Program-made: the position numbers and the translations under genes
Source of the DNA: Reyranella sp.
Lineage (GTDB): Bacteria > Pseudomonadota > Alphaproteobacteria > Reyranellales > Reyranellaceae
Assembly (NCBI RefSeq): GCF_030651995.1
Contig: NZ_JAUSBN010000026.1
Coordinates: 1-64,000, forward strand
Length of the DNA: 64,000 bases
Reading direction: 5' to 3'
The notes under the pieces: model-generated
Told to the model about the DNA's origin: nothing
What the model saw: the letters and a program-made list of their open reading frames with translations, nothing else
Database searches by the model: none
Part shown: piece after piece, positions 1 through 64,000 of the stretch
How positions within the stretch are numbered: the stretch's first letter is position 1
Layout: each line of letters begins with the position of its first letter

Positions 1-240
1 GTCTCGACCATGGCGGCCCGCATCAAGCACGTCATGCAGGCGACCTTCAACGGCCGCCGCATCGTCGTCTTCTCGGGCGGCGAGGCGAAGGACCTCGAGG
101 GCCTGTACACCGAAATCCGCAGCCTGCGCGACGGCGGCGCCGCCGGCTCGATCATCGGCCGCAACACCTTCCAGCGCCCGCGCGCCGACGCACTCGACAT
201 GCTCGACAAGATCATCGCGATCTATCAGGGCAAAATGTAA
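1..240 (+). CDS. Class I fructose-bisphosphate aldolase (DhnA/FbaB type), C-terminal part
   Basis: The reading frame is open from the first base, so the gene starts to the left of the window; only about 79 C-terminal residues are present. They match the end of the DhnA-type (archaeal/FbaB) class I aldolase barrel: a V-F-S-G-G-E phosphate-binding turn, then G-S-I-I-G-R-N-T-F-Q-R-P, the last phosphate-binding strand-loop typical of this family. The enzyme would cleave fructose 1,6-bisphosphate in the cytoplasm through a lysine Schiff base; the catalytic lysine lies outside the window. Related DhnA members make other dideoxy-sugar products, so the substrate is inferred from the family. A perfect hairpin follows 26 bases after the stop. 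Confidence 0.85.
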   Translation, partial: VSTMAARIKHVMQATFNGRRIVVFSGGEAKDLEGLYTEIRSLRDGGAAGSIIGRNTFQRPRADALDMLDKIIAIYQGKM

Positions 241-266
241 GAGCGGTTCACGAGCCGATCTTCAAA

Positions 267-288
267 GGGCGCTGGGCAACCAGCGCCC
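267..288 (+). terminator. Hairpin between convergent genes, probable terminator
   Basis: A perfect 9-bp stem (GGGCGCTGG paired with CCAGCGCCC) is closed by a GCAA tetraloop. It sits between the aldolase stop at 240 and the convergent gene ending at 301. No run of T follows, only CGTTCT, so it may terminate weakly or act as a 3' end stabiliser. It could serve both strands. Confidence 0.6.
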
Positions 289-300
289 CGTTCTATGGGA

Positions 301-2787
301 CTACTCCGCGCGAGCCGGCGAATCTTGCCGCCCAGGCAGGCGCAGCAGGAGCAGCGCCGCGACCAGGAGCAGCGCGTAACAGACGCCGCCGACCCGGATC
401 GTGACGTCGATCGAGAAGCCGATGCTGCACGCCACCGCAAGGCCGGCCGCCAGGACGCCCGCCGCACCGTTCACGCCCCACAGCCAGGCTGTCGGCCGGG
501 CATCTATCCGCGTCACCAGGCGCATGCCCGCCGGGAAGCCGATTCCCATCAGCAGGCCGGCCGGCAAGATCACGGCCACGCAGGCAAGGGCGCGCACCGC
601 CAGTGAGCTGGCGCCCACTGACGAGTGAATAAGAGCCGGCAGCCACGTCGGGAGCAGCAGCAGGTAGGCCGCCAGCAGGCCGAGCCAGATCATGAAGTGC
701 CGGTCTCGGGTGAGCGCCAACCGGTCCGACAGCAGACTGCCCAGGCCGCTCGAGAGGATGATGCTGAACAGGCCGATGCTCAGAGCGTAGACCGGGTGGC
801 CGAGCAGGACGGAAAGTCGCTGGATGAGGCCGATTTCGGCGAACATGAAGCCAAGGCCGATCAGCAGGAAATAGAGGCTGCCGATCGTGGCAAGCCGCCG
901 GTCGACACGGTGAACCGACGAACGGGCCGGCAGCAGCACGACGAAGACGACGACGATTGCCGACAGGATGATGACCAGGAAGAGCGTGCCGACGGCGATC
1001 AGGTTACCGCTCCAGCCCGAGCCCGTAACGACCTTGCCGGTCCGCCATTCCTTCAAGATCTGAAAGATGTCGCTTGGGTGCGTGAACCGCAGCTGGTTGA
1101 AGAAGAATGGCCGTGCGTCCGTTGGCGGCGACACGTCGAGGAAGTGACGTTCGGAGCGCCGGTTGAGATCTGCAATATCCCGTGCCGCCATGATATCGGC
1201 GATCACCGGATCGGTCGGCGGCTGTTGAGGTCTCGCGATGACCGTGAAGCGCAGCGTCTCGACGGCGGCGTCGAGGGCCTGCAGATCGGCCGCCGAGAAA
1301 GGCACCCGCGAAATGATCGTCGTGGCGAGATTGCCGACGCCGGCGATGTAGATATGGTCGGTGGGCCGCGCAGCGTTCAGCTCCATCAGAGAGGCCACCG
1401 CCAGGCTCGTCACACGTCCCAGCTCGACGGTGGCGTTTGCCGAATGCCAGCGCGAGACCGTGAACAGACCATCGGGATTCAGCGCCGACAGAAAGGCTTT
1501 CCAGCCTTCGACGGTATACAGCCCGTTCTCCGAGAGCGAGAACGCGCCTGCGCCCGTCGCTGCCCAGGTGTCGATCATGCTCATCTCGATCAGGTCGAAC
1601 TTCTCAGTGGTGCGCATGAACCAGCTGCGGCCATCGTCGACCACGAAGCGAATCCCAGGAAGGTCGGCGAGGCCCGCGTAGGCACGCAGCTTCGCCGGAT
1701 CGGTCAGCAGGTCGATGAAGATCGGATTGAGTTCGATGCCGGTTATGTCTCGGAAGCCGAACGTGTACGCCGACAGCAGGTCCCGCCCGCCGCCGACGCC
1801 GACGATGGCGGCCCGGCCCTTGTGACGGGCATAGTAGGCCAGGTTGGTGATGTCGTACTTCAGGAATTCGCCGCCGCCCGCAGTGGGCGAGAACCGGGGC
1901 ATGGTCGTGCCTGCCATTCCGTCGATCAGGAGAGCGCGCTGAGCGAGCTTTTCGCCCGCCGGCATGATCGGCGATGGCCCCCAAAGGCCGGGCTCAGACT
2001 CGGATGAATGCTTGACGGTGATGCGCGAGAACGAATTCCACTTGGAATAGTAGTTGCTGTTCAGCAGGTCGAGCTGGGCGAACTTGACGGCAATGGGCTG
2101 GAAGCCGAGGTCCACAGCGGCGTTTGCGCCGGCCAGGACCGCAAGGCACACGGCCACCGTTCCGGGCTTGCGGAAGAGGCGCCACTGAAAGGGCGAACCG
2201 GGCGCGACGCCAGCCGATCTCGCACGGCCGAAGCTCCAGCCCGCCGCAGCGACGAGCGCCGCGACTGCGAACATGGCCGATGGAGTGTCGATCCAGGTGA
2301 GCAGGGCGAGTACCGCGAGGCAGCCGGTCGCCGCCCCCAGCAGATCCACGCCGTAGGTGAGGCCGATCGCATAGCCTCCGCGCGTCAAGGCGAGCGACAC
2401 CGCGATGCCACCCAGGGTGAAGGGCGCAGCCAGCAGGAGGATCGCCTTCAGCCATACGATTATTGCCGTAGCCCACAGCACCGTGGGCAGTGGAGAGGCG
2501 AGCTGCACGACGAAGCACAGCGCGATCGAGAGAGCGAAGGCCGTGCAGGTCCGCGAGAGATAGGCGCCGGCATTGTCCGGGGTGACGTGGCCGAACCTGA
2601 AGTAGACGATCAGCGCCCCGGCGGTGAGACCCAGCATGGCCATGCTGATCGAGAAGAAGGCCATGTAGTAAAGAGAAACGACCGAAAGGATGCGGGTCTG
2701 GATGATCTGGATCATCAGGACCGACATGCAAAGAAGAAAAACCCCAAACAGGAATGCCACGCCGTTCGACGACCGACCTATGTTCAA
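301..2787 (-). CDS. Membrane protein with spermidine-synthase-like (SAM-type methyltransferase fold) domain
   Basis: An 828-residue protein with about six membrane segments in residues 10-225, a soluble Rossmann-type domain around residues 240-580, and six or more membrane segments to the C-terminus. The soluble domain carries G-V-G-G-G-R-D (about 330-336), an acidic strand end (I-E-L-N) and V-D-D-G-R, the layout of polyamine aminopropyltransferases. Such membrane-embedded SpeE relatives are known as a family, but most have no proven reaction, so spermidine synthesis should not be assumed. The start ATG is followed by a typical N-terminal membrane segment. The gene stands alone, convergent with the aldolase, and an AT-rich upstream stretch at about 2818-2860 is a plausible promoter area. 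Confidence 0.8.
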   Translation of the reverse strand: MNIGRSSNGVAFLFGVFLLCMSVLMIQIIQTRILSVVSLYYMAFFSISMAMLGLTAGALIVYFRFGHVTPDNAGAYLSRTCTAFALSIALCFVVQLASPLPTVLWATAIIVWLKAILLLAAPFTLGGIAVSLALTRGGYAIGLTYGVDLLGAATGCLAVLALLTWIDTPSAMFAVAALVAAAGWSFGRARSAGVAPGSPFQWRLFRKPGTVAVCLAVLAGANAAVDLGFQPIAVKFAQLDLLNSNYYSKWNSFSRITVKHSSESEPGLWGPSPIMPAGEKLAQRALLIDGMAGTTMPRFSPTAGGGEFLKYDITNLAYYARHKGRAAIVGVGGGRDLLSAYTFGFRDITGIELNPIFIDLLTDPAKLRAYAGLADLPGIRFVVDDGRSWFMRTTEKFDLIEMSMIDTWAATGAGAFSLSENGLYTVEGWKAFLSALNPDGLFTVSRWHSANATVELGRVTSLAVASLMELNAARPTDHIYIAGVGNLATTIISRVPFSAADLQALDAAVETLRFTVIARPQQPPTDPVIADIMAARDIADLNRRSERHFLDVSPPTDARPFFFNQLRFTHPSDIFQILKEWRTGKVVTGSGWSGNLIAVGTLFLVIILSAIVVVFVVLLPARSSVHRVDRRLATIGSLYFLLIGLGFMFAEIGLIQRLSVLLGHPVYALSIGLFSIILSSGLGSLLSDRLALTRDRHFMIWLGLLAAYLLLLPTWLPALIHSSVGASSLAVRALACVAVILPAGLLMGIGFPAGMRLVTRIDARPTAWLWGVNGAAGVLAAGLAVACSIGFSIDVTIRVGGVCYALLLVAALLLLRLPGRQDSPARAE

Positions 2788-3221
2788 GTCTTCTCTCCCA
2801 CCACCCCAAGCAACCTTCCGTTAAGTTAATTGTCATATCCACTGCAACAAAATAAACTGCAAATGCCGTCGCGTACCCCGAGCTGGCAGAGCGGCCGCGG
2901 CCATACCTGAATGCTCGCGAGGACCGGCAGCATTTGCTGGAGCCGGTGCGAGGCGTCGTTGAGCCTTCATGACCCGGCCTGATCGATCCCGCACAGGACC
3001 GCGTCGAAACGGTCCTCGACCGCCGTGTGTGCAGCTACGGGCCTTCTCCAGCAACGCCTTGGCGTCAATCGCCTTGAAGACTCCGCGTCGTGTCTCGATG
3101 ACCCGTGGCCGATGCGGGTTGGAAGACCTGCTGACCTGGGGTTGGTCAGCGGACGACCCAACGACTTGCACGGTGGCCTCTTCTTTGGTGGGGTAAGCCA
3201 GACGTCGCAGGAGTTTGGCGG
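2788..3221. other. 434-bp intergenic region without an intact gene
   Basis: The left part (2818-2865) is AT-rich and probably holds the promoter of the minus-strand membrane protein. A 7-bp stem with an 8-base loop (AGGACCG at 2995-3001 with CGGTCCT at 3010-3016) is present. The right half contains a possible decayed minus-strand coding stretch, listed separately. No other signal was seen. Confidence 0.5.
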
Positions 3222-3264
3222 ATGCATCCCGAGTTGCCCCAGGAAGTCGTAGTCGATCTGACAC
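2967..3264 (-). pseudogene. Possible frameshifted gene remnant
   Basis: Reading the minus strand, one frame gives a protein-like stretch ending ...R-R-G-V-F-K-A-I-D-A-K-A-L-L-E-K-A near 3045. The neighbouring frame then continues protein-like as V-A-A-H-T-A-V-E-D-R-F-D-A-V-L-C-G-I-D-Q-A-G-S to a stop at 2967. Joining the two needs one frameshift. No family was recognised, and in GC-rich DNA two plausible frames can arise by chance, so this is a weak call. The 5' end overlaps the start of the NTF2-like gene on the other strand. Confidence 0.25.
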
Positions 3265-3701
3265 CCGCTCGCTTGAGTGCGCAGAAGAATGTCGTGCGCG
3301 TGTTCTATAAGGACCTGTGGGACAAGTCAGACCTGACGCTCGTTCCGCAGATATTCCACCCCGACTTCACCTTTCGCGGCTCGCTCGGTCCCGTGCTGGT
3401 GGGCCACCGTCAATTCAGCGACTATGTGAGCTGGCTGACGAACACGCTCGAGGACTACACCTCCGACATCCTCGAACTGATCGAAGAAGGACAACGGGTC
3501 TCCGGCAAGCTGCGCTTCCACGGCGTCCACCGCCGGACGCTGTTCGGCGAATCGCCGACGAACAGGCGGGTCTGGTGGTACGGCGCGCCCATCTTCACCT
3601 TCGATGGCCCGCTCGTGCGCGACCTGTGGGTGCTCGGCGACATCCATGGCCTGCGCTCGCGCCTCGGTCCGGCGGGGTCGGAGCGGCTGAGCTTCGACTA
3701 G
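3222..3701 (+). CDS. NTF2-like / SnoaL-type ester cyclase family protein
   Basis: A 159-residue cytoplasmic protein with the alpha+beta cone layout of SnoaL/NTF2-like proteins: an N-terminal helix (N-V-V-R-V-F-Y-K-D-L-W), then D-F-T-F-R-G-S-L-G, a central helix around G-H-R-Q-F-S-D-Y-V, and beta strands ending W-V-L-G-D. The family includes polyketide cyclases, small isomerases and many uncharacterised proteins, so no substrate can be named. The first ATG at 3222 is used here; a TTG at 3273 would also give a complete domain. It is convergent with the SGNH hydrolase gene, with 21 bases between them. Confidence 0.7.
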   Translation: MHPELPQEVVVDLTPARLSAQKNVVRVFYKDLWDKSDLTLVPQIFHPDFTFRGSLGPVLVGHRQFSDYVSWLTNTLEDYTSDILELIEEGQRVSGKLRFHGVHRRTLFGESPTNRRVWWYGAPIFTFDGPLVRDLWVLGDIHGLRSRLGPAGSERLSFD

Positions 3702-3722
3702 CGACCGGCGCCAGCCCGAAAC

Positions 3723-4757
3723 CTAGAGCAGGCCGTTGTCTCGGACATATTTTGCGACCTCGCGCGCGATCAGTTCGTTGGCGGCCTGGTTCGGATGCCC
3801 GTCGCCCACGATGTAGAGGTTGGTGCCCTTGTCGCGCTCGCGCTGGAAGGCCTCGGTGAGGTCGAGCAGCCTTGTGTCGCCGATGACGCGCTGCAGCCCC
3901 GGGGGTGCCGAGTAGTAGTTCGTCGGCAGATAGACCACCAACAGCTTGGCCCCGAACGCGGATGCCGACCGTTCCATCTCACGCAGGAGGAAGGCCAGCG
4001 CCTCCTCCTTCTTCTCCTCGCTCGGCAGGCTGTAGGTCGCCCGGGCGTATTCGATCCGTCCGCGGATCACGTCGATGCCATGGTCCAGCCAGCCGATCGG
4101 ATCGATGAAGTCACCCGCCAGGTGCCGCTGGAACCGGCGCACGCCGTTGCTCTCCGGACGTCCGATGCGCGGCTCCCCCGCCTCGTTCCAGCTGACGTGC
4201 GAGGCGTTGAAGCAGAACGGGTAATAGGATGGGAGACACGGCATGAGGTTGCGCTCGAAGTGGTGCGCAATGATCCCGTACACGACGAGCTTCGGTGCGA
4301 GATCGCGGTTGCGCCGCAGGGTCTGCAGCGACTGGGTGGTGCCGTAGGCCGCCATCGCGAAGTTGGAGACGCCGGCCTCGAGCTCGCGCGAGAGCCGGCG
4401 GGCCCAGGTCTCCTCGTTGGCCAGCGCGTAGCCCCAGGTGAAGGAATCGCCGAGCACCATGACGTCGATCTTCTCGGGGCTGCGCTGCCCCGGCCCATCG
4501 ACCCGCGCACCGCGATCGTCGGTATAGATGTCGAAGGCGAAGGTCTTCCGGTCGGCCACCGCAGGATAGATGCGCCGCGCGTGGGAGCTGGGATTGGCCC
4601 GTGCGCCGATCTCGGGATCGAAGACCAGGAGCAGGTCGCCTTCCGCCAGCAGCGGGATACGCGGAACGGTCAGGTAGCTGGCGATGGCGATCCCGGCGAG
4701 GAGGCTGACGGCGGTCGACACCAGTACGAGGGCGACAGTTTTCCCGATTTTGCTCAT
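3723..4757 (-). CDS. SGNH/GDSL-type hydrolase, membrane-anchored or secreted
   Basis: A 344-residue protein with an N-terminal hydrophobic segment (residues 7-28) that would anchor or export it. The catalytic G-D-S-F motif is at 103-106 (nucleophile Ser105), and the paired D-G-H-P motif is at 319-322 (Asp319, His321) near the C-terminus. This spacing is normal for SGNH hydrolases, which cleave or transfer acyl groups on lipids, sugars or polysaccharides, usually in the periplasm. The substrate is unknown. The gene is divergent from thiE, with about 130 bases between the two likely starts. No lipobox cysteine is seen after the hydrophobic segment. Confidence 0.8.
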   Translation of the reverse strand: MSKIGKTVALVLVSTAVSLLAGIAIASYLTVPRIPLLAEGDLLLVFDPEIGARANPSSHARRIYPAVADRKTFAFDIYTDDRGARVDGPGQRSPEKIDVMVLGDSFTWGYALANEETWARRLSRELEAGVSNFAMAAYGTTQSLQTLRRNRDLAPKLVVYGIIAHHFERNLMPCLPSYYPFCFNASHVSWNEAGEPRIGRPESNGVRRFQRHLAGDFIDPIGWLDHGIDVIRGRIEYARATYSLPSEEKKEEALAFLLREMERSASAFGAKLLVVYLPTNYYSAPPGLQRVIGDTRLLDLTEAFQRERDKGTNLYIVGDGHPNQAANELIAREVAKYVRDNGLL

Positions 4758-4885
4758 GAGTCCTGGCGAGAAGGCTTCGGCCAGTTAGCCCCGGCCGCCC
4801 CCCGAAGACAATGGCGGCATTTTCGCCATCAGGCCTCGACGGGGGCCCGGCTTCCGCATACACCACGGGCAAAATCAGGCAGCCC

Positions 4886-5530
4886 GTGACCCGTCTTTAT
4901 CTGATCTCCCCGGCCCGCATCGAGCATCCCTCGATCTTCGCCGATGAACTGCGCGCCGCTCTGGACGGCGGCGACGTCGCGGCCTTCCAGCTGCGGCTTA
5001 AGGATGTCCCAGACAAGGCGATTGCGCAGGCCGCCGACACGCTGCGGCCGATCTGCCAGCAGCGCGGCGTCGCCTTCATCCTGAACGACCGCCCCGACCT
5101 CGCCGTGAAGCTCGACTGCGACGGCGTCCATGTCGGCCAGGACGACATGCCCTGCGCCGAGGCGCGCCGGATCGTCGGGCCCGACCGCCAGATCGGCGTC
5201 ACCTGCAAGGCCTCGCGCCATCTCGCGATGGAAGCGGCCGAGGCCGGCGCCGACTACGTGGCCTTCGGCGCGTTCTTTTCCTCGACGACCAAGCAGATCA
5301 CGACACCGGCCGAGGTCGAGATCGTCGAATGGTGGAGCAGCCTGATGGAAGTGCCCTGCGTGGCGATCGGCGGCATCACCGTCGAGAACTGCAGGCCCCT
5401 GATCGAGGCGGGTGCCGATTTCCTGGCCGTGGCCGGAGGCGTTTGGGACTACAAGGAGGGCGCCGAAGCGGCGGTCCGCGCCTTCAACGAACTCTTCGCG
5501 GCGCACGGTTCAGCGGACGGGCAGCCATAG
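4886..5530 (+). CDS. thiE: Thiamine phosphate synthase
   Basis: ThiE joins the pyrimidine and thiazole phosphates to give thiamine phosphate in the cytoplasm. The barrel motifs are in order: [44 protein letters not shown] and A-V-A-G-G-V-W. The G-V-T-C-K and A-V-A-G-G-V turns depart a little from the commonest forms, but lengths and order fit. A GTG at 4886 gives 214 residues beginning at the first barrel strand; an ATG at 4811 would add 25 residues with no family match, so GTG is preferred. No THI-box riboswitch was recognised upstream. The 3' end overlaps the convergent epmA gene by 21 bases. Confidence 0.85.
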
Positions 5531-6505
5531 CACTTCCTCGATGTGCGAGGCGCCGCTCGCCAGCATGACCAGCCGATCGAAGCCGAGCGCGATGCCGGAG
5601 CAGTCCGGCAGGCCGTGGTCGAGTGCCGCCAGGAAATCGTCGTCGACCGGCCAGCGTACGCCGTAAAGTTCCTCCTTCAGGTCCATGTCCGCCACCAGGC
5701 GCTCGCGCTGGATGTCTGGATCGATCAGCTCGCCGAAGGCGTTGGCAAGCTCGACGCCGCAGACATAGAGCTCGAAACGCTCGGCCACTCTGGGATCGCC
5801 GGGCTTGGCGCGGGCGAGTGCCGCCATCGAGATCGGATATTCGCAGAGGATGGTCGGCCGGCCCATCCCGAGCCGCGGCTCGATCTTGTCGAACATGATG
5901 CGGAAGAACACGTCCTCCCAGCTGTCGCCGGCATGCATGGCAATGCCCGAGGCGCCCGACAGCGCCTCGGCATTGCCGAGGGTCGCGAACAGATCGACGC
6001 CGGCATGCCGAACGAAGGCCTCCGCCACGGTGAGTCGCTCCGGTTCGGCCGTGGGATCGCATACTTGATCGGCCCAGCGCAGCACTTCGACCCCGGTCGA
6101 GGCGAGCAGCGCCTTGCAGTCGGCCATGATCGTCTCGTATCCCGCGCCGGCACGATACCACTCCAGCATCGTGAACTCGGGGTGATGAAGGGCCGAGCCC
6201 TCGGCGTTGCGGAACACGCGCGCGAACTGGAAGATCTTCGGCATGCCGCCGGCCAGCAGCTTCTTCATCGCGAACTCTGGCGAGCTGTGAAGCCAACGCT
6301 CCTGGCTTTCGCCGTCGGGCAGCTCCCACTCCGTCGCGAAGCCCGTGAGATGAACCTCGGCGCCGGGGGCGGCCTGCAGGATCGGCGTCTCGACCTCGAC
6401 GAAGCCTTCGGAGGCGAACCACTGCCTCATCGCCGCCTGTATCCGGGCTCGCAACTGGAGGTGCGGCAGGCGCCGCGAAAGCCTGTCGGGACGCCACTCG
6501 TTCAT
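5510..6505 (-). CDS. epmA: Elongation factor P--(R)-beta-lysine ligase EpmA (GenX/PoxA family)
   Basis: EpmA is a class II lysyl-tRNA-synthetase-like enzyme that attaches (R)-beta-lysine to the conserved lysine of EF-P. The 331-residue protein has the synthetase core without an anticodon-binding domain: F-V-E-V-E-T-P-I-L (motif 1 side), the motif 2 region R-V-F-R-N-A-E-G with [11 protein letters not shown], and motif 3 G-I-A-L-G-F-D-R-L near the end. Its target gene efp lies 540 bases away on the other strand, which supports the assignment. The aminomutase EpmB, which makes beta-lysine, is not in this window. The start is 44 bases from the divergent YjbR-like gene. Confidence 0.92.
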
Positions 6506-6549
6506 GCCCTACCATCGCATGCGAACGGTGCGACGTGTAGGGTGTCGTC

Positions 6550-6906
6550 ATGACGCCCAAGCAGATCGACGCCTTCTGCCGCAAGCTGCCGGCCGCGACG
6601 CGGACCGTGCAGTGGGAGGGAGTCACCGTCTTCAAGGTCGGCGGCAAGATGTTCTGCCTGATCGGGCCGCCCGGCCATTCCGTCGCCCGCCTCTGCTTCA
6701 AGTGCCCGCCCGAGCATTTCGAGGCCCTCTCGCATGCTGAGGGGTTCCGGCCCGCTCCCTATCTCGCCCGTGCGAAATGGGTGGCCCTCGAGGATCCCGG
6801 GATGCTGACGGCCGCCGAGACGCGAGCCTATCTCAGGCAGGCACATGCCGTGATCGCCGCCGCGCTGCCGAAGAAAAAGCGGCAGGAACTCGGTCTCGGG
6901 GCCTGA
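6550..6906 (+). CDS. MmcQ/YjbR family protein
   Basis: A 118-residue protein of the MmcQ/YjbR (CyaY-like fold) family: K-L-P-A-A-T-R-T-V-Q-W near the N-terminus, V-G-G-K-M-F-C-L, the L-C-F-K-C strand, P-Y-L-A-R-A-K-W-V in the middle and an S-Y-x-L-V-like helix replaced by A-Y-L-R-Q-A-H. Members are called DNA-binding by analogy of fold, but their role is not established. The gene lies between epmA (divergent) and efp (same strand, 138 bases on). A long basic tail (K-K-K-R-Q) ends the protein. Confidence 0.8.
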   Translation: MTPKQIDAFCRKLPAATRTVQWEGVTVFKVGGKMFCLIGPPGHSVARLCFKCPPEHFEALSHAEGFRPAPYLARAKWVALEDPGMLTAAETRAYLRQAHAVIAAALPKKKRQELGLGA

Positions 6907-7044
6907 CGCCGGGGCTCCCCGCCGGGGCTGGCCCGGTTGCGACCCCGGGCTGCCTTTGATAGAAGGCCGCGCCGGCCTCGAACCGCTGCCGCGGGCGAGG
7001 CCGAATTCCATTCATCCGAGACAGCGGTAGGGCCGGGTAACTCC

Positions 7045-7614
7045 ATGAAAGTCCAAGTAAACTCCATCCGAGCCGGCAACGTCCTCGAATATAACGGCAA
7101 GCTCTGGGTCGCCTCCAAGGTGCAGCATATCAGCCCCGGCAAGGGCGGCGCGTTCGTCGCCATCGAGGCCAAGGCGCTGCGCGAGGGCAACAAGCTGCAG
7201 GAGCGCTTCCGCTCGGGCGAGACCATTGAGCGCGTTCATATCGACGAGCGCGAGTGCACCTACCTGTTCAAGGACGAGAACGGCTTTACGTTCATGGACA
7301 AGGAGACCTTCGAGCAGCTCGTGGTCGGTGCCGACGTCCTCGACGAGGACCAGTCGCGCTGGCTGCAGGACGGCATGGAAGTGACCGTGTCGCTCTACGA
7401 GGGCACCCCGGTCGGCGCCGAGCTGCCGAAGACCGTCACCCTCGCCGTCGTCGAAGCGGACGCCGTCGTGAAGGGCCAGACCGCCTCCTCTTCCTACAAG
7501 CCGGCGATCGTCGAGGGCGGCATCCGCGTGATGGTGCCGCCGCACATCGGCGTGGGCACCCGGCTGGTGATCAATACCGAAGAGGGCACCTACATGGAAC
7601 GTGCCAAGGACTAG
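7045..7614 (+). CDS. efp: Translation elongation factor P
   Basis: EF-P binds between the P and E sites of the ribosome and relieves stalling at polyproline. The 189-residue protein has the three beta-barrel domains: the KOW-like N-domain with the modification loop S-P-G-K-G-G-A-F (target Lys33), the middle OB domain (T-Y-L-F-K-D, F-M-D-K-E-T-F-E-Q) and the C-terminal OB domain ending G-V-G-T-R-L-V-I-N-T-E-E-G-T-Y-M-E-R. The ATG at 7045 matches the family N-terminus; the frame is open further upstream but without homology. The lysine in the P-G-K-G loop and the nearby epmA imply beta-lysylation. It is followed 9 bases later by the inositol monophosphatase gene, suggesting co-transcription. 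Confidence 0.96.
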   Translation: MKVQVNSIRAGNVLEYNGKLWVASKVQHISPGKGGAFVAIEAKALREGNKLQERFRSGETIERVHIDERECTYLFKDENGFTFMDKETFEQLVVGADVLDEDQSRWLQDGMEVTVSLYEGTPVGAELPKTVTLAVVEADAVVKGQTASSSYKPAIVEGGIRVMVPPHIGVGTRLVINTEEGTYMERAKD

Positions 7615-7623
7615 GCGCGCACC

Positions 7624-8535
7624 GTGGCCCTCCCCACCAGTCGTCCCCCACGAGAGACCCCCATCGCCCGCGTCGGCCGCGCCCCGATGGGCGAAGGGCG
7701 CGAGCGTTCTGGCCCGCCCGAGCGCAAGTCGCTGGCGCAGCGTTCGGCCACGATCACCGTCATGATCCGCGCCGCCTTTGCCGCCGCGAAGAATCTCAAG
7801 CGCGACTTCGGCGAGGTCGAGCATCTGCAGATCTCCGAGAAGGGCCCCGGCGACTTCGTCAGTCATGCCGACATCAAGGCCGAGCGTACCCTGCGCACCG
7901 AGCTGTCGCGTGTCCGTCCCGACTACGGCTTCCTCGGCGAGGAAGGCGGCGAAACCAAGGGCGACGGTCGCAACCGATGGATCGTCGATCCGCTCGACGG
8001 CACGACCAACTTCCTGCACGGCGTGCCCCACTTCGCCATCTCGATCGCGCTGGAGCGCGAGAAGGAGATCATCGCGGGCGTCATCTACCAGCCGATCTCC
8101 GACGAACTGTTCTGGGCCGAGAAGGGCAACGGCGCCTATATCGACACGCCGAACGCCCGCTCGCGGCGTCTGCGCGTTTCCGGCCGCAAGGATCCGGCAC
8201 GCGCGCTTGTCGGCACCGGTATCCCGCATATCGGCAAGGGTAATCACGCCGCCTATCATGCCAAGCTGGCGGCGGTTACCGAGCGTACGGCCGGCGTCCG
8301 CCGCTGGGGCGCCGCAGCGCTCGACCTCGCCTTCGTGGCGGCCGGCCGCTACGACGCCTTCTTCGAGTTCGGCCTGGCGCCGTGGGACGTCGCGGCAGGC
8401 ATCCTGATGGTGCGCGAGGCCGGCGGTCTCGTCGGCGACATCGCGGGCCAGCCCTACGAACTCGGCGGCCCGTCCCTGCTGGCCAGCAACTTCGGCCTGC
8501 GCGATCCAATGGTCGAGATCCTGTCAGAGGCCTGA
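7624..8535 (+). CDS. Inositol monophosphatase family protein (SuhB-like)
   Basis: A Mg2+-dependent phosphatase of the IMPase superfamily. Motifs are complete: G-P-G-D-F-V-S-H-A-D, G-E-E-G-G-E (metal Glu), W-I-V-D-P-L-D-G-T-T-N-F (metal Asps), G-A-A-A-L-D-L and A-P-W-D-V-A-A-G (third metal Asp). Likely substrates are inositol or related sugar phosphates; SuhB members also act in rRNA transcription. The GTG at 7624 gives 303 residues, about 35 more than relatives usually have before the first helix. ATG codons at 7687 and 7762 are alternative starts, and 7687 looks plausible. The gene follows efp by 9 bases. Confidence 0.9.
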   Translation: MALPTSRPPRETPIARVGRAPMGEGRERSGPPERKSLAQRSATITVMIRAAFAAAKNLKRDFGEVEHLQISEKGPGDFVSHADIKAERTLRTELSRVRPDYGFLGEEGGETKGDGRNRWIVDPLDGTTNFLHGVPHFAISIALEREKEIIAGVIYQPISDELFWAEKGNGAYIDTPNARSRRLRVSGRKDPARALVGTGIPHIGKGNHAAYHAKLAAVTERTAGVRRWGAAALDLAFVAAGRYDAFFEFGLAPWDVAAGILMVREAGGLVGDIAGQPYELGGPSLLASNFGLRDPMVEILSEA

Positions 8536-8685
8536 TCCCCATCGCCGCCGCTGGGCGAGCGTCGCGACCACGGTCAGGCCTGTACGGCGTCCGTTCGTCC
8601 TCTACTGCACTGCCGCGAGCGGTTGAGCGCGGAGCGACCATTCGTTATGGTCGAGCCGCCAAATCCCTTGGAAAGGCAATCGGTT

Positions 8686-9720
8686 ATGCCCCCCTCTTCG
8701 GTCGCTGCGCGCAGCCTTGCCCTCGCCGTGATCGGCGTCGGCGCGGCGTCGTTCGCAGCCCACGGGCAGAACGTCACCGCCTTCAACCCCTATTCGGGCG
8801 CCGGCCTGACGGGCGGACCGCTCCCGCAATACACATCGCCGCCCGCTGCCCCGGCCGTTGATGCCGCTGGCCCCGGTCCGGTCGTCGGACCGGCTTTCAA
8901 TCCCTGGTCGGCTCAAAACCCGGCGTCGGCGTCGCGCCCGGCTCCTCCACCGCAGACCTCTGCTCCGGCTCGGCGGACCAAGGCAGCCGCCTTGCCGCCG
9001 CCTCCGCCGGGACCGATCAGGAGCCGCGTCGTCGCCGTGCCCGAACTGACGACGACTCGCAGCAAGTCGCGCGATGTCGAGAAGGCCAGCGCCGCCTATG
9101 CCGAACCGGCCGGCAAGTCCGCCTCCACGCCATCCGCCCCGACGGCCGCCGCGCCGACTCCCGTGCCAGCGGTACCTGCCCCTGCAGCGGCAGCGCCGCC
9201 GGCACCCACGGCAACGCCCGCCGTACCGCCGCCGGTCGCCGCCGTGCCCGCACCGCCCCCTGTTCGGCCCACGCCTGCGCCTGCGCCGACCACCGCACCG
9301 GCGGCCCCGAGCCTGGCTGCCCCGACACCCGCTCCGGCGCCCCCCGTGGCAGCGCCTCCGCCGCAACCTCCCGCGGTCCCGCAGCGCCAGATGGCGGCCA
9401 TCGCTCCCGCGCCTTCGGCGCCGGCGCGCAGCAGCGTGGCTGTCACTCTGGTCTTCGCTGCCCGGTCGACCGAACTTTCCGATGCGTCCAAGGTCGCGCT
9501 CGATCGCCTCGCCAAGGACATAACCGACCGTACGCTGCGACAGGTCGAGTTGCGCAGCGTCTCCGAAAACAGCGATCCGGACAGCCGCAAGTTCTCGCTG
9601 GCCCGAGCGCTGATCGTTCGGAATTACCTGATCGACAAAGGCGTCCGATCCAGGATCGAAGTCGCGTCCATCGTGGGCGGCGGCGGGGAGCGGGTGGAGA
9701 TCCTGGTGCCCAGCACATGA
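8686..9720 (+). CDS. Secreted proline/alanine-rich protein with C-terminal OmpA-like domain
   Basis: A 344-residue protein. The ATG at 8686 has a GAAAGG site 9 bases upstream and gives a classical signal peptide (hydrophobic A-R-S-L-A-L-A-V-I-G-V-G-A-A, cleavage near A-H-G-Q). ATG 8647 and TTG 8623 would only add a non-hydrophobic leader. Residues about 30-250 are a low-complexity Pro/Ala linker that could span the periplasm. The last 95 residues look like a divergent OmpA domain: V-F-A-A-R-S-T-E-L-S, a helix, strand V-E-L-R-S-V, then R-K-F-S-L-A-R-A-L-I-V-R-N-Y-L. The peptidoglycan-binding D-x-x-R signature is not intact. It immediately precedes a MotA/MotB-like pair, so it may be an accessory of that complex. 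Confidence 0.75.
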   Translation: MPPSSVAARSLALAVIGVGAASFAAHGQNVTAFNPYSGAGLTGGPLPQYTSPPAAPAVDAAGPGPVVGPAFNPWSAQNPASASRPAPPPQTSAPARRTKAAALPPPPPGPIRSRVVAVPELTTTRSKSRDVEKASAAYAEPAGKSASTPSAPTAAAPTPVPAVPAPAAAAPPAPTATPAVPPPVAAVPAPPPVRPTPAPAPTTAPAAPSLAAPTPAPAPPVAAPPPQPPAVPQRQMAAIAPAPSAPARSSVAVTLVFAARSTELSDASKVALDRLAKDITDRTLRQVELRSVSENSDPDSRKFSLARALIVRNYLIDKGVRSRIEVASIVGGGGERVEILVPST

Positions 9721-9753
9721 TCCCGCGAGCGTCCGCAGGCATCGGGAGACTGT

Positions 9754-10902
9754 ATGAGTAATCCGCTTCCGTATCTCGTTCGCATGCTGCTCTTCCTCGC
9801 GGTCGTGGCCGGCATCGGCTACCTCCTCCACCACGACTTGCTGCGGGTGTTCCTGAACACGCCGATCCTCAACAGCGTCATCCTGGGCGTGCTCGCAATC
9901 GGCATCTTCTTCGTGATGCGCCAGGTCCTGTCCCTGTGGCCCGAAGTGCGCTGGCTGCGGCGCTTCCAGCATCGCGAGCCCGGCGCCCCGCCGCTCGAGA
10001 CCGAGTCCATCGACCTCATGGCGCCGATGGCCGCCATGATGGGCGACCGTCAGGACAATTTCCGCCTCTCGCCCACGGCGACGCGAGCCATGCTCGACGG
10101 CATCGCCAGCCGACTCGACGAGCGGCGCGAACTCAGCCGCTACATGATCGGCCTGCTGATCTTCCTGGGCCTGCTCGGCACCTTTTGGGGCCTGCTCGAG
10201 ACGATCGGCGCGGTCGCCGACGCCATCGTCGGCATGCAGGTCACCGGCGGCGATGCGGTGCAGATCTTCACCAAGCTGAAGGCGGGCATCGAGGGACCGC
10301 TCAAGGGCATGTCCACCGCCTTCGGCGCCTCGCTCTTCGGCCTCTCCGGCTCGCTCGTGCTGGGCTTCCTCGAACTGCAGGCAAGCCAGGCCCAGGGCCG
10401 CTTCCACACCGAGCTCGAAGAATGGCTGGCGGGCGCCACACGGCTCTCGAGCGGCATCTTCCAGACCGAAGGGGAACAGGGCGGCGTCTCGGCCTATGTC
10501 GAGGCCCTGCTGGAGCGGACCGCCGACGGTCTCGACGATCTCACGCGCACGCTCCGCCGCAGCGAGGAGGGCCGCGAGCAGGCGGTCGCCGCCAACGCCG
10601 CGCTGGTCGAACGCCTGTCGGCACTGACCGAGAGCATGCGCTCGCAGCAGGCGCTGCTGGCACGTCTCGCCGAGCAGTCGATCGAACTGCGCGGCGCCGT
10701 CGGACGCCTGACCGAGCGCAAACCGGAGGCAGACAGCGACGCCTTGCTGGCCCATCAGCGCAACCTCGAAGTCGGCCTTGCCCGATTGATCGATGAAAGC
10801 GTGCGCAGCCGCACCGCGCTGGCCGACGAGTTGCGCGGCGAGTTCCGCCTGCTCGCCCGCACCATCGCCTCGACACGCAACGCGACGCCGGGCGACGACT
10901 GA
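9754..10902 (+). CDS. MotA/TolQ/ExbB-type proton channel protein
   Basis: A 382-residue inner-membrane protein. Hydrophobic segments lie at about 9-27, 39-58, 130-152 and 188-210. The third and fourth carry the family signatures G-L-L-G-T-F-W-G-L-L-E-T-I-G (139-152) and G-P-L-K-G-M-S-T-A-F-G-A-S-L-F-G (181-196). Residues 245-375 are a long charged helix, probably coiled coil, facing the cytoplasm. Such proteins form ion channels that power work in the envelope, together with a MotB/ExbD partner. The next gene, 5 bases on, is that partner. No flagellar or Ton genes are nearby, so a motility role is unlikely. Confidence 0.85.
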   Translation: MSNPLPYLVRMLLFLAVVAGIGYLLHHDLLRVFLNTPILNSVILGVLAIGIFFVMRQVLSLWPEVRWLRRFQHREPGAPPLETESIDLMAPMAAMMGDRQDNFRLSPTATRAMLDGIASRLDERRELSRYMIGLLIFLGLLGTFWGLLETIGAVADAIVGMQVTGGDAVQIFTKLKAGIEGPLKGMSTAFGASLFGLSGSLVLGFLELQASQAQGRFHTELEEWLAGATRLSSGIFQTEGEQGGVSAYVEALLERTADGLDDLTRTLRRSEEGREQAVAANAALVERLSALTESMRSQQALLARLAEQSIELRGAVGRLTERKPEADSDALLAHQRNLEVGLARLIDESVRSRTALADELRGEFRLLARTIASTRNATPGDD

Positions 10903-10907
10903 CCGCC

Positions 10908-12242
10908 ATGGCAGCCGTATCCCGCCGTCGAGGAGGAGGCAGCGCCGACTACACCTGGCCGGGCTACGTCGACGCGTTGACGACCCTGCTGATGGTGCTG
11001 ATCTTCCTGCTGTCGCTGTTCAGCGTCGCGCAGTTCACCCTGACCGACACGCTCAGTTCCCGCGACAGTGCGATCGACGCCCTGAACAAGCAGCTCGGCA
11101 GCCTGGCGAGCGTGCTGTCGCTGGAGAAAGCGGCGAGCGAGACCCTGAAGCAGGATCTGGAGAAGCTAACCCTGCAGCTTCGCGACAACCAGGCCGAGCG
11201 CGACCGCCTGGGTGCCGATCTGGCGGCCCAGCGGAGTGCCGCCGATGCCCTGAAAAGCGAACGCGACCGCCTGGGCGCCGATCTGGCGGCCCAGCGGAGC
11301 GCCGCCGATGCCCTGAAAAGCGAGCGCGATCGTCTCACCGCCGATCTCTCCAGCCAGCGCAGCTCGTCGGATGCGCTGAAGATCGAGCGCGACCAGCTCA
11401 CCGAGCGCCTGACCTCGATGATGGCGGAGCGCGACCGGCTCGCGGCCTCGCTGGAAAGCGCCAACAAGGAGGCCACGTCCAGCGCCTCCAGGTCGACTGA
11501 TCTCCAGAAGGAGATCGAGCGCCAGCGTCTGGAACTCACGCGGCTCGCGGCCTCGCTGGCGGCCGCCAACCAGGACAAGGGCAAGCTGTTCGGCGACCTC
11601 ACGGAAGAGCAGAAGCTCAGCGCCGAGCAGAAGGCCGCCGTCGTGCGGCTCACCGCCGAGCTGGCGGCTCTCAAGGGCGAACTGGCCCGCCTCAGCACCG
11701 TCCTCGACGCCGCCGATGCCAAGGCGAAGGAACAGCAGGCGCAGATCGTCGATCTCGGCCAGAAGCTCAACCGCGCTCTGGCCAGCAAGGTCGAAGAGCT
11801 GTCGCGCTACCGCTCGGAGTTCTTCGGCAAGCTGCGCGAGGCCCTGCGCGGCCAGCGCGACGTGCAGATCGTCGGCGACCGCTTCGTGTTCCAGTCGGAA
11901 GTGCTCTTCCCCTCCGGCTCGGCCAAGCTCCAGGAGGGTGGCGAGAAGCAGCTCGCCAACGTCGCCAAGCGTCTCGTCGAGATCGCCGCCACCATTCCGA
12001 AGGACGTCAACTGGGTTCTGCAGGTGGACGGCCATACCGACAACAAGGCGATCGCCAGCGCGCAGTATCCGTCGAACTGGGAGCTGTCCGCCGCCCGCGC
12101 GATTGCGGTGGTTAAATTCCTGCACAGCGAAGGCATTCCGAACGATCGCCTGGTGGCCGCGGGCTACGGCGAATACCAGCCGCTCTCGTCCACCGACACC
12201 GCCCGCAACCGCCGCATCGAGCTGAAGCTCACCAACCGCTAA
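10908..12242 (+). CDS. MotB-like stator partner: membrane anchor, coiled coil, OmpA peptidoglycan-binding domain
   Basis: A 444-residue protein with one N-terminal membrane segment (about 23-43) preceded by W-P-G-Y-V-D-A-L. Asp22 sits where MotB has its proton-carrying aspartate. Residues 50-300 are a long heptad-rich coiled coil with tandem repeats. Residues about 330-440 are an OmpA domain with V-L-F-P-S-G-S-A-K-L, V-D-G-H-T-D-N, N-W-E-L-S-A-A-R-A and G-Y-G-E-Y-Q-P, followed by R-N-R-R-I-E-L; this binds peptidoglycan. With the upstream channel protein it should form a proton-driven stator-like unit spanning inner membrane and wall. The task of this unit in the envelope is unknown. Confidence 0.85.
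   Translation: MAAVSRRRGGGSADYTWPGYVDALTTLLMVLIFLLSLFSVAQFTLTDTLSSRDSAIDALNKQLGSLASVLSLEKAASETLKQDLEKLTLQLRDNQAERDRLGADLAAQRSAADALKSERDRLGADLAAQRSAADALKSERDRLTADLSSQRSSSDALKIERDQLTERLTSMMAERDRLAASLESANKEATSSASRSTDLQKEIERQRLELTRLAASLAAANQDKGKLFGDLTEEQKLSAEQKAAVVRLTAELAALKGELARLSTVLDAADAKAKEQQAQIVDLGQKLNRALASKVEELSRYRSEFFGKLREALRGQRDVQIVGDRFVFQSEVLFPSGSAKLQEGGEKQLANVAKRLVEIAATIPKDVNWVLQVDGHTDNKAIASAQYPSNWELSAARAIAVVKFLHSEGIPNDRLVAAGYGEYQPLSSTDTARNRRIELKLTNR
11196..11384 (+). repeat. 63-bp in-frame tandem repeat, three copies, in the coiled coil
   Basis: Three direct copies start at 11196, 11259 and 11322 and encode residues 97-159. Copies 1 and 2 differ at only three of 63 bases, all silent, and encode the same 21 residues (E-R-D-R-L-G-A-D-L-A-A-Q-R-S-A-A-D-A-L-K-S). 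Copy 3 is diverged but keeps the phase, and a fourth, weaker unit follows. Twenty-one residues are three heptads, so unit gain or loss keeps the coiled coil in register. Confidence 0.9.
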
Positions 12243-12256
12243 GTTCATGCCGAAGC

Positions 12257-12685
12257 CTAAAGAAGCCCGAGTCTCTTGAGCTCCGCGGCCATTTCGGCCG
12301 GCATGTCGGCGGTGTCGCCGCTCGACAAGTCAGGTGGCGCACGGTCGGGTTCGAGGTAGCGCCAACCCTGGAAGGGCTTGCAGGCGCGCGGCGCGGTCTC
12401 GATCAAGCGGCGCTTGAGCTTGATGCGGCAGAACTTCTTGCCGCTCTCCTCGTCGAAATCATCCTCGAAGCCGACCAGCTCCTGGCGGCAGCGGATGACG
12501 CCGCGCACCACCCAGTAGAGCGATCCGCCCTGGAGATCCTCAGCCCGTCGCGGCGAGTTGCGCGTATAGACCCAGTGCGGCGAGCGTGCCGACTGCCCAC
12601 GCTCCCGGCGACGCCCCGCCTGGACCGTCTTCATGTGGGCGAGATCGTCGACGCCGACCGCGAGCTTGATGAGATGCAACGCCAT
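12257..12685 (-). CDS. DUF1489 family protein
   Basis: A 142-residue protein matching the alphaproteobacterial DUF1489 family: M-A-L-H-L-I-K-L-A-V-G, then H-W-V-Y-T-R-N-S-P-R-R, G-G-S-L-Y-W-V-V-R-G-V-I-R-C-R-Q and the C-terminal R-A-C-K-P-F-Q-G-W-R-Y-L. Its function is not known. Relatives are of the same length, so the start is secure. It is convergent with the MotB-like gene, 14 bases apart, and divergent from the alpha-2-macroglobulin gene with 160 bases between starts. Confidence 0.85.
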   Translation of the reverse strand: MALHLIKLAVGVDDLAHMKTVQAGRRRERGQSARSPHWVYTRNSPRRAEDLQGGSLYWVVRGVIRCRQELVGFEDDFDEESGKKFCRIKLKRRLIETAPRACKPFQGWRYLEPDRAPPDLSSGDTADMPAEMAAELKRLGLL

Positions 12686-12845
12686 CGCCTGCGCATAGTA
12701 CGTGATCGGTCACCTGCTCAAGCCCGCCTATCCACAGCGTGACCTTCCCGCCACAGGCTGCGAGAATTGCCAGCCGGACTTCCGACTCCACATTGTCTGC
12801 ACAATCCACGCTCTATTGTCCGGTCGCTGTTTGCGGGGAATTCTC

Positions 12846-15800
12846 ATGAATAAGTCGACGCTGGCCGCCTTGGTTGTGGCCCTCATGCTGGGCTCCGGCA
12901 TTGCGGGTTACCTGATCGGGAGGCCGGGCGATTCCGTCGACCGTCCCGTGGCGACGACCACGACGCCTCCAGCCACAGCTCCCGCCACCCCGCCCCCGGC
13001 GTCGAACCCGCCGGCGCCCCAGACCGCCCAATCGGCCGCACCCGCGCCGCTCGCCCAGCCGCCGGCATTGCCATCCGATCCCTTCTCCTTCCGTCGCGTC
13101 GGTGTCGATTCCAGCCGCAGCGAAGCGGAAGCCTGCCTCGCCTTCAACAAGCCGCTCGCCACCGGCGACGTGAAGTACGGCGACTTCATTCGCATCGAGC
13201 CTGAAGCGAAGACAGCACTCCGCGCCGTTGACGACCGGCTGTGCATCGCCGGCCTCACCTACGGCCAGGATTATACCGTGAAGCTGCTGGCGGGCTTTCC
13301 GGGACGCGACGGCGAGAAGCTGCGCGACGAGCAGAGCGTGAGCGTGGCCTTGGGCGCCCGCCCCGCCGTTGTGAACCTGCCGGGCAAGGGCTTCATCCTG
13401 CCGCGCGGCAGCGCCGCCGGCCTGCCCGTCACGACCATCAACGTCTCCAAGGTCGGCATCTCGGTCTATCGCGTGAACGAGCGCGGCCTCGATCGCTTCT
13501 CCGCCGACCGCTACTACGACGTGGCCTTCCCCGGCTCCGAGCCCATCACCGAGCCGTGGTCACTGCGCAGCTGGCTGAACGGCAGCAACGGCAGCGAGCA
13601 GTGGAGCGGCACGATGGACGTGCGCAACGTGCCCAACCAGGCCGTCGTTACCGCCTTCCCGATCCGCGAGACCATCCAGGACTGGAAGCCCGGCGCCTAT
13701 TTCGTCGTGGTGTGGAATGCCGCCAAGCCACCGTCCCGCGACTATGACGACGACGAGTCGACGGCGGGCGGCGCGGCCGGTCTGTGGGTGATCGACACCG
13801 ACATCGGCCTCACCTCCTTCAGCGGCGACGACGGGCTGAACGTCTTCGCGCGCTCGCTGCAGACCGCCCAACCGCTGGCCGGCATCGAGGTCACCATGCT
13901 GTCCCGTGGGAACGAGCCGATCGGCAAGGTGGTCACCGGCGCCGACGGCCGCGCCTCGTTCGCGGCCGGCCTGCTCAAGGGCACCGGCGCGGCCGAAGCC
14001 GTCGCCGTCATGGCGCAGGATCCGGCGAAGAAGGAATTCTCGCGCCTCGAACTCACCAAGTCGGCCTTCGACCTGTCCGACCGCGGCGTCGACGGCCGGC
14101 CGCAGCCCGGTCCGGTCGATGCCTTCCTCTACACCGAGCGCGGCATCTATCGCCCCGGCGAGACCGTGCAGCTCATGGCGCTGATGCGCGACGATGCAGC
14201 CAATGCGCTCTCCAACCTGCCCGTCACGCTGATCGTCAAGCGCCCGGACGGCAGCGAGTTCACCCGCTTCACCCATGGCCTGCAGGGCCCGGGCGCGATC
14301 GCCCAGGCGATCGACCTGCCGAAGTCCTCGCGGCGCGGCCGCTGGTCGGTCGCCGCCTACATCAATCCCAAGGGTGCGCCGGTCGGCCGTGTCGAATTCT
14401 CGGTCGAGGATTTCGTGCCCGAAAAGCTCAAGGTCGAGCTCACGCCCGACGAGCCGATCATCCGGCCGGGCAGCGTGAACCGTTTCGTCCTCTCGGCCGA
14501 CTTCCTCTATGGCGCCCCGGCGTCCGATCTCGCCGTCGAGGGCGACATGCGCATCACCGTCGACGATGCGCCGTTCCCGGCCTTCGCCAAGTACCGGTTC
14601 GGACCGGAGGACGATCGCGAGAAGTTCGAACCGCCCTTCATCGAGCTGAAGGGCGAGAACACCGACCCGGCCGGCAAGTCGAGCCTCGAATGGGCCGGCG
14701 ACCTCGCCAAGGAGACGGTCCTGCCGCTGCGCGCCCAGATCCAGGCCCGCGTCTTCGAACCGGGCGGTGGCCGCGCCACCAAGACCGAAAAGGCCATGCC
14801 GGTGCGCACCCGCGACACCTATATCGGTGTCCGCCCGACCTTCGAGGGTCGCTATTCCCGCGAGGGCGTCGACACCGAGTTCGATGTCGTTGCGGTCGAC
14901 GCGGCCGGCACACAGGTCGCACGCCCCTCGGTCGAATACCGGATCGAACGCATCACCAACGCCTATCAATGGTTCCAGGTCGATGGTCGTTGGCGCTGGC
15001 AGTCGATCACCAACACGCGGCTGATCACCGCCGACAAGGTGACGCTGAAGGCCGACACGCCGACCCGTCTCTCGCAACGGCTGGACTGGGGCCAGCACAA
15101 GCTCACGGTCATCGACAACGACAAGAACACCTCGACCAGCCTCACCTTCTACGTGGGCTGGTATGGCGGCACGGGCACCGAGGAGGCGCCCGATACGCTG
15201 CGTGTCGCCAGCGACAAGCAGAACTACGCGCCGGGCGACACCGCCCGCCTGCGCATCGAGGCACCGTTCGCCGGCGAGGCGCTGATCGCCATCGCGACCG
15301 ACCGCATCGTGTCCACCCAGTCGGTCCAGGTGCCGGCCGGCGGCACGACGGTCGACATTCCGGTGAAGGGTGAGTGGGGCGCCGGCGCGTATGCTCTCGT
15401 CACGGCCTGGCGGCCTCTGGCGGCCCCGGCCGAGCGCACACCTACGCGCGCGATCGGCGCGACGTGGATCGGCCTCACCCCGGCCCTGCGCACGCTCGGC
15501 ATCCAGATCGGCACGCCCGAGAAGATCACACCGCGGCAGCGCATCGAGGTGCCGGTGAAGGTGTCCAACCTGCAGGCCGGCCAGGAAGCCTTCGTCACCC
15601 TGGCCGCGGTCGACGAGGGCATCCTGCAGCTCACCCGCTACAAGACGCCCAATCCCGCCGACCACTATTTCGGCAAGCGTCGCCTCGGCGTGTCGATGCG
15701 TGACGACTACGGCCGCCTGCTCGACACGCGCGCCGACGAGCTCGGCCGCATCCGGGCCGGCGGCGACGCGGGCGAAATCGGCGGCCTCGACATCGTGCCG

Positions 15801-17816
15801 ACGCGCACCGTTTCGCTGTTCAGCGGTCCGGTGAAGCTCGACGACAAGGGCGAAGCCAGGATCGCCTTCGACATCCCCGACTTCATCGGCCAGCTCCGCT
15901 TGATGGCGGTGGCCTACGACAAGACTCGCGTCGGCTCGGGCGAGCAGCGACTGTTCGTGCGCGATGCCGTCACCGCCGACGTGGTGCTGCCGCGCTTCCT
16001 CGCGCCGAAGGATCTCGGCCGGGTGGCGCTGTCGCTGCACAATGTCGATGGCCAGGCGGGCGATTACCGCGTCACGCTGACGGCCTCGGGGTCGGTCTCG
16101 CTCGAGCGTCCCGTCACCGAGACCAAGCGTCTCGCCGCCAACCAGCGCGAGCTGCTGACCTGGCCGCTGCGAGCGGGCGACGCGGGCTTCGGCAAGGTCA
16201 CGGTCGCCGTCCAGGGGCCGGGCAACTTCGCGGTCCAGCGTGAGTGGGACATCCAGGTGCGGCCGGCGCAGACTCCCAGCGCCGTCGACACGGTGGCGCG
16301 CCTGGCGCCCGGCAACGAGGCCACGGTCGACCGCAACGTGATCGCGGCCTTTGCGCCCGGGACCGCTCAGGTCAGCGCGTCGCTGACCCGCATTCCCGGA
16401 ATCGACGTCGCGGGCCTGCTGCGCGCGCTCGACAAGTATCCGTTCGGCTGCATCGAGCAGACCACCAGCCGCGCCATGCCGCTGCTCTACTACAACGATG
16501 TCGCGCTGCTGGGATACGGCCCCACCGATCCACGGATCAACGAGCGTGTGCAGGACGCAGTCTATCGTGTCGTCGACATGCAGTTGCCCGACGGCTCGTT
16601 CGGCATGTGGGGGCCCTTCTCCACGCCGGCGGCGGAGTGGCTGCAGACCTACGTGCTCGACTTCCTCGTGCGGGCGAACCAGCAGCAGATGGCGGTGCCT
16701 TCCGCATCGCTGCAGCGGGCGCTCGGCTGGCTCAACAGGACCGCCGACAAGCTCTCGCCCAACGCCCAGGCCTATGCCTGGTACGTGCTGGCGAAGTCGG
16801 GCTACGCCGATCCCGGCCGCGTCCGCTACTTCCAGGACACGAAGGCCGCCGAGATGAAGGGCGGCATCGCCTGGGCGATGCTGGCCGCGGCGCTGAACCA
16901 GGTGGGCGAGCCGGGGCGCGGTCGCCTGGCCTTCGCCACAGCCCGCCAGCGCATCGACGAGCGCGATCCGTCCGACTATTACGGATCGCCGCTGCGCAAT
17001 CGCGCCGCCCTCGTCACGCTCGCCGTCGAAGCGGGTGGACGTGAGGCCCTGACGGAGGTGACGAGCCTGGTGGGCGAACGGCTGGCGGCCTCGATCGGCC
17101 TGACCACGACGCAGGAGCAGGCATGGCTGGTGATGGCCGCCCGAGCGATGAGCGGCAGCGCCCAGCTCTCCTATTCCGTGGACGGCCAACCGCGTCAGGC
17201 GGCGGCCGAGCCGGTGACCTTCACCCCGGACGCGGCCGCCCTGGCCCGCGGCCTCAAGCTGCGCAACGACACCGACCGTCCGATCTGGATGCAGGTGACG
17301 GCGCGTGGCGTGCCTCTCGATCCGCAGCCTGCGGCCACGGCCGGAATCAGCGTCGAGCGCGAGTTCCTGAAGTTCGACGGCGAGCCCAGCTCGCTGGGAC
17401 ATGTCGTGCAGAACGAGCGCTTCATCGTCTCGATCTCCGGGCGCAACCTGGAGGGCGGCTACCACGAGGTGGCGCTGCTCGACCTGCTGCCGGCCGGCTT
17501 CGAGATCGAAGCGGTGCTGAATGACGAGACGGCGAAGTCCTTCCCGTTCCTGTCCGACCTCACCGAAACCCGCATTGCCGAGGCGCGCGACGACCGCTTC
17601 TTCGCGTCCTTCAACATGGGAACCCGGCCGTACCAGACATGGTGGGACTCCTCGGCGAAGAACCCGAACTCCTATCACGTTGCCTACATCGTTCGCGCCG
17701 TGACGCCCGGCACCTATGCCGTCCCGGCGACGAACGTTTCCGACATGTACGCACCGCGGGTCTATGGCCGGACGGCGATGCGTACGCTCACCATCGTTCC
17801 GGCGGGCACGAAGTAG
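12846..17816 (+). CDS. Bacterial alpha-2-macroglobulin with thioester motif
   Basis: A 1656-residue periplasmic protease-trap protein of the bacterial alpha-2-macroglobulin (YfhM/ECAM) family. After an N-terminal hydrophobic segment (about 7-25) comes a Pro/Ala-rich linker (35-75), a row of macroglobulin-like domains with a bait region, and the thioester motif G-C-I-E-Q (Cys1202 to Gln1205) inside the alpha-helical domain (Y-P-F-G-C-I-E-Q-T-T-S). The thioester would trap attacking proteases covalently. Unlike the E. coli protein it has no lipobox cysteine, so it is probably held by the uncleaved hydrophobic segment. The ATG at 12846 opens directly on this segment; the frame upstream has no homology. 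It is followed 5 bases on by pbpC, the usual partner. Confidence 0.93.
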   Translation: MNKSTLAALVVALMLGSGIAGYLIGRPGDSVDRPVATTTTPPATAPATPPPASNPPAPQTAQSAAPAPLAQPPALPSDPFSFRRVGVDSSRSEAEACLAFNKPLATGDVKYGDFIRIEPEAKTALRAVDDRLCIAGLTYGQDYTVKLLAGFPGRDGEKLRDEQSVSVALGARPAVVNLPGKGFILPRGSAAGLPVTTINVSKVGISVYRVNERGLDRFSADRYYDVAFPGSEPITEPWSLRSWLNGSNGSEQWSGTMDVRNVPNQAVVTAFPIRETIQDWKPGAYFVVVWNAAKPPSRDYDDDESTAGGAAGLWVIDTDIGLTSFSGDDGLNVFARSLQTAQPLAGIEVTMLSRGNEPIGKVVTGADGRASFAAGLLKGTGAAEAVAVMAQDPAKKEFSRLELTKSAFDLSDRGVDGRPQPGPVDAFLYTERGIYRPGETVQLMALMRDDAANALSNLPVTLIVKRPDGSEFTRFTHGLQGPGAIAQAIDLPKSSRRGRWSVAAYINPKGAPVGRVEFSVEDFVPEKLKVELTPDEPIIRPGSVNRFVLSADFLYGAPASDLAVEGDMRITVDDAPFPAFAKYRFGPEDDREKFEPPFIELKGENTDPAGKSSLEWAGDLAKETVLPLRAQIQARVFEPGGGRATKTEKAMPVRTRDTYIGVRPTFEGRYSREGVDTEFDVVAVDAAGTQVARPSVEYRIERITNAYQWFQVDGRWRWQSITNTRLITADKVTLKADTPTRLSQRLDWGQHKLTVIDNDKNTSTSLTFYVGWYGGTGTEEAPDTLRVASDKQNYAPGDTARLRIEAPFAGEALIAIATDRIVSTQSVQVPAGGTTVDIPVKGEWGAGAYALVTAWRPLAAPAERTPTRAIGATWIGLTPALRTLGIQIGTPEKITPRQRIEVPVKVSNLQAGQEAFVTLAAVDEGILQLTRYKTPNPADHYFGKRRLGVSMRDDYGRLLDTRADELGRIRAGGDAGEIGGLDIVPTRTVSLFSGPVKLDDKGEARIAFDIPDFIGQLRLMAVAYDKTRVGSGEQRLFVRDAVTADVVLPRFLAPKDLGRVALSLHNVDGQAGDYRVTLTASGSVSLERPVTETKRLAANQRELLTWPLRAGDAGFGKVTVAVQGPGNFAVQREWDIQVRPAQTPSAVDTVARLAPGNEATVDRNVIAAFAPGTAQVSASLTRIPGIDVAGLLRALDKYPFGCIEQTTSRAMPLLYYNDVALLGYGPTDPRINERVQDAVYRVVDMQLPDGSFGMWGPFSTPAAEWLQTYVLDFLVRANQQQMAVPSASLQRALGWLNRTADKLSPNAQAYAWYVLAKSGYADPGRVRYFQDTKAAEMKGGIAWAMLAAALNQVGEPGRGRLAFATARQRIDERDPSDYYGSPLRNRAALVTLAVEAGGREALTEVTSLVGERLAASIGLTTTQEQAWLVMAARAMSGSAQLSYSVDGQPRQAAAEPVTFTPDAAALARGLKLRNDTDRPIWMQVTARGVPLDPQPAATAGISVEREFLKFDGEPSSLGHVVQNERFIVSISGRNLEGGYHEVALLDLLPAGFEIEAVLNDETAKSFPFLSDLTETRIAEARDDRFFASFNMGTRPYQTWWDSSAKNPNSYHVAYIVRAVTPGTYAVPATNVSDMYAPRVYGRTAMRTLTIVPAGTK

Positions 17817-17821
17817 GCACC

Positions 17822-19858
17822 ATGCGCCTCAGGCCTCTGCTGGCCGGTCTCGCCGTCGCCGCCACGACCCTGGTGGCGACGGCGCTGACGCTCGACCGAG
17901 TCTTTCCGCCCGACCTGTCGCGCTATCACGACCGGTCGACCGAGGTGGTCGACGCCAACGGCCGGCTGTTGCGCGCCTTCACGACGGCCGACGGCAAGTG
18001 GCGTCTCAAGACGTCGGTCGACGACGTCGATCCGCTCTATCTCGGCCTGCTCAAGGCCTACGAGGATCGCCGGTTCGACTCTCACTGGGGTGTCGATCCG
18101 CTGGCGGCGCTACGCGCGGCCGGCCAGCTCGCCGAGCGCGGGCGCATCGTCTCGGGCGCCTCGACGCTGTCGATGCAGGCCGCCCGCCTGCTCGATCCCC
18201 GGCCGCGCAACTTCACGACCAAGGCCCTCCAGTCGGCCCGCGCGCTCCAGCTCGAGTGGCGTTACTCGAAGCGCGAGGTGCTGGCGATCTATCTGACGCT
18301 CGCTCCGATGGGCGGCAACCTCGAAGGCGTGCGCGCCGCCTCGCTTGCCTATTTCGGCAAGGAGCCACGCCAGCTCAGCGCCGCCGAGGCCGCGCTGCTG
18401 GTCGCCATCCCGCAATCGCCCGAACGGCGCCGCCCCGACCGCGCCTCTGCCGTGGCGCAGGCGGCGCGCGACCGGGTGCTGGCGCGCGGGGTCGAGCATG
18501 GCGTGATCGATGCGCCTCTCCTCGAGATGGCGCGCAGCCGTCCCGCCCCCGATCGCCGGCTCGCCCTGCCGATGCAGGCGCCGCATCTCGCGGCCTGGTT
18601 GGCCGGCCAGTCGCCCGGCACCACCGTGCCGACCACGGTGCGCTACGAATTACAGCAGACGCTGGCCCAGCTGGTGCACGAGGAGCGACGCCAACAGGGC
18701 GATGGCGCCGAGATCGCCATGGTCGTTCTCGACAACCGCACGGGCGGCGTCGTGGCCTGGCTGGGCGGCGACAATTTCTTCGGCCGCACCGGTCAGGTGG
18801 ATCTCGTGCGCGCCCGCCGCTCGCCGGGCTCGGCGCTGAAGCCGCTGATCTACGCCATGGCCTTCGACGACCGCACCCTGCATCCCGAGACCCTGGTCGA
18901 GGATGTGCCGGTGCGCTTCCGCGACTGGCTCCCGCGCAACTTCGATCGCGACCACCAGGGGGCGGTGACGGTGCGCCGCGCCCTCCAGCAATCCCTGAAC
19001 GTGCCGGCCGTGCTGGCGCTGGAGAAGGTCGGCCCGCAGCGCTTCCTGTCGACCCTGCGCACCGCGGGTGTGTCGCCCGGCCTGCCGCCGGGCGACAACG
19101 GCAATTCGCTGGGGGTGGCACTCGGAAGCGCCACGGTCTCGCCGCTCGAGATGGCGGGCCTCTATGCCGGCCTGGCCAATGGCGGCAGCTTCGCGCCGCC
19201 CCAGGTCCGGCGCGATCGGCCGAAGCCCCAGCCGCTCCGCCTCATCGGACCGACCGCCACCTGGTACGTCTCGGACGTGCTGGCCGAGGCGCCGCTTCCC
19301 GAGGGCTTCGCCTCGCTGCCCGTGGCACTTCGCGAGCGCCGCATCGCCTTCAAGACCGGCACGTCAGCGGGCTTTCGCGACGCCTGGGCGGCCGGCTACA
19401 GCACCAACTGGACGGTCGTGGTGTGGGTCGGCCATGCCGACGGCACGCCGCGCCCCGGCCAGCTCGGCCGGCTCTCAGCGCTGCCCATCCTCTTCAAGGC
19501 GTACGGCCGGCTCCCGGCTGAGGACAATCGCACGCTCCGGCCGCCCGCCGACGTCCTCAAGGTCGCGTCGCATCGCGAGCTGCCGCCGCGCATGCGCACG
19601 CTCGCGCCCTACAGCGAGACGAGCGGCGGCCCGCGCATCGCCTATCCGCCGGCCGACGCCCGCATCGAGCTGGCCGCGCGCGAGGCCGTCCCCTTGAACG
19701 CCATGGGCGGCCAGGGTCGCCTGCGCTGGCTGGTCGACGGCCGCCCCCTGGAGGGCTCGCAGTGGGTCCCCGACGGGGCAGGCACCGCCCGCCTCGCCGT
19801 GGTCGACGAAGCGGGTCGTTCCACCTCGGTCACCGTCCGGATCGTAGAGCGGCGATAG
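17822..19858 (+). CDS. pbpC: Penicillin-binding protein 1C
   Basis: PBP1C is a bifunctional peptidoglycan synthase. The 678-residue protein has an N-terminal membrane anchor (about 6-24), a GT51 glycosyltransferase domain with the catalytic Y-E-D-R-R-F and A-S-T-L-S-M-Q motifs, and a transpeptidase domain with S-A-L-K (Ser337, Lys340), S-L-N and K-T-G-T-S. It ends in a PBP1C-type C-terminal beta domain (G-G-P-R-I-A-Y-P-P onwards). The length is a little shorter than the E. coli protein but all catalytic motifs are there. The gene is coupled to the alpha-2-macroglobulin gene, a widespread pairing thought to combine wall repair with protease trapping in the periplasm. Confidence 0.93.
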   Translation: MRLRPLLAGLAVAATTLVATALTLDRVFPPDLSRYHDRSTEVVDANGRLLRAFTTADGKWRLKTSVDDVDPLYLGLLKAYEDRRFDSHWGVDPLAALRAAGQLAERGRIVSGASTLSMQAARLLDPRPRNFTTKALQSARALQLEWRYSKREVLAIYLTLAPMGGNLEGVRAASLAYFGKEPRQLSAAEAALLVAIPQSPERRRPDRASAVAQAARDRVLARGVEHGVIDAPLLEMARSRPAPDRRLALPMQAPHLAAWLAGQSPGTTVPTTVRYELQQTLAQLVHEERRQQGDGAEIAMVVLDNRTGGVVAWLGGDNFFGRTGQVDLVRARRSPGSALKPLIYAMAFDDRTLHPETLVEDVPVRFRDWLPRNFDRDHQGAVTVRRALQQSLNVPAVLALEKVGPQRFLSTLRTAGVSPGLPPGDNGNSLGVALGSATVSPLEMAGLYAGLANGGSFAPPQVRRDRPKPQPLRLIGPTATWYVSDVLAEAPLPEGFASLPVALRERRIAFKTGTSAGFRDAWAAGYSTNWTVVVWVGHADGTPRPGQLGRLSALPILFKAYGRLPAEDNRTLRPPADVLKVASHRELPPRMRTLAPYSETSGGPRIAYPPADARIELAAREAVPLNAMGGQGRLRWLVDGRPLEGSQWVPDGAGTARLAVVDEAGRSTSVTVRIVERR

Positions 19859-20015
19859 CGGTCGTCAGACCACAAAGGCCAGCGCCACCCGCTCCCCGCC
19901 TTCGGCGCTCCTGGCAGGCTGTTGAAACAGGTTTTCACAAGTACCGGCGAGCAACATTGACCCGCCAACGGTCACCACGGCACATGATTCCGGAGCCGCC
20001 CGTTTCCCAATCATT

Positions 20016-20042
20016 TATTTCGTCTATTTCGTTTGTTTCGTT
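20016..20042 (+). repeat. Short tandem repeat, three 9-bp units
   Basis: Three consecutive units TATTTCGTC, TATTTCGTT and TGTTTCGTT, plus a partial fourth, lie in the 258-base gap between the convergent pbpC and HMG-CoA lyase genes. The gap is otherwise without recognisable features apart from a weak CTGT/ACAG hairpin near 19918. Confidence 0.7.
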
Positions 20043-20116
20043 TATTCGGCGAGACTCCGACTTTTCAACGGCCTGTTGGAGCCATCAAATGGCCAGAATT
20101 GCGCATTGGAGACGCT

Positions 20117-21022
20117 CTAAGCCGCCTTCGCCTTGAGCGCCTGGGCCACCTTGGAAGCGGGCTCGCGGCCCAGCGCCGTGCAGATCGCGCGGCCGGCCGC
20201 GGCCACCGCGTCGAGGTCGACGCCATGCTCGATGCCGAGGCCGTTCATCAGGTAGATCACGTCCTCAGTGCCGACATTGCCCGACGCGCCCTTGGCGTAG
20301 GGACAGCCGCCGAGGCCCGCGACGGCGGTGTCGAAAACGGCGATGCCGCGTTCCATGACCGCCAGGATATTGGCCAGCGACTGGCCGTAGGTGTCGTGAA
20401 AGTGGGCGGCGATCTTCTCGCGCGGCATCTTCTCGGCGACGGCATCGATCATGGCGACGCAGTCGCCGGGCGTGCCGACGCCGATCGTGTCGCCGAGCGA
20501 GACCTCGTAGCAGCCCATCCGGAACAGCCGCTCCGACACCTCGGCGACCTTGGCGGGCGAGACCTTGCCGTCATAGGGGCAGGCGATCACGGTCGAGACG
20601 TAGCCCCGCACCTTCATGCCATGCTTCTGCGCGGCTTCCATCACCGGCGCGAACCGTTCGAAGCTCTCGTCGATCGAGCAGTTGGTGTTCTTGCGGCAGA
20701 AGGCCTCCGAGGCCGCGGTGAAGATCGCGATCTCCCCGACCCCGGCCTCGACCGCGCCGTTCATGCCCTGCTTGTTGGGCACCAGGACGGGATAGCTCAC
20801 GCCCTCCTTGCGCTTGATGCGCGCCATCACCTGGTCGGTGTTGGCCATCTGCGGCACCCACTTGGGCGACACGAAGCTGCCGGCCTCGACGGCCGAGTGG
20901 CCGGCGGCCGACAGCGCGTCGATCAGCGCCACCTTGGCCTCGACCGATACCGGCTTCGCCTCGTTCTGCAGCCCGTCGCGCGGCCCCACTTCGACGAGCC
21001 GCACGCGCTTGGGATGATTCAT
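20117..21022 (-). CDS. Hydroxymethylglutaryl-CoA lyase
   Basis: Cleaves HMG-CoA to acetoacetate and acetyl-CoA, the last step of leucine degradation. The 301-residue TIM-barrel protein has V-E-V-G-P-R-D-G-L-Q-N-E at the N-terminus (Arg15, Asp16), V-S-L-G-D-T-I-G-V-G-T-P, the metal-binding H-F-H-D-T-Y-G and the cysteine loop G-L-G-G-C-P-Y-A-K-G-A-S-G-N, all diagnostic. The ATG at 21022 has a GGAGG site; an upstream ATG would add nine unsupported residues. The other genes of the pathway (methylcrotonyl-CoA carboxylase, hydratase) are 7-12 kb away on the same strand, so the pathway is split here. Confidence 0.93.
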   Translation of the reverse strand: MNHPKRVRLVEVGPRDGLQNEAKPVSVEAKVALIDALSAAGHSAVEAGSFVSPKWVPQMANTDQVMARIKRKEGVSYPVLVPNKQGMNGAVEAGVGEIAIFTAASEAFCRKNTNCSIDESFERFAPVMEAAQKHGMKVRGYVSTVIACPYDGKVSPAKVAEVSERLFRMGCYEVSLGDTIGVGTPGDCVAMIDAVAEKMPREKIAAHFHDTYGQSLANILAVMERGIAVFDTAVAGLGGCPYAKGASGNVGTEDVIYLMNGLGIEHGVDLDAVAAAGRAICTALGREPASKVAQALKAKAA

Positions 21023-21089
21023 CGTTGCCTCCCGATCCTGGCGCCACATACTGCACCAGCGGGAAGGCCGCCAGACAGGATTTTCGCCC

Positions 21090-22094
21090 CTACGGCGTCT
21101 GCGAAATATGCGCGGTGCGATCGTGCCCGGGATGGCTGAACATGATCTCCAGCGTCCTCAGATAGGTGTGCAGCCCGGCATCCTGGATCGGCAGGACATG
21201 GGCGTCCTCCCCCGATTCGTTGTGGTGCGAATGCCAGTAGCCGGGCGGCGTGATGAAGCTGGCGCCCGGCGCCCAGTCCTCGCGCCGGCCGTTCTTGATC
21301 ATCCCGGATTCGTCGAGTTCCGTGCCGATCATCGTGTAGCAGCCGGGCTTGCAGTCGATGACGAAATCCACCGCTACCGATTCGTGGCGGTGCGGGTACT
21401 GGACTGCATCCTTCGGCAGGAGGCCGAACATCGTCCACATCGTGTGGGTGATGGTGCGGGTGCTGGGGAAATTCCGGTTGGCGAGAAGGACGCTGACGCG
21501 ATTGGCGTTCGCGGTCCTGGGATCGGTGGCGATCTCCGTGAGCTTCTGCTGCGCCTTGGTGTGCTGATAGAATGTCGGCTTGAAGCGCGCGACCGTCGGC
21601 GCCGCGCCGAGATAGCGCAGCAGCGGCGCGTCGTGCACCCAGTAGAGCCCCGCCTCGCCGTCCGAATGATGAAGGGCTTGGCCGTGCGCCGGCAGCACCA
21701 TGTAATCGCCCTGCGACCAGTGGATGGTCTCACCGCACGCGTCGGTCCGCCCCTTCCCCCGGAACACGAAGAAGACCTGGCTGGTCGCCTCGGCAGAGGT
21801 CATGACCGAGCCGCGGACGATACGGATGAAGTTGGCGCAGAGCGCCGGGCTCGTCGCGGGACCGACGATCCCCAGCTCTTCGCTGACATCGAGTGGCTGC
21901 ACGCGCGTCGGTCCCTCATCGAAGAAGGCCGGCGAGAAGGTCCGGTAGGGCACCGGCGGAATGATGCCCTGCTGGATCGGGTTTGCAGCCGAGCTGTAGT
22001 CGAAGTACTGCGCGTCGCTCGTCAGCAGATCGCCGTTGGGGAAACTCTCGATACCCGCCACATAAACCTCCTCGTCTTGGATCACGTAGGACAC
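21090..22094 (-). CDS. Double-cupin protein, gentisate 1,2-dioxygenase-like
   Basis: A 334-residue protein with two cupin barrels. The N-terminal one holds F-V-F-R-G-K-G, G-D-Y-M-V-L-P and H-H-S-D-G-E; the C-terminal one holds Y-P-H-R-H-E-S-V-A-V-D-F and P-P-G-Y-W-H-S-H-H-N-E. The histidines in both could bind a metal. The layout resembles ring-cleaving gentisate or salicylate dioxygenases, but neighbours of such a pathway (fumarylpyruvate hydrolase, maleylpyruvate isomerase) are missing, so the substrate is open. It lies between the aminotransferase gene (73 bases) and HMG-CoA lyase, all on the minus strand, and may be under the GntR control described at 23.5 kb. Confidence 0.75.
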   Translation of the reverse strand: MSYVIQDEEVYVAGIESFPNGDLLTSDAQYFDYSSAANPIQQGIIPPVPYRTFSPAFFDEGPTRVQPLDVSEELGIVGPATSPALCANFIRIVRGSVMTSAEATSQVFFVFRGKGRTDACGETIHWSQGDYMVLPAHGQALHHSDGEAGLYWVHDAPLLRYLGAAPTVARFKPTFYQHTKAQQKLTEIATDPRTANANRVSVLLANRNFPSTRTITHTMWTMFGLLPKDAVQYPHRHESVAVDFVIDCKPGCYTMIGTELDESGMIKNGRREDWAPGASFITPPGYWHSHHNESGEDAHVLPIQDAGLHTYLRTLEIMFSHPGHDRTAHISQTP

Positions 22095-22167
22095 GGCCCG
22101 CTCAACAGGGACAGTTTGTAGCCTCGCCGGATTTCAAGTCCACGACGGAAATCGGATCTCCGACATC

Positions 22168-23478
22168 CTAGGCCCGGGCCACCTTGGCCATGGCCCGATC
22201 GGCAGCGGCGAGCGTTTCCTCGATGACCGGCTTGTCGTGGGCCGTGGAGAGAAACCACTTTCCGGCCTGCTGGGCCCGGACACCCTCTTCCTGCAGGGCC
22301 GCATGGAAGGCCAGCATGGCATCGCGATCGCAGGCCGCCGACTCGCGATAGTTCCGCGGCGCCGGACCGGAGGTGAAGAAGGTCTGGAAGATCGCCGGCA
22401 TGCCCTGCACCAGGATCGGCAGCCTGTGCTTCCTGGCCAGTGAAGCGATGCCCTGCATGAGCTCCGTGCCGCGCGCTTCGAGATCGCGATAGACCGCGCC
22501 GCCATCAGCTTCGAGCACATCCAGGGCCGCCAGCGCCGCCGCCATGCTCTGGACGTTTCCATTGTAGGTGCCGCCATGCATCACGCCCTTGTCGAGCAAG
22601 GTATCCATGATGTCGCGCCGGCCGGCGACCATGGCCAGCGGAAACCCCGCCGCCACGGCCTTGGCATAGATGCTGAGATCGGCGGTGACGCCGAACTTGC
22701 CCTGGGCGCCGCGCAGGCCGACCCGGAAGCCGGTGATGACCTCGTCGCAGATGAACAGGGCACCGTGTTTGTCGCACAGGGCGCGGACGCCCTCGAGATA
22801 GCCCGGCGCGGGCGAGACCGCGCCGCCATTCACCATGACCGGTTCCATGATCACGCCGGCGATCTCGCCGCGATGGCGCTCCAGCGCCTGCTCCAGCAGG
22901 TCGAGATCGTTCCAGGTGCAGACCGCGACGTCGCCCAGCACGCTGGACGGCATACCGGGAGAGCCCGCCACCGGAACCGGCGAGTCCGCAGGCCCCGCCT
23001 CGTTCAGCGGCGGCCGGGCGCTGATATAGGCCTGGTCGCTCCAGCCGTGATAGTGACCTTCGAACTTCAGGATCTTCTCGCGGCCGGTGAAGGCGCGCGC
23101 CAGTCGGAAGGCCATCAGCACGGCTTCCGTCCCAGAGGTCGCGAAGCGCACGACTTCGGCGCCCGGCAGCAGGCCGCACAGCCGTTCGGCCAGTTCGGTC
23201 TCACGCGGATTCTGTGCGGCGAAGAGCTGACCCTCGCCCAGCGATGCCGCCACGGCCTCGATCACCGTCTTCGGTGCATGCCCCAGAATGGCCGGGCCGT
23301 TGCCCAGCACGTAATCGATGTGCACATTACCATCGACATCGTGGAGCCGTGCCCCCTCGCCCCGGGCGAAGAACAGGGGCACCGGCACGCTGGCGTAGCG
23401 CACGTTGCTGCTGACGCCGCCAGCCAAGTGCTTTCGGGCTTTTTCATAGAGTGCGATCGATTTCGCGTAGGAGCGCAT
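22168..23478 (-). CDS. Class III PLP-dependent aminotransferase, glutamate-1-semialdehyde aminomutase-like
   Basis: A 436-residue fold type I enzyme. Features are H-L-A-G-G-V-S-S-N-V-R at the N-terminus, D-Y-V-L-G-N-G-P-A-I-L-G-H, F-A-T-S-G-T-E-A-V, H-Y-H-G-W-S-D, the PLP-ring Asp in F-I-C-D-E-V-I-T-G-F-R and the lysine in I-Y-A-K-A-V-A-A-G-F-P, then G-G-T-Y-N-G-N. HemL itself is similar, but genes of this kind next to catabolic regulators usually act on other omega-amino or beta-amino acids, so a haem role is doubtful. The ATG at 23478 is preceded by a GTGAGGG site; a longer frame adds 21 unsupported residues. It is divergent from a GntR gene with two palindromes between. Confidence 0.8.
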   Translation of the reverse strand: MRSYAKSIALYEKARKHLAGGVSSNVRYASVPVPLFFARGEGARLHDVDGNVHIDYVLGNGPAILGHAPKTVIEAVAASLGEGQLFAAQNPRETELAERLCGLLPGAEVVRFATSGTEAVLMAFRLARAFTGREKILKFEGHYHGWSDQAYISARPPLNEAGPADSPVPVAGSPGMPSSVLGDVAVCTWNDLDLLEQALERHRGEIAGVIMEPVMVNGGAVSPAPGYLEGVRALCDKHGALFICDEVITGFRVGLRGAQGKFGVTADLSIYAKAVAAGFPLAMVAGRRDIMDTLLDKGVMHGGTYNGNVQSMAAALAALDVLEADGGAVYRDLEARGTELMQGIASLARKHRLPILVQGMPAIFQTFFTSGPAPRNYRESAACDRDAMLAFHAALQEEGVRAQQAGKWFLSTAHDKPVIEETLAAADRAMAKVARA

Positions 23479-23532
23479 GTCCCTCACCCCGCAAGAAACC
23501 ATGCCCACGAAACAGCGTGCGGCAAAAAGTAA

Positions 23533-23542
23533 TGTGATCACA
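23533..23542. promoter_or_regulatory. Operator-like palindrome 1 (TGTGATCACA)
   Basis: A perfect 10-bp palindrome in the 154-base region between the divergent aminotransferase (start 23478) and GntR (start 23633) genes. The identical core recurs 57 bases away. Sites of the form T-G-T-N-A-C-A are typical for FadR/FCD-type GntR dimers, so autoregulation and control of the aminotransferase gene are likely. Confidence 0.65.
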
Positions 23543-23587
23543 AACCGTAAAGAGCCTAGCCGCGGCCCTCACCTCCAGCAATGCATT

Positions 23588-23601
23588 TTTGTGATCACAA
23601 A
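23588..23601. promoter_or_regulatory. Operator-like palindrome 2 (TTTGTGATCACAAA)
   Basis: A perfect 14-bp palindrome with the same TGTGATCACA core as the site at 23533. It lies 31 bases before the GntR start codon, where binding would block GntR transcription. The pair looks like a two-site operator for the divergent promoters. Confidence 0.7.
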
Positions 23602-23632
23602 TCCCACGAGCCTGGGCTAAGCTTCGCGACCG

Positions 23633-24391
23633 ATGCCCCGTACCGCGACCACTCTGGACGCCGCCGACACCTCGCTCCGCCAACAGGTGTACGCCTCGCT
23701 GCGCGAGGCGCTGACGTCGGGACGCTTCGCGCCGGGCCAGAAGGTCACCTTCCGCTACGTCGCGGGCGTCCTCGGTGTCAGCCTGACGCCGGTGCGCGAG
23801 GCGATGCGCCGCCTGGTCGCCGAAGGCGCCTTCGAAATGAACCCCAACCGGTCGGTCCGCGTCCCGTTGATGACCCGCGACAAGGTCCTCGAGCTGCGCG
23901 ACATCCGCATGGAACTGGAAGGTCTCGCGGCTGCCAAGGCGGCCCTCGCGGCGACCCGCAGCCAGATCGCTGGGATCCGCCACGCCGCCCGGGAGATCAT
24001 CGTCGCGCGCAACCGCGGCGACGGCGCCACCGACCGGCAGAAGGTGCGGGAGTTCCATTTCGCCGTCTATGCGGCTGCGGGTCAGCCGACCCTGTTGCGC
24101 CTGATCGAGGGTCTCTGGCTGCAGACCGGCCCCTACATGAACCTCCTCTATCCCGACTTCATCTCCTCGTCCCGCGGTCCGGCCGGGCGGCAACGTCTCA
24201 TCGAGGCGCTGCAGGCCGGCGATGCGGCGACCGCCCGCCGGGAGATGGAGAACGACATCCGCCGCGCTCTTTCCTATGTCGCCGGCCTCGCCGACGAGAA
24301 TGGCAACATCGCGCCGGCCATCCCGGTGACCGCCGGGAAGCGACGCCGTCCATCGGCCAGCGCCGCCGTCTTCGAACTTCAAGTCAACTGA
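23633..24391 (+). CDS. GntR family transcriptional regulator (FadR/FCD subfamily)
   Basis: A 252-residue repressor-type protein. The winged helix is at residues about 15-80 (V-Y-A-S-L-R-E-A-L-T-S-G-R-F-A-P-G, then S-L-T-P-V-R-E-A-M-R-R-L), and an all-helical FCD ligand domain follows, with R-D-I-R-M-E-L-E, E-F-H-F-A-V-Y and a histidine-poor C-terminal part. Ligands of this group are small organic acids. It is divergent from the GSAM-like aminotransferase and 16 bases upstream of a class IV aminotransferase gene, so both are likely targets through the two palindromes in the shared region. Confidence 0.88.
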   Translation: MPRTATTLDAADTSLRQQVYASLREALTSGRFAPGQKVTFRYVAGVLGVSLTPVREAMRRLVAEGAFEMNPNRSVRVPLMTRDKVLELRDIRMELEGLAAAKAALAATRSQIAGIRHAAREIIVARNRGDGATDRQKVREFHFAVYAAAGQPTLLRLIEGLWLQTGPYMNLLYPDFISSSRGPAGRQRLIEALQAGDAATARREMENDIRRALSYVAGLADENGNIAPAIPVTAGKRRRPSASAAVFELQVN

Positions 24392-24407
24392 TCAGGAGGA
24401 CACATCA

Positions 24408-25337
24408 ATGGCCCAGCAGCTCAGCAATCAACGCATCGCCTGGTTCAACGGCAAGTTCGTGCCGGAGAACGAAGTCATGATCCCGTTCCGTGACCGCAGC
24501 TGGAAGTACGGCGACGGCGCCTTCGACATGACCCGCACCTTCAACGGCGTACCGTTCCGTCTGAAGGAGCATATCGACCGCTTCTACCGCTCGCTGCGCT
24601 ACCTGCAGATCGACCCGGGCCTGTCGCCCAAGGAGATGGTCGCGCACAGCGAGGAGGTCGTTGCCCGCAACGAGCATCTGCGGGCCGAAGTCGGCGACTG
24701 GTGGCTGGGCCAGCGGGTCAGCCGCGGCGTCGACGCGGTGGGCGACGAGGGCTGGGACCATACCGGCCCCAACGTCGTGATCGAGATGCTGCCGCTGCCG
24801 CTCGCCAAGCGCGGCAAGCTCTATCGGGAGGGTGCCGAGGCGATGACCACGACGGCGCGCCGCATCGCGCCCTCGATGCTCTCGCCGCGCGCCAAGACCC
24901 ACAACTATCTCAACATGATCATGGCCGAGAAGCCCATCAAGGCGCTCAATCCCGACGCCTGGCCGATCCTGCTCGACGAGAACGGCAACCTCGCCGAGGG
25001 CCTGGGCAGCAACATCTTCATCGTGCGCGAGGGCGCCCTGTTCACGCCGTCGGAGCGCTATGTGCTGCCGGGGGTCAGCCGCCAGATGACCATGGACATG
25101 GCCAAGCAGCTCGGTATCGAGTGCACGCCGGGCGACGTCGACCTGTTCGATGCCGCCAATGCCGAGGAGATGTTCCTGACCTCGACCAGCCTCTGCATCC
25201 TGCCAGTCCGCAGCTTCAACGGCGCGCCGGTCGGCGACGGCAAGGCGCCGGGCCCGATCACGAAGAAGCTGATCGACGCGTACTCCAAGAGCGTCGGCTG
25301 CGATTTCGTGGCCCAGTACCTCAAGTTCTCGCAGTAG
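24408..25337 (+). CDS. Class IV PLP-dependent aminotransferase (branched-chain / D-amino acid aminotransferase family)
   Basis: A 309-residue fold type IV enzyme. It has W-F-N-G-K-F-V-P and F-R-D-R-S-W-K-Y-G-D-G-A-F near the start, the likely PLP lysine in R-A-K-T-H-N-Y-L-N, the Glu loop N-L-A-E-G-L-G-S-N-I-F, V-L-P-G-V-S-R and the T-S-T-S-L phosphate turn. The family includes IlvE, D-alanine transaminase and aminodeoxychorismate lyase; the N-terminal part is most like branched-chain or beta-amino acid transaminases. It has a strong AGGAGG site and follows the GntR gene by 16 bases, so it is likely co-transcribed. It could start leucine catabolism with the downstream genes, but this is inferred. 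Confidence 0.8.
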   Translation: MAQQLSNQRIAWFNGKFVPENEVMIPFRDRSWKYGDGAFDMTRTFNGVPFRLKEHIDRFYRSLRYLQIDPGLSPKEMVAHSEEVVARNEHLRAEVGDWWLGQRVSRGVDAVGDEGWDHTGPNVVIEMLPLPLAKRGKLYREGAEAMTTTARRIAPSMLSPRAKTHNYLNMIMAEKPIKALNPDAWPILLDENGNLAEGLGSNIFIVREGALFTPSERYVLPGVSRQMTMDMAKQLGIECTPGDVDLFDAANAEEMFLTSTSLCILPVRSFNGAPVGDGKAPGPITKKLIDAYSKSVGCDFVAQYLKFSQ

Positions 25338-25363
25338 CAAACGGCGCCCGTCGCCGTACACGG

Positions 25364-25385
25364 AGAGGGGGAGACTTCTCCCTCT
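25364..25385 (+). terminator. Weak hairpin after the class IV aminotransferase gene
   Basis: AGAGGG at 25364-25369 can pair with CCCTCT at 25380-25385, and bases between them allow a longer stem with a bulge. It lies 26 bases after the aminotransferase stop in the 141-base gap to the DUF2189 gene. There is no T run, so termination is uncertain. Confidence 0.35.
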
Positions 25386-25478
25386 GCCGGGCGTAGACTC
25401 TTGCCTTGTGGTGGATCGCGCTCTGTCGTGATCACGACGGACCGCGACCTTCGGACTTTCGTTCGCAAGGAGGCAGTC

Positions 25479-26354
25479 ATGGCCATGCAACCCCACGTGC
25501 GTAATCCCCTCGAATGGGGATGGGACCATCTCAAGCAGACCAGCCAGGCCGTCGGGTCGACGGCCGACTCGATGGACGGGGCCTGGGAGGACCGCGCGAC
25601 CGCGCCGCCCACGGTCCGTCGCATCACCGCCGCCGATGTCGGCGACGCGCTCGCCAGGGGAGTCCGTGATTTCGGCGCCGCCCGTACCGACGTCGTGATG
25701 CTCTGCCTGCTCTATCCCCTCGCAGGCCTCGCGATCTCCCGCATGGCCTTCGACTACGGGATGCTGGCGCTGGTCTTCCCGATGATCGCCGGCTTTGCGC
25801 TGATCGCGCCGATGTTCGGGCTCGGCCTCTACGAGATCAGCCGTCGGCGAGAGCGCGGCCTCGAAACACGCTGGACGGATGCTTTTGCCGTCGCGCGCTC
25901 GCCCAATATCGGCTCGATCATCGTCATGGGCCTGCTGCTGCTGGCGATCTTCTGCCTGTGGCTGTTTGCGGCGAACCTGCTCTACACCGTCACCCTCGGG
26001 CCAGACGCGCCCGTATCGGCCCAGGCCTTCGTGCGCGATGCGCTGAACACGCCTCAGGGCCTGACGATGACCCTCGTCGGCATCGGCGTGGGCTTCCTGT
26101 TCGCGCTGGTCGTCCTGGTGATCGGCGTCGTGTCGCTGCCGATGCTTCTCGACCGCACTGTCGGCGTCGGCACCGCCATCGCGACTTCGGTCCGCGCCGT
26201 GCGGATGAATCCGGGCCCCATGGCGATGTGGGGCTTTATCGTGGCGGCGAGCCTCTTCGTGGGAGCGCTTCCCCTCCTGATCGGGCTCGCCATCGTGCTG
26301 CCGGTACTGGGCCACGCGACGTGGCACCTCTATAGAAAGGTCGTCGCGACCTAA
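25479..26354 (+). CDS. DUF2189 family membrane protein
   Basis: A 291-residue inner-membrane protein with about six hydrophobic helices (near 75-95, 100-120, 155-180, 205-235, 255-285). It has R-R-I-T-A-A-D-V-G-D-A-L-A-R-G and A-P-M-F-G-L-G-L-Y-E-I-S-R-R-R-E, the latter typical of DUF2189 proteins, which include putative cytochrome c oxidase subunit I-like proteins of unknown function. The ATG at 25479 has an AAGGAGG site 5 bases upstream and is preferred to an earlier in-frame codon at 25401. It is followed 18 bases on by an NCS2 permease gene. Confidence 0.82.
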   Translation: MAMQPHVRNPLEWGWDHLKQTSQAVGSTADSMDGAWEDRATAPPTVRRITAADVGDALARGVRDFGAARTDVVMLCLLYPLAGLAISRMAFDYGMLALVFPMIAGFALIAPMFGLGLYEISRRRERGLETRWTDAFAVARSPNIGSIIVMGLLLLAIFCLWLFAANLLYTVTLGPDAPVSAQAFVRDALNTPQGLTMTLVGIGVGFLFALVVLVIGVVSLPMLLDRTVGVGTAIATSVRAVRMNPGPMAMWGFIVAASLFVGALPLLIGLAIVLPVLGHATWHLYRKVVAT

Positions 26355-26372
26355 GAAGACAAGAGGGGGAGA

Positions 26373-27647
26373 ATGCTCGACTGGACGGTGAAACAGCCGG
26401 CCGACGGCATGGTCGTCGCGCCGGACGAGCGGTTGCCGTGGCCGCAAACCGTGGCGCTGGGCATCCAGCATGTGGTGGCGATGTTCGGCGCCACCGTGCT
26501 GGGGCCCCTGCTGATGGGCTTCGATCCCAACGTCGCCATCCTGATGAGCGGTGTCGGCACGCTGATCTTCTTCGTGGCCGTGGGCGGCAGGGTCCCGAGC
26601 TATGTCGGGTCGTCCTTCGCCTTCATCTCCGTGGTCGTGGCGGCCACCGGCTACGCCGGTCAGGGCGCCAACGCCAACATCGCGCTGGCGCTGGGCGGCA
26701 TCGTGATCTGCGGCGCCCTCTATGCGCTGATCGGCCTGGTCGTGATGGCGAGCGGAACCGGCTGGATCGAGCGGCTGATGCCGCCGGTGGTGACCGGCGC
26801 CGTGGTCGCGGTGATCGGCCTCAACCTCGCGGCCGTGCCCATCAAGAACATGGCGACGACCTCCTTTGACGCCTGGATGCAGGCCGTGACCTTCGTGAGC
26901 ATCGCGCTGGTCGCGGTCTTCACACGTGGCATGACGCGGCGCCTGCTGGTGCTGGTCGGCCTCGTCGTCGCCACCCTTCTCTATGCGCTCCTGACCAACG
27001 GGCTCGGCTGGGGCAAGCCGGTGAGCAGCGCGCTGCTCGAGCAAGCCGCCTGGTTCGGGATGCCCGCCTTTACCGCGCCCATCTTCGACACGAGGGCGAT
27101 CGTGTTGATCGCGCCCGTCGCCCTGATCCTGGTCGCCGAGAATCTCGGCCATCTGCGCGCCGTCAGCGCCATGACGGGCCGCAATATGGACCCTTACGTC
27201 GGCCGCGCCTTCCTGGGCGACGGCGTCGCGACCATGGTGGCGGGCGGCGTCGGCGGCACTGGCGTCACCACCTATGCCGAGAATATCGGCGTGATGGCCG
27301 CGACGCGCATCTACTCGACCGCCCTGTTCGTCGTCGCCGGCCTGTTCGCCATCCTGTTGGGCTTCTCGCCCAAGTTCGGCGCGCTGATCCACACCATCCC
27401 GCTGCCGGTGATGGGCGGTGTCAGCATCGTCGTGTTCGGTCTGATCGCCGTGGCCGGCGCCAAGATCTGGGTCGACAACAAGGTCGACTTCACCCAGAGC
27501 CGCAACCTCATGGTGGCCGGCATCACCCTCGTGCTGGGCACCGGCGACTTCACCCTGAAGTTCGGCGAGTTCGCCCTGGGCGGCATTGGAACGGCGACCT
27601 TCGGGGCGATCCTGCTGAACGCCGTGCTGGGCGCCGCGCGACGCTAA
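26373..27647 (+). CDS. NCS2 family uracil/xanthine permease (RutG-like)
   Basis: A 424-residue inner-membrane transporter with the 14-helix layout of nucleobase:cation symporters. The N-terminal A-L-G-I-Q-H-V-V-A-M-F-G-A-T-V-L-G-P motif contains the conserved Q-H; V-A-E-N-L-G-H-L holds the transport Glu on helix 8, and the following G-D-G-V-A-T, G-G-V-G-G-T-G-V-T-T-Y-A-E-N and N-V-like stretch are classical. The pattern is closest to uracil permeases such as RutG or UraA. No rut or pyrimidine genes are nearby, so it may be a general uracil uptake system. A GGGGGAG site precedes the ATG. The stop codon touches a long inverted repeat. Confidence 0.88.
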   Translation: MLDWTVKQPADGMVVAPDERLPWPQTVALGIQHVVAMFGATVLGPLLMGFDPNVAILMSGVGTLIFFVAVGGRVPSYVGSSFAFISVVVAATGYAGQGANANIALALGGIVICGALYALIGLVVMASGTGWIERLMPPVVTGAVVAVIGLNLAAVPIKNMATTSFDAWMQAVTFVSIALVAVFTRGMTRRLLVLVGLVVATLLYALLTNGLGWGKPVSSALLEQAAWFGMPAFTAPIFDTRAIVLIAPVALILVAENLGHLRAVSAMTGRNMDPYVGRAFLGDGVATMVAGGVGGTGVTTYAENIGVMAATRIYSTALFVVAGLFAILLGFSPKFGALIHTIPLPVMGGVSIVVFGLIAVAGAKIWVDNKVDFTQSRNLMVAGITLVLGTGDFTLKFGEFALGGIGTATFGAILLNAVLGAARR

Positions 27648-27791
27648 ACAACAGCCCGTCGTCTCGACCGGAGCCGAGCGCAGCTCGGCGTAGTGGAGAG
27701 ACCTATTTTCGTCCGTTGGATGTCTATTGGTGGAAAAGAGGTCTCTCCGCTACGCGCTGCGCGCTCCGGTCGAGACGACGGGCTTATTGTT
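27648..27791. repeat. Long imperfect inverted repeat, possible mobile palindromic element and bidirectional terminator
   Basis: The left arm (27648-27704) begins AACAACAGCCCGTCGTCTCG and ends GGAGAGACCT; the right arm (27739-27791) is its near-complement, beginning AGGTCTCTCC and ending GGGCTTATTGTT. Long stretches pair perfectly (GTCGTCTCGACCGGAGC with its complement, and the 10-bp inner ends), with a diverged part between and a 34-base loop. It fills the gap between the convergent permease and lipocalin-like genes, directly after the permease stop. It looks like an intergenic palindromic repeat of the REP/MITE kind and could end transcription in both directions. Confidence 0.75.
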
Positions 27792-27807
27792 GGGTCTGCC
27801 TTGTCGT

Positions 27808-28163
27808 CTAAATCCGCCGCCAGACGATCTGCTGGGTGCGAGCGGTGCCGGCGGCAAAATCCGGACCGGACAACGTAAGGCGGTCGCCGTCGAGCTTGAT
27901 GTGCCGGGTCGAGCGAAGACCGACCAGCGCCTGGTTGGTCGAGACTTCGATATTGTGGAAGACCGCGCCGTCCGCAATTTCGTAGCGGCCGGCATAGGCA
28001 AAGCACTCGCTGCCATTGGCGCGCATGATGGTGGCGCTGACATGGCCCTGCGGCGTGTAGAGGATGTAGCCCCGGGCGTCGGCGCCCATCGGGAACTCGG
28101 GCGACCGGCCATCCTCGTAAAGGTACGACCAGCTCTCGAGGCGCCAGGCGCCGAGCAGGACGC

Positions 28164-28167
<4 letters not shown>
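27808..28167 (-). CDS. Lipocalin-like domain protein
   Basis: A 119-residue protein resembling the lipocalin-like family of small beta barrels: L-L-G-A-W-R-L-E-S-W at the N-terminus, then G-Y-I-L-Y-T-P-Q-G-H-V-S-A, A-Y-A-G-R-Y and H-N-I-E-V-S-T-N. No signal peptide is seen, so it is probably cytoplasmic. Its ATG overlaps the stop of the methylcrotonyl-CoA carboxylase alpha gene by four bases, making it the last gene of that operon. The function is unknown; acyl-CoA-related ligand binding is only a guess from context. Confidence 0.75.
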
Positions 28168-30169
<2,002 letters not shown>

Positions 30170-30170
<1 letters not shown>

Positions 30171-30952
30171 CAGACGGCCCACTTCGGTTTGCGCTTGTTC
30201 AGGAAGGCGCTCATGCCCTCGATCGCGTCTTCGGTCGTGCACTGGACGGCGACGTGTTCGCCGATCAGGTCGGCGACCGCGAGATCGTGCGGCATGGAGT
30301 CGATCTCGGTGACCAGCTTCTTGATCAATGTCTGGACGGAGGGCGCGCCGCGGCGCAGTTCCTCGGCGAGGGCCGTGACCGTGGCGTCGAGCGCATCTTC
30401 CTCGACCACCTGGTCAACCAGGCCGATGCGCAGCGCCGTCGCCGAATCGAACATGCCGCCGTGCATCAGCAGCTGCCGCGCCATGCGCGGCCCGACCGCC
30501 TGGATCAGCACCGGGATGGCGATGCCCGCGAGCAGCCCGTTGCGGGCCGAGGTGAGGCCGAAGCGCGCCGAGGAGACGGTGACTGCGAAGTCGCAGGCCA
30601 GCATCAGCCCGACGCCGCCACCCACCGCCGCGCCCTGCACGCGCGCGATCGAAGGCTTGGGGAAGTCGTAGACCGCCTGGATCGCGGCCATCAGGGAATC
30701 GGCGCCGACCTTGCGGGTGATAGCGTCGAGCTCGGGCCAGCTCAGCACCCAGTTGAAGTCGCCGCCGGCGCAGAAGACCGGCCCTCCGCTCGCCACCACG
30801 AGGGTGCGCACGGCCTCGTCGGCGGCGAAGGCTTCCACGGCATCGATGATGGCGCGCGCCGTGTCGCCGTCGAAGGAATTCATCGCCTTGGGCCGGTTGA
30901 GCGTGAGCGTGGCCACGCCGCCCTCGACCTTCGTCAGGATCGTGTCGGTCAT
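30170..30952 (-). CDS. Enoyl-CoA hydratase/isomerase family protein, probably methylglutaconyl-CoA hydratase
   Basis: A 260-residue crotonase-fold protein: L-N-R-P-K-A-M-N-S-F, the oxyanion-hole strand G-P-V-F-C-A-G-G-D-F, and G-A-A-V-G-G-G-V-G-L-M-L-A-C-D. One of the two usual hydratase glutamates is not obvious: the sequence is G-L-T-S-A-R-N-G-L-L where active hydratases have F-x-x-P-E. Even so its position between MCC beta and alpha genes matches LiuC, which hydrates methylglutaconyl-CoA to HMG-CoA in leucine degradation. The ATG at 30952 is 7 bases from the MCC beta stop, so the three are one transcription unit. Confidence 0.8.
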
Positions 30953-30959
30953 GTCCGGA

Positions 30960-32567
<1,608 letters not shown>

Positions 32568-32613
32568 GTCAGGGCGAAACTGCCCGGACCGGGGACCGCG
32601 TGCAAGCCGCCGG

Positions 32614-33696
32614 TTACGGCAGGCGGGAAAGGGCGCGCCAATGCGCTCCCTGCGCGATGAAGGCTTTCTGATTGGCCAGCGCAGCCGCGAAGTCGGCATC
32701 CCGCTCGGCCAGATCCTTGACCACGATCTCGCTGTTCTTGCGAAAGGCGGCCAGAACGTCGGACGACCATTCGCGGATCTCGACGCCCGACGCCTTCAGC
32801 TTCTCCAGCGCCATGCCCTGGACATTGGGCGAGCGGCTGAGCATCCAGGCGATATTCGCCTGGCAGGCGGTCTGGATCTGCGCCCGCAGCGAGGCCGGCA
32901 GGGCCGCCCACTTGTCCTTGCGCATCAGGAAGTCGAGCACGGCCGATGGCTGCTGCCAGCCCGGCAGATAGTAGGGAAGCCCGAGTTTATCGAAGCCCAG
33001 GGCCGCATCCATGGCCGGCGTCGACATCTCGCCGCCATCCAGGTTGCCCTGCTGCAGCTTGTAGAAGAACTCGCCCGGCGGCAGCGGCACGACGACAGCG
33101 CCAAGGCGGGAGATCACCTCCGCCGCCAGCTTGCCGTAGCGCAGCCGCAACCCCTTGAAGTCCGCCACCGAGTTGACCTCGCCGCGGAACCAGCCGCCCC
33201 CCTTGGGACCCTGGATGCCACAGGGGATGCCGGTCACGCCCAGTTTGTCGTAAGCGTCGCGATGGATGCGGGAACCGTCACCCTCCAGCATCCACGAGGC
33301 CATCTCCTCCGGCCCCAGCCCGAAGGGTACCGTGGCGAAGATGTTGAAAACCGGCGTCTTGCTGGCGGCATAGCCAGACCAGGTGAACGCGGCCTCGAGG
33401 TCGCCGGCGATGATGGCGTCCAGCATTTCGGCTGTCGGCGCCACGCGGCCCGGCTCCAGGATCTTGATGGCGACGGCACCGGCCGACATGTGCTTCACGG
33501 ACCGGGTGAAGACGCGCACGCCTTCGCCAGACCCCGGCAGGACCGGACTGAAGGCCGTCTGCATCTGGATGACCCGAGTGGCGGACGGCGCCGCCACGTT
33601 CTTGGGTGCCGCCCTGGTATCCTGGGCAGCAGCCGTTCCGGCCACCGACAGCAGCGCTGCGGCGAGTGCAATCAGCTTCATAAAGTCACGGCGCAC
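32614..33696 (-). CDS. TRAP transporter solute-binding protein DctP-like, orphan
   Basis: A periplasmic dicarboxylate/organic-acid binding protein of the DctP family, 360 residues. The start at GTG 33696 gives [16 protein letters not shown], a twin-arginine-like signal peptide cleaved near G-T-A-A-A-Q; an ATG at 33681 would lose the arginines but keep a signal peptide. Family features are [29 protein letters not shown] and P-P-G-E-F-F-Y. No DctQ or DctM membrane genes are next to it, so it must work with a pump encoded elsewhere or have another role. It lies between the dehydrogenase and MCC beta genes on the same strand. Confidence 0.83.
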
Positions 33697-33805
33697 GACC
33701 GACCATCCGTCGCCCGGCTCCCCCAAGCTCCCCGGACCGCTTTTGCGGCCTTCACACTGCATGATGTTCGCACGCGGCGGAACCGGGAACAAGCGAAAGG
33801 CGGGC

Positions 33806-34942
33806 CTACAAGGCTGCCAGCCCACGGCCGATCAGGATACGCTGCACGTCGCTGGTGCCCTCGTAGATCTGGCAGACGCGGACGTCCCGCCAGATCTTCT
33901 CCACCAGATAGTCGGAAACGTACCCGTAACCGCCATGGATCTGAATTGCGGCCGAGCAGACTTCCTCGGCCATTTCGGAGGCATATAGCTTCGCCATTGC
34001 GGCCTCGGTGAGGCATGGGCGACCAGCGTCGCGCAAGGTTGCCGCATGCAGCACCATCTGCCGGGCGACCGTCACCTTGGTCGCCATGTCGGCGAGGCGG
34101 AACAGCACCGCCTGATGGTTCGCGATCTTGGTGCCGAACGCCTCCCGCTCCTGGGCGTAGCTGCGCGCCGCCTCGAAGGCGGCCCGCGCCATGCCCACCG
34201 ACTGGGCGGCAATGCCGATTCGCCCGACCGACAGGTTGGCCAGCGCCACGCGGTAGCCCTCGCCCTCGGCTCCGAGCATGGCGTCGGCGCCGACGGTGCA
34301 GTCCTCGAAGGCGATCTGGCAGGTATCGGACGATTTCTGGCCGAGCTTCTTCTCGACCGAGGCGACCCGGTAACCCGGCGTGTCGGTCGGCACGATGAAG
34401 CAGGAGATTCCGCGTTTGGGCGACGAAGGATCCGTGACCGCGAAGACCAGCGCCATGTCGGCGCTGCGGCCCGAGGTGATGAACTGCTTCACGCCGTTCA
34501 GCACCCAGCCGTTGCCGCGCCGTTCGGCCCGCGTCTTGAGGTTGGAGGCGTCGGAGCCGGCGTGCGGCTCGGTGAGGCAGAAAGCGCCCAGGATCTCGCC
34601 GCGGGCGAGCGGCTTCAGCCACTTCTCCTTCTGCTCGTCCGACCCATAGGCCAGCAGCGCGGCGCAGTCGGGCGAATTGTTGACGCTCATCACCGTCGAC
34701 AGGCCGCCGTCGGCCGCCGCGATCTCCTCCAGCGCCAGAACGTAGGACACCATGTCGGCGCCGGCGCCGCCCCATTCGGGAGGAACCGTCATGCCCATGA
34801 AGCCGAGACGTCCCATCTCGGTCAGCAGCGATCGGGGAATCTCGCCGGCGGCTTCCCAGGCCCGTACATGCGGCAACACCTGCTCCTGCGCGAAGGCGCG
34901 GGCGGTGTCGCGGATGAGCGTCTGTTCCTCGCTGAGCAGCAT
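33806..34942 (-). CDS. Acyl-CoA dehydrogenase (short-chain/branched-chain type)
   Basis: A 378-residue FAD enzyme introducing a double bond in acyl-CoA thioesters. Motifs are F-C-L-T-E-P-H-A-G-S-D, N-G-V-K-Q-F-I-T-S-G, Y-A-Q-E-R-E-A-F-G, I-H-G-G-Y-G-Y and I-Y-E-G-T-S-D-V-Q-R. The catalytic glutamate is Glu361 in the I-Y-E-G-T motif, the position used by short- and medium-chain dehydrogenases. True isovaleryl-CoA dehydrogenases use a different glutamate, in a region that here reads L-S-V-G-R, so despite the leucine context this is not a canonical one. It follows the SDR gene by two bases. Confidence 0.9.
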   Translation of the reverse strand: MLLSEEQTLIRDTARAFAQEQVLPHVRAWEAAGEIPRSLLTEMGRLGFMGMTVPPEWGGAGADMVSYVLALEEIAAADGGLSTVMSVNNSPDCAALLAYGSDEQKEKWLKPLARGEILGAFCLTEPHAGSDASNLKTRAERRGNGWVLNGVKQFITSGRSADMALVFAVTDPSSPKRGISCFIVPTDTPGYRVASVEKKLGQKSSDTCQIAFEDCTVGADAMLGAEGEGYRVALANLSVGRIGIAAQSVGMARAAFEAARSYAQEREAFGTKIANHQAVLFRLADMATKVTVARQMVLHAATLRDAGRPCLTEAAMAKLYASEMAEEVCSAAIQIHGGYGYVSDYLVEKIWRDVRVCQIYEGTSDVQRILIGRGLAAL

Positions 34943-34944
34943 GG

Positions 34945-35616
34945 CTACCAGGGCAGCTCGGTGCCGTCGTAGTTCAGAAAGCGGCCATTGTCGGCGGGCT
35001 TCAGCCCGTCGATCACCTTCACCATCGAAGGCACGCTCTGCGCGATGGTGAGCGTCGCCGCCTTGCCGCCCATGTCGGTCTGCACCCAACCGGGATGCAG
35101 CACGACGCAGATCAGGCCCTTGGCGGCCGTGTCCTTCGACAGGCTCTGCCATTCCATATTGAGCGCCGTCTTGCTGGCGCGATAGGCGTAACGTGCGCCG
35201 TCATTGTGCGTGATGCTGCCCAGGCGGCTGGAGATCGCGATCAGCTTGCGATCCTTCGAGGCCGCCACCTGCTCGACGAAGGCCTCGGCCATCATCAGCG
35301 GCGCGAGCGCATTCACTTCGAACGTGTTGCGCCAGACCTTGGGATCGATGCGGCCGAGGTCTCCCGCCTCGCTGCCCGAGACACCGGCGTTGCAGACCAG
35401 CACGTCGATCGCCTCGCCCTTCAGCTCCGACGCCAGCGCCTTGACGGCCCCGTAGTCGGTGACTTCGAGCTTGTGGAGATGGATGTTGCCCGTCACCTCC
35501 TTCAACGACTCGGGCGAGCGGGCGCAGGCGTGAACCTTCCAGCCCCGGGCGGCGTACTGCTTCACGAATTCGAGGCCGAGGCCGCGCGCGGCGCCGGTGA
35601 TCAGGACGGTGCTCAT
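34945..35616 (-). CDS. Short-chain dehydrogenase/reductase
   Basis: A 223-residue NAD(P)-dependent oxidoreductase of the classical SDR family. The cofactor motif T-G-A-A-R-G-L-G is at residues 7-14, the N-A-G-V-S stabilising motif follows, catalytic Ser in A-I-S-S-R-L-G, and the active-site Y-A-Y-R-A-S-K is present, with H-P-G-W-V-Q-T-D-M-G-G after it. This subgroup includes C-factor-like and short-chain alcohol dehydrogenases; the substrate is unknown. It leads the catabolic operon, two bases upstream of the acyl-CoA dehydrogenase gene. Confidence 0.87.
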   Translation of the reverse strand: MSTVLITGAARGLGLEFVKQYAARGWKVHACARSPESLKEVTGNIHLHKLEVTDYGAVKALASELKGEAIDVLVCNAGVSGSEAGDLGRIDPKVWRNTFEVNALAPLMMAEAFVEQVAASKDRKLIAISSRLGSITHNDGARYAYRASKTALNMEWQSLSKDTAAKGLICVVLHPGWVQTDMGGKAATLTIAQSVPSMVKVIDGLKPADNGRFLNYDGTELPW

Positions 35617-35647
35617 CGGGTACTCCTTCGAGACATGCGGCGGTGCC

Positions 35648-36121
35648 TCAACGACGGGAAGACATCATGCGAGAGCGCTGGCGCTGCCAGTCGCGATCCT
35701 TGATCGACTGGCGCTTGTCGTGGGCCTGCTTGCCGGTGGCCAGCGCGATCTCGATCTTGGCGCGACCGCGCGGATTGAAATAGACCTGCAGCGGCACGAC
35801 CGTGCGGCCCTCGCGCTGGATGGCGCCGATCAGCTTGTTGATCTGGCCGCGATGCAGCAGCAGCTTGCGCGCCCGGCGCGGCTCGTGGTTGTTGCGATTT
35901 CCCGACGCGTAGATCGGGATGTTGGCATTGACCAGCCAGGCCTCGCCGCCCTCTTCCGTCACGTAGGATTCGGCGATCGTGCTGCGCCCGCCGCGCAGCG
36001 ACTTGACCTCGGTGCCGGTCAGCGCAAGCCCGGCCTCGAAGGTCTCCTCGATGAAGTAATTGTGCCGCGCCTTGCGGTTCTGGGCCACAACGGTGCGGTC
36101 CAGTTCCGGTTTATTGGCCAC
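35648..36121 (-). CDS. smpB: SsrA-binding protein SmpB
   Basis: SmpB brings tmRNA to stalled ribosomes for trans-translation. The 157-residue OB-fold protein has [39 protein letters not shown] and the basic C-terminal tail [10 protein letters not shown] that probes the mRNA channel. All are diagnostic. The ssrA (tmRNA) gene is not in this window. The gene lies 31 bases downstream of dapA on the same strand. Confidence 0.97.
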
Positions 36122-36152
36122 AGGACACTCGTGAGTTGGAAGAACCCGGTTT

Positions 36153-37031
36153 CTAGTTGATCAGGCCGGCGTGGACCATCGCCTCGTGCACGGCCTTCCT
36201 GCTGCTCTCGGCGATCGGCACCATCGGCAGGCGCATCTCGGCGCTGCACTGGCCGATCAGCTCGGCGGCGTACTTCACCGGGCCGGGGCTGGTCTCGCAG
36301 AACATCGCCTTGTGCAGGGGCATCAACCGGTCCTGCAGCTCGAACGCCTTGTCGAGGTCGCGCTTCTTCCACGCATCGTGCATGTCGCCGCACAGGCGGG
36401 GCGCCACGTTGGCGGTCACCGAGATGCAGCCGTCGCCGCCCTGCGCCAGGAAGCCGAGCGCGCTGGCATCCTCGCCCGAGAGCTGGACGAAGCCCTTCTT
36501 CGCCTTGAGGCGGGTCAGGGTCGGGCGCGCCATGTCGTAGCTCGCATCCTTGATGCCGACGATGTTCCTGACCTGGGACAGCCGGATCACCGTCTCGACC
36601 TGCATGTCGCCGCCGGTGCGCGGCGGCACGTTGTAGAGCAGGATGGGGATGTCGACGGCTTCGGCCACCGCCTTGAAATGCTGGAACAGGCCTTCCTGGG
36701 TCGGCTTGTTGTAGTAGGGCACGACCAGCATGGCGGCGTCGGCGCCGGCCTTCTTGGCGTGCTGCGTCAGTTCGATCGCCTCGGCGGTCGAATTGGAGCC
36801 GGTACCGGCGATCACCGGCACACCCGAGCCCTTGGCCGCGCTGATGCAGATGTCGATGACCCGCTTGTGCTCTTCCATCGAGAGAGTGGGCGATTCGCCG
36901 GTGGTGCCGCACGGGACCAGCCCGTCGGTGCCTTCCTTGATCTGCCAGGCCACGAACTTCTCGAATCCCTTCTCGTCCACCGATCCGTTCTTGAACGGCG
37001 TAATCAGCGCAACGAGCGATCCGGTGAACAT
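36153..37031 (-). CDS. dapA: 4-hydroxy-tetrahydrodipicolinate synthase
   Basis: DapA condenses pyruvate with aspartate semialdehyde in lysine and diaminopimelate synthesis. The 292-residue barrel has [31 protein letters not shown] (Tyr133) and the Schiff-base lysine in V-G-I-K-D-A-S (Lys161), at the same positions as in the E. coli enzyme. The product feeds the peptidoglycan pathway. It is divergent from the lytic transglycosylase gene, with 111 bases between starts. Confidence 0.96.
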
Positions 37032-37142
37032 GGCTTTCCTCCGATTTTCCCTTAAGGACCCACTCTAGGCTCCGGGGTTTGCCCCTGCAAGGCGAGCAAC
37101 TTGCCATTGTGATGCCGCAAGTCCCTGCCTACGATTCCTGGC

Positions 37143-39236
37143 GTGAAACACAGAAAATCCCCCCTCATCTTGCTGGCCGCCCTGCTGGCGGCGGCCCCTG
37201 CCCTGGCCCAGTCGGCCGCGCCGACCGCCGGCGTGCGGCGCCTGCCCGGCGACGTCGAGAAGCCGAGCCCTCCCCCCTCTTCGACGCCGCCCTCCGCCTC
37301 GTCCATGCAGGGAAGTACACCGTCACCGGCGTCGTCTCCGTCCCCGCAGGCCGTGGCCGCCAGTCCGCTCACTGCCGCCGAGATTGCGGCCTTCACGGCC
37401 GCCCTCAAGGCGATCGACGACAGTCGCTGGGCGGACGCTCGAGCGGCCGTCGCCAACTTCCGCAACACGCTGCTCGACCGCTACGTCGCCTGGAGCATCC
37501 TGCGGGCCGCGCCCAGGACCGAGGCGAGCTTCGCCGCGACCTGGCGCTTCCTGCGCGAGCAGCCCGACTGGCCCGAGCCCGAGGTGCTGCGCCGCCAGGC
37601 CGAGGACCGTATCGGCCCCGAGACGCCGGCCGCCGAAGCCGTCCGCTACTTCACGGCCTTTCCCCCCCTCACCAGCACCGGCCACATGCGCCGGCTCGAG
37701 GCCGCCAGCTCGGCGGCGCCCAACGACGTCGCCCGCTTCGCCCGCGACACCTGGCAGAACGCCACGCTGCGCAATTCCGACGAGAACGACTTCCTCAATC
37801 GCTACGCCCAGCTCCTGACCGGCCCCGACCAGGTCGCCCGCTTCGACCGCATCCTGCGCGAAGGCCGCCATCAGGTGGCGCGCGATCTCGTGCCGAAGCT
37901 GCCGCCCGACTACCAGCCCGTCGCCAATGCCCGCCTCGCCATGGCGACCCGCGCGGCCGACGCGGCCACGCTCCTGCGCGCCCTTCCGCCGGCGCGGCTC
38001 AACGATCCCACGCTGCGCTTCGAGCGCATGCAGTGGATCCGCCGGACCGGCACGCTCGACGAGGCGAAGGCGGCGCTGGCCGGCCCGATTCCCAACCAGA
38101 ACGATGCCTGGTGGAACGAGCGCAATCTGGTGGTGCGGGCGCTGCTGGATGCCGATCGTCCGGCCGACGCCTACGCCGTCGCGACCGGGCACGGACTCAC
38201 CAAGGGCGTTTCCTTTGCCGAGGGGGAGTTCCTCGCCGGGTGGATCGCGCTGCGCCAGTTGAAAAAGCCGGCCGCCGCGCTGAAGCATTTCTCAACACTG
38301 TACGACGGCGTCTCGACCGACATCTCGAAGAGCCGCGGCGCCTATTGGTTGGCCCGCACCTACGAGGCCGCCAAGCAGACCAAGGACGCCAGTGACTGGT
38401 ATGCGCGCGCCGCCGGCTACGGCCAGACCTTCTATGGCCAGCTCGCGGCCAGGAAGCTTCAGGGCGTGAGCCCGAAGTTCCCGGTCGATCCGGTGCCCAC
38501 CGCCGCCGACAAGCAGGCGCTGGCCGGCCGCGAACTCGCGGCGATGGCGCGGTATCTCGGCCAGGTCGAGGAATATGACCGGGCCCGCCCGTTCCTGTTG
38601 CGCCTCGCGCGCTCGGTCACGTCGCCGGGAGAGGTGGCGCTGCTGGCGCAACTCTCCCTCGACCTGAAGCGTCCCGATGTCGGCCTCACGGTGGCGCGCC
38701 GCGGGGCGGAGAATGGCGTGGTGCTGTTCGACGCGGCCTTCCCCATCGTCGATCTCGGCGCCACCGGCTCGATCGAGCGCGCCCTGGCGCTGGCGCTCGC
38801 CAAGCAGGAGAGCTCGTTCAACGCCGGCGCGGTCTCGACCTCCAATGCACTCGGCCTGATGCAGCTCCTGCCGACGACGGCGCGCGACGTGGCGGGGCGG
38901 TTGAAAGTACCCTTCATCGAGAGCAAGCTGACCCGCGATCCCGCCTACAACGTCCAGCTCGGCAGCCAGTATCTCGCCGAGATGCTGCAGCGTTTTGGCG
39001 GCTCCTACGAGCTGGCGTTGGCGGCCTACAATGCCGGACCCAATCGCGTCGCACGATGGATCGAGGCGGGCGGCGACCCGCGCACCGCGAAGATCGACAT
39101 GGTCGACTGGATCGAGATGATGCCTTTCCGCGAGACGCGCAACTACGTCCAGCGCATCATGGAAGCCGTCACCGTCTACCGCAGCCGCCTCGCCGGCCCG
39201 TTCCAGACCGTGCCGCCCGCCGTGGGCCGGTCGTAG
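37143..39236 (+). CDS. Soluble lytic murein transglycosylase (Slt70-like)
   Basis: A 697-residue periplasmic enzyme that cleaves peptidoglycan glycan strands to anhydro-muropeptides. The GTG start gives a signal peptide (P-L-I-L-L-A-A-L-L-A-A-A-P-A-L-A-Q). A Pro/Ser-rich linker runs to about residue 75, then a long alpha-helical superhelical ring domain to about 530, and a C-terminal GH23 catalytic domain with Q-E-S-S-F-N (catalytic Glu556), G-L-M-Q-L-L-P and A-L-A-A-Y-N-A-G-P. It is divergent from dapA, both concerned with wall metabolism. The family is usually about 620 residues; the extra length is the N-terminal linker. Confidence 0.9.
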   Translation: MKHRKSPLILLAALLAAAPALAQSAAPTAGVRRLPGDVEKPSPPPSSTPPSASSMQGSTPSPASSPSPQAVAASPLTAAEIAAFTAALKAIDDSRWADARAAVANFRNTLLDRYVAWSILRAAPRTEASFAATWRFLREQPDWPEPEVLRRQAEDRIGPETPAAEAVRYFTAFPPLTSTGHMRRLEAASSAAPNDVARFARDTWQNATLRNSDENDFLNRYAQLLTGPDQVARFDRILREGRHQVARDLVPKLPPDYQPVANARLAMATRAADAATLLRALPPARLNDPTLRFERMQWIRRTGTLDEAKAALAGPIPNQNDAWWNERNLVVRALLDADRPADAYAVATGHGLTKGVSFAEGEFLAGWIALRQLKKPAAALKHFSTLYDGVSTDISKSRGAYWLARTYEAAKQTKDASDWYARAAGYGQTFYGQLAARKLQGVSPKFPVDPVPTAADKQALAGRELAAMARYLGQVEEYDRARPFLLRLARSVTSPGEVALLAQLSLDLKRPDVGLTVARRGAENGVVLFDAAFPIVDLGATGSIERALALALAKQESSFNAGAVSTSNALGLMQLLPTTARDVAGRLKVPFIESKLTRDPAYNVQLGSQYLAEMLQRFGGSYELALAAYNAGPNRVARWIEAGGDPRTAKIDMVDWIEMMPFRETRNYVQRIMEAVTVYRSRLAGPFQTVPPAVGRS

Positions 39237-39314
39237 CGCGGCACGGCGTTGATCCGCATCAAGGCCGCGCAACCCGTGCGGCCACATCGTGGATGAAATG
39301 CTCCGAGGTATGCC

Positions 39315-39761
39315 ATGACCGATGCCCTGATCCTCGCCTGTCCCCGCTGCAGCACCCTGAACCGCTTTCCGCGGGAGAGACTGGCCGCTGGCAACAAGGG
39401 CAAGTGCGGCCAGTGCGGCTCACCGCTGTTCGACGGCCATCCCGTCGCCCTCGATGCCAGCAGCTTCGAAGCCCATGCCGCCAAGAGCGACCTGCCGGTG
39501 CTGGTCGACTTCTGGGCACCCTGGTGCGGGCCCTGCAAGGCCATGGCGCCGCAGTTCGAGCGCGCGGCGGCCCGATTGGAACCGGCCGTGCGGCTGGCCA
39601 AGATCAACACCGACGAGGAGCAGGAACTCGCGCAGCGGTTCGGAATCCAGGGGATTCCGACGATGATCCTGTTCCATCACGGCAAACCGATCGCCCGCCA
39701 GTCCGGCGCCATGGACGCGGGCGCCATCGAGCGCTGGACGCGGGACGCGCTGGCGCGGTGA
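39315..39761 (+). CDS. trxC: Thioredoxin 2 (TrxC) with N-terminal zinc domain
   Basis: A 148-residue cytoplasmic disulfide reductase. A zinc-binding N-terminal domain has two C-x2-C pairs (Cys9/Cys12 and Cys31/Cys34), and the thioredoxin fold follows with the active site W-C-G-P-C (70-74), K-I-N-T-D-E and the cis-proline I-P-T-M. This is the TrxC layout. TrxC is usually part of the oxidative stress response, though no OxyR site was recognised. The gene follows the transglycosylase gene by 78 bases and ends 2 bases from the convergent nucleotidyltransferase gene. Confidence 0.93.
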   Translation: MTDALILACPRCSTLNRFPRERLAAGNKGKCGQCGSPLFDGHPVALDASSFEAHAAKSDLPVLVDFWAPWCGPCKAMAPQFERAAARLEPAVRLAKINTDEEQELAQRFGIQGIPTMILFHHGKPIARQSGAMDAGAIERWTRDALAR

Positions 39762-39762
39762 A

Positions 39763-39779
39763 GTCAGTCATCGACTGAC
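39763..39779. terminator. Hairpin at the trxC / nucleotidyltransferase convergent junction
   Basis: A perfect 7-bp stem (GTCAGTC with GACTGAC) and a 3-base loop lie immediately after the trxC stop and overlap the last codons of the convergent gene. A short symmetric stem at such a junction can act on both transcripts; a T run is missing. Confidence 0.4.
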
Positions 39780-40348
39780 GGCAGGTCGAGGGCCGAGCGT
39801 ATCCGTCCCCTGCCGCGCTCGTAGAGCATCGTGTCCGCGACCGACTCGACGATATCGGCGTAGGGCCTGAAGCCGTCGACGACTTTGTTGAACGGGATCG
39901 TCCCGCAGCCGGGAACGTGACAGTCGAGCTTGCCTTTCGGGCATTGGTTGTAGTGGCAAAGCCGCCCGAGGTAGCGATCGCTGTCCGGCTCGAACAGGAA
40001 CACGTCGACCTGATGAGCGGTTACGCTCGTCTCCATGCCCGCCTTGAACGCATCGTTCAATGCCATTGCCAGCAACCGGCGCATCGCTCCGAGGCTTTCC
40101 TGGGAGTCGAGCCACACAGCCAGATCGAGGTCCGCGCACTCGTGCCAAACCTCGATGCGCGCGCGGCGGAACGCCGAAAAGCGCGGCACCTCCTTCCACA
40201 GCTTCTGGGCAACGGAGCCGATGACCGCCACGGCGCGAACTTCCGGGAAGGCCATGAGGGCATCCGTCACCACGTTCGCGGCCATGCGGAACTGGCGCTG
40301 CTGACTCAGGAGGAGCCGATTCTGCTCCTCTATCTCGGACCTCCGCAT
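39764..40348 (-). CDS. Nucleotidyltransferase-fold protein with a Cys4 motif
   Basis: A 194-residue protein with the minimal polymerase-beta-type nucleotidyltransferase signature: I-G-S at 43-45, D-L-D at 73-75 (in E-C-A-D-L-D-L-A-V-W-L-D) and a third acidic residue in H-Q-V-D-V-F-L-F (Asp115). All three catalytic carboxylates are present. Beyond these it has Cys131, Cys136, Cys143 and Cys148 (C-x4-C-x6-C-x4-C), a possible zinc site not usual in this fold. The substrate is unknown; relatives modify antibiotics, RNA ends or proteins. The ATG at 40348 lies 4 bases beyond the SWIM gene stop, so it is the third gene of that operon. Confidence 0.75.
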   Translation of the reverse strand: MRRSEIEEQNRLLLSQQRQFRMAANVVTDALMAFPEVRAVAVIGSVAQKLWKEVPRFSAFRRARIEVWHECADLDLAVWLDSQESLGAMRRLLAMALNDAFKAGMETSVTAHQVDVFLFEPDSDRYLGRLCHYNQCPKGKLDCHVPGCGTIPFNKVVDGFRPYADIVESVADTMLYERGRGRIRSALDLPSVDD

Positions 40349-40352
40349 CGCT

Positions 40353-42032
40353 TCATCCCAGAAGTTTAATGAAGTTGCGCTTGAGCCGGTGACGCTCCTT
40401 GAGCGACGCGACATATTGAGCCTGGGCAGCCGGCTCGCGCAATCGCGCCATGCGGGCGATCAGCCGGCAAGCCTCTTTATCCCCCGTGCTGCCGCCGTTC
40501 TTGATGTGGAATTCGACATTCCGGGCATGGGCCGCGAGCGCCTCCTGGGGATGAGTCTCCTCGCTCGCCTCGGCCAGCGGCCCCGTGAGATACGGTCCCA
40601 TCCCAGGGTGACTGCGCAAGGCCGTCCACGCGGCGTCGTACATCTTCTCTTCCATGAGGACTAGAATGAAGGTGCTGACCGACATATCCCCGGTCATGGG
40701 CCGGCTGGCCGCTGCCTTCGCCTCAAGATACGTCAAGGCACGGTCGCGGGCAGTCTTTCCGCCCAGCTTTCGGATCTGCCGATAGAGATCCAGGCTTGGA
40801 GCCTTTTCGAAGGCGTTCCACAAACGCGTGACGGCGTCTTCCTTCCGGCCGGCCCTTGCGAGGAGGTCGCCGACGAACAGCACCAGCCCTTCATCCGGTC
40901 GCCCGTCCTCGAACATCCACAGTCCCTCCTCCGCGTGCCGCAACGCCTCCTCCTTGCGGCTCTCGGCGAGGCAGAACTTCGCCAATGTCAGATAGTCGGA
41001 CGACGTCGACAGGCTCCGGGACCGCAGCGCGATTCTCGTCCCGACGTCACCGTCGCGCTCGGCGAAGAAGTCGAGGATGTCGACGAGGACGGAAGGATCC
41101 TTTTCGTTCTTCTCGGGCTTTCGCGCGGGCGGCGGCAGTTTTTCCCAGGCTTCGAGGGCAAGGCGTCGATATTCGGCGAGCCCCGCTTCGCCCAACGCCT
41201 CGTCGTACCGCACCACGGCCCGATAGAAAGTATCGTACTGGCCATGGAGTTGGCGCGGGAAGAGATCGCGCGCGAGGGCGACCGGGTCTGGCTTCGCCGC
41301 CAGGCAAGCGGCGAGATGGATGTCGCCGGCCTGTTCGAGCAGGCCGCTGCCATGTCCACCGGATTCGTCGATCTCGTCGATCGCGGCTTCGATGCGGTCG
41401 ATGGCGTGCAGGGCAAGCTTCATGGCCAGGGCGACATGCGGCCCCTCGACAAGCTGGGCGATGGCACCGAGAGCGGCGCCGACATTGTCGGCCCAGTCAT
41501 CAGCTTCGTCATAGTCGACGAAGCCTTCTGTGCGTGTAGCCCCGTCGATTGCCCGACGCAGCTGCCTTTCGAGACGCTTGACGTCGCCGGCGGACGACGT
41601 TGTGGCAGCAATATCGAGCTTGCGGAACAAGGCCGTGTCGCGCTCGGCGAGTTCGACGACCATCTCGACCAAGGCGTCGACGCCCTTCTGCTTCAGATGG
41701 GCCCGGATACGGTCGAGGACCGATGGCCCTTCCTCCCGGCCGTCATCAGCGACATCGTTTGCCGCGAGGCCGGTCGCCACCATATGCTTGCATAAGCCCC
41801 AATCGCGGAAGGCCGGGCACGAGCATTCGCCACTGATCTTCTTTCCCCGCCCCCTCAGCACGGTGCGATAGTCCTCCGAGCCGAGGACCCGGGCAAGCAC
41901 CCGGTCCCGCTCGACCGACAGGAGGTCGACCTGCCCGTCGCGATGATAGTCTTCGCCCCGCGCGAACACCTTGGCGCCGGCCTGAGCGCGCAAGGCAGCG
42001 ACGTCGAAACGGGGTTTGCGGGGCGCTTTCAT
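40353..42032 (-). CDS. SWIM zinc-finger protein with helical repeat region
   Basis: A 559-residue protein. An N-terminal region of about 55 residues leads to a SWIM zinc finger with C-x-C-x8-C-x-H (Cys70, Cys72, Cys81, His83), a motif found in DNA- or protein-binding bacterial proteins. The rest is mainly alpha-helical with A-L-x-x-A-like stretches resembling tetratricopeptide repeats (around 270-500). No enzymatic motif was recognised. The ATG at 42032 overlaps the stop of the upstream 133-residue gene by four bases, which fixes the start. Proteins of this layout are common in actinobacteria and proteobacteria but their role is not known. Confidence 0.8.
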   Translation of the reverse strand: MKAPRKPRFDVAALRAQAGAKVFARGEDYHRDGQVDLLSVERDRVLARVLGSEDYRTVLRGRGKKISGECSCPAFRDWGLCKHMVATGLAANDVADDGREEGPSVLDRIRAHLKQKGVDALVEMVVELAERDTALFRKLDIAATTSSAGDVKRLERQLRRAIDGATRTEGFVDYDEADDWADNVGAALGAIAQLVEGPHVALAMKLALHAIDRIEAAIDEIDESGGHGSGLLEQAGDIHLAACLAAKPDPVALARDLFPRQLHGQYDTFYRAVVRYDEALGEAGLAEYRRLALEAWEKLPPPARKPEKNEKDPSVLVDILDFFAERDGDVGTRIALRSRSLSTSSDYLTLAKFCLAESRKEEALRHAEEGLWMFEDGRPDEGLVLFVGDLLARAGRKEDAVTRLWNAFEKAPSLDLYRQIRKLGGKTARDRALTYLEAKAAASRPMTGDMSVSTFILVLMEEKMYDAAWTALRSHPGMGPYLTGPLAEASEETHPQEALAAHARNVEFHIKNGGSTGDKEACRLIARMARLREPAAQAQYVASLKERHRLKRNFIKLLG

Positions 42033-42430
42033 ACAGGCGGGATCATCCGCTCGACTTCCGCCAGGGCCTCGTCGAGTGTCAGGGCAGCATGTTGGCGCCA
42101 CCATTGCCCGGTATGGCGCTGCCACATCACGTCGAACAGCAGGTCCTGGATGGACTCTTCGACGTGGTCGAGTCGGGCATACCCGGCATCGAACTCCTCG
42201 CCGAGATTGTCCGGCCAGCCCGACCGGAATCGCACGATGAAGCTGTACTTGCTGCCCCGCCACCGGCCGAGCATGTCGACCGGGTAGTTGAATTCGGTCG
42301 GTCGGACCTCGGGGAGATAAAGCGGCTTCAGCTTGTCGGCGATAAGCTGCTGGCAGCGCGCGCCCATGACGGCCTTTTCGTCAGCCGTCAGGACCTTTAC
42401 CCAGACACGCTTCGTCACGCGCTTCGCCAT
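42029..42430 (-). CDS. Conserved hypothetical protein, 133 residues
   Basis: No family was recognised. The protein starts basic (M-A-K-R-V-T-K-R-V-W-V-K-V-L) and has an aromatic middle and end: Y-P-V-D-M-L-G-R-W-R-G-S-K-Y-S-F-I-V-R-F-R-S-G-W, then F-D-V-M-W-Q-R-H-T-G-Q-W-W. This suggests a small globular, perhaps nucleic-acid-binding, protein. It is the first gene of a three-gene unit with the SWIM protein (ATGA overlap) and the nucleotidyltransferase, so the three probably work together. Confidence 0.7.
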   Translation of the reverse strand: MAKRVTKRVWVKVLTADEKAVMGARCQQLIADKLKPLYLPEVRPTEFNYPVDMLGRWRGSKYSFIVRFRSGWPDNLGEEFDAGYARLDHVEESIQDLLFDVMWQRHTGQWWRQHAALTLDEALAEVERMIPPV

Positions 42431-42507
42431 TCGCGATCCCTTCGGCGGTCATTCTAGACGCCGGTCGCCGTGGATCGGAAGTAGCTACTCGTCGGCCACG
42501 AGGCGCT

Positions 42508-42894
42508 TCAGAGGCGCGACACCACTCTCTTCAGCTTATCGCGGACCTGCTCGGCTGCCTGCTTGAGGCGGGGATTCTCGACCGCCATCATCGACGCCAC
42601 GGGATCGATCGCCGCGACCTCGACCTTCCCGTCCGGCGTTTCCTGGACCACGACATTGCACGGCAGCATGGTGCCGATGTGGCCTTCGATCTGCAGCGCC
42701 TCGTGGGCAAGCTTGGGATTGCAGGCGCCCAGGATCCGGTAGCGGCGGAAATCGACGCCGATCTTCTTCTTCAGCGTATCGGCAACGTCGATCTCGGTGA
42801 GGACGCCGAAGCCCTCTTCCTTGAGTGCCTCCGTCGTGCGGCGCACCGCTTCGTCGAAACCCGGGCCGAGCGTCGCGCTGATGTAATAGGACAT
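42508..42894 (-). CDS. DUF302 domain protein
   Basis: A 128-residue protein of the DUF302 family, which occurs in sulfur, metal and redox-stress operons. Motifs are Y-Y-I-S-A-T near the N-terminus, E-E-G-F-G-V-L-T-E-I-D-V, the P-x-L-A-H-like C-N-P-K-L-A-H-E-A-L with its cysteine, and G-T-M-L-P-C-N-V-V-V-Q-E. The latter two cysteines could bind a metal or sulfur. Its function is not established. It follows the sulfide:quinone oxidoreductase gene by 13 bases on the minus strand and is the last gene of that operon. Confidence 0.85.
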   Translation of the reverse strand: MSYYISATLGPGFDEAVRRTTEALKEEGFGVLTEIDVADTLKKKIGVDFRRYRILGACNPKLAHEALQIEGHIGTMLPCNVVVQETPDGKVEVAAIDPVASMMAVENPRLKQAAEQVRDKLKRVVSRL

Positions 42895-42907
42895 GTCGTG
42901 TCTCCTT

Positions 42908-44230
42908 TCAGGCCGCGCGATCGGGCGGCCGGGGTTCACCCTGTTCCGGGCGCAGACGGTCGATGCCCAGGACCTTCATCATCAATCGCTCGTATGCCGG
43001 CTCGCCAGCACCACTGCGCACCTTGTGCAGGAAGTATTTCTCGAAGCCGACTTTGGCCACATGCACCCAGTAACCGCGGCCCGCCCAGTTGACGTTTCGC
43101 GGCGGAATCTGAGGCAGCGCGACGAAGGCGACGCCGTCGTTGCCGAAGTCTGCCAGGCAGACGGCATTCCAGGTGGGTTCGCTCGACGGCGTGCGGCCGG
43201 CGATCAGGGCCGCGATGTTCTGCGCCACCGCCGCGACCATCGATTCGATCATGTAACCGGTCTTGGGAACGCCGACCGGCACCGCGGTCTGCTCGTAGGG
43301 CGGGATGGCGATACAGACACCGACAGCGAAGACGTTCCCGTAAGCTGGGTTGCGCTGGTGCTTGTCGACCAACACGAAGCCGCGCGGATTGGCGAGGCCC
43401 GGCACCCCCTTGCCGTCCTCTCCCATCAGGCAGGAGACGCCGCGGAACGCCGGGATCAGCATCGCGAGCTTGGCCGGAAAGCGATGCTGCGGGCCGGGCT
43501 TGCCGTCCGCCACCATCTCGGTGCATTCGACCGCATCCGCCTCGACCCGGTCGATCCGGGCGCTGGTCACCCACTTGATGTCGTGATCGCGCAACACCGA
43601 TTCCAGCAGGCCCTTTGTGTCGCCGACCCCGCCCAGCCCGAGATGGCCGATATAGGGCTCGGCGGTGACGAATGTGATCGGCACGCGGTTGCGAATCTTG
43701 CGCCGGCGCAGGTCGGTGCTCAGCATCAGGGCGAATTCGTAGGCAGGACCGAAGCAGGAAGCGCCCTGCACGGCGCCGACGACAATCGGACCGGGGTCGG
43801 CGCAGAACTGGTCCCACCGGTCCGCCGCCGCTTCTGCATGATCGACGTGACAGACCGAGAGGCTGTGTGCGTCCGGACCCAGGCCGGGAACCTCATCGAA
43901 GGCAAGTGCCGGGCCGGTCGCAATCACCAGATAGTCGTAGGAGATGCGGCGGCCGTCGTTCAGCTCGATGGCGTTCTCGGCGGGATGCAGGCGCTTCGCA
44001 CCGCTGGCATCGAAGCCGATACCGAGCCTCTCCAGCACCCCGGGGAGATGGACCTTGATGTCTTCGGGCTTGCGCCACCCCAGGGCGACCCAGGGATTGG
44101 ACGGCACGAAGTGGAACCACTCGGAATCGGACACGACGGTGATGTCCGCTGCGCGGCCGACCACGGTCCGCAGTTCGTACGCCATCGAAATTCCGCCGAT
44201 TCCAGCCCCGACGACGACGATCTTCGGCAT
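42908..44230 (-). CDS. sqr: Sulfide:quinone oxidoreductase
   Basis: SQR oxidises hydrogen sulfide to sulfane sulfur and passes electrons to the quinone pool at the membrane. The 440-residue flavoprotein has the FAD fold G-A-G-I-G-G (8-13), and all three redox cysteines of the type I enzymes: Cys127 (S-V-C-H-V-D-H-A), Cys159 (G-A-S-C-F-G-P-A-Y-E-F) and Cys358 (N-A-V-C-L-A-D-F-G). The V-P-V-G-V-P-K-T-G quinone/FAD loop and the C-terminal amphipathic F-E-K-Y-F-L-H-K helix are also present. The first two cysteines have the same numbers as in the Rhodobacter enzyme. Its ATG is 151 bases after the DUF2892 gene; the operon is led by an ArsR gene. Confidence 0.9.
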   Translation of the reverse strand: MPKIVVVGAGIGGISMAYELRTVVGRAADITVVSDSEWFHFVPSNPWVALGWRKPEDIKVHLPGVLERLGIGFDASGAKRLHPAENAIELNDGRRISYDYLVIATGPALAFDEVPGLGPDAHSLSVCHVDHAEAAADRWDQFCADPGPIVVGAVQGASCFGPAYEFALMLSTDLRRRKIRNRVPITFVTAEPYIGHLGLGGVGDTKGLLESVLRDHDIKWVTSARIDRVEADAVECTEMVADGKPGPQHRFPAKLAMLIPAFRGVSCLMGEDGKGVPGLANPRGFVLVDKHQRNPAYGNVFAVGVCIAIPPYEQTAVPVGVPKTGYMIESMVAAVAQNIAALIAGRTPSSEPTWNAVCLADFGNDGVAFVALPQIPPRNVNWAGRGYWVHVAKVGFEKYFLHKVRSGAGEPAYERLMMKVLGIDRLRPEQGEPRPPDRAA

Positions 44231-44381
44231 GGCATCCTCCGATCTTCAGACCAACAGCGTTTCACATCCAGTGGTAGCGGTCTTTGCGATGAATCAAGGA
44301 ACCCCGGCGCCCAGCGTCCATGCTGCATCGATGAAGCACAGCCGCCCCATCGAGCGCAGCGAGGTCATATGGCTGCGGGCG

Positions 44382-44585
44382 TCAGGAGAAGGCGGTACCG
44401 GCCTTGAATCCGAGGCGCTTGAAGATCATCGCCGCGGGACAGAATCCACTGAACGCGGCCTGCACGAGGTTGAGCCCGACGAAGGCGGTGAACAGCAGCC
44501 AGTAGGGGCTGTGGAAATGGCTCAGCACGAGGCTGACCAGGATCATCATTCCGGCAAAGGCCATCACGGCACGGTCGATCGACAT
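44382..44585 (-). CDS. DUF2892 membrane protein (YgaP-like transmembrane domain)
   Basis: A 67-residue protein with two membrane helices (about 8-25 and 29-47) and the motif G-F-C-P-A-A-M-I-F-K-R-L-G at the C-terminal side, characteristic of DUF2892. In E. coli this domain is fused to the rhodanese YgaP, which is controlled by the sulfide-sensing ArsR protein YgaV. Here it stands alone, 18 bases after an ArsR gene of the same class and upstream of SQR. A role in sulfur transfer at the membrane is therefore likely but inferred. Confidence 0.88.
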   Translation of the reverse strand: MSIDRAVMAFAGMMILVSLVLSHFHSPYWLLFTAFVGLNLVQAAFSGFCPAAMIFKRLGFKAGTAFS

Positions 44586-44603
44586 GGTTGTCTCCTCCTC
44601 ACG

Positions 44604-44912
44604 TTACCGGCGATGCGCCGGTCGACAATAGACACCTTGCAGAGCACCGATCACCTCGCCGACGCTGCTGTCGGCCAGCGAATAGTGGATCGTCTGCGAC
44701 TCCCGGCGCGCCTTCACCAATCCGGCGTCGCGCAGCCTGGCGAGATGCTGCGACAGCGCCGACTGGCTGAGCCCGACGATGGGTTCAAGTTCACCCACGG
44801 TGCGTTCGCCGTTCACGAGCTCACACAGGATGATCAGACGCCGTTCGTTCGCGATCGACTTCAGGAAGGAAGCCGCCTCGACGGTGCGGGAACGAAGCTC
44901 CTCTATATTCAT
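44604..44912 (-). CDS. ArsR-family regulator, SqrR/BigR-like persulfide sensor
   Basis: A 102-residue winged-helix repressor: N-E-R-R-L-I-I-L-C-E-L, the recognition helix S-Q-S-A-L-S-Q-H-L-A-R-L-R and the wing R-R-E-S-Q-T-I-H-Y-S-L-A. It has exactly two cysteines, Cys30 in helix alpha2 and Cys96 at the C-terminal helix, 66 residues apart. That is the spacing of Cys41 and Cys107 in SqrR and of the pair in BigR/YgaV, which form a tetrasulfide bridge with reactive sulfur and then release DNA. The metal-binding ArsR motif E-L-C-V-C-D is absent. The ATG at 44912 fits the family; it faces an AT-rich divergent promoter region. Confidence 0.9.
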   Translation of the reverse strand: MNIEELRSRTVEAASFLKSIANERRLIILCELVNGERTVGELEPIVGLSQSALSQHLARLRDAGLVKARRESQTIHYSLADSSVGEVIGALQGVYCRPAHRR

Positions 44913-44914
44913 AG

Positions 44915-44937
44915 TTGCTAATTTAGTTTTTGCTAAT
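44915..44937. promoter_or_regulatory. Probable ArsR operator in the divergent promoter region
   Basis: In the 73 bases between the divergent ArsR (start 44912) and adaptor (start 44986) genes, TTGCTAAT occurs twice (44915-44922 and 44930-44937). The half sites also form an inverted pair TTAG-N6-CTAA (44923-44936) and an overlapping CTAA-T-TTAG (44918-44926). The region is strongly AT-rich against GC-rich surroundings. Binding here would silence both directions. Confidence 0.65.
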
Positions 44938-44985
44938 ATATATGTCAAGCCCGCCGCAAGGAGGGCCGTCACTTAGGAACGCAAC

Positions 44986-45954
44986 ATGATCCGTATGACC
45001 GCCGCCGCCACGCTTCTGCTGGCGGGCTTCCTCTCACCCGCCGCCGCCCAGCAGACCGTCACCCGGCAGCAGGTCGACGACCGGAAGGCCGTCATCGCGA
45101 CGGTGGAACCCATCCGGGAGCTGGTTGCCCGCGCGCGCATCGGCGGCACGATCGTCGCGCTCTCCGGGCGCGAGGGCGATCAGGTGGCCGCCGGAGACCG
45201 CATTGCCCTCGTCGTCGATCCCAAACTCGCCCTGCAGATCCAGGCGCTCGAATCGCGCATCCAGGCGCAAAGCGCGGCCCGCGAGCAGGCCCAGATCGAC
45301 CTGAACCGCATCGAACAATTGCGGACGTCGGGCACCGTCTCCCAGGCCCAGCTCGATCAGGCACGCACGCGGCTCAACATGGCCGAACGGACTTATCTGG
45401 CGCTGCGTTCGGATCGCGAGGTCGTCGAGCAGCAATCGACCGAGGGCGCCGTTCTGGCGCCGGCCTCGGGCCGCGTGCTCAAGGTTCCCGTCTCCGTCGG
45501 CAGTGTCGTGCTCCCGGGCGAGACGATCGCTACCCTGGCCACCGACAACTACATCCTGCGCCTGCAGCTTCCCGAACGGCACGCCCGGTTCATGAAGGCA
45601 GGCGACGAGATCCTCGTCGGATCACGCGGCCTCCAGCAGCAGGACCAGGAGACGCTGCGCCCGGGCCGCGTGCGGCTGGTCTATCCGCAGATCGACCAGG
45701 GCCGGGTGATTGCGGATGCCGAAGTCGACGGACTCGGGGACTTCTTCGTCGGCGAACGCACGCGGGTCTACGTCACCACCGGCAAGCGCGACGCGCTGGT
45801 GGTGCCGGCCGAACTCGTCTACCGCCGCTACGGCGTCAGCTACGTAAAGCTGAAGAAGGGCACCGAGGTCGTGGTCCAGCCCGGACTGCCGGTCGACGGC
45901 GGAATCGAGATACTGTCGGGGCTCAACGAGGGCGACGTGGTGGTCCTGCCATGA
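44986..45954 (+). CDS. RND efflux pump periplasmic adaptor protein (HlyD/MFP family)
   Basis: A 322-residue periplasmic subunit linking an inner-membrane RND pump to an outer-membrane channel. The signal peptide runs to about residue 22 (M-T-A-A-A-T-L-L-L-A-G-F). Then come the lipoyl-like half motif (G-G-T-I-V-A-L-S-G-R-E-G-D-Q-V-A-A-G), an alpha-helical hairpin (about 85-145), the second lipoyl half (A-P-A-S-G-R-V-L-K-V-P-V) and the beta-barrel part. No lipobox is present. It overlaps the pump gene by four bases and is divergent from the sulfide-sensor operon. Confidence 0.88.
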   Translation: MIRMTAAATLLLAGFLSPAAAQQTVTRQQVDDRKAVIATVEPIRELVARARIGGTIVALSGREGDQVAAGDRIALVVDPKLALQIQALESRIQAQSAAREQAQIDLNRIEQLRTSGTVSQAQLDQARTRLNMAERTYLALRSDREVVEQQSTEGAVLAPASGRVLKVPVSVGSVVLPGETIATLATDNYILRLQLPERHARFMKAGDEILVGSRGLQQQDQETLRPGRVRLVYPQIDQGRVIADAEVDGLGDFFVGERTRVYVTTGKRDALVVPAELVYRRYGVSYVKLKKGTEVVVQPGLPVDGGIEILSGLNEGDVVVLP

Positions 45955-48900
45955 AGCTCGGCATTTCCGGCGCGCTGACCCGCGCCTCCATCTCCTCGCC
46001 CCTGACCCCTCTCTTCCTCGTGGCCGCAGTGCTTGTCGGGGCCCTGGCCTTGCTGTCGCTGCCGCGCGAGGAGGAGCCGCAGATCAGCGTCCCGATGGTC
46101 GACATCCAGGTGGCGGCCAACGGATACAAGGCCAGCGACGCCATCGAACTGATCACCAAGCCGCTCGAGGATATCGTCAAGGCGATCAACGGCGTCGAAC
46201 ACGTCTATTCGTTCACCCAGGACGACGCCGTGCTGGTGACGGCGCGCTTCCTCGTGGGCACGTCGGAAGATACCGCCCTGCTGCGCATCCACGAGAAGAT
46301 CCGGGCCAACATCGTCGATCTGCCGAAGGGCATTCCCGAGCCGCTGATCGTCGGCCGCGGCATCAATGACGTGGCGATCATTGCCCTGACGCTCGAACCG
46401 AAGCCTGGCGCGGCGGCGCGCTGGAACGACAACGGCCTGTTCCAGATCGCCGACGAACTGCGCCACGAACTCGTCAAGACCGACGATGTCGGGCTCAGCT
46501 ATATCGTCGGCGGCAGCCCCAACCAGATCCGCGTCGAACCCGACCCGGAACGCCTGGCGCTCTACGGCATCACGCTCAACCAGCTCGTCGACAAGCTGGC
46601 CAATGCCAACCGGTCCTTCGTGGCCGGCGCGTTCCGCCAGCTCAACCGCACCGTGCCCGTTGTGGTCGGACAGACCCTGCAGGGCGTACCCGACGTCGGC
46701 CTGCTCCTGCTGACGTCGCGCGATGGCCGTCCCGTGTACGTCAAGGACGTCGCCAGCATCGTGGTCGGCGCCGCCGAACCCGGCCACCGGACCTGGACAC
46801 TGACCCGCGGCGCTTCGGGAGAACTCGAGACCCGGCCCATGGTGACGCTCGCCTTCGCAAAGCGCAGCGGCGCCAACGCGGTCATCGTCGCCGACCAGAT
46901 CCTGGAGCGGCTGAAGTCGGTGCAGGGCGCCCTGGTGCCCGACGACGTCGCCGTCACGGTCAGCCGGAACTATGGCGAGACGGCAACCGAAAAGGCCGAC
47001 GAACTCCTGTTCCATCTGGCCCTCGCGACCGTTTCGATCGTCCTGCTGATCGCGATCACCGTCGGCTGGCGAGAAGGCATCGTCGTCCTGGTGGTCATCC
47101 CGACCACGATCCTGCTCACCCTCTTCGCTTCGTGGCTGATGGGTTACACCATCAACCGCGTCAGCCTGTTCGCCCTGATCTTCTCGATCGGCATCCTGGT
47201 CGACGATGCGATCGTCGTGGTCGAGAACATCGTGCGGCACTGGCAGGCGCGCGGAGGCGCCGATCTCAAGACCACCGCGATCGAGGCGGTTTCGGAGGTC
47301 GGCAATCCGACGATCGTCGCCACGCTCACCATCATCGTGGCTCTCCTGCCCATGATGTTCGTGAGCGGCCTGATGGGCCCCTACATGAGCCCGATCCCGG
47401 CCAACGCCTCGATGGCCATGATCTTTTCGTTCTTCGTCGCCGTCGTCATCACGCCATGGCTGCTGTACCGCGTCGCCGGACGCCATTTCGCGAAGGCATC
47501 GCCGGCCGCGGGGGCAGCCCACGGCCATGGCGAGGGAGGCGTGCTCGGCCGGCTCTTCCTCAGGATCGCGCGACCGCTGCTACGGGGACGCCGACGCTCG
47601 GGATTGTTCCTGCTGATTGTCGGCCTCGCCACGGCCGCGGTCTGCGTGCTGTTCTTCACCCGCGACGTCGCGGTCAAGCTGCTGCCCTTCGACAACAAGT
47701 CCGAGCTGCAGGTCGTGGTGGACCTGCCTCAGGGCACGACTCTCGAAGAGACCGACCGTTTCCTGATGGCGGCGGCAAATCGCCTGAAGGACCTGCCGGA
47801 GATGACCTCCATCCAGGTCCATGCCGGGACCGCAGCGCCGTTCAATTTCAACGGCCTGGTGCGACACTCCTATCTCCGGGGATCGCCGCAGCAGGGCGAC
47901 CTCCAGATCAATCTCCTGCCCAAGGACAAGCGCGCCCGCGCCAGCCACGCGATCGCCCTCGACGTGCGCAAGCGACTGGACGGCCTGGACCGGCCCGTGG
48001 GCAGCGTGGTCAAGGTCGTCGAGGTCCCGCCCGGCCCACCGGTCCTCGCCACCCTGCTGGCCGAGATCTACGGCCCCGACGAGAAGACGCGCCGCGAAAC
48101 CGCAATGAAGGTCCGCGAGGCCTTTCAGAAAGTGCCGTTCGTCGTCGATCTCGACGATACGTTCCGCCCCCCCGGCGAACGCCTGCGCTTCTCGATCAAC
48201 CAGGAGAATCTCGAATTCTACGGCGTCGAGGAGCAGGCGGTGTACGACACCATCGCCGCCATCATCGGCGGGGTGAAGGTCGGCTACTCGCAGCGCAGCC
48301 ACAATGCGAAGCCCATCGAGATCGTGGTCAAGCTGCCGCGCAGCGCCGAATCGCTGAGCGAACGCATCCTGTCGACGCCGCTGCCCGCCGGCGGCACCCG
48401 CCGCCAGGGGGCGAACGTCGAGCTGGGCGACGTCGTGACGGTCAAGCGCGAGCCCGCTTCCTACACGCTGTTCCGTCGGAACGGTCGCTTCGCCGAGATG
48501 GTGCAGGCCGAGGTGGCCGGCCGTTTCGAAGCCCCGATCTACGGCATGCTGGCCGTCGAGGACGAGATCGCCAGGCTCGACTGGGGCAAGGCCGGGCCAC
48601 CCCGGATCTTCTATCACGGCCAGCCGACCGACGAGTCCCGTCCCGCTCTGCTCTGGGACGGTGAATGGGAGGTGACCTATGTCACCTTCCGCGACATGGG
48701 CGCCGCCTTCGGCGTGGCCATCCTCGGCATCTACCTGCTGGTCGTGGCGCAGTTCGGCTCCTACCGCCTGCCGCTGGTGATCCTGACTCCGGTGCCGCTC
48801 ACCCTCATCGGCATCGTGCTGGGTCACTGGATGTTCGGCGCGCCGTTCACCGCGACCTCGATGATCGGCTTCATCGCCCTCGCCGGCATCATCGTGCGCA

Positions 48901-49181
48901 ACTCGATCCTGCTGGTCGATTTCATCCAGCATCGTCGGGCCGAGGGTGCCGCCCTGCGCGACGCCCTGCTCGAAGCCGGCGCGATCCGCTTCAAGCCGAT
49001 CTTCCTGACGGCCGCCGCCGCCATGATCGGCGCCGCCTTCATCCTCACCGACCCGATCTTTCAGGGGCTGGCAATCTCGATGGTGTTCGGGCTCGCGTCC
49101 TCCACGGCCCTCACGGTGCTGGTGATCCCCGCCATCTACGTCTGGCTGCGCGACGACGGGAAGGATGCGAGCGCGCCTTGA
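45951..49181 (+). CDS. RND efflux transporter permease (AcrB/AcrD/AcrF family)
   Basis: A 1076-residue proton-driven inner-membrane pump. It has the twelve-helix, two-large-loop layout: a helix at about 20-38, the first periplasmic loop, then the helix 4 proton-relay aspartates in I-L-V-D-D-A-I-V-V-V-E-N (Asp418, Asp419). The helix 10 position of the AcrB lysine is arginine (I-I-V-R-N-S, Arg983). The substrate could be metal ions or hydrophobic compounds; the divergent sulfide-sensing regulator makes a sulfur-related substrate possible. No outer-membrane channel gene is near, so it must use one encoded elsewhere. Confidence 0.92.
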   Translation: MKLGISGALTRASISSPLTPLFLVAAVLVGALALLSLPREEEPQISVPMVDIQVAANGYKASDAIELITKPLEDIVKAINGVEHVYSFTQDDAVLVTARFLVGTSEDTALLRIHEKIRANIVDLPKGIPEPLIVGRGINDVAIIALTLEPKPGAAARWNDNGLFQIADELRHELVKTDDVGLSYIVGGSPNQIRVEPDPERLALYGITLNQLVDKLANANRSFVAGAFRQLNRTVPVVVGQTLQGVPDVGLLLLTSRDGRPVYVKDVASIVVGAAEPGHRTWTLTRGASGELETRPMVTLAFAKRSGANAVIVADQILERLKSVQGALVPDDVAVTVSRNYGETATEKADELLFHLALATVSIVLLIAITVGWREGIVVLVVIPTTILLTLFASWLMGYTINRVSLFALIFSIGILVDDAIVVVENIVRHWQARGGADLKTTAIEAVSEVGNPTIVATLTIIVALLPMMFVSGLMGPYMSPIPANASMAMIFSFFVAVVITPWLLYRVAGRHFAKASPAAGAAHGHGEGGVLGRLFLRIARPLLRGRRRSGLFLLIVGLATAAVCVLFFTRDVAVKLLPFDNKSELQVVVDLPQGTTLEETDRFLMAAANRLKDLPEMTSIQVHAGTAAPFNFNGLVRHSYLRGSPQQGDLQINLLPKDKRARASHAIALDVRKRLDGLDRPVGSVVKVVEVPPGPPVLATLLAEIYGPDEKTRRETAMKVREAFQKVPFVVDLDDTFRPPGERLRFSINQENLEFYGVEEQAVYDTIAAIIGGVKVGYSQRSHNAKPIEIVVKLPRSAESLSERILSTPLPAGGTRRQGANVELGDVVTVKREPASYTLFRRNGRFAEMVQAEVAGRFEAPIYGMLAVEDEIARLDWGKAGPPRIFYHGQPTDESRPALLWDGEWEVTYVTFRDMGAAFGVAILGIYLLVVAQFGSYRLPLVILTPVPLTLIGIVLGHWMFGAPFTATSMIGFIALAGIIVRNSILLVDFIQHRRAEGAALRDALLEAGAIRFKPIFLTAAAAMIGAAFILTDPIFQGLAISMVFGLASSTALTVLVIPAIYVWLRDDGKDASAP

Positions 49182-49188
49182 GCACCCG

Positions 49189-49213
49189 GAACGAAGGACC
49201 CTTCCCTTCGTTC
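49189..49213. terminator. Bidirectional terminator hairpin
   Basis: A perfect 9-bp stem (GAACGAAGG with CCTTCGTTC) with a 7-base loop lies between the stop of the RND pump gene at 49181 and the end of the convergent aldo-keto reductase at 49212. The right arm overlaps the reductase stop codon. Both sides lack a clear T run. Confidence 0.5.
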
Positions 49214-50174
49214 ACCCGATCCGCCTGAGGACGGGGTCCGGCAGCGGCCCCTTGTTCACGGCGGCGATCGCTTCCTCGAGGTGCTGCAGCGTCGAGTAGC
49301 CGACCAGCATCGTCGAAACGCCCGGATGCGAGATCACGAATCGCTCGGCGAGCTCGGTCAGGCTGCCCGCCACGCCTTCCTTGACCAGCGGCTCCAGCTC
49401 ACGCGCGCGCGCCACGTCGCCCGCGAAGTCCGGAGCCGAACCGATCGGCGGGACCTGTTGCTGGGCGAGCGGGTGGCGATCCATCGTGCCGGCCAGCGCG
49501 CCGCCGGCCAAAGCCCGGATGACGATCGTGCCCATGCCGGCGGCCTGCGCCCGGTCGAGCAGGCGGCCATAGTCGAGGCCGGGCGCGCCCTTGGGCATCG
49601 GCCCGCCGGCACTGGGGTTGAGGGCGTTGTAGACGACCTGCACCGTGTCGAAGAGCTTCGAGTCGACCGCCTTCAGGAGTGCCGCGGGCTCTCCCACGCC
49701 GCTGAACCCGATGAAGCGGGTCTTGCCCTGCTTCCTGAGCTTCTCCAGCGCCGGCACCACTTCGTTCAGGGCGATCTCGACATCCAGCTTGTCCCCGCCG
49801 TCCCCGGCCGTCAGCGGATTGTGGAGCTGCAGCAGATCGACATGGTCGCGGCCCATGCGTTTCAGGCTCTCCTCGGTCGAGCGGGTGACCAGGCCCGCGA
49901 CGTCGGCGCGGTCCGCCGCGGTCAGCCGGAACTTGGTGCCGACCACGACGTCGGCCTTCAGCGCCTTCAGGACACGCCCGAGATTGCGCTCGGACTCGCC
50001 GTCGCCGTAGCGGGCGGCCGTGTCGAAGTAATTGATGCCGGCCTCGATCGCCCGCGCCACGGCACGCTCCTGGTCCGGCCCGGCGCCCTTGGTGAACAGT
50101 CCGCCCACCGCACCCGCGCCGTATCCGAGCACCGAAACCTCAAGGCCCGTCCGGCCGAGCTTGCGCCTCTGCAT
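49212..50174 (-). CDS. Aldo/keto reductase
   Basis: A 320-residue NADPH-dependent TIM-barrel oxidoreductase. The catalytic tetrad is visible: Asp in Y-F-D-T-A-A-R-Y, the Tyr of that motif (A-A-R-Y-G-D-G), Lys in V-V-G-T-K-F and His in L-L-Q-L-H-N. The N-terminal Q-R-R-K-L-G-R-T-G-L-E-V-S and C-terminal G-V-S-T-M-L-V-G-Y-S-T are classic. The ATG at 50174 follows a GGAGG site, so a longer in-frame leader is rejected. The substrate, an aldehyde or ketone, cannot be told from sequence. Confidence 0.88.
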   Translation of the reverse strand: MQRRKLGRTGLEVSVLGYGAGAVGGLFTKGAGPDQERAVARAIEAGINYFDTAARYGDGESERNLGRVLKALKADVVVGTKFRLTAADRADVAGLVTRSTEESLKRMGRDHVDLLQLHNPLTAGDGGDKLDVEIALNEVVPALEKLRKQGKTRFIGFSGVGEPAALLKAVDSKLFDTVQVVYNALNPSAGGPMPKGAPGLDYGRLLDRAQAAGMGTIVIRALAGGALAGTMDRHPLAQQQVPPIGSAPDFAGDVARARELEPLVKEGVAGSLTELAERFVISHPGVSTMLVGYSTLQHLEEAIAAVNKGPLPDPVLRRIG

Positions 50175-50221
50175 TGTTTCCTCCCGTGCTGTGATGAAAC
50201 CGCGCAACCGCGGTTGCGCGG

Positions 50222-50536
50222 TCAGGCGTTGTCGATGCGGACCTGGCCCGCCTCGTTGTCCACCACGACGTGGTTGTCGTAGTAGGTGACGATCGGCCTG
50301 GCACCGAAGGCCGCTTCCATGCGCTTTTCCCATTCCGGCGTGTACCAGGCACGGGCGGCCGCCTCCGATGCCCAGAGATAGACACCGCCCCCGCCCGCCT
50401 CGCCGTTGAGATAGTACTTCTTCAGGAGGCCCTTCGCGCCGAGCGCCGTATAAGTCGGCGCCGATTTGGCAGCGGCCTCGACGGCGGCGTCCCGTGGACG
50501 CTTGGGCATGGGGATTTGAACGATGGCGATGAACAT
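50222..50536 (-). CDS. YdhR-like putative monooxygenase (ABM fold)
   Basis: A 104-residue protein like YdhR, a small dimeric ferredoxin-like-fold protein of the antibiotic-monooxygenase group. It has M-F-I-A-I-V-Q-I-P at the first strand, G-L-L-K-K-Y-Y-L-N and G-G-V-Y-L-W-A-S-E-A-A-A-R-A-W-Y in the middle. The function is not established. It is preceded by GTAAGC on its own strand with no strong ribosome site; the ATG at 50536 matches the family better than an earlier in-frame start. It is divergent from the HAD gene, 40 bases away. Confidence 0.75.
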   Translation of the reverse strand: MFIAIVQIPMPKRPRDAAVEAAAKSAPTYTALGAKGLLKKYYLNGEAGGGGVYLWASEAAARAWYTPEWEKRMEAAFGARPIVTYYDNHVVVDNEAGQVRIDNA

Positions 50537-50576
50537 GCTTGTTAGCTTACGGTCTGGGCCGCTCTGGAGCAATTGA

Positions 50577-51266
50577 ATGACCGTCATCCTGCCAGGCGTC
50601 GAGATGTGCGTCTTCGACGCCTATGGTACGCTGTTCGACTTCAATTCGGCGGTCGCGCGCCATCGCCGGACGGTCGGCCCGTCCGCGGAGGCCCTTTCGG
50701 AGCTCTGGCGAACCAAGCAGATCCAGTACACTTGGCTGCGCAACGCCATGGCCACCTATGCGCCGTTCTGGCAGGTGACCGGAGAGGCGCTCGACCATTG
50801 CCTGGCCGCCCATCGCATCACCGATCCAGCCGCGCGCGAGCGGCTGATGGGGGCTTACCTGGCCCTCGATCCCTTCCCCGAGGCGCCGGGCATGCTGGCC
50901 TGCCTCTCGCGCGCCGGCATGCGGACCGCGATCCTGTCCAACGGCAATCCCGGCATGCTCGACCCGATGGTTGCAGCGTCGGGTCTCGCCGACCACTTCG
51001 AGGCGGTGCTGAGCGTCGAAGAGGCGGGCGTCTTCAAGCCCGATCCGCGCGTCTATCGCCTCGTCGAGGCGCGCTGTGGCGTGACGCCCGACAAGGTTTG
51101 TTTCCTGTCGTCGAACTGCTGGGACGCGCATGGCGCCGCGCAGTTCGGTTTCCGTACGGTCTGGGTGAACCGAACCGGCGCACCCGACGACAACCTGCCC
51201 GGCACGCTCTCCGCCCGAATCCGCGATCTGTCCGACCTGCCCGACCTGATTGGTGTTCCACGATGA
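50577..51266 (+). CDS. Haloacid dehalogenase type II family hydrolase
   Basis: A 229-residue HAD-superfamily enzyme. The nucleophile motif is F-D-A-Y-G-T-L-F-D, motif II is I-L-S-N-G-N, motif III has the Lys in V-F-K-P-D-P-R-V-Y, and F-L-S-S-N-C-W-D-A-H-G-A-A follows. These are the hallmarks of L-2-haloacid dehalogenases, which turn L-2-haloacids to D-2-hydroxyacids. Many members act on other substrates, so this is a family-level call. The stop overlaps the ATG of the dehydratase gene (ATGA), starting a three-gene operon. Confidence 0.85.
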   Translation: MTVILPGVEMCVFDAYGTLFDFNSAVARHRRTVGPSAEALSELWRTKQIQYTWLRNAMATYAPFWQVTGEALDHCLAAHRITDPAARERLMGAYLALDPFPEAPGMLACLSRAGMRTAILSNGNPGMLDPMVAASGLADHFEAVLSVEEAGVFKPDPRVYRLVEARCGVTPDKVCFLSSNCWDAHGAAQFGFRTVWVNRTGAPDDNLPGTLSARIRDLSDLPDLIGVPR

Positions 51267-52273
51267 GTTCGCTTCCGACTTTTGCCACTCCCACATTCGC
51301 CGACGTCCAGGCCGCCGCCCGCCGTCTCGAGGGCATCACGATCCGCACGCCGCTGCTCGAGAACGAGCGCGTCAACCGCACGCTGGGCGGCCGCCTGTTC
51401 CTCAAGGCGGAGTGCCTGCAGCGCACCGGCTCGTTCAAGCTGCGCGGCGCCTACAATTTCCTCGCCTCCATGAGCGAGGCCGACCGCGCCAGGGGCGTGG
51501 CCGGCTGGTCCTCGGGCAATCATGCGCAGGGGCTCGCCGAGGCGGCCCGCCTGCTCGGCACCAAGGCCACCATCGTGATGCCGGCCGATGCGCCGGCCCT
51601 CAAGGTCGCCAACACGCGCGCCAGCGGCGCGGAGGTGGTGCTCTACGATCGCGTGAAGGACAGCCGCGAGGAGATCGGTCAGGGCATCGCGGCAAAGACC
51701 GGCGCCACCATCGTGCCGCCCTACGATCATCCCTGGATCCTGACGGGCCAGGGCACGGCCGGCCTCGAGATCGCCGAGCAGGCGAAGGCGCTGGGCGTGA
51801 CGCTCGATGCAGTGGCCGCCCCCTGCTCCGGCGGCGGCCTGGCGACCGGCGTGGCTCTGGGCGTCAAGGGCGTCAGCCCGACGACCACGGTGCACGCCGG
51901 CGAGCCTGCCGGCTTCGACGATCTCGCCCGCTCGCTCGCCGCCGGAACCAAGCAGAAGAACGAGAAGCTCTCCGGCTCGATCTGCGACGCGCTGCTGGCG
52001 CCGACTCCAGGCGACGTCACCTTCCCGCTGGCGCAGCGGCTCCTCGGTCCGGGGCTCGTCGTCACGGACGAGGAAGTGCTGGAAGCCATGGAGCTGGCCT
52101 TCCGCGAATTCAAGCTGGTGGTCGAGCCGGGGGGCGCCGTCGCACTGGCGGCGGCCCTCACCGGAAAGCTGCCTGTGAAGGGCCGCGCCGTGGCCGTCGT
52201 CTGTTCGGGCGGCAATGTGGATCACGCCACGTTCAAGCGGGCGCTCGACCGGATGCCCAACGTCCCCGCATGA
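51263..52273 (+). CDS. Threonine/serine dehydratase (PLP fold type II)
   Basis: A 336-residue enzyme. The PLP lysine is in R-T-G-S-F-K-L-R-G-A-Y-N, the phosphate cradle is S-G-N-H-A-Q-G and S-G-G-G-L-A-T-G, and the C-terminal C-S-G-G-N-V binds the pyridine nitrogen. This catabolic type has no ACT regulatory domain. Reactions could be threonine to 2-oxobutyrate or serine to pyruvate; serine racemases are close relatives. It overlaps the HAD gene before it and the cyclase gene after it by four bases each, indicating translational coupling. Confidence 0.88.
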   Translation: MSSLPTFATPTFADVQAAARRLEGITIRTPLLENERVNRTLGGRLFLKAECLQRTGSFKLRGAYNFLASMSEADRARGVAGWSSGNHAQGLAEAARLLGTKATIVMPADAPALKVANTRASGAEVVLYDRVKDSREEIGQGIAAKTGATIVPPYDHPWILTGQGTAGLEIAEQAKALGVTLDAVAAPCSGGGLATGVALGVKGVSPTTTVHAGEPAGFDDLARSLAAGTKQKNEKLSGSICDALLAPTPGDVTFPLAQRLLGPGLVVTDEEVLEAMELAFREFKLVVEPGGAVALAAALTGKLPVKGRAVAVVCSGGNVDHATFKRALDRMPNVPA

Positions 52274-53322
52274 CGATATCGAGGCGCAACCGGCGCGAAT
52301 GGCGGATCATCCTGTGGATCAGCCTGGCCAGCGCCGTGATCAGCGCCTATTTCGGCCAGGCCGTGGCTCCCGCCGACGCGCCACCCTGGAGCGGCGTCGT
52401 GCATGGCATCCTCACGTCCCTGCTGATCACCACGCCGATCACCTTCTTCGAGGTACGGCGCGCGCGCATCAACTCGCTTGGCTGGATGCGTCGCCTGCCG
52501 CTGCTAGGCTATTTCCTCGTCAAGGTGGCGTTCTATTGCGTCGCCATCGTCGCAGGGCTGATCCTTTCGCGCCTGTTGATGTCGATCGGAACCCGGCAAT
52601 TCGTCATTTTCGATTCGATCTTCCAGAACTCCGTATTCTTCGCCATCGGCATGTCGGTCGTCGCCAACCTCATCGTCGAGACCGGCCGCCTGCTGGGGTT
52701 CGGTACCCTGAAGAACCTGCTGCTCGGGCGCTATGCCCGGCCCCGAAGCGAGCAAAGGGCGTTCCTGCTGATCGACATGAAGGATTCGACCGGGCTCGCG
52801 GAGAAGCTCGGCGCGATCCGGTTCCATGAGCTGCTCAATGCCTTCTTCCGCGACATCGCCGACGCCGCCCTGGAATGCGACGCCGAAATCCACAAGTACG
52901 TCGGAGACGAGGCGATCCTGACCTGGCCGGAAGGTCTTCCGCTCAGCGCCGGCGACTGCCTCGACTGCCCGTTTCTCGCCCGCCAGAACATCGCAGGCAA
53001 CGCAGCGCGCTACCGCGACCGGTTCGGTGCCGTCCCCGAGTTTCGCGCGGCCCTGCATTACGGTGAGATCGTCGCCGGTGAAATCGGCGACGTGCGCCGC
53101 GAGATCACCTATGTCGGAGACACGCTGAACGTGGCGGCGCGCCTGCTCGACGCCTCCAAGGGGCTCGGCCGCGACGTCCTGGCGTCCGGCGAATTGCTCG
53201 CCCGGGTCCGCCTGCCGGCAGGCCTTCAGGCCGAACCGTTGCCGACCCTGACGATCCGCGGCCGCGATGCGCCGCTCGAGATCGCCGCGCTATCGATGCG
53301 CGGCGGCCAGGATCAGCACTGA
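52270..53322 (+). CDS. Membrane-bound class III adenylate/guanylate cyclase
   Basis: A 350-residue protein with about four N-terminal membrane helices (12-30, 44-60, 80-102, 118-138) and a class III cyclase catalytic domain from about 160. The two metal aspartates are in L-I-D-M-K-D-S-T (Asp169) and Y-V-G-D-E-A-I (Asp213), and the Asn/Arg pair for the transition state is in Y-V-G-D-T-L-N-V-A-A-R-L (Asn287, Arg291). It therefore looks catalytically complete. It probably makes cAMP from ATP in response to a membrane signal; cGMP cannot be excluded. It is the third gene of an overlapping operon with the HAD and dehydratase genes. Confidence 0.88.
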   Translation: MTISRRNRREWRIILWISLASAVISAYFGQAVAPADAPPWSGVVHGILTSLLITTPITFFEVRRARINSLGWMRRLPLLGYFLVKVAFYCVAIVAGLILSRLLMSIGTRQFVIFDSIFQNSVFFAIGMSVVANLIVETGRLLGFGTLKNLLLGRYARPRSEQRAFLLIDMKDSTGLAEKLGAIRFHELLNAFFRDIADAALECDAEIHKYVGDEAILTWPEGLPLSAGDCLDCPFLARQNIAGNAARYRDRFGAVPEFRAALHYGEIVAGEIGDVRREITYVGDTLNVAARLLDASKGLGRDVLASGELLARVRLPAGLQAEPLPTLTIRGRDAPLEIAALSMRGGQDQH

Positions 53323-53373
53323 GGCCTTTCGCCGGTCTTCAGGCGGACAACAGGCCGGCCGTGCCTCGCCAAC

Positions 53374-54345
53374 TCATCGATTTTTCCGCTTGCCCGACGA
53401 CTTCAGCAAGTCGAGCAAGCTGCCCAGGATACCCTTGGGGAGGAAGATGATGAACACGACCAGCAGGACGCCGTAGACGAGGTTGTCCCAGCCGACGGCC
53501 TTGGTGCCGAAGCCGATGCGCAGGACCTCGGCCAGCATGATGGTGATGATGGCACCAATCGTCGGCCCCAGGGCGACGTATATGCCGCCCACGACGGCGG
53601 CGAACACCATCTGCAGGGAGACCGCGATGCCGCTCACCGTGTCGGGGGCGATGAACATCTGGTACTGGCCGTAGAGGGCGCCCGCCATCGCCGTCATAAC
53701 GGCACTGATCACGGTGATGCGCAGCTTCTCGGCCGTCACGTTGACGCCCGCCGCCGCCGCCGCGTCCTCGTCCTCCGAGATCGCCTCCATCGCGTAACGG
53801 CTCATGCTGCGGTCGATCCAGTACCAGACAGCCAGGCCGCCGGCCCAGACGCCGAGCGCGATCAGGTACCAGACGACCTTGTCGTCGAACTGCAACGCGA
53901 GGATGTGGCTGCCCTTGGTCCGCTCCGGCGTGTAGCCCAGCGAACCGCCGGTATAGTCGCGGGTCGCGATGATGATCTGCAGGACGATGCCCGACAGCGC
54001 GAGTGTCACCAGCGCGAAATAGTGGCCGGTAATGCGGAAGCGGAAGCACGGATAGGCCACCACCAGCGCCAGCGCCCCGGCGCATAGCATGGCCGCCGGG
54101 ATGCCGATCCACGGCGAGACGCCGAGATGGTTCCACAGCAGCGCCGTCACGTAGGCGCCGACGCCCATGAAGCCGCCATGGCCCAGCGACACCAGCCCGA
54201 ACCGCCCCATCATCGACCACGACGTGTAGGCGAACGACCAGATGAGGATCAGCACCAGGATGTGCAGGTGATAGGGGTCGCGATAGACGAAGGGCAGCGC
54301 GACCAGCGCCACCAAGCCGACACCCCAGGCGAGCTGCTTGTTCAT
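53374..54345 (-). CDS. livM: Branched-chain amino acid-type ABC transporter permease LivM
   Basis: A 323-residue inner-membrane permease of the LivM family. It has about ten hydrophobic helices, G-L-V-S-L-G-H-G-G-F-M-G-V-G-A-Y, the coupling-helix sequence S-E-D-E-D-A-A-A-A-A-G-V-N and the C-terminal G-A-L-Y-G-Q-Y-Q region. The ATG at 54345 overlaps the LivH stop by four bases, so the two permeases are coupled. It is the last gene of the five-gene transport operon. Liv-type systems carry branched-chain amino acids, but also amides, urea or aromatic acids, so the substrate is open. Confidence 0.88.
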   Translation of the reverse strand: MNKQLAWGVGLVALVALPFVYRDPYHLHILVLILIWSFAYTSWSMMGRFGLVSLGHGGFMGVGAYVTALLWNHLGVSPWIGIPAAMLCAGALALVVAYPCFRFRITGHYFALVTLALSGIVLQIIIATRDYTGGSLGYTPERTKGSHILALQFDDKVVWYLIALGVWAGGLAVWYWIDRSMSRYAMEAISEDEDAAAAAGVNVTAEKLRITVISAVMTAMAGALYGQYQMFIAPDTVSGIAVSLQMVFAAVVGGIYVALGPTIGAIITIMLAEVLRIGFGTKAVGWDNLVYGVLLVVFIIFLPKGILGSLLDLLKSSGKRKNR

Positions 54346-55214
54346 GAGCGCTTCGCCAGCAGGCCGGCGGGCCGGATGAACATCATGACGATGAAGAAGG
54401 CGAAGGCCAGCACGTAGCCCCATTCGAGGTCGGAGAAGAGCCCGCCGAGCGAGATGATCTCGGCGAACAGGAAGGCGGCCACGAAGCCGCCGACGAAGTT
54501 GCCGAGACCGCCCAGCACGCAGATCAGGAAGGTGATCGGCCCGAAGGACAGGCCGACGAAGGGATGGACGTCGTACTGAAGCACCAGCAGGCAGGCCGCC
54601 AACCCGGCCAGTCCGCCGCCGAGCGCCGACGTGACCAAGTAGATCTTCTTCGTGTCCACACCCATCAGCGCCATGATCTGGCGGTCCTGGGCGATCGCGC
54701 GGATGGCCGTGCCGGTGTAGGTGCGCGTCATGAAGAGATAGACCGCGACCATGCCAATCAGCGCCGCGCCGAAGGCCAGCAGGCGCGCGTAGCTGAAATG
54801 CATCTCGCCCAGCGCCAGAACCGGCAGGCGGATGCCGAGATTGCGGAAGTCGATGCCGAAGGCCACCGTTGCGAAGCTCTGCAGCACGAACAGAACGCCG
54901 CCGGTGGCGAGCAGCTGGTTGATCGGCGGCGCCCCCAGCAGCGGCGAGATCACCAGGAAGTGGAGGGCCGCCCCCAGAGCCGCAACCAGCAGGATGCAGA
55001 GCGGCGCCGCGACCCAGTACGGCAGGTGATAGACCGAGAACAGGTAATACATGCCGTACATGCCGATCATCACCAGCTCGGCATAGCAGATCCACGTCAC
55101 GTCGATGACGCCGAAGATCAGGTTGAGGCCGAGTGCGAGCAGCGCCAGCACCCCGCCCAGCAGGATGCCGTTGACCAGCGCCTCGAGCAGGTAGATGTCA
55201 AAAATTTCCATCAT
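54342..55214 (-). CDS. livH: Branched-chain amino acid-type ABC transporter permease LivH
   Basis: A 290-residue permease with about eight membrane helices. Typical sequence is L-L-G-G-V-L-A-L-L-A-L-G-L-N-L-I-F-G-V, then A-P-P-I-N-Q-L-L-A-T-G-G, and the coupling loop A-I-A-Q-D-R-Q-I-M-A-L-M-G-V-D. Two ATG codons in a row are possible starts (55214 and 55211); the GGTGAGG site is better spaced for the second. It follows LivF by 8 bases. The partner gene livM is 3' of it with a four-base overlap. Confidence 0.88.
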   Translation of the reverse strand: MMEIFDIYLLEALVNGILLGGVLALLALGLNLIFGVIDVTWICYAELVMIGMYGMYYLFSVYHLPYWVAAPLCILLVAALGAALHFLVISPLLGAPPINQLLATGGVLFVLQSFATVAFGIDFRNLGIRLPVLALGEMHFSYARLLAFGAALIGMVAVYLFMTRTYTGTAIRAIAQDRQIMALMGVDTKKIYLVTSALGGGLAGLAACLLVLQYDVHPFVGLSFGPITFLICVLGGLGNFVGGFVAAFLFAEIISLGGLFSDLEWGYVLAFAFFIVMMFIRPAGLLAKRS

Positions 55215-55222
55215 CGCCTCAC

Positions 55223-55927
<705 letters not shown>

Positions 55928-55941
55928 TGGTGCGAGCCCCG

Positions 55942-56715
55942 TCAGCGCGTGGCCGGACTGCCGCCCGCGGCGGCGGCGGCCGTGGCCTGGGTGGCGAGCG
56001 CGTCGGTGCCCAGATAGACCTCGATCACCCGGGGGTCGTGCGACACCGCGCTCGGCAGGCCCTCGGAGATCTTCTCGCCGTGGTCCAGCACCATGACGCG
56101 ATCCACGACCTTCATCAGGACGCCCATGATGTGCTCGACCCAGATGATGGTGATGCCGAGTTCGCTGCGGATCTTGCGCAGCATGTCGGCGGCCTGTTCC
56201 ATCTCCGTCTCATCGAGGCCGCCCAGGCTCTCGTCGGCCAGCAGCAGCTTCGGCCCCGTCGCGATCGCCTTGGCCAGTTCCAGCTTCTTGAGGCCGGCCG
56301 CTCCCAGCCCGTCGACGCTGGCGCTGCGATCGGTCGGCAGGCCAACCATGGCGAGCGCACGCTCGGCCGCCTCCTCCGCCTTTATCAGGCTGTGGCTGCC
56401 CTGACCGTAATAGCCCGCCAGGACCACGTTCTCGAAGATGGTCAGGCGGCGAAAGGGCCGCGGGATCTGGAAGGTCCGGCCGATCCCGCTGTTGATGATG
56501 CGGTGCGGCGGCAGGCCGGCGATCTCGGTGCCAGCGAACCTGATCGATCCCGCGCTGGGCGGGAACGTTCCCGACAGCATGTTGAAGATCGTGCTCTTGC
56601 CCGAGCCGTTGGGGCCGATCAGGCCGAGAATCTCGCCCTGATCGACCTTGAACGACACGTTGTTTACGGCCGTGAACCCGCCGAAACGCTTTACCAATCC
56701 CTCGACGACCAGCAC
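55942..56715 (-). CDS. livG: Branched-chain amino acid-type ABC transporter ATP-binding protein LivG, with unusual signature motif
   Basis: A 257-residue ATPase of the LivG type with Walker A G-P-N-G-S-G-K-S-T (34-42). Where an L-S-G-G-Q or L-S-Y-G-Q signature is expected it has L-G-A-A-G-L-K-K-L-E-L, and Walker B reads L-L-L-A-D-E-S-L-G-G-L, with serine for the usual proline after D-E. The remaining parts, including W-V-E-H with the switch His, are normal. It should still bind ATP and pair with LivF. It is 14 bases upstream of livF and 29 bases after livK. Confidence 0.86.
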   Translation of the reverse strand: MLVVEGLVKRFGGFTAVNNVSFKVDQGEILGLIGPNGSGKSTIFNMLSGTFPPSAGSIRFAGTEIAGLPPHRIINSGIGRTFQIPRPFRRLTIFENVVLAGYYGQGSHSLIKAEEAAERALAMVGLPTDRSASVDGLGAAGLKKLELAKAIATGPKLLLADESLGGLDETEMEQAADMLRKIRSELGITIIWVEHIMGVLMKVVDRVMVLDHGEKISEGLPSAVSHDPRVIEVYLGTDALATQATAAAAAGGSPATR

Positions 56716-56744
56716 GGCACGCCCTCGTTCGTTGCGGCCACGGC

Positions 56745-58058
56745 CTACTGGTTGCTAAAGCCCGAGGTCTTGGGCAGCGGCAGCACCGGCTCGCGCTGCT
56801 GCTGGCTCTTCGGCCACACCACGTACGACTTGTCGTCGACATACTGGATGATGACCGGGAACGACCGCTCGTTCTGGCCGGCGATCGGCGAGCCCTCGCC
56901 CGCGAACTTCACGCCGAAGCCCAGCATCGTGCCGCCTTCCGGCAGGTCGACCTCGAGGGCGGCCTTGCGCAGCGCGTCCGAGCTGATCCCGCCGTGCTTC
57001 TTGATCGCGCGCGGCAGGACCTCGGTGAAGAACACGTACGAATTGGAAGCGGCCATGCCGACATGGGCCGAACGGATGGCGACGCCCGGCTTGATCTTGT
57101 CGAATTCCTCGCCGACCATCTTGATTACCGGCGGCAGCTTCGGATCGAGCGCCGCCTGGTTGGCCAGCCAGATGGAGATCGGATCGATGTTGAACACGTA
57201 GTTCACATCGTTGCCCATGCCCTCCTTCAGCTTCTCGTAGACGCCGTAGCCCGCGCCATGACCGACCAGCGCGCCGAACTTGAGGCCCTGTTCGCGCGCC
57301 TGGCGGGCGAACAGCGTGATATCGGGGTTGTACCCGGTGTGGAAAATCACGTCGGGACGGGCCCGCTTCAGCTTCGTCACCAGCGACGACAGGTCGGGTG
57401 CAGTCGCCGAATAGCCTTCCTTCATGACGATGTTGAAGCCGGCCTTCTTGGAGCCCGCTTCGTTGCCCTTGGCGACGTCGACGCCGTACGAGCCGTCTTC
57501 ATGGATGATCGCCACGCGCATGTCCTTCGGCTCCTTGCCGAACTTCGCCTTGGCGTTCTTTTCGATCATGTCGGCGGCCATGAGGCCGAACTGCTGGCCG
57601 CTCGCCTGGGGCCGGAAGACGTACTTCAGGTTCTTGTTCTCGACGACGCTCGTCGAAATGCAGGTGGTGATCCACATGAAGTTCTTGAGCTGCTCGACAC
57701 GCGCCGCCACGGGCACGCATTGCGCCGAGGAAAAGAACCCCAAGAGGAGGTTGACCTTCTCCTGCTCGATCAGGCGCACCGCCTCGTTGATGGCGACGTC
57801 CGGCTTGCTCTGAGCGTCGGCGTAGACCGCCTCGATCTTATAGCCCTCGACCCCACCCTGCTTGATGAAGTTGTCGATCATGATCTTGGCGCCGACGTAC
57901 TGCAGTTCCGACCCACCGCCGGCCAGCGGGCCCGTCAGATCATAAATCACGCCGATCTTGATCTTCTTCTCTTGCGCGGTAGCACTGCCCGCGAAGCCGA
58001 AAGCAGCCGACGCGGCGACCACGCCAGCCAAGAGGCGGCGCCCAATACCCTTGGTCAT
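56745..58058 (-). CDS. livK: ABC transporter periplasmic substrate-binding protein (LivK-like)
   Basis: A 437-residue periplasmic binding protein of the Leu/Ile/Val-binding family. The ATG at 58058 begins a signal peptide (R-R-L-L-A-G-V-V-A-A-S-A-A-F-G-F-A-G-S-A-T-A-Q) cleaved at A-T-A-Q. The mature part opens K-I-K-I-G-V-I-Y-D-L-T-G-P-L-A, the hallmark of the family. It has a two-lobe layout and is longer than E. coli LivK, as in the amide/urea/aromatic-type members. It leads the livKGFHM operon. Confidence 0.88.
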   Translation of the reverse strand: MTKGIGRRLLAGVVAASAAFGFAGSATAQEKKIKIGVIYDLTGPLAGGGSELQYVGAKIMIDNFIKQGGVEGYKIEAVYADAQSKPDVAINEAVRLIEQEKVNLLLGFFSSAQCVPVAARVEQLKNFMWITTCISTSVVENKNLKYVFRPQASGQQFGLMAADMIEKNAKAKFGKEPKDMRVAIIHEDGSYGVDVAKGNEAGSKKAGFNIVMKEGYSATAPDLSSLVTKLKRARPDVIFHTGYNPDITLFARQAREQGLKFGALVGHGAGYGVYEKLKEGMGNDVNYVFNIDPISIWLANQAALDPKLPPVIKMVGEEFDKIKPGVAIRSAHVGMAASNSYVFFTEVLPRAIKKHGGISSDALRKAALEVDLPEGGTMLGFGVKFAGEGSPIAGQNERSFPVIIQYVDDKSYVVWPKSQQQREPVLPLPKTSGFSNQ

Positions 58059-58144
58059 GATCTCTCCTCCCAGTGACTGCACGCTGCACGCGTTTTCTTG
58101 AACGCATCACAGGCTCCGCGGGAGGTTCTGTCAAGGGTTTCGCG

Positions 58145-60097
58145 CTACCGGCCCTCTCCTGGCGTGAGAATCTCGAACATCATGCCAGCCGGCGGATCCA
58201 TCATCGCGAACAGCGCAGCGAGCTTCGGGATCTCGCCTTCGAGCTTCAACGCACCGCTCGCCAGTGCGTCGGGAATGGTGAGCTTGCGCATGACGATCTG
58301 GTCCATCGTGGCGCGCGTCGTCGTCACCGACACATCGGCGTTCGCCGCTGTCTCGCCCATGCGATGCGTGAGCGTGCAGTGCTTCAGCGTCAGCACCAGC
58401 GTCTCGTTGCGGTCGGTGAAGCGCCAGTTGACGACCAGCGACTGTCCGGCCGCCTTCTTCGCATCGAGGCGAATGGCCATCAGGTCGAAGAAGACGTCAC
58501 TGGTGAGACCGGCCAGCGTGTCGGCGCCCATGCCGGGCCGCACCGGCATCTGGAAGACGCCATGGCGCAGTTCCTGCGCGCCATAGAGGAAGGCGTTGCG
58601 CCAGGTGGCCGACTCCGCCTGGTAGCCCATCTGCTCCAGCGCATCGGCGCAGAGCGCGCGGGCCTCCTTGTTCTCCGGCTCGGCGTAGACGACTTCCTTC
58701 ATGACCTGCGCCACCCAACGGAACTCGCCCTTGGCGAAGTCGGCGCGCGCGCGCTCGATGACCGCGGCGGCACCGCCCATGTACTCGACGAACTTCCGCG
58801 CCGCCGGCGCCGGCGGCAGCGGGTGCAGGTTGCAGGGATTGGCGTCGTACCAGGACAGATAGCGTTGATAGACCGCCTTCACATTGTGGCTCACCGACCC
58901 GTAGTAGCCGCGCACGGCCCAGCGTTCGGCGAGACCCGGCGGCAGGTCGATCGCCTCGGCGATCTCGGCCGGGCGCCAGCCGCGATTCATGTAGCGCAGC
59001 GTCTGGTCGTGGATGTGCTTGTAGAGGTCGCGCTGCGCCTCGAGATAGTCGATGATCTTGGCGTTGTCCCAGGTCGGCCAGTGATGCTGGCCGATCAGCA
59101 CCTTCGTCTTCGGCCCGTACATCGCGATGGCGTCGCCGATATACTTGGCCCAGATGCGCGGATCGCGCGCCACGGCGCCGCGCAGGGGAATGAAGTTGTG
59201 CAGGAGCGGACAGGCGTTCTCCGCCATGTTGAGCACGCCGAGCTGCGGATAGAACATGTGCATCTCGGCCGGCGCCTCGGTCTCCGGCGCCAGCTGGAAG
59301 ACGATCTCGATGCCGTCGATCACATGCGTCTCGACCGGCTTCGCCATCGACTGCGTCGGCGCGATCAGGCCCGGCGTGCCGCGCGCGACACTCTTGCCGA
59401 GGCCGGCATCGACCTGCCCGCGCGCGCCGCGCGGCAGCATCGTACCGAACTGGAACTGGGCGCGCCGCGACATCGGCGCCCCCGCCAGCACGTTCTCACC
59501 CGAGATGGCTTCCATGAATCCGGCCGGCGCGATCACCTTCACCTTGCCAGCCTTCACATCGACCTCGTCGACGATGCCGCGCACGCCGCCATAGTGATCG
59601 ATATGGCTGTGGGTGTAGATCACCGCGACCACGGGCTTTCGCGGCCGGTGCGCGTAGTAGAGGTCGAGGGCGGCGCGCGAGACCTCGGCGGTGGTCAGCG
59701 GATCGATCAGGATCAGCCCGCTGTCGCCCTCGATCACCGTCATGTTGGCGATGTCGAAGCCGCGCAGCTGGTAGAGCCGGTCGGTGACCTTGAAGAGCCC
59801 GTTGGCGAGGTTGAGGCGCGCCATACGCCACAGGCTGGGATTGACCGTATCGGGCGCCAGCTCGCCGTCGATGAAGGCATACTCGCCCAGGTTCCACAGG
59901 ACCGTGCCACCGCCGGTGCGCACGATCCCGTCGGGCACGGTCGCAACCAGACCGCGCTTCGCGGCCTCGAAGTCGGCCGTGTCGGCGAAAGGCAGATGCG
60001 CCGCCATCGCCGCATTGGCGGCTTTCGTTGCAGGTTCGGCGTCGCGCGCGGCGTCGAGATGGGAGGAAGGAACGGGAACGGCCGAAGCGGACGCCAT
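58145..60097 (-). CDS. Alkylsulfatase-like metallo-beta-lactamase-fold hydrolase (SdsA family)
   Basis: A 650-residue protein with three parts: an MBL-fold catalytic domain (residues about 65-330) with T-H-S-H-I-D-H (His163, His165, Asp167, His168), the dimerisation domain (about 380-530) and a C-terminal SCP2-like sterol-carrier domain (about 540-650). This is the SdsA1 layout; such enzymes hydrolyse long-chain alkyl sulfates such as SDS to alcohol and sulfate. No signal peptide is apparent, unlike secreted SdsA1, so it would act in the cytoplasm or be exported by another route. It follows the TctC gene by five bases. The natural substrate is uncertain. Confidence 0.88.
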   Translation of the reverse strand: MASASAVPVPSSHLDAARDAEPATKAANAAMAAHLPFADTADFEAAKRGLVATVPDGIVRTGGGTVLWNLGEYAFIDGELAPDTVNPSLWRMARLNLANGLFKVTDRLYQLRGFDIANMTVIEGDSGLILIDPLTTAEVSRAALDLYYAHRPRKPVVAVIYTHSHIDHYGGVRGIVDEVDVKAGKVKVIAPAGFMEAISGENVLAGAPMSRRAQFQFGTMLPRGARGQVDAGLGKSVARGTPGLIAPTQSMAKPVETHVIDGIEIVFQLAPETEAPAEMHMFYPQLGVLNMAENACPLLHNFIPLRGAVARDPRIWAKYIGDAIAMYGPKTKVLIGQHHWPTWDNAKIIDYLEAQRDLYKHIHDQTLRYMNRGWRPAEIAEAIDLPPGLAERWAVRGYYGSVSHNVKAVYQRYLSWYDANPCNLHPLPPAPAARKFVEYMGGAAAVIERARADFAKGEFRWVAQVMKEVVYAEPENKEARALCADALEQMGYQAESATWRNAFLYGAQELRHGVFQMPVRPGMGADTLAGLTSDVFFDLMAIRLDAKKAAGQSLVVNWRFTDRNETLVLTLKHCTLTHRMGETAANADVSVTTTRATMDQIVMRKLTIPDALASGALKLEGEIPKLAALFAMMDPPAGMMFEILTPGEGR

Positions 60098-60102
60098 GAT
60101 TG

Positions 60103-61080
60103 CTAGCCCTCGACCTTGATGTTGTTTTCCTTGACGACCTTGGTCCAGCGTTCGGTCTCGAACTTGACCCGGTCGACATAGGCCTGCGGCGTGCTGCCCG
60201 TCGTGAAGAAGCCGAGTTCGGCGAACCGCTTCTTCACCGTCGGGTCCTTGAGCGTCTCGAGGCAGAGCGCGTTCAGCCTCTCGACGATCGGCGCCGGCAG
60301 GCCGGCCGGACCCACGAGACCGAAGAAGGCCGCGCTCTCGAGGTCCTTCATGCCGAGTTCGGCAACGGTCGGAACGTCGGGGCAGACCGTCGAGCGCTCG
60401 GGCGACGCGACGGCGATCCCGGTCAGGCGGCCGGCCGCCACGTGCGTGCCGGTCGGCAGCACGACGTCGATCATGATCGGCAGGTGGCCGCCCATCACGT
60501 CGCGCAGCGCATCGGCCGCGCCCTTGTAGCTGACGCTCTCGAGATTGAGCTTGTTGCGGGTGCGGAACAGCTCTCCCCAGAGGTGCGGCTGGTTGCCCAT
60601 GCCCGAGGTGGCATAGCGCACGCGCTGGGGCTGCTTGTTCACGAATTCGGCGAACTCCGCGTAGTTCTTCGCCGGCAACGCCTTGCCGTCGATCGCCAGG
60701 AGGTCGGGGATGTCGACCAGGGTCGAGATCATCTGGAAATCCTTGAGCGGATCGAACGGCTGCTTGAGGCCGAGTGCGACGTTGGTCGCCATCGTCGCCG
60801 CACCCAGGAGCAGCGTGTTGCCGTCGGGTTTGGCCTTGGCCACCACGTCCATCCCGATGATGGTGTTGCCGCCGCCCTTGTTCTCGACGATCACCTGCTG
60901 GCCGAGCTTGCCCGACAGTTTCTCGGCAACGATCCGGGCAGCCGTGTCGGTCGAACCGCCGGCACCATAAGGGACGACCAGCCTGATCGGCTGACTGGGC
61001 CAAGCCTGCGCCCGCACAGAGGAGGCTCCGACGATCGTCAAGCCTGCCGCACCCGCCAGCACACCGCGTCTCTTGATCAT
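60103..61080 (-). CDS. Tripartite tricarboxylate transporter binding protein (Bug/TctC family)
   Basis: A 325-residue periplasmic binding protein of the Bug family. A twin-arginine-like leader (M-I-K-R-R-G-V-L-A-G-A-A-G) leads to a cleavage site near R-A-Q. Then come P-I-R-L-V-V-P-Y-G-A-G-G-S-T-D, V-E-N-K-G-G-G-N and the Y-K-G-A-A-D-A-L-R-D-V-M-G-G segment typical of the family. The membrane subunits TctA/TctB are not in the window, as is common for Bug proteins, which are widely expanded. It may scavenge a carboxylate with the adjacent hydrolase. Confidence 0.88.
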   Translation of the reverse strand: MIKRRGVLAGAAGLTIVGASSVRAQAWPSQPIRLVVPYGAGGSTDTAARIVAEKLSGKLGQQVIVENKGGGNTIIGMDVVAKAKPDGNTLLLGAATMATNVALGLKQPFDPLKDFQMISTLVDIPDLLAIDGKALPAKNYAEFAEFVNKQPQRVRYATSGMGNQPHLWGELFRTRNKLNLESVSYKGAADALRDVMGGHLPIMIDVVLPTGTHVAAGRLTGIAVASPERSTVCPDVPTVAELGMKDLESAAFFGLVGPAGLPAPIVERLNALCLETLKDPTVKKRFAELGFFTTGSTPQAYVDRVKFETERWTKVVKENNIKVEG

Positions 61081-61173
61081 GATCCTGCCCTGACTGTTTC
61101 GTTTGGAGGCAGGATCGCAAACGCGCGACGGCGGCGCAATGCGGGCGCGACCGTCGTTCTGCAGGGAAAGGTG

Positions 61174-62367
61174 CTATTCGGCCGGCTTCGGCGCCGCGGA
61201 AGCGGCATGCACGTCGCGTTCGCTGGGCAGCATCGACAGAGCGAGGAACGAACAGAAGGCCACGCCCGCCAGCACCGACAGCAACACCGGAAAGCCCGCA
61301 TCCTTCACCGCCGGGCCGATCAGCGCCACAACGAAGGAGCTGACGCCGAAGCCGATCGCCAGTCGGACACCGGTGACGCGGCTGCGCATGCGGTCGTCAA
61401 TGTAGCGGACGATCATGGCGTCGGTGAACGGTATGGCGCCGAACACCAGCAGCATGAAGGCGATCGCCGTGAAGAACAGCGCCCAGCCCTCGACCTGCGA
61501 GGCGAGCAGGAACAGCGGCACCTGCAGGAAAACGATCGGCAGGTAGATGTTCTTCAGTGGATAGCGATCGATCATCTTGCCGACCACGAGCTGGGCGAGC
61601 GAGGCCAGCGCGAAGATGACGAACAGCATCGTGGCCAGCATAGCCGGATCCTGCGCGATGGCCTTGGCGCGATTGGCCAGCAGCTCGCCGTTTCCGTTGG
61701 TCGTGAAGTTGAAGATGATGCTGCCGGTCACCGCCGTGAAGGTCATGATGGCGAACACGCGCGCCATGACCGACGGCGGCAGGTCGAGCATCTTGGCCTT
61801 GCGCTTCGCCGGCGCCTCTTCCTCGCGCGGCACAAGGACTACGAACGCGACGGCGCAGATCAGGCAGATGACGCCGGGAATGATGAAGGCCGCCTGCCAG
61901 CCGAAGCGCTGAGCGATGTAGACCGAGAGACCGGCGGCGATGGCGATGCCCATGTTGCCGGCCAGGCCATTTACGCCGATCGTGAAGCCTGGGTTCCTGG
62001 CCTTCTGGACAAGCATCGGGATGCCGACCGGGTGATAGATCGACGCGAAGGCGCCCATCAGGGTCAGCGCGGCGCCGATCTGCCACTTGTTGCTGCAGAG
62101 CGCGATGATCAGCGCCGAGACGCCCATGCCGACGAAGAAGATCACCATCATGATCCAGCGGCCCCAATGGTCGCCGAGGCGGCCGCTGACGATCGAGCCC
62201 GCGCCGAACATGAAGAGCGCGCCGTAGTTGAACGGCGTCAGCTCGGTCCACTCGACGCCCCAGACGCCGGCGATCACTCCCCAGGAATAGGCGAAGACCA
62301 CGAGGATCCAGTGATCCATGGCGTGGCCGATGTTGAGCAGGATCGAGGTGGGACTGCCGTGGCTCAT
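61174..62367 (-). CDS. Major facilitator superfamily transporter
   Basis: A 397-residue inner-membrane protein with twelve predicted helices. The loop after helix 2 has G-R-L-G-D-H-W-G-R-W, a form of the MFS signature. The N-terminal part is rich in W and H (G-H-A-M-D-H-W-I-L-V-V) and the centre has the cytoplasmic loop R-E-E-E-A-P-A-K-R-K-A-K. The substrate is unknown. It is divergent from the AraC gene, 71 bases apart, and upstream of the TctC and sulfatase genes on the same strand. Confidence 0.85.
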   Translation of the reverse strand: MSHGSPTSILLNIGHAMDHWILVVFAYSWGVIAGVWGVEWTELTPFNYGALFMFGAGSIVSGRLGDHWGRWIMMVIFFVGMGVSALIIALCSNKWQIGAALTLMGAFASIYHPVGIPMLVQKARNPGFTIGVNGLAGNMGIAIAAGLSVYIAQRFGWQAAFIIPGVICLICAVAFVVLVPREEEAPAKRKAKMLDLPPSVMARVFAIMTFTAVTGSIIFNFTTNGNGELLANRAKAIAQDPAMLATMLFVIFALASLAQLVVGKMIDRYPLKNIYLPIVFLQVPLFLLASQVEGWALFFTAIAFMLLVFGAIPFTDAMIVRYIDDRMRSRVTGVRLAIGFGVSSFVVALIGPAVKDAGFPVLLSVLAGVAFCSFLALSMLPSERDVHAASAAPKPAE

Positions 62368-62426
62368 CTTGTCGTTCCTCCAGGGTGGTCGAGACTAGGC
62401 TTGGTCGGCCTGTCTGGCTTGCGCTA

Positions 62427-62437
62427 TGTTGCCAACA
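62427..62437. promoter_or_regulatory. Small inverted repeat before the AraC gene (TGTTG-C-CAACA)
   Basis: An 11-base inverted repeat with 5-base arms lies two bases upstream of the AraC ATG, within the 71-base region divergent from the MFS gene. Its position suggests a regulator binding site or a translational control element; no Shine-Dalgarno site is seen before this ATG. Confidence 0.35.
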
Positions 62438-62438
62438 A

Positions 62439-63245
62439 ATGTCGTCAAACGGCCAAGCCCTGATTCGGTCGACCAACCCCGAGGACTATCAACAAGTCCC
62501 CCGGGCGGTTGCGGCCATGCCCAAGGACTTCGCCGACGGTTTCGAGATCGCGCCGCACCGTCATCGCCGCGCCCAGCTCATCTACGCGACCGCGGGTACG
62601 ATGCGCATATTCACGGACCAGGCCGTCTGGGTGGTGCCGCCCCAGCGCGCCCTTTGGGTGCCGCCCGGCATCCACCATTCGATCGTGATGTCCGGCGATG
62701 TGACGATGCGCACGCTCTATCTGCGCCAGGATGCAGCGGCGGGAATGCCGGATGTGTGCCGCGTTTTGCATATATCTTCCCTGCTGCGCGAACTGATCGT
62801 GCGCGCGACCGAAATGCCGGTGGACTATGACGAGCGCGGCGCGGCCGGCCATGTCGTGGCGCTGATCCTCGACGAACTGCACCGCGAACCATCGCTGCCG
62901 CTGCACCTGCCGATGCCACGCGACAAGCGCCTGCATCGCCTCTGTTCGGCCCTGCTTGCCCATCCGGGCGACCAGCGCACCCTGGAAGAATGGGCGGGTT
63001 GGGCGAATGCGAGCGCCCGAACGCTGGCGCGCCTGTTCGTGACGGAGACGGGTCTCACCTTCGGCGCCTGGCGCCAGCAGGCACGCGTGCTCGACGCGAT
63101 GGGCCGACTGGGCGGCGGCCAGGCCGTCACCGAGGTCGCCCTCGAACTCGGCTACGAAAGCGTGAGCGCCTTCAGCGCCATGTTCCGGCGCGCTTCGGGT
63201 GCTTCACCCAGTGCCTACCGGCCAAGCCGCGTGGGGAACCTCTGA
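62439..63245 (+). CDS. AraC family transcriptional regulator with cupin domain
   Basis: A 268-residue regulator with an N-terminal cupin-like sensing domain (R-H-R-R-A-Q-L-I-Y, W-V-V-P-P-Q-R-A-L-W-V-P-P-G) and a C-terminal pair of helix-turn-helix motifs (S-A-R-T-L-A-R-L-F, then V-A-L-E-L-G-Y-E-S-V-S-A-F-S-A-M-F-R-R-A-S-G). The latter is the classical AraC signature. The ATG at 62439 is preferred over a GTG at 62385, whose 18 extra residues have no homology. It is divergent from the MFS gene and is the best candidate regulator of the MFS-TctC-sulfatase run. Confidence 0.9.
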   Translation: MSSNGQALIRSTNPEDYQQVPRAVAAMPKDFADGFEIAPHRHRRAQLIYATAGTMRIFTDQAVWVVPPQRALWVPPGIHHSIVMSGDVTMRTLYLRQDAAAGMPDVCRVLHISSLLRELIVRATEMPVDYDERGAAGHVVALILDELHREPSLPLHLPMPRDKRLHRLCSALLAHPGDQRTLEEWAGWANASARTLARLFVTETGLTFGAWRQQARVLDAMGRLGGGQAVTEVALELGYESVSAFSAMFRRASGASPSAYRPSRVGNL

Positions 63246-63346
63246 ACGAGCTTCGTTGCCCGGTCTGGATAACCCTGAAGCTTGAGTAATTTCCCGTAGA
63301 TTGAGGCTTATGCTTGATTCGGCATATTCATGTTTTATATCAATTT

Positions 63347-63395
63347 TCGCATAATATGGATTATTACAAAAATAGCATATTTCCATTTTATGCGA
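63347..63395. promoter_or_regulatory. Probable HipB operator, 14-bp inverted repeat
   Basis: TCGCATAATATGGA (63347-63360) and TCCATTTTATGCGA (63382-63395) form an inverted repeat with one mismatch in 14, around a 21-base spacer, upstream of the hipB start at 63428. Other G-C-A-T-A / T-A-T-G-C half sites occur at about 63308-63337. The region is far more AT-rich than the rest of the window, as toxin-antitoxin promoters often are. Confidence 0.65.
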
Positions 63396-63427
63396 TTTTG
63401 AACATATTGAGCGACGGGAGATCAATC

Positions 63428-63679
63428 ATGCCGTTTATCGCTCGCTCACCCAAGCAGTTGGGGAATGTCATTCAACGCACCCGCAAGCAGCTTGGCTTTA
63501 CGCAGACCCAACTCGCCAATATTGCCGGTTTGCGTCAGGAAAAAGTGTCCATAATCGAAAACGGTCAAGATGGCGCGAAGCTCTCGACGATCTTCGCGCT
63601 ACTCGCCGCACTCAACCTCGAAATTACTGTTGGGGAAAGGTCCGGCAAGCTCGCCAAAGGCATCGAGGACATATTCTGA
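63428..63679 (+). CDS. hipB: Antitoxin HipB, XRE-type helix-turn-helix
   Basis: An 83-residue Cro/C1-type DNA-binding antitoxin. The helix-turn-helix is in L-G-F-T-Q-T-Q-L-A-N-I-A-G-L-R-Q-E-K-V-S, followed by I-E-N-G-Q-D-G-A-K-L-S-T-I-F-A-L-L-A-A-L. It neutralises the adjacent toxin and represses the operon. The ATG at 63428 has a GGGAG site; a longer frame upstream is only AT-rich non-coding sequence. The stop overlaps the start of hipA by one base (TGATG), which enforces linked translation. Confidence 0.88.
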   Translation: MPFIARSPKQLGNVIQRTRKQLGFTQTQLANIAGLRQEKVSIIENGQDGAKLSTIFALLAALNLEITVGERSGKLAKGIEDIF

Positions 63680-64000
63680 TGAGCCGGCGCAAAACACATA
63701 CGCCACTCAATGTGCTGATAAATAATCGCCTCGTGGGTTGCCTGCGGAAAGAGGCTAGTGGGGCGATCCTGTTCCAATACGACCAAAGCTGGCTCGATTG
63801 GGAGCCCAGCTTTGCTATCTCGCTTTCGCTCCCCATGCGGGAGACGGCCTATACTGGCGCGCTGGTGATAGCGGTGTTCGACAATCTGCTCCCCGACAAC
63901 CCGAACGTCCGCAAGCGCATCGCCGAGCGCATCGGCGCTCAAGGAACCGATTACTACAGCCTGCTCGAAAGCATCGGACGCGATTGCGTCGGTGCGATGC
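63679..64000 (+). CDS. hipA: Toxin HipA, serine/threonine kinase, N-terminal part (runs off the window)
   Basis: The first 107 codons of a HipA-type kinase toxin; the rest lies to the right. The N-terminal subdomain is recognisable: L-N-V-L-I-N-N-R-L-V-G-C-L, I-L-F-Q-Y, F-A-I-S-L-S-L-P-M-R, then V-F-D-N-L-L-P-D-N-P-N-V-R-K-R-I-A-E-R. The Couple_hipA domain fits well. HipA phosphorylates the glutamyl-tRNA synthetase and induces dormancy; the kinase motifs themselves are not in view. It is coupled to hipB, and base use is less GC-rich than in neighbouring genes, pointing to acquisition by transfer. Confidence 0.85.
   Translation, partial: MSRRKTHTPLNVLINNRLVGCLRKEASGAILFQYDQSWLDWEPSFAISLSLPMRETAYTGALVIAVFDNLLPDNPNVRKRIAERIGAQGTDYYSLLESIGRDCVGAM

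Follow-up and report, generated by a model that had tools for sequence, protein, structure and literature searches.

A putative sulfane-sulfur-sensing ArsR regulator and its predicted operator link SQR and RND efflux genes in a probable two-locus regulon of Reyranella

Organization of the locus

The window analyzed here, a stretch of 64,000 nucleotides, is part of contig C89 of the genome of a strain of Reyranella, a bacterium of soil and water. An initial annotation made from the letters of this DNA had described a six-gene neighborhood with a divergent RND pair, and all six genes were found and assigned coordinates. On the minus strand, the order outward from the intergenic spacer is a gene for an ArsR-family regulator of the SqrR/BigR/HlyU type (44604..44912; 102 amino acids), one for a DUF2892 or YgaP-like transmembrane protein (44382..44585; 67 amino acids; PF11127, E = 3e-12), one for an SQR resembling type I (42908..44230; 440 amino acids; Pyr_redox_2 domain and a phmmer match to 3sz0, E = 4e-138), and one for a DUF302 protein (42508..42894; 128 amino acids; Pfam PF03625, E = 2.4e-27), with gaps of 18, 151, and 13 bases between them. 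As the start of the DUF302 gene, the ATG at 42894 agrees better with homologues than the GTG at 42939, as homologues of the protein begin at the same point. On the plus strand lie the genes for an RND periplasmic adaptor, or membrane fusion protein (44986..45954; 322 amino acids; TIGR01730 above its cut-off), and an RND permease with a complete RND fold (45951..49181; 1,076 amino acids), which overlap by four bases. The start codons of arsR and the adaptor gene are separated by 73 bp. No gene for an outer-membrane channel was found at the locus; many RND pumps borrow such a channel, which is encoded elsewhere.

The SQR aligned end to end with the enzyme of Acidithiobacillus ferrooxidans (residues 4 to 430; E = 4e-138), and C127, C159, and C358 fell on the three catalytic cysteines of that enzyme, in agreement with the three redox cysteines previously reported from the sequence. 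Full-length similarity and the three cysteines place the protein among the type I SQRs, with sulfide-dependent quinone reduction as its predicted activity. A DUF302 gene is also contained in the sqr plasmid operon of Synechocystis (PMC5061849). In locus L097 (G000, contig C17, positions 1420 to 2676), a flavoprotein that appears to carry a Tat signal resembles a flavocytochrome c sulfide dehydrogenase subunit, and its gene sits between two c-type cytochrome-like genes; this may be a second sulfide-oxidizing system.

Other features of the window were recorded. Positions 12846 to 19858 carry a bacterial alpha-2-macroglobulin gene followed by a gene for a PBP1C-type penicillin-binding protein, a known pairing. 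A predicted protein of 808 residues with no Pfam match, apparently membrane bound at its start, is encoded on the minus strand at 301 to 2727. At 63428 to 64000, a small HTH protein gene precedes a frame that the end of the window truncates; together they look like a HipB/HipA-type pair.

The regulator and its two cysteines

The ArsR protein has cysteines at positions 30 and 96, a spacing of 66 residues. This pattern had been put forward in the initial annotation and was borne out, as both columns are invariant across 33 aligned regulators reaching down to 36% identity to the ArsR of the window; only 14 columns of this alignment, which has a mean column identity of 55%, are invariant. Wherever both positions could be read, the two cysteines were kept in the regulator beside the pump, with the sole exception of locus L069, where the ArsR gene is found at the opposite side of the pump and its product has neither cysteine. 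The closest solved structures were HlyU (2.5e-23), followed by NolR, YgaV, and the BigR entry 3pqj. With the NCBIfam model for BigR (NF040642) the protein scored 86.8 bits, below the cut-off of 155, and it is therefore best described as a relative of BigR that falls outside BigR in the strict sense. The cysteines, the structural relatives, and the operator described below together assign it to the sulfane-sulfur-sensing SqrR/BigR/HlyU subfamily of ArsR proteins, which supports the view that the gene encodes a sensor of sulfide or sulfane sulfur.

A predicted operator in the divergent spacer

Within the spacer, an AT-rich element adjoining the arsR start codon was found to be conserved across genera. 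It consists of TTGCTAAwTTAG, six bases, CTAATATA, and then TGTCAAG; its complement provides the TTGACA element in the sigma-70 promoter predicted for arsR (44920..44948, minus strand; TTGACA, 17 bases, TAAATT). This promoter matches 10 of 12 consensus positions, where 0.1 such sites would be expected from shuffled sequences. Conservation, genome searches, and a match to the HlyU site of 19 of 25 bases delimited a predicted operator, TTGCTAATTTAGnnnnnnCTAATATA (44915..44940, plus strand), which overlaps the promoter. The HlyU site of Vibrio cholerae used for this comparison is one determined by DNase footprinting (PMC4330345); none of 1,000 shuffles reached the same agreement, and the HlyU-like site occurs once in the window. 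In the region from 44910 to 44948, the -10 element of arsR ends approximately 8 bases before the ATG, so the arsR transcript may be nearly leaderless.

When up to three mismatches to the 26-base operator were allowed, exactly two sites were identified in the 5.5-Mb genome, both perfect, one in the window and the other on contig C51. Across 61 Reyranella genomes there were 46 operator sites, compared with 2 for a reversed control. Thirty operator loci were examined; a dioxygenase or adaptor gene neighbored 29 of them, and an ArsR gene neighbored 28. In genomes G319, G338, G346, G351, and G353, two operator matches overlap on opposite strands, shifted by 11 bases relative to each other, which suggests that the operator is doubled or more symmetric at some loci.

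The predicted operator fills the 73-bp spacer, in support of the earlier proposal that both arms share a control region. Near the operator, no sigma-70 promoter was recognized that could serve the pump arm, and we therefore infer repression of this arm by ArsR from the geometry of the short spacer.

A second locus with a persulfide dioxygenase

The second perfect copy of the operator, on contig C51, belongs to a locus where the gene of another two-cysteine regulator faces one for a Blh-type persulfide dioxygenase; the regulator gene precedes genes for a rhodanese-YgaP protein and a TauE-like exporter. The dioxygenase scored 376.9 bits against the dioxygenase part of NF040641 and remained below the full-length cut-off of that model because the fused transferase domain is absent. 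The usual persulfide dioxygenase had been described as missing, which is true of the six-gene locus but does not extend to the genome; genome-wide absence was rejected, given the Blh-type gene behind an identical operator. As the two loci have the same perfect operator, C51 is probably the second locus of the regulon to which the SQR and pump genes are predicted to belong.

The regulator type of the window is also that of the bigR operon of Xylella and Agrobacterium, which comprises BigR, Blh, and TauE and as described has no SQR and no RND pump (PMC5823870). The C51 locus has a BigR-type regulator, Blh, and TauE parts in common with that operon and adds the rhodanese-YgaP gene.

Association of the pump with sulfur genes in relatives

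A scan of named genomes identified 80 loci with permeases 64 to 98% identical to that of the window, mostly in genomes bearing alphaproteobacterial names, beside which ArsR, DUF2892, and SQR genes recur. In six of them (L059, L060, L067, L076, L079, and L088), genes for SQR, DUF2892, adaptor, and permease share a strand, with the ArsR gene divergent, and the pump is accordingly predicted to lie inside the sulfide operon itself. Using profile searches, 147 permease loci were collected, and counts were made on the 70 alphaproteobacterial orthologues with 4 kb of flank on each side. At least one sulfur-module gene was present within 5 kb of 65 of these 70 orthologues, and two or more in 56; the genes were DUF2892 (n = 57), ArsR (n = 54), SQR (n = 39), rhodanese (n = 25), DUF302 (n = 10), and dioxygenase (n = 7). 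Both arms thus co-occur in relatives, as the initial annotation had required of its proposal, and the pump very likely forms part of the sulfur module and of the defense against reactive sulfur. Permease relatives of 36 to 39% identity had the module in 10 of 11 cases, nearly all from one family and hence not independent, and a clade of relatives with 42 to 46% identity had module genes in none of seven. None of 11 other RND loci of this genome had a module gene within approximately 6 kb. On the permease tree, the module label required 20 changes, compared with a mean of 45 after shuffling, a clustering that near relatives inflate. A chance neighborhood was rejected on the basis of the orthologue counts, the 11 control loci, and the tree, which argue that the linkage between pump and sulfur module is not fortuitous.

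The arrangement had been called unusual. Dozens of Alphaproteobacteria share it, however, as do relatives farther away, and RND pumps next to regulators of this kind were published in 2025 (PMC12423496), as was a sulfide-induced RND-SQR operon of Azospira in another study (PMC5358917).

The same kind of cluster was seen in plasmid records of Azospirillum, Paracoccus, Methylocella, and Rhizorhabdus, and a Shinella plasmid carries the pump without the sulfur cluster. On plasmid 1 of Paracoccus denitrificans PD1222 (L190), genes for a dioxygenase, DUF2892, YeeE/YedE, a sulfur transferase, ArsR, the adaptor, and the permease are clustered together with an FAD/NAD(P) oxidoreductase that is an SQR candidate; there the parts form a single cluster with added cytochromes, whereas in Reyranella they are split over two loci. 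Plasmid pIBU218 of Rhizorhabdus wittichii (L192) combines the module with a TolC-family gene, rhodanese, an SQR candidate, and catalases. This plasmid has been typed as conjugative, and the module can therefore probably move between hosts. Cytochrome bd oxidase genes were observed near the pump module in several loci (cydAB-like by sequence in L018 to L021, annotated in L192 and L193), which would be consistent with a sulfide-tolerance island.

Among the 61 Reyranella genomes, the pump was identified in 16 and SQR in 14, all 14 lying within those 16 (Fisher's test, 5e-12, kinship ignored). The two genomes with the pump and no SQR (G309 and G311) still have ArsR and DUF2892, as well as the operator in front of the pump. 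On this basis, the predicted core unit is ArsR, DUF2892, adaptor, and permease, with SQR, DUF302, rhodanese, and dioxygenase as variable partners.

Features of the permease

A full ACR_tran domain (PF00873, E = 3e-135) and the adjacent adaptor gene identify the protein as an RND permease. D418 and D419 form the invariant DD pair in TM4, and TM10 has an invariant arginine (R983) in the place of the proton-relay lysine of drug pumps, a residue that characterizes drug pumps and is not common to all RND proteins. The permease was below the cut-off of both family models applied, scoring 260 bits against 701 for the heavy-metal model TIGR00914 (CusA/CzcA) and 227 against 940 for the HAE-1 multidrug model TIGR00915. 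It contains no conserved cysteine, and its conserved methionines, except 866 and 916, lie in or beside membrane segments. A metal-pump reading is unsupported by these cut-offs and residues, and nothing in the sequence points to the metal export that the initial annotation had allowed for. An AlphaFold model (pLDDT of 81, pTM of 0.74) was used as a query for a fold search, in which the nearest structures were AdeB (Z = 45.1), AcrB (Z of about 44), and CusA (Z = 43.3), with AcrD also close; the modeled fold appears nearly equally near drug pumps (AdeB, AcrB, and AcrD) and the metal pump CusA.

Proposed function and alternatives

On balance we favor an account in which a reactive-sulfur regulon is split into two loci, of which this one is the half with SQR and efflux, its pump expelling sulfane sulfur. 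At rest, an ArsR dimer would occupy the operator at 44915 to 44940, covering the arsR promoter and blocking the pump genes, which begin at a distance of 73 bp. Upon oxidation of sulfide to persulfide or polysulfide, C30 and C96 would be bridged by sulfur, and the sulfur-bridged repressor would leave the operator, turning on both arms, DUF2892-SQR-DUF302 on one side and adaptor-permease on the other. The C51 regulator and its dioxygenase, rhodanese, and TauE genes would probably respond jointly. Sulfur-responsive repression of both arms is the component in which we have high confidence. SQR would convert sulfide to sulfane sulfur, of which the dioxygenase and the exporter would handle the cytoplasmic share, and the RND pump would take its substrates out of the periplasm and the inner membrane's outer leaflet. 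The pump would most likely expel polysulfide chains, elemental sulfur, or persulfidated small thiols, and the expelled sulfane sulfur would exit by a shared outer-membrane channel.

RND pumps take up their substrates on the side of the periplasm, where such products of sulfide oxidation would be hard for a cytoplasmic dioxygenase to reach. For this reason, sulfane-sulfur products such as polysulfide are our best guess for the cargo, which we offer tentatively. SQR was present near 39 of the 70 orthologous pumps, and with so many pump loci having none, the cargo need not be a product of SQR. It is also conceivable, if speculative, that a dedicated RND subfamily extrudes periplasmic sulfane sulfur and complements the persulfide dioxygenase under the same operator.

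The main rival, which we consider unlikely, is that an exporter of the multidrug or lipid type was recruited to the sulfide response, where it would remove hydrophobic compounds that arise from sulfide damage, such as adducts of quinones or lipids, or other toxins common in sulfidic habitats, and not sulfur. The permease model is as close to AcrB, AdeB, and AcrD as to any pump, and the module often occurs without SQR, with G309 and G311 retaining pump and operator but no SQR; even so, the dedicated association of such pumps with genes for SQR, rhodanese, DUF302, and dioxygenase, which extends to distant relatives, suggests a sulfur-linked cargo. It is quite improbable that metal ions, or metal-sulfide complexes accumulating under sulfide, are what the pump exports, even though CusA is among the close folds and export of metal sulfides was proposed by the authors of a study of Azospira for the efflux pumps induced there (PMC5358917); the TIGR00914 score, the placement of the conserved methionines, the lack of a conserved cysteine, and the two-cysteine sulfur pattern retained by the regulator all speak against it. 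Very improbable, finally, is an ArsR that governs its own operon only, the pump being a separately controlled neighbor kept by shared habitat, as might be read from the lack of a recognized sigma-70 promoter for the pump arm near the operator, since the operator fills the spacer, SQR and pump occur in one operon in several lineages, and the two are co-inherited across the genus.

Relation to known systems

RND pumps encoded next to such regulators or together with SQR have precedents. According to the main-text survey statement of Li et al. (2025), sulfane-sulfur ArsR regulators appear to act on nearby RND pumps and on TauE and YeeE transporters (PMC12423496). As at the Reyranella locus, the systems named in that statement have a two-cysteine ArsR beside RND efflux genes, and the regulators have further targets among sqr, pdo, rhodanese, or TauE genes (PMC12423496); the predicted operator, the probable two-locus regulon, and the phylogeny of the pump are additions of the present analysis to it. 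Rhodobacter capsulatus SqrR is likewise a two-cysteine, sulfide-responsive ArsR protein with SQR as a target, and the SqrR paper searched here (PMC9995734) names neither an RND pump nor an efflux transporter among the targets. In Azospira suillum PS, Dsui_3440 to Dsui_3443 (an unknown gene, an RND pump, SQR, and an adaptor) were strongly induced by sulfide and flagged by Bar-seq, and a DUF2892 gene was induced approximately 10-fold; deletion of the operon did not slow perchlorate-dependent sulfide oxidation (PMC5358917). This operon shares with the window the grouping of SQR, RND pump, and adaptor genes, but it differs in its adaptor-SQR-pump order, and no ArsR is mentioned (PMC5358917). Such arrangements are thus familiar as a type; what the present analysis has worked out is the predicted operator, the probable two-locus regulon, and the orthologue group.

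Little is known about the ways in which bacteria, outside the cytoplasm, dispose of polysulfide and elemental sulfur. The cited work on sulfide-linked RND pumps demonstrated no cargo, and our searches of the literature on DUF302, SqrR, sulfane sulfur, and RND found no report of one. With an orthologous group of pumps, a precise predicted operator, and a genus in which the presence of the module varies, the question of the cargo becomes directly testable. More generally, the locus indicates that a single site for a sulfur sensor can couple oxidation with efflux.
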